Source of the DNA: Flavobacterium sp.
GTDB taxonomy: Bacteria; Bacteroidota; Bacteroidia; Flavobacteriales; Flavobacteriaceae
Length of the DNA stretch: 11,722 bases
Assembly (NCBI GenBank): GCA_030682755.1
Contig: JAUXNR010000070.1
Location: 1-11,722, forward strand
Reading direction: 5' to 3'
This document shows, one piece after another, positions 1-11,722 of this stretch. The position numbers were made by a program, and so were the translations under genes. Position 1 is the first letter of the stretch. Each line of letters starts with the position of its first letter. The notes under the pieces were generated by a model, which saw only the letters and a list, made by a program, of their open reading frames with translations, did not search any database and was not told the origin of the DNA.

Positions 1-3000
1 CAAAACCCAAATGGGAAGCCAAGCAACTTCTTTTTTTAACAATCAATCCTTAGATACCACTTCCATTGTATATTCTGTTTTTCTTACCGGAAATGCAGCA
101 AATACCCTAAACGATGGAGCCAGTCCGATGCTTTCTAGTTTTAAAAAAAGATTGGAAGCCGCTTCAACAAAAAGTAGCCTTCTTTATTTAGGAGACCACA
201 TTTTTCCGCTACACGGTTATGATGAAAATCGTAGGTTAGCCGAAGAAAAAATGACCAAACAACTCGATTTATCTGAAAAATTTAAGGGGAATGTGTACTT
301 CCTTCCGGGTGAAAAAGATTGGGGAAATGGTGTTGCAAATTTAACCGCTCAAGAAAATTTTATAGCCACTTATAAGAAAAAAACCAGTCAACTTATTCCA
401 AAAAATGCATGTGGTATTGCTTTTATATCACTAAGCAATGACGTTGAATTAGTGGCCATCAACTCCCAATGGTTTATGGAAGATTGGGACAAACACACCG
501 AAATCAACAGTGGTTGCTCCATCAAAACCAGAGAGCAATTTTTTGAAGAATTGGATGGTCATTTACAAGAAAATCCACAAAAAACAATCCTTTTAGCGAT
601 GCACCATCCTTTGATGAGCAATGGCGTTTATGGAGGTCAATATTCGTTACAGCAACAAATTTTCCCTTTAGAAAAAAACATTCCGTTGCCCATTGTCGGT
701 AGTTTTGTGAATCTTTTTAGGAAAGCCAGTGGTACCCATCCGCAAGATTTGCAAAATGTCAATTATAAAGAAATGACGCAACGCATCAAATCCATTGTGC
801 AGAAATACCAAAACGTTGTGGTTGTTTCCGGTCATGAACAAAATTTGCAGTACATCAAAAAAGACGGTATTCAACAAATCATAAGTGGTTCCGGAGCTCA
901 TTTTACACCCGCCAGAGCCGTAAACCCAAAAGATTTCAGTTTTGGTGGTTATGGGTATGCTGTTTTGGATGTGTTTGCGAACGGAGCTTCAACAATTTCT
1001 TTTTATACCACTTCCAACCGAAAAGAAGTGTTGCTTTTTAAGCAAAAACTCAGTGAACCCGAATCGGATGAACAACATCGCAATTATCCGAAACAATTTG
1101 AGAGTGAGATCAAGCGATCTGTTTTTGGAAAATCGGTCAGCAGAAAAAGTGATGTCTATGAATTTCTTTGGGGAAAGCATTATAAAAAATATTACAAACA
1201 AAACATTTCTTTTCAAGTAGCTACACTTGACACCTTGTTTGGCGGCTTAAAACCACTTGGATTGGACACAGAACATGCCACTAATTCTCTTTTGCTTGTT
1301 GATAAAAACGGAAAAGAATTTGTGATGACGCCACTGGAAAAAGATGCCAATTCCTTTTTTAAATCCATCGCTTATAAAAATGACAACTCTAAGAATCAAG
1401 CAACAAATGCGTTGTCAGAAGATTTTTTAAGAGATTATTTCACCACCATTCATCCGTTTACACCTTTGGTTATTCCAACTTTATCAAAAGCCATTCAAGT
1501 AAGTGCGACGCAACCCGGTTTGTATTATATTCCGAATCAAAATCAGCTTGGAAAATACAATACTGATTTTGGAGGAGCATTGTATTATGTTTCCGCTAAA
1601 ACAAATGCCACCCAAAAAAGCAATCCGAACTTTGGGAAACCCTCTTCAATTATTGATACAGACGAGATGTTGCATTTGATTCGAACCAATAAAAATCACA
1701 AACTGGACAAAGAAAATTATATCAGAGCACGCCTTTTAGACATGCTTATTGGCGATTGGGACAGGCAAGCAAAAAACTGGCGTTGGGGTGTCTTTCAAGA
1801 AAACAACAACGTGGTGTATCGCCCAATTCCAATCAATCGCGATCAGGCTTTTGCTAAATATGACGGAGCTTTTCTGAAATTACTAAAAACTGTTCCGGCT
1901 ATGGGTCAGATGCATTCCTATTCGTATAATCATCCCAATCAAAAAAAATTTAACGAACAAGCCTATGCATTAGATTTGGCTTTGCTTTCGTCTGTAGATG
2001 AGAAATTATGGGTGGAACAAGCCAAATTTATACAAGAAAACCTGACCAATGACATCATCAATAAAGCCTTTTTGAAATTGCCGTATGAATTGCAAGATGA
2101 AACCACTACCAAATTAAAGCTCAACTTACGAAACCGAATAAAAAAATTACCGCAAACCGCTCAACAGTATCAGAAGATTTTAGATAAAAAAGTGTTGGTT
2201 GTGGGAACATTGGAAAATGATGTTTTTGTCATCAACCGATTATCGGGCGGAAGAACGACTGTTGTGGTGTATAACGGCAAAAAAACACCTGCCAATATTA
2301 TTTTTGAACGTACATTTTATAAAAATCAAACCAAAGAAATTTGGCTTTTTGGTTTAGAAGGCAAAGATGAATTTAGCATGGAAGGAAACGAATCTAAAGC
2401 CATAAAAATAAGAATGATGGGTGGATTGAGTCAAGATTCGTATGTAGTTGAAGACGGTAAGAAAGTGAAAATTCACGATTTTATGTCCAATAGCTCAACC
2501 CTTGTTGTTGATGGAAAAACAACTATTCTTCTTTCAAACAATTACGAAACCAATACGTACAACTACAAACGTCCAAAATTCAACACCTTTTCGGTAGTTC
2601 CTTTACTTGGTTTTAATCCGGATGATGGCATTAGAACCGGACTGGGATTTGACTTTACCCAAAAAGGATTTTTAGGTAACCTCTATTCACAAAAACACCG
2701 CTTGCAAACCAATTACTATTTTGCAACACAAGGTTATGATTTAGCCTATAGCGGATTGGTTAAAAAAGCTTTTGGCGAATATGATTTTGTGATAGATGCT
2801 TCGGCAACAAGTTCTAATTTTGTTTTGAATTTCTTTGGTTTTGGCAATGAAACCTTCAACGATAAGGACCTTGATTTTGATTATAATCGGGTTCGAATTG
2901 CGTCTTATAAAGTCAGTCCGGGTTTGGTTTGGATAAAAAGCAAAGCAAGCACTATTACCGCAAGAGCTCATTTTGAGGCCTATCAAGTGGAAAACACGCC

Positions 3001-3619
3001 CGATCGATTTATTTCAGAAAGTGGCATTGCGGCAAACATTTTTGACTTGCAACCTTTTGCCGGACTTGGGTTGGGCTATCAGTTTAAAAATTACGACAAC
3101 GCTTTTGTGCCCACTTTGGGAATGGGCTTTCAAGCCAATGGAAAATGGACTGTGAATGTGACTGATTTTTCAAGAAATGTTCCAAGTGTTGACGCCGCAT
3201 TAAACTTGGTTTACAAACTAACTCCCGATTCAGAATGGCTATTTGAAACCACTTTAAAAGGAAAAACCATTTTTAGCAATGCTTTTGAATTTTATCAAGC
3301 GGCTTCTTTGGGTGGCGATGAAGATTTACGCGGATTTAGAGACAATCGTTTTTCAGGGAAATCAGCCTTTTTTCAAAGTTCTGATTTACGGTATTTTATT
3401 GGTCAAATTAAAAACCCGTTTGTTCCTATTAATTATGGAGCTTTTATCGGTTTTGATTACGGAAGAGTTTGGTTTCCCGGTGAAAATTCAGATAAGTGGC
3501 ACCAGTCGAGCGGCTTTGGGCTGTGGATGAACAGTAGTAATGTTGTGGCGGCGAAATTATCTTATTTTCATGCTACGGATGGTGGTCGGATTGCATTTGG
3601 GATGAAGTTTAATTTTTAA
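1..3619 (+). CDS. Metallophosphoesterase-like / BamA-type beta-barrel outer-membrane protein, 5'-partial
   Basis: The frame is open from base 2, with no stop before the first ATG at 11, and no signal peptide is visible. The true start therefore probably lies left of the window; residues here count from the ATG at 11 (1202 aa). Residues about 18-330 resemble a calcineurin-like phosphoesterase: GD at 61-62, a GNHD-like GEKD at 100-103, HH at 198-199 and GHEQ at 274-277. Residues about 480-620 carry the motif GDWDRQAKNWRW (581-592) and RDQAF (610-614), which recall HipA/FAM20-like kinase folds. Residues about 855-1202 form a surface-antigen (BamA/Omp85-like) barrel with LRGFR at 1106-1110 and a terminal Phe, as outer-membrane proteins have. 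The likely location is the outer membrane with the enzyme-like part in the periplasm. Several metal ligands are substituted, so phosphatase activity is doubtful. The substrate is unknown. The architecture call is firm; the function is not. Confidence 0.85.
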   Translation, partial: KTQMGSQATSFFNNQSLDTTSIVYSVFLTGNAANTLNDGASPMLSSFKKRLEAASTKSSLLYLGDHIFPLHGYDENRRLAEEKMTKQLDLSEKFKGNVYFLPGEKDWGNGVANLTAQENFIATYKKKTSQLIPKNACGIAFISLSNDVELVAINSQWFMEDWDKHTEINSGCSIKTREQFFEELDGHLQENPQKTILLAMHHPLMSNGVYGGQYSLQQQIFPLEKNIPLPIVGSFVNLFRKASGTHPQDLQNVNYKEMTQRIKSIVQKYQNVVVVSGHEQNLQYIKKDGIQQIISGSGAHFTPARAVNPKDFSFGGYGYAVLDVFANGASTISFYTTSNRKEVLLFKQKLSEPESDEQHRNYPKQFESEIKRSVFGKSVSRKSDVYEFLWGKHYKKYYKQNISFQVATLDTLFGGLKPLGLDTEHATNSLLLVDKNGKEFVMTPLEKDANSFFKSIAYKNDNSKNQATNALSEDFLRDYFTTIHPFTPLVIPTLSKAIQVSATQPGLYYIPNQNQLGKYNTDFGGALYYVSAKTNATQKSNPNFGKPSSIIDTDEMLHLIRTNKNHKLDKENYIRARLLDMLIGDWDRQAKNWRWGVFQENNNVVYRPIPINRDQAFAKYDGAFLKLLKTVPAMGQMHSYSYNHPNQKKFNEQAYALDLALLSSVDEKLWVEQAKFIQENLTNDIINKAFLKLPYELQDETTTKLKLNLRNRIKKLPQTAQQYQKILDKKVLVVGTLENDVFVINRLSGGRTTVVVYNGKKTPANIIFERTFYKNQTKEIWLFGLEGKDEFSMEGNESKAIKIRMMGGLSQDSYVVEDGKKVKIHDFMSNSSTLVVDGKTTILLSNNYETNTYNYKRPKFNTFSVVPLLGFNPDDGIRTGLGFDFTQKGFLGNLYSQKHRLQTNYYFATQGYDLAYSGLVKKAFGEYDFVIDASATSSNFVLNFFGFGNETFNDKDLDFDYNRVRIASYKVSPGLVWIKSKASTITARAHFEAYQVENTPDRFISESGIAANIFDLQPFAGLGLGYQFKNYDNAFVPTLGMGFQANGKWTVNVTDFSRNVPSVDAALNLVYKLTPDSEWLFETTLKGKTIFSNAFEFYQAASLGGDEDLRGFRDNRFSGKSAFFQSSDLRYFIGQIKNPFVPINYGAFIGFDYGRVWFPGENSDKWHQSSGFGLWMNSSNVVAAKLSYFHATDGGRIAFGMKFNF

Positions 3620-3623
3620 TTTA

Positions 3624-3747
3624 TTTTAAACCATTAAGGAATTAAGCTATATTAAGATGATGAACTAAAAAAACAACTAATTTATTTTGAAATGCTTTTT
3701 CTTTAAAACGAAAACTTAATGGTTCTTAATTACTTAATGGTTTAAAA
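3624..3747. repeat. Imperfect intergenic palindrome with 23-base arms
   Basis: The left arm (3624-3646) and right arm (3725-3747) are reverse complements at 22 of 23 positions. A further ATTAAG (3651-3656) pairs with CTTAAT (3715-3720), so the order and spacing of three ATTAAG units (3633, 3641, 3651) is mirrored by three CTTAAT units (3715, 3725, 3733). The element fills most of the gap between the barrel gene and the phosphodiesterase gene. Transcribed, it could fold into a long AT-rich hairpin and might end the upstream transcript, but it lacks a GC-rich stem. It has the shape of a dispersed palindromic repeat or a miniature non-coding element; that reading is inference. Confidence 0.8.
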
Positions 3748-3819
3748 AATAATAATTACTTGACAATAAAAAATTAATTTTTAATTATCCTTTTTCCATC
3801 TTTGTAAAAATCTTTTTCA

Positions 3820-4569
3820 ATGAAAATCAAGTTTTCTATTCTGCTTATAGTTGCTTCACTATTTCTAAATTGTTCTGATAAAATGAAAAAACCGCTCAAC
3901 ATTGGTCACAGAGGTGCGATGGGACACGAAACCGAAAACACGATTGCTTCGGTTAAAAAAGCGTTGGAGTTGGGTGTTGATATGATTGAAATAGACGTTT
4001 TTGTGATTAAACGTGGTGAGTTGGTCGTTTTTCACGATGAAACTTTAGACAGCTTGACAGATACCTCCGGAAAGATTGAAGATTTTACACTTGAAGAATT
4101 GCAAAAAGTGATTGTCAAGGGAAATCATCAAATTCCAACTTTGGAAGAAGTGATTGAAACGATTGATAGAAAAGTGCCACTTAATATTGAATTAAAAGGG
4201 AAAAACACAGCAACACCTACGTTTAAATTGCTGGAAAAATGCTATCAAAAAGGTTGGAAAAAAGAAGATTTCATCATTTCCAGTTTTTTATGGGAAGAAT
4301 TGGAAATCTACCGAAAATTGGATGCTACAATCGCCATTGCTGTTTTAACGGAAGAAAACCCTATAGCTGCGATTCCAATTGGAAAAGAATTAAAAGCTGT
4401 TGCTATCAATCCGTGGTGGAAAACCTTGACAAAAGAAAACGTGCATCAAATTCATAAAGAAGGATTTAAAATTTACACCTATACGGTTAACGAACCCAAA
4501 GACATTAAATTCGTAACCGAATTGGGTGTGGATGGAATTTTTTGTAATTTCCCCGAAAGATTACACTAA
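3820..4569 (+). CDS. Glycerophosphodiester phosphodiesterase, lipoprotein
   Basis: This 249-aa protein hydrolyses glycerophosphodiesters, the deacylated phospholipid head groups, to glycerol-3-phosphate and an alcohol. It has a short signal peptide ending in a lipobox (LFLNC, Cys18), so it should be a lipid-anchored envelope protein. GDPD family motifs are present in order: HRG at 30-32, EN at 39-40, the metal-binding ExD at 57-59, the catalytic HD at 72-73, and ELK at 124-126. The C-terminal YTVNEP and GVDGIFCNFPE segments are also typical of the TIM barrel. The length fits a single-domain family member. The ATG at 3820 is chosen because it gives the complete signal peptide. A partial -7-like CATCTTTG sits at 3797-3804, without a good -33 partner. 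The stop overlaps the start of the next gene by one base (TAATG), implying translational coupling. The catalytic residues all look intact. Confidence 0.93.
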   Translation: MKIKFSILLIVASLFLNCSDKMKKPLNIGHRGAMGHETENTIASVKKALELGVDMIEIDVFVIKRGELVVFHDETLDSLTDTSGKIEDFTLEELQKVIVKGNHQIPTLEEVIETIDRKVPLNIELKGKNTATPTFKLLEKCYQKGWKKEDFIISSFLWEELEIYRKLDATIAIAVLTEENPIAAIPIGKELKAVAINPWWKTLTKENVHQIHKEGFKIYTYTVNEPKDIKFVTELGVDGIFCNFPERLH

Positions 4570-5771
4570 TGTATGATGTCCTGATTGTAGGTGGTGGTGC
4601 CGCCGGTTTTTTTACCGCAATAAACCTCGCCGAAAAAAATCCTAATTATAAAATTGCAATTCTGGAACGTGGTAAGGAAGTGCTCACGAAAGTACGCGTT
4701 TCCGGTGGCGGACGATGCAATGTAACGCATGCCTGTTTTGTTCCGAATGATTTGGTGAAATTTTATCCGCGTGGCGAAAAAGAACTGCGTGGCCCGTTTC
4801 ATCAATTTTGTTCCGGCGATACGATTGAATGGTTTGAAAAGCATGGTGTTGTGTTAAAAATTGAAGAAGACGGACGCATGTTTCCGGTTTCCGATTCTTC
4901 GCAAACCATTATTGATTGTTTTTTGAATGCAGTTAAAAAGTATAAGATAGAAGTTTTAACCGGACAAAGTGTGCAATCCATTTTTCGTTCCGATGACACT
5001 TGGAAGGTGGAAACCAATCAGCAAACTTTTCGTTGTGAAAATTTGGTAATGACTACGGGAAGCAACCCGAAAATTTGGGAAATGTTAGAAAAATTAGGCC
5101 ATACGATTGTACCTCCTGTTCCTTCGTTATTTACCTTCAACATCAAAGACAATCGGATTAAAGATTTGATGGGACTTTCAGCCTTTGCTTCGGTAAAAGT
5201 GCAAAACTCAAAACTTTCGGCTTCGGGACCACTTTTGATTACGCATTGGGGAATGAGTGGTCCGGGAATTTTACGACTTTCCGCTTGGGGAGCAAGAGAA
5301 TTATTTGATAAAAATTACCAATTTATTTTGGAAGTCAATTGGCTCAATGATGCCAGTTTTGAAGCAACCGAAAACCAGTTGAAAGAATTAAAATTGGAAC
5401 ATGCTAAAAAAGTAGTTGCTAAAAAATCACCTTTTGATTTTCCGAATCGTTTGTGGGAAAGTTTGGTTTTGGCTTCTGAAATCTCGTTGGAAACCAAATG
5501 GGCTGATTTGTCTAAAAAACAACTTCAAAATTTGGCTTTACAACTCACCAATGGAAAATTTCAAGTAAACGGTAAAAGTACCTTTAAAGAAGAATTTGTC
5601 ACCGCCGGTGGTATTGATTTAAAAGAAATCAATTTTAAAACCATGGAAAGTAAATTACTTCCAAAAGTATATTTTGCAGGTGAAATCGTAAATATCGATG
5701 CGATAACCGGCGGATTTAACTTTCAAAATGCGTGGACGAGTGGTTTTATTGTGAGTGAGAGTATTCTTTGA
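4569..5771 (+). CDS. RdsA/BaiN (HI0933/YhiN-like) family NAD(P)/FAD-dependent oxidoreductase
   Basis: This 400-aa cytoplasmic flavoprotein begins with a Rossmann FAD-binding motif (VGGGAAG, residues 7-13). The family signature KVRVSGGGRCNVTH follows at about 41-54. The C-terminus carries the expected TMESK and FAGEIVNIDAITGGFNFQ segments, where the last part contacts FAD. Length and motif order match the full-length family (COG2081), so the gene appears intact. Members are widespread flavoproteins; a few have been linked to reduction of unsaturated steroid-like substrates, but for most the physiological substrate is unknown. It starts at the ATG inside TAATG, one base overlapping the phosphodiesterase gene, so the two are almost certainly co-transcribed, although no common pathway is obvious. 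The gene ends 55 bases before the convergent DUF456 gene, with no clear hairpin terminator between them. Confidence 0.92.
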   Translation: MYDVLIVGGGAAGFFTAINLAEKNPNYKIAILERGKEVLTKVRVSGGGRCNVTHACFVPNDLVKFYPRGEKELRGPFHQFCSGDTIEWFEKHGVVLKIEEDGRMFPVSDSSQTIIDCFLNAVKKYKIEVLTGQSVQSIFRSDDTWKVETNQQTFRCENLVMTTGSNPKIWEMLEKLGHTIVPPVPSLFTFNIKDNRIKDLMGLSAFASVKVQNSKLSASGPLLITHWGMSGPGILRLSAWGARELFDKNYQFILEVNWLNDASFEATENQLKELKLEHAKKVVAKKSPFDFPNRLWESLVLASEISLETKWADLSKKQLQNLALQLTNGKFQVNGKSTFKEEFVTAGGIDLKEINFKTMESKLLPKVYFAGEIVNIDAITGGFNFQNAWTSGFIVSESIL

Positions 5772-5826
5772 AGCACTGCACCCCTGTCTGAGATTGAAAC
5801 GAAAAGTCCGATAAGGCCCAAAAAAT

Positions 5827-6327
5827 CTAAAATAATTCACTGCGATATTCCCAAACCTTCACTAAAAATATTCCTAAAAAAATCACTGAAACCAAAAATT
5901 TCATAAACGTTGACGCTAAGAAACCCATAAAAGAACCCGTTGCTGCTTTAAATGCTTTTCTAGAATCTTTAGAATCATTTAGCAACTCTCCAACAAAAGC
6001 ACCCACAAATGGTCCGATGATAAAGCCAAAAGGAATTGGAGCCAAAATACCAATCACTAAACCGATATTTGTTCCCCATATTCCGTACTTGCTTCCACCA
6101 AAACGTTTGGTCCCTTTGGCAGGAATAACGTAATCTAAAACTGCCACAACCACCGCTACCAACAAAGTAATCCCTAAAACGGTGTAACTGAATGGTACAG
6201 CATTGGTTAAATACAAAAGCAGTAACCCTACCCAAGATATTGGAGGTCCGGGCAAAATAGGAAGAAGACTGCCCAAAACACCAACCAACATGCATAAAAA
6301 ACCGAGAAAAAGAAGTAGGTAATCCAT
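5827..6327 (-). CDS. DUF456 family membrane protein
   Basis: This 166-aa, very hydrophobic inner-membrane protein belongs to the DUF456 family. An LLPILPGPP segment lies near the N-terminus, a GSKYGIWGTNIG segment in the middle, and then glycine-rich helices (GPFVGAFVGELL) and GSFMGFL. About four to five membrane-spanning stretches can be drawn, with a short charged loop containing NDSKDSRKAF. The function of the family is not known. The ATG at 6327 is preferred over the in-frame TTG at 6331-6333, because that TTG is the end of a -7-like TACATTTG on the minus strand. The transcript may then start almost at the ATG, giving no or a very short leader. The gene is divergent from the BlaI operon, and the BlaI-type operators lie 38 or more bases upstream of its start, so shared regulation is possible. 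Confidence 0.88.
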   Translation of the reverse strand: MDYLLLFLGFLCMLVGVLGSLLPILPGPPISWVGLLLLYLTNAVPFSYTVLGITLLVAVVVAVLDYVIPAKGTKRFGGSKYGIWGTNIGLVIGILAPIPFGFIIGPFVGAFVGELLNDSKDSRKAFKAATGSFMGFLASTFMKFLVSVIFLGIFLVKVWEYRSELF

Positions 6328-6330
6328 AGT

Positions 6331-6338
6331 CAAATGTA
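6331..6338 (-). promoter_or_regulatory. Candidate -7 element for the DUF456 gene
   Basis: Read on the minus strand this is TACATTTG, a full match to the Bacteroidota -7 consensus TAnnTTTG, ending three bases before the ATG at 6327. No TTG stands at the usual distance upstream, so only half of the promoter is supported. Confidence 0.45.
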
Positions 6339-6364
6339 TGTATTTTTTGCATTTCTAAAAAATA

Positions 6365-6380
6365 AACTAACTTTTTAGTT
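6365..6380. promoter_or_regulatory. BlaI-type operator dyad 1
   Basis: AACTAA-CTTT-TTAGTT is a perfect inverted repeat with six-base arms and a four-base spacer. It lies upstream of, and touches, the -33 TTG of the operon promoter. It has the same arms and spacing as two further copies downstream. Binding by the adjacent BlaI-like repressor is inferred from position and symmetry. Confidence 0.75.
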
Positions 6381-6408
6381 GTAACTAAGAATTTAGTTTG
6401 TATATTTG
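6379..6408 (+). promoter_or_regulatory. Flavobacterium-type promoter of the BlaI-M56-TPR operon
   Basis: A -33 TTG (6379-6381) and a -7 TATATTTG (6401-6408) are separated by 19 bases, matching the published Bacteroidota pattern of TTG, about 17-23 bases, TAnnTTTG. Transcription would start around 6412-6415, giving a leader of roughly 25 bases. The elements are interleaved with the three operator dyads: the -33 straddles dyads 1 and 2, and the start site falls just before dyad 3. Confidence 0.75.
6383..6398. promoter_or_regulatory. BlaI-type operator dyad 2
   Basis: AACTAA-GAAT-TTAGTT has perfect six-base arms and a four-base spacer. It occupies the spacer between the -33 and -7 elements, and its centre is 18 bases from that of dyad 1. 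A dimer bound here would block RNA polymerase. Confidence 0.78.
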
Positions 6409-6416
6409 ATTAATTA

Positions 6417-6432
6417 AACTAAAAAATTAGTT
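6417..6432. promoter_or_regulatory. BlaI-type operator dyad 3
   Basis: AACTAA-AAAA-TTAGTT has perfect six-base arms and a four-base spacer. It lies in the transcribed leader, between the -7 element and the ATG at 6438, and its centre is 34 bases from that of dyad 2. It covers the region where a ribosome would load. Confidence 0.75.
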
Positions 6433-6437
6433 GAAAA

Positions 6438-6806
6438 ATGAAACCATTAACAAAAGCGGAAGAAGAAATAATGCAAGTGCTTTGGCAACTTGAGAAAACA
6501 TCTGTAAAAGATATAATTGAACATTTACCGGAACCGAAACCTGCTTACAACACAGTTTCAACAATAGTGAGAATACTAGAAACCAAAGGATTTGTAGGCC
6601 ACGAATCTGAAGGAAAAGGGTATTTATATTTTCCTATTATTAAAAAACAAGAATACAGTCATCAATCCATAAATAAATTTGTTGATGGTTATTTTCAGGG
6701 TTCTTTTAAAAGCATGGTTTCTTTTTTTATGAAAAAAAACGATTTAAGTTTAAAAGAATTGGAAGAGATTTTAAATGAAATAAATGCTAAAAAAGAGAAA
6801 CCATGA
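6438..6806 (+). CDS. BlaI/MecI family transcriptional repressor
   Basis: This 122-aa protein matches the usual size of BlaI/MecI repressors. Residues 1-70 form the winged helix: LTKAEEEIMQVLW at 4-16, the recognition-helix region PAYNTVSTIVRILETKG at 35-51, and the wing GKGYLYFPI at 59-67. The C-terminal part (about 75-115) has the expected FVDGYFQGSF and LSLKELEEIL helices of the dimerisation domain. In the family, dimers bind inverted repeats and are inactivated when the partner M56 protease signals and the repressor is cut in the C-terminal domain. Three identical-arm dyads lie directly upstream, so autorepression is likely. The stop overlaps the next start as ATGA, coupling repressor and protease. 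No beta-lactamase or penicillin-binding protein gene is near, so a role in beta-lactam resistance is not supported. Confidence 0.93.
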   Translation: MKPLTKAEEEIMQVLWQLEKTSVKDIIEHLPEPKPAYNTVSTIVRILETKGFVGHESEGKGYLYFPIIKKQEYSHQSINKFVDGYFQGSFKSMVSFFMKKNDLSLKELEEILNEINAKKEKP

Positions 6807-8398
6807 TAGAAATCATTATAAAAATTGTCATTTGTCAGTTTGCTTTTTTACTGATTTATGAAACAGTATTGAAAAGAGAAACTTTTTTTCAATGGAATAG
6901 GGTGTATTTATTGATTACAGCAGTTTTGTCCTTTGTAATTCCATTTTTAAAAATAAGTTGGTTTAATAAACAAATTTCAGAAAACATTTCTACTTCTTTA
7001 AATGAAATAGTGCTGAATGCCTCAACTAATAAAATTACAAATACGGTTCACAATAGTAACACAATAACTCCAAATTTTGAATTTAAACTCGAATTCTTAG
7101 TACTTGTTGGAAGTTTGGTGTTCTTGTTTCTGTTTATTAGAAAATTCTATCTACTTCATAAAATCAAACAAAAATGCAAGAAAACAATTCATCGTGATTA
7201 TATTGAATATCAAATTCCAAATTCAGACGTCGCTTTTTCATTTTTGAACAATTTATTTATTGGAGAAAAAATAAATTCTAATTCCTATGTAGCGATTGTA
7301 AGCCATGAAATTATACATATTAAACAAAAACATTCTTATGATTTATTATTTTTTGAAACCTTGCGAATTATCTTTTGGTTTAATCCCCTGATATATTTAT
7401 ATCAAAAATACTGTGCTGAAGTACATGAATTTATTGCCGACCAATGTGTTGATAAACATCAAAATAATTATGAAATCTTATTACAGGAAATTTTTGGAAC
7501 AGAAAATTTTTCCTTTACCAATCAATTTTTCTCCTATTCATTAATTAAAAAAAGAATAATTATGTTAAACCGCAAATCAAAAAAATCAGCAAAATTTAAA
7601 TTTTTAGCTGTCATTCCGTGTATATTTCTCTTACTTTTTATGGTTTCATCTTCAGAAATTCAAGCCCAAGAACAAAATCATTTGACAGACCAAGAATTAA
7701 TAGAAAAAATATATAAAGAATTAAAATTAAATTCTGCAAATGGTCAGTCAATATATGAACAAATTAAAAAAAATATGGTTATTGACAAAATCGAAGAAGA
7801 CAAAATTCTATCTCGAGAAGAATATTATAGATTAGTATTGATCCTAAAATTAATGATGGAAGAGGCCGAAGAAAAAGGAATTGCTGAAAATAAATCGTCT
7901 TATTTTGATGTCAATAAAAGAACCTATGAAGAATATTTAACCAGAAAAAAACAAGAATTAGAAGACAAGCAAAAATCAGCTTCAATCAAAACTATAAAAT
8001 ACGAATTACCTCAGGAAATTATTCACCAAGAAATCATACCCCTTCACGCTGCAGATCAAGCTCCATTGTTTGAAAACTGCATAAAAGATAAAACACATGA
8101 TTGCTTTCAAAATGAATTAAATAATCATATTAGAAAAAACTTTTATTATCCCGAGGAGGCAATGGATAAAGGAATTTCAGGCAGAGTTTTTGTTAATTTT
8201 GTAATAACTGATAAAGGAAATATTGTAATAAAAGGAATTAGAGCTCCTGCCCCAATATTAGAAAAAAGTGTATATGAATTAATGATGAAATTACCGGTTT
8301 TGAAACCTGCAATTCATAACGGAAAAGCTGTAAGCATTAATATGTCCATGCCAATTTCGTTTGTTCTAGATACTTTTTATGATGAAGATAAAAAATAA
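6803..8398 (+). CDS. M56 (BlaR1/MecR1-like) membrane metallopeptidase with TonB C-terminal domain
   Basis: This 531-aa inner-membrane protein has hydrophobic helices at about 3-21, 33-51, 97-114 and 267-284. The zinc peptidase site lies between helices 3 and 4: HEIIH at 168-172 and the further ligand region EFIAD at 209-213. By homology with BlaR1 this part faces the cytoplasm, where it would act on the BlaI-type repressor encoded just upstream (ATGA overlap). The part after helix 4 should be periplasmic. It begins with a charged helical linker (about 290-400) and ends in a TonB-C-like domain (about 418-521) containing CIKDKTHDCF, FYYPEEA and GISGRVFVNFVI. There is no penicillin-binding sensor domain. 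In this fusion, common in Bacteroidota, the TonB-like part presumably senses or transmits an envelope signal; its ligand is unknown. The next gene starts 20 bases inside the 3' end. Confidence 0.92.
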   Translation: MIEIIIKIVICQFAFLLIYETVLKRETFFQWNRVYLLITAVLSFVIPFLKISWFNKQISENISTSLNEIVLNASTNKITNTVHNSNTITPNFEFKLEFLVLVGSLVFLFLFIRKFYLLHKIKQKCKKTIHRDYIEYQIPNSDVAFSFLNNLFIGEKINSNSYVAIVSHEIIHIKQKHSYDLLFFETLRIIFWFNPLIYLYQKYCAEVHEFIADQCVDKHQNNYEILLQEIFGTENFSFTNQFFSYSLIKKRIIMLNRKSKKSAKFKFLAVIPCIFLLLFMVSSSEIQAQEQNHLTDQELIEKIYKELKLNSANGQSIYEQIKKNMVIDKIEEDKILSREEYYRLVLILKLMMEEAEEKGIAENKSSYFDVNKRTYEEYLTRKKQELEDKQKSASIKTIKYELPQEIIHQEIIPLHAADQAPLFENCIKDKTHDCFQNELNNHIRKNFYYPEEAMDKGISGRVFVNFVITDKGNIVIKGIRAPAPILEKSVYELMMKLPVLKPAIHNGKAVSINMSMPISFVLDTFYDEDKK

Positions 8399-9521
8399 TA
8401 TAATCTTAACAATTTTAATACTCTCATTTAAATTAAATGCTCAACATTTAAAAGTTGGCGACAGTTTATTTGCGATGGGTTTTTATAACAAAGCCATTGA
8501 AAATTATTCTCTTTCTAAAGAACACATCAGAGAATACAAAATTGCCATAGTACATGAGTCTAATGGAGATTATGTCAATGCTCAAAAAAATTTAGAAAAA
8601 TATATTGCTAGCGATAGTTTAAATCCATTAGTCAACTTTATGTATGGGAAGACTTTGCTTCAACTCAAAAAAACAAAACCAGCCATTTATACATTTGAAA
8701 AACTATCAAAAACCATTGAAAACCCAACTTACTATTATTATTTAGGCTTGGCTTTTGAACAGGATATTAATAGTATAATGGCTCAAAAATCTTTCAAGAG
8801 AGCAATTGATTTGGATGACTTTCATTTAAAAAGCAATTACAAAGTAGCTTTGTTTGAAATGCGTGCTGAAAGATGGGACAAAGCATCTGTAATTATTGAT
8901 AAAATAATCAAACTACAACCAGAAAACATCGATTTTCTCTCCTTAAAAGCACAATGTCTTTATGGTAAATCAGATTTTAAGAATGCAAAAAAGACCTTTG
9001 AGTATTTAATCGAATTAAACTTTAAAGAACAATTTGTGTATGAAAAGATAGCTCTTTGTTTGATGAAACTGAGGGAATATCAAAAATCAATTGAGACCTA
9101 TGAATCTTTGATGATTCAATTTGAACAAGTGGACAATCCTGATATCCATTACAATATAGGATTAAATTATGGTTATTTAAAAAACTTAAAATTAGCCGAG
9201 AAACATTTTATGATTTCAAAAGAATTAAAGACCGCAACGTTTGAAAATGAATATTTTTCTATTGCCCTTTTTAATCAAGAAAACGGAAATCAGAACAAAG
9301 CATTGACCTTTTATAAAAAAACAATACTAGAACAACCGGAATATTTAGAAGCTCATTATCAAATTGCAATAATTACCGACGAAACTTCAAAAGATTTAGC
9401 AGTAAAACTCAAAACATTCGAAAATTTAAAAGCTAAATTTCCAGATATGGATAAGAAAAAAAATGATTACATAGATCACAGAATCAAAGAACTCAAAAAA
9501 GAAATTCATTTCAAAGGTTAA
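8379..9521 (+). CDS. Exported tetratricopeptide-repeat protein
   Basis: This 380-aa protein has an N-terminal signal peptide with a probable cut after LNA (residue 21, LNA/Q), a form common in flavobacteria, so the mature protein should be periplasmic or surface-exposed. The rest is nearly all helical hairpins of TPR type, about nine to ten units. Clear ones include residues about 27-60, 62-95, 165-200 (ERWDKASVIIDKIIKLQPEN) and 295-335 (QNKALTFYKKTILEQPEYLE). TPRs mediate protein-protein contacts; there is no catalytic domain. The reading frame overlaps the end of the M56 gene by 20 bases, so it belongs to the BlaI-M56 operon and is probably controlled by the same operators. Its role there is unknown; being an effector of, or partner for, the periplasmic M56 tail is speculation. 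The second ATG at 8382 is an equally good start. Base composition is low in GC, like the two genes before it. Confidence 0.85.
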   Translation: MMKIKNNIILTILILSFKLNAQHLKVGDSLFAMGFYNKAIENYSLSKEHIREYKIAIVHESNGDYVNAQKNLEKYIASDSLNPLVNFMYGKTLLQLKKTKPAIYTFEKLSKTIENPTYYYYLGLAFEQDINSIMAQKSFKRAIDLDDFHLKSNYKVALFEMRAERWDKASVIIDKIIKLQPENIDFLSLKAQCLYGKSDFKNAKKTFEYLIELNFKEQFVYEKIALCLMKLREYQKSIETYESLMIQFEQVDNPDIHYNIGLNYGYLKNLKLAEKHFMISKELKTATFENEYFSIALFNQENGNQNKALTFYKKTILEQPEYLEAHYQIAIITDETSKDLAVKLKTFENLKAKFPDMDKKKNDYIDHRIKELKKEIHFKG

Positions 9522-9571
9522 GATTTTCAAAATAATTGTAATTTTGACCAAATCGCGTTTAATCCTTTGAC

Positions 9572-10048
9572 TTGAAACACTTTTGTTATTTAGTATTATT
9601 TTCTCTCTTGGCTTCCTGCCAATACTTTGAAAAGCGTGTGCCTTCCGAAGAAGAATTGCTTCAGGAACGCTTGAAACAAATTGATTGGAAAGAAGTTACA
9701 GATTATCCCTCTGTTAATGCTTGTGACAGTTTGATGGATAAAGAGCAAAAAAAGGCGTGTTTCTTTCAATTTTTGACTGAACTAATTCAACAGAAAATTT
9801 CAACTGATTCAACAGAAAGAAATGCTGAAATCTTTGACACCTTAAATGTTTTGGTCACTGTTTTTCCGGATGCCAGTATCACTTTTGAACCGCAATTCCC
9901 GTCTGACAGCACCCACTACAATAAAGCTAAAGTGGACAGTATTCTTAAAAACAGACTCACAGATTTCCCTAAAATTGAACCCGCTCAGAAAGAAGGAATT
10001 CCGGTGAAAACACAATTTATTTTGCCTGTTGTTTTAAAAGCAGATTAA
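9572..10048 (+). CDS. Small lipoprotein with TonB-C-like module, TTG start
   Basis: No family was recognised with certainty. The 158-aa product begins at TTG; an in-frame stop lies at 9560-9562 and no ATG stands between it and the signal peptide, so TTG is the only start that keeps the lipobox (LLASC, Cys16). The protein should be lipid-anchored. The mature part has a C...CF pattern (residues about 51-65, ending in KKACFFQFL) and ends in GIPVKTQFILPVVL. Both resemble parts of TonB C-terminal domains and of the M56 protein tail encoded upstream (CIKDKTHDCF there). A diverged TonB-C fold is inferred, not shown. The gap from the TPR gene is 50 bases. A poor promoter-like pair (TTG at 9544, TTTG at 9566) leaves it open whether the gene has its own promoter. 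Its 3' end overlaps the convergent glycosyltransferase gene by four bases. Confidence 0.75.
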   Translation: MKHFCYLVLFSLLASCQYFEKRVPSEEELLQERLKQIDWKEVTDYPSVNACDSLMDKEQKKACFFQFLTELIQQKISTDSTERNAEIFDTLNVLVTVFPDASITFEPQFPSDSTHYNKAKVDSILKNRLTDFPKIEPAQKEGIPVKTQFILPVVLKAD

Positions 10049-11136
10049 GATTTGAATGTTCTGCCTTTCCATTCGTACTTTCCAAACAAAGAATACAATG
10101 CCACGGCTGAACTGAAAAAAGGATAAACGAAAGCCATCAATAAAGTATTCTTCATTTTTATTTTATAAAATCGTGCAGTTTGATTGGCCAACAATACATC
10201 AGCAATAATTTTTAAAATCAGCAAAATTATCATTTCAAAAAATCCGAATAAAAGTAGAAGTAACGAAATAATGAAAGCTAAATTAGCTAAGAAAACTGTC
10301 AACGCCACAAATTTTCCAAAACCGGATGAATAGGCTTTTGATTTTCCGGCCCAACGAATCCGATGCTGAAAAAGTTCTGTCCAGCTTTCTGCCGAATTGG
10401 TTGTAACTTGAAAATCTTGCTTGAGTAAAAATCCAACTTCATCCGGAAAATCTTTCACCGCTTTTTGCAATAAAAACACATCATCACCACTTGCAATTTC
10501 ATTATTTCCATCGAAACCATTTAATTGTTTATACAGCTTTTTTGAATACGCAAAATTGGCTCCGTTGCACATAAAAGCCAAATTAAAATCAAAACTTCCA
10601 ATCGTTGCGGCTTGCAAACTAATCATTTCAATTTGTTGAAAATCGAATAAAAAACCGGAATTATTTTTAAAAAAAACCGGCCCGCAAACCATTTCTTTAT
10701 TTGTATTTTGAATGTAATTATTCAAGTCTAAAAGCCAATTTTCAGGAACTACACAATCGGCATCTGTAGTAATAATCCAGTCGAATTGCGAATGTTGAAT
10801 TGCCGTTTCAATAGCATCTTTTTTTGGAGAACTTGATTTTCTTTCATTTTCAACGGTCAAAACCCGAAAACCATAACTCGCTCCCCGAAAACCATCCTCC
10901 GACTCATCATCTACCAAAATCACTCCAAAATTTTCAATCGGATACCTTAATTTTTCAATCGATTTTAAAAGATTGGGAAGGCTTTCCGCTTCATTTCGAA
11001 AAGGAACAACGATGGAGAAAGATAATTTTTCATCTGATGAATTACCATTTGATTTCGGCACTTTTTTAAATCCCATCCAAAAGAAAATCATCAGAAAAAC
11101 ATAAACGGAAATAACCAAAATAAGTAGGTACATCAT
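10045..11136 (-). CDS. Membrane-bound family 2 glycosyltransferase
   Basis: This 363-aa enzyme should transfer a sugar from a nucleotide-activated donor, with its GT-A domain on the cytoplasmic face of the inner membrane. An N-terminal helix (about 2-21) is followed by the GT2 domain: VVPFRNE at 43-49, VDDES at 75-79, the metal-binding DAD at 125-127, GDD at 217-219, and QHRIRWAGK at 257-265 in place of the usual QxxRW region. Two or three membrane helices follow (about 276-298, 300-318, 332-350). Donor and acceptor cannot be told from sequence. The ATG at 11136 overlaps the stop of the flippase-like gene upstream (ATGA), so the two form an operon. Because the partner resembles lipid flippases, synthesis and translocation of a glycolipid or lipid-linked glycan is the most plausible role. 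An ATG one codon later is an alternative start. Confidence 0.9.
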   Translation of the reverse strand: MMYLLILVISVYVFLMIFFWMGFKKVPKSNGNSSDEKLSFSIVVPFRNEAESLPNLLKSIEKLRYPIENFGVILVDDESEDGFRGASYGFRVLTVENERKSSSPKKDAIETAIQHSQFDWIITTDADCVVPENWLLDLNNYIQNTNKEMVCGPVFFKNNSGFLFDFQQIEMISLQAATIGSFDFNLAFMCNGANFAYSKKLYKQLNGFDGNNEIASGDDVFLLQKAVKDFPDEVGFLLKQDFQVTTNSAESWTELFQHRIRWAGKSKAYSSGFGKFVALTVFLANLAFIISLLLLLFGFFEMIILLILKIIADVLLANQTARFYKIKMKNTLLMAFVYPFFSSAVALYSLFGKYEWKGRTFKS

Positions 11137-11722
11137 AATTCTAATTTTGGTTTAAATTTTAGTACAAAAAGACTTCCAATCAATACCGGAATAACCAAAT
11201 TCAACAACCACATTAGTGTTGTTATCGAAACAATCGTCCATTGATTAACCCCTAATTTTCCGAATAAAATAACGGCAACGCTTCCTTTTATCGCCACATC
11301 CATCAAATGAATACTCGGAACAATGGAGGCTAAAAAATACATAGAAAAAATGGTAGCTAAAGCTAAAGAATACGTAATTTCTACTCCAAAAATCAACAAT
11401 AAAAAATAGAATTGATGGGAAAAAATCAGAAATCGAATAACCGATAATTGTTGTGTAGTGATCAATGAATTTCTTGGAAACGTTTTGATTTTCTGAATCA
11501 AATTTTCAACAGAAAAACCATAAATGGAAATCTTTTTTCTAAAAATTAAAAAGACGGAAAAAATTAAAAAAATCAAAATTAAAACAAACCCGATTTTATA
11601 ACTGAAATAATCATAAAACAATCCGGTAATGAATAATCCCAAAATGCCAAAAAATGTAGTAGTCGCCATTTGGGAACTGTTTCCAATAAAATTCAAAAGA
11701 ATAATTTTTTTAATTTCCGATT
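11133..11722 (-). CDS. LPG_synthase_TM / flippase-like membrane protein, 5'-partial
   Basis: The frame stays open to the right edge, so the N-terminus is missing; at least 196 residues are visible. A TTG at 11694-11696 could be read as a start, but the codons upstream continue without a stop, so it is probably internal. The visible part is mostly membrane helices with short loops. The segment with MYFLASIVPSIHLMDVAIKG and the following FGKLGVN match, in position and character, the late part of the lysylphosphatidylglycerol synthase transmembrane family (also called UPF0104), where a Pro-containing helix precedes a G-rich segment. Members move or help move lipids across the inner membrane; without the fused synthase domain their substrate is usually unknown. 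It is translationally coupled (ATGA) to the glycosyltransferase gene, which suggests a shared glycolipid or glycan pathway. Confidence 0.75.
   Translation of the reverse strand, partial: SEIKKIILLNFIGNSSQMATTTFFGILGLFITGLFYDYFSYKIGFVLILIFLIFSVFLIFRKKISIYGFSVENLIQKIKTFPRNSLITTQQLSVIRFLIFSHQFYFLLLIFGVEITYSLALATIFSMYFLASIVPSIHLMDVAIKGSVAVILFGKLGVNQWTIVSITTLMWLLNLVIPVLIGSLFVLKFKPKLEL

Follow-up and report, generated by a model that had tools for sequence, protein, structure and literature searches.

Three inverted repeats at the promoter of a blaI operon

The window, a contig of 11,722 nucleotides from a Flavobacterium genome that was analysed at its full length (contig C361 of assembly G000, which comprises 3.69 Mb in 950 contigs with completeness 95.97 and contamination 6.06), contains three perfect copies of the inverted repeat AACTAA-N4-TTAGTT, most likely the operators of the BlaI-family repressor that is encoded just downstream. 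Sequence comparison makes it very probable that these predicted operators are bound by BlaI dimers, and that an operon encoding BlaI, an M56 metallopeptidase, a TPR-repeat protein and a putative lipoprotein represses itself and is released via the M56 protein.

The first dyad (D1, 6365-6380, AACTAACTTTTTAGTT, arms separated by CTTT) overlaps the TTG of the blaI promoter at -33, the second (D2, 6383-6398, AACTAAGAATTTAGTT, separated by GAAT) lies inside the spacer between the -33 and -7 elements and ends 2 bases before the -7 box, and the third (D3, 6417-6432, AACTAAAAAATTAGTT, separated by AAAA) falls in the probable blaI leader, after the likely transcription start and before the ATG at 6438. 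Each is an exact match to the pattern, and the centre-to-centre distances are 18 bases for D1-D2 and 34 bases for D2-D3; an earlier, sequence-only reading of the window had given these coordinates, sequences and spacings without error. The promoter (6379-6408, plus strand), as read from the sequence, consists of TTG at 6379-6381, the -33 element, followed by an N19 spacer and TATATTTG at 6401-6408. The sigmaA -7 consensus of F. psychrophilum is given as TAnnTTTG (PMC9723704).

The genome-wide search that the same reading had proposed found exactly three perfect copies of AACTAA-N4-TTAGTT in the 3.69-Mb assembly, all within the 68-base array of the window, and 22 further sites with one mismatch. 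Since the base composition of the window predicts approximately 1.7 perfect sites per 3.69 Mb, three inside 68 bases are not due to chance; 200 dinucleotide shuffles of the window yielded no perfect dyad. The significance resides in the tandem array of perfect copies, and lone near-matches are free of signal: dyads with up to two mismatches number 426 genome-wide versus 1004 for the pattern read backwards, and the window contains 15 dyads with up to three mismatches versus 17.8 expected. A wider regulon of single near-match sites was rejected, near-matches being no commoner than the backward control and the 12 near-match contexts inspected being a mix of intergenic and in-gene positions.

Genes of the presumed operon and the proposed mode of regulation

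The blaI gene (6438-6806, plus strand) starts 5 bases downstream of the array and encodes a Penicillinase_R protein of 122 amino acids (PF03965, 114.2 bits, cut-off 22.6). Residues 4-118 align full-length to residues 8-123 of MecI (E 6.6e-16, in a comparison with proteins of known structure), an alignment that identifies it as a relative of MecI. The next gene (6803-8398, plus strand) encodes a membrane metallopeptidase of 531 amino acids, the presumed partner of BlaI, with an M56 domain (PF05569, 39.3 bits, cut-off 31), a C-terminal TonB_C domain (PF03544, 46.5 bits, cut-off 24.6), the HEXXH motif as HEIIH at residue 168, and four hydrophobic segments. It is followed by a presumed operon member encoding a TPR-repeat protein (8379-9521, plus strand, 380 amino acids, matching several TPR families), relatives of which are found downstream in most orthologous loci of sufficient length, and by the last gene of the presumed operon, for a putative lipoprotein (9572-10048, plus strand, 158 amino acids, no Pfam family), relatives of which likewise follow blaI-M56 in most long orthologous loci. 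The BlaI, M56/TonB_C, TPR and divergent DUF456 genes are all as the sequence-only reading had described them.

What is seen directly is the dyads, how they are arranged and conserved, their association with blaI operons, and the families to which the genes belong; from this we infer BlaI binding, repression, the extent of the operon and its M56-driven release in the following form. With one BlaI dimer covering the -33 box at D1 and another next to the -7 box at D2, within the spacer, RNA polymerase would be excluded from the promoter, and a dimer on D3, just past the likely start, would be an additional roadblock, so that the blaI-M56-TPR-lipoprotein operon would repress itself through BlaI. 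By analogy with B. licheniformis and S. aureus, self-repression would persist until an envelope signal reached the M56 membrane protease, which would then inactivate BlaI, probably by cutting it, and so allow the operon to be expressed. BlaR1 of S. aureus is reported to cleave BlaI between Asn101 and Phe102 (PMC9834060). In the alignment to MecI this bond is absent from the window BlaI, where the corresponding pair is Phe96-Phe97; hence cleavage by the M56 protein at the aligned bond is not assured, and the cleavage point may differ.

Beta-lactam is an unlikely signal for this system, because a Pfam search of the M56 protein found no penicillin sensor, only M56 and TonB_C scoring above cut-off. 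The blaR1_generic profile matches the M56 protein with 19.1 bits, below its cut-off of 400, and there is no gene for a beta-lactamase or a low-affinity penicillin-binding protein among the adjacent genes (DUF456, M56, TPR and the Pfam-less protein). The array points to the BlaR1 design being used without a recognisable penicillin sensor.

Conservation of the array

Conservation was assessed in 89 orthologous loci, comprising 80 named loci, 8 loci of the genus, and the window; the named relatives belong to the Flavobacteriaceae and are the closest 80 of 535 confirmed, near relatives whose sampling favours conservation. The sequence-only reading had proposed a check of whether the dyads are kept upstream of orthologous BlaI-M56 pairs; the D1-D2 pair, counted with up to one mismatch tolerated per dyad, is present in 87 of the 89 loci, missing only from L023 and L070. 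With displaced arrays counted, 84 loci have the two centres 18 bp apart and 3 have them 17 bp apart. A third dyad is found 23-35 bp after D2 in 51 loci and is missing in 38, and a TAnnTT[TA]G box stands at an offset of 5-8 from the start of the right arm of D2 in 82 of 85 loci.

Perfect dyads in the 89 loci are concentrated at blaI: 198 of 202 are within 600 bp upstream of it (53,147 bp), and the remaining 4, in 928,933 bp elsewhere, all belong to the displaced arrays of L091 and L106, in which the array is separated from blaI by genes of the same direction, encoding an alpha/beta hydrolase plus two small proteins in L091 and a thioredoxin-like protein in L106. Among the matches listed for the genus, 29 of the 31 upstream regions examined have at least two dyads with up to two mismatches each, the exceptions being L023, with one dyad, and L047, with none upstream. 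The clade of the window BlaI (66-83% identity) is represented in at least 8 other genomes of the genus sample and is widespread in other Flavobacteriaceae; relatives of the protein in general occur in 245 of 299 genus genomes and 144 of 296 phylum genomes.

The divergent DUF456 gene

On the other side of the array lies a divergent gene for a DUF456 membrane protein (5827-6327, minus strand; PF04306, 142.9 bits; the open reading frame extends to 6333, and the ATG at 6327 is taken as the start). It had been suggested that one repressor could control both sides, the array being a two-way operator from which BlaI also represses DUF456. DUF456 is divergent, with its start less than 600 bp from blaI, in 69 of the 89 loci, the DUF456 ATG of the window is 38 bases away from the start of D1, and a conserved element on the DUF456 side lies 5-9 bp from D1 in many relatives. 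The third dyad is also commoner where DUF456 is adjacent (46/69 versus 5/20, p 0.0016, uncorrected for kinship), perhaps as a lineage effect. Nevertheless, shared control is unlikely: the D1-D2 pair is kept in 67 of 69 loci with an adjacent DUF456 gene and in 18 of 20 without one (Fisher p 0.22), the positions of D1 and D2 fit the blaI promoter exactly, and the DUF456 side of relatives has its own separate element. The suggestion of control on both sides therefore found no backing in the retention of the pair, and DUF456 is not supported as the reason for the array. Two of the four loci scored as lacking the pair in this comparison, L091 and L106, have it displaced beside DUF456.

The separate element, GTAACA-N15-CGTC, is found on the DUF456 strand in the DUF456-blaI intergenic region of relatives (for example L083, L094, L123 and L146). 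Of its 30 copies, 27 lie no more than 120 bp from the first dyad, and the other 3, before DUF456, are a little more distant; there are none elsewhere on either strand of 957,381 bp from 87 loci, and when spacers of 12-19 were tried beside D1, only 15 was found to occur. In F. psychrophilum, a probable ECF-sigma motif is described as being marked by a CGT box that is conserved in the -10 region (PMC9723704). GTAACA-N15-CGTC has the look of a DUF456 promoter of the ECF-sigma type; it is absent from the window, where a TAnnTTTG-like box is found instead at 6331-6338 on the minus strand.

Half-sites, recognition helices and spacing in Bacteroidota

Comparison was extended to 259 non-identical loci of the phylum (two duplicates having been dropped from 261). 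Alignment with MecI places residues 38, 41 and 42 (window numbering) in the recognition helix, where they probably contact DNA. The site classes were drawn up after the sequences had been viewed, and the following counts are descriptive, not a test: N-S-T at 38/41/42 is associated with AACTA in 167 of 185 loci (no site was found in 15), N-S-S with AACT[GT] in 5 of 5, T-A-S with TACGA in 14 of 16, T-A-T or S-A-T with CTACA in 19 of 29 (no site was found in 10, several of them apparently inside operons), and N-A-T (n=17) with TACTA in 10 and AACTA in 5. The half-site thus appears to track the recognition helix across Bacteroidota, an association that phylogeny alone could produce, since the operator class needs to change only 7 times on a tree of 195 proteins. 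The tree has poor resolution, 36 of its 189 inner branches being starred. A causal helix code was set aside in favour of an association, the independent pairs being too few for a test.

The spacing of tandem dyads also differs among groups. It is 20 bp in 85 of 85 intervals of a paralogue clade, 14 of 19 intervals of N-A-T repressors, 7 of 7 of those with S-S at 41-42 and 17 of 23 of the CTACA class, and 19 bp in 7 of 7 intervals of the TACGA group; AYNT-type repressors outside the 89 loci have spacings of 18 bp (9 intervals) and 20 bp (6 intervals). At position -3 of the half-site, A is found in 90% of AYNT/PYNT half-sites (110 loci, mostly of the window clade), and the HYNT paralogue clade has A in 43% and T in 48%; positions -8 to -5 were fixed by the search pattern.

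Both arrangements are present in the genome of the window. Its only other Penicillinase_R gene, on contig C237, is preceded by AACTTAAATTTTAGTT, AACTATTTTTATAGTT and AACTAAAAATATAGTT with a centre spacing of 20 bp, and then by a TAGGTTTG box. Perfect AACTA-N6-TAGTT sites number 9 in the genome, five at the two blaI genes and four as singles elsewhere, versus 25 for the backward control. A tentative explanation is that co-resident BlaI paralogues of Bacteroidota are kept apart by array geometry plus half-site, and that helix residues 38/41/42 predict the half-site. The window clade would read pairs with a spacing of 18 bp and A at -3, the co-resident paralogue would read the same AACTA core with a spacing of 20 bp and either A or T at -3, and the residues at 38, 41 and 42 would specify AACTA, TACTA, AACT[GT], CTACA or TACGA. 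If true, this would be a natural orthogonal set of repressors and operators with spacing as part of the address. Half-sites and spacings that are specific to a clade would be useful for building repressor-promoter pairs in hosts for which genetic tools are scarce.

Specificity of arrays for blaI operons

A looser two-dyad pattern has 28 matches in nine genomes, all directly upstream of blaI (backward control, 2), and identifies no further array target in the genome of the window (spacing gap 0-24). The proposal that the half-site would define the regulon of the repressor was therefore half right: two-dyad arrays mark the two blaI genes of this genome and nothing else, and single near-matches do not delineate a wider regulon. 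In the family, the perfect 18-bp double dyad is present in 136 of 299 genomes (backward control, 0 among the matches listed). When 44 of the approximately 142 double dyads fetched by pattern were examined, 38 were found to lead into a blaI operon, 37 directly and one via an alpha/beta hydrolase gene followed by blaI-M56-lipoprotein. The other 6 are each a second array in a genome that has one at blaI too, so at least 6 of the 136 genomes have an extra array away from blaI (with 44 of the approximately 142 arrays examined), and the repressor, judged by its predicted sites, has as a rule a single array target, with a second one in occasional genomes.

Three of the second arrays, in three genera, precede genes for homologous proteins of 406-410 amino acids (L329:2058-3278, L337:1564-2793 and L346:237-1469) that have no Pfam family, are 52% and 55% identical to the L329 copy, and are secreted by the look of the N-terminus; this gene is a candidate target away from blaI. 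The other second arrays (L330:2069-3976, L339:1-1469 and L344) precede unrelated genes, encoding Pfam-less proteins of 635 and 489 amino acids, with no obvious target in L344. The array gives the BlaI-M56 pairs of Bacteroidota a readable operator, from which extra targets can be found by sequence alone.

Conservation in 89 loci, the array at the second blaI gene and the reverse search starting from the array strongly support the original proposal of a dimer-binding operator array for the BlaI of the downstream operon. Binding of the dyads by some other dimeric regulator, to which the 6 of 44 arrays not preceding blaI might point, is very improbable, because each of the six genomes concerned has a further array at blaI, and because, across the phylum, a different half-site goes with a different recognition helix in the neighbouring BlaI. 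Least credible of all is a function of the inverted repeats in RNA as leader hairpins. The position of D3 in the likely leader would allow it, from its sequence, to form a 6-bp stem, but it is absent from 38 of 89 loci, and hairpins were rejected for D1 and D2 by their position upstream of the -7 box, where they would not be transcribed from the blaI promoter, yet are more conserved.

Relation to known BlaI, MecI and CopY systems

As BlaI operators, the three dyads have their closest precedent in the bla divergon of B. licheniformis, described as having BlaI on the operators OP1-OP3 between blaP and blaI-blaR1 (PMC3305447). The two systems have in common three operators at the promoter of a repressor-sensor operon, a repressor gene followed by an M56-type gene, and a divergent neighbour. 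They differ in that the OP1 probe contains TTACATATGTAA whereas the half-site of the window is AACTAA, the divergent gene of the window encodes DUF456 and not a beta-lactamase, and the M56 protein of the window has TonB_C and no penicillin sensor that could be found.

BlaI_0696 and BlaI_1845 of C. thermocellum have the reported half-sites GTCTAT and GACTAT (PMC8457756), which share with the window array a CTA core, paired inverted repeats and a departure from TACA/TGTA, but differ from it in the bases outside CTA; the window also has a TAnnTTTG promoter, three dyads and a pair fixed at 18 bp, unlike C. thermocellum as described there. The C. thermocellum regulons are characterised as very small and centred on the operon of the repressor itself (PMC8457756).

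The staphylococcal MecI/BlaI-MecR1/BlaR1 systems share the repressor family and the repressor-protease design (PMC9834060), but are described as having TACA/TGTA operators, a beta-lactam sensor domain and the Asn101-Phe102 bond in place of the Phe-Phe pair of the window BlaI. TACA/TGTA operators are attributed to BlaI, MecI and CopY (PMC7253601). The AACTAA half-site differs from them, as the sequence-only reading had maintained, and appears to keep the register of TACA/TGTA-family sites. The copper repressors CopR-CopY, with the operator RNYKACANNYGTMRNY (PMC7253601), resemble the window system in belonging to a related repressor family and in having a 16-base operator and two operators at the promoter. 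Unlike CopY, the window BlaI has no C-terminal Cys-X-Cys metal site, since there is no cysteine among its 122 residues, and its match to the CopY_TcrY profile (58.6 bits) is below the cut-off of 121.95.

Given the known half-sites, paired repeats and self-centred regulons of C. thermocellum, the array is best seen as a variation on the BlaI operator design already known, and not as a new kind, with an unusual and very regular layout. No description of the operator of any Bacteroidota BlaI was found in open-access full text (subscription papers being mostly outside that scope), and the paper on F. psychrophilum promoters (PMC9723704) does not mention BlaI in its main text.

Other genes

The alpha/beta hydrolases encoded between array and blaI at L091:3630-5123 and L347:4452-5960 are 51% identical to each other. 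At positions 2-3619 the window encodes a protein of 1205 amino acids, truncated by the start of the contig, with a weak C-terminal match to a ShlB-type outer-membrane barrel (26.5 bits, cut-off 22.7).
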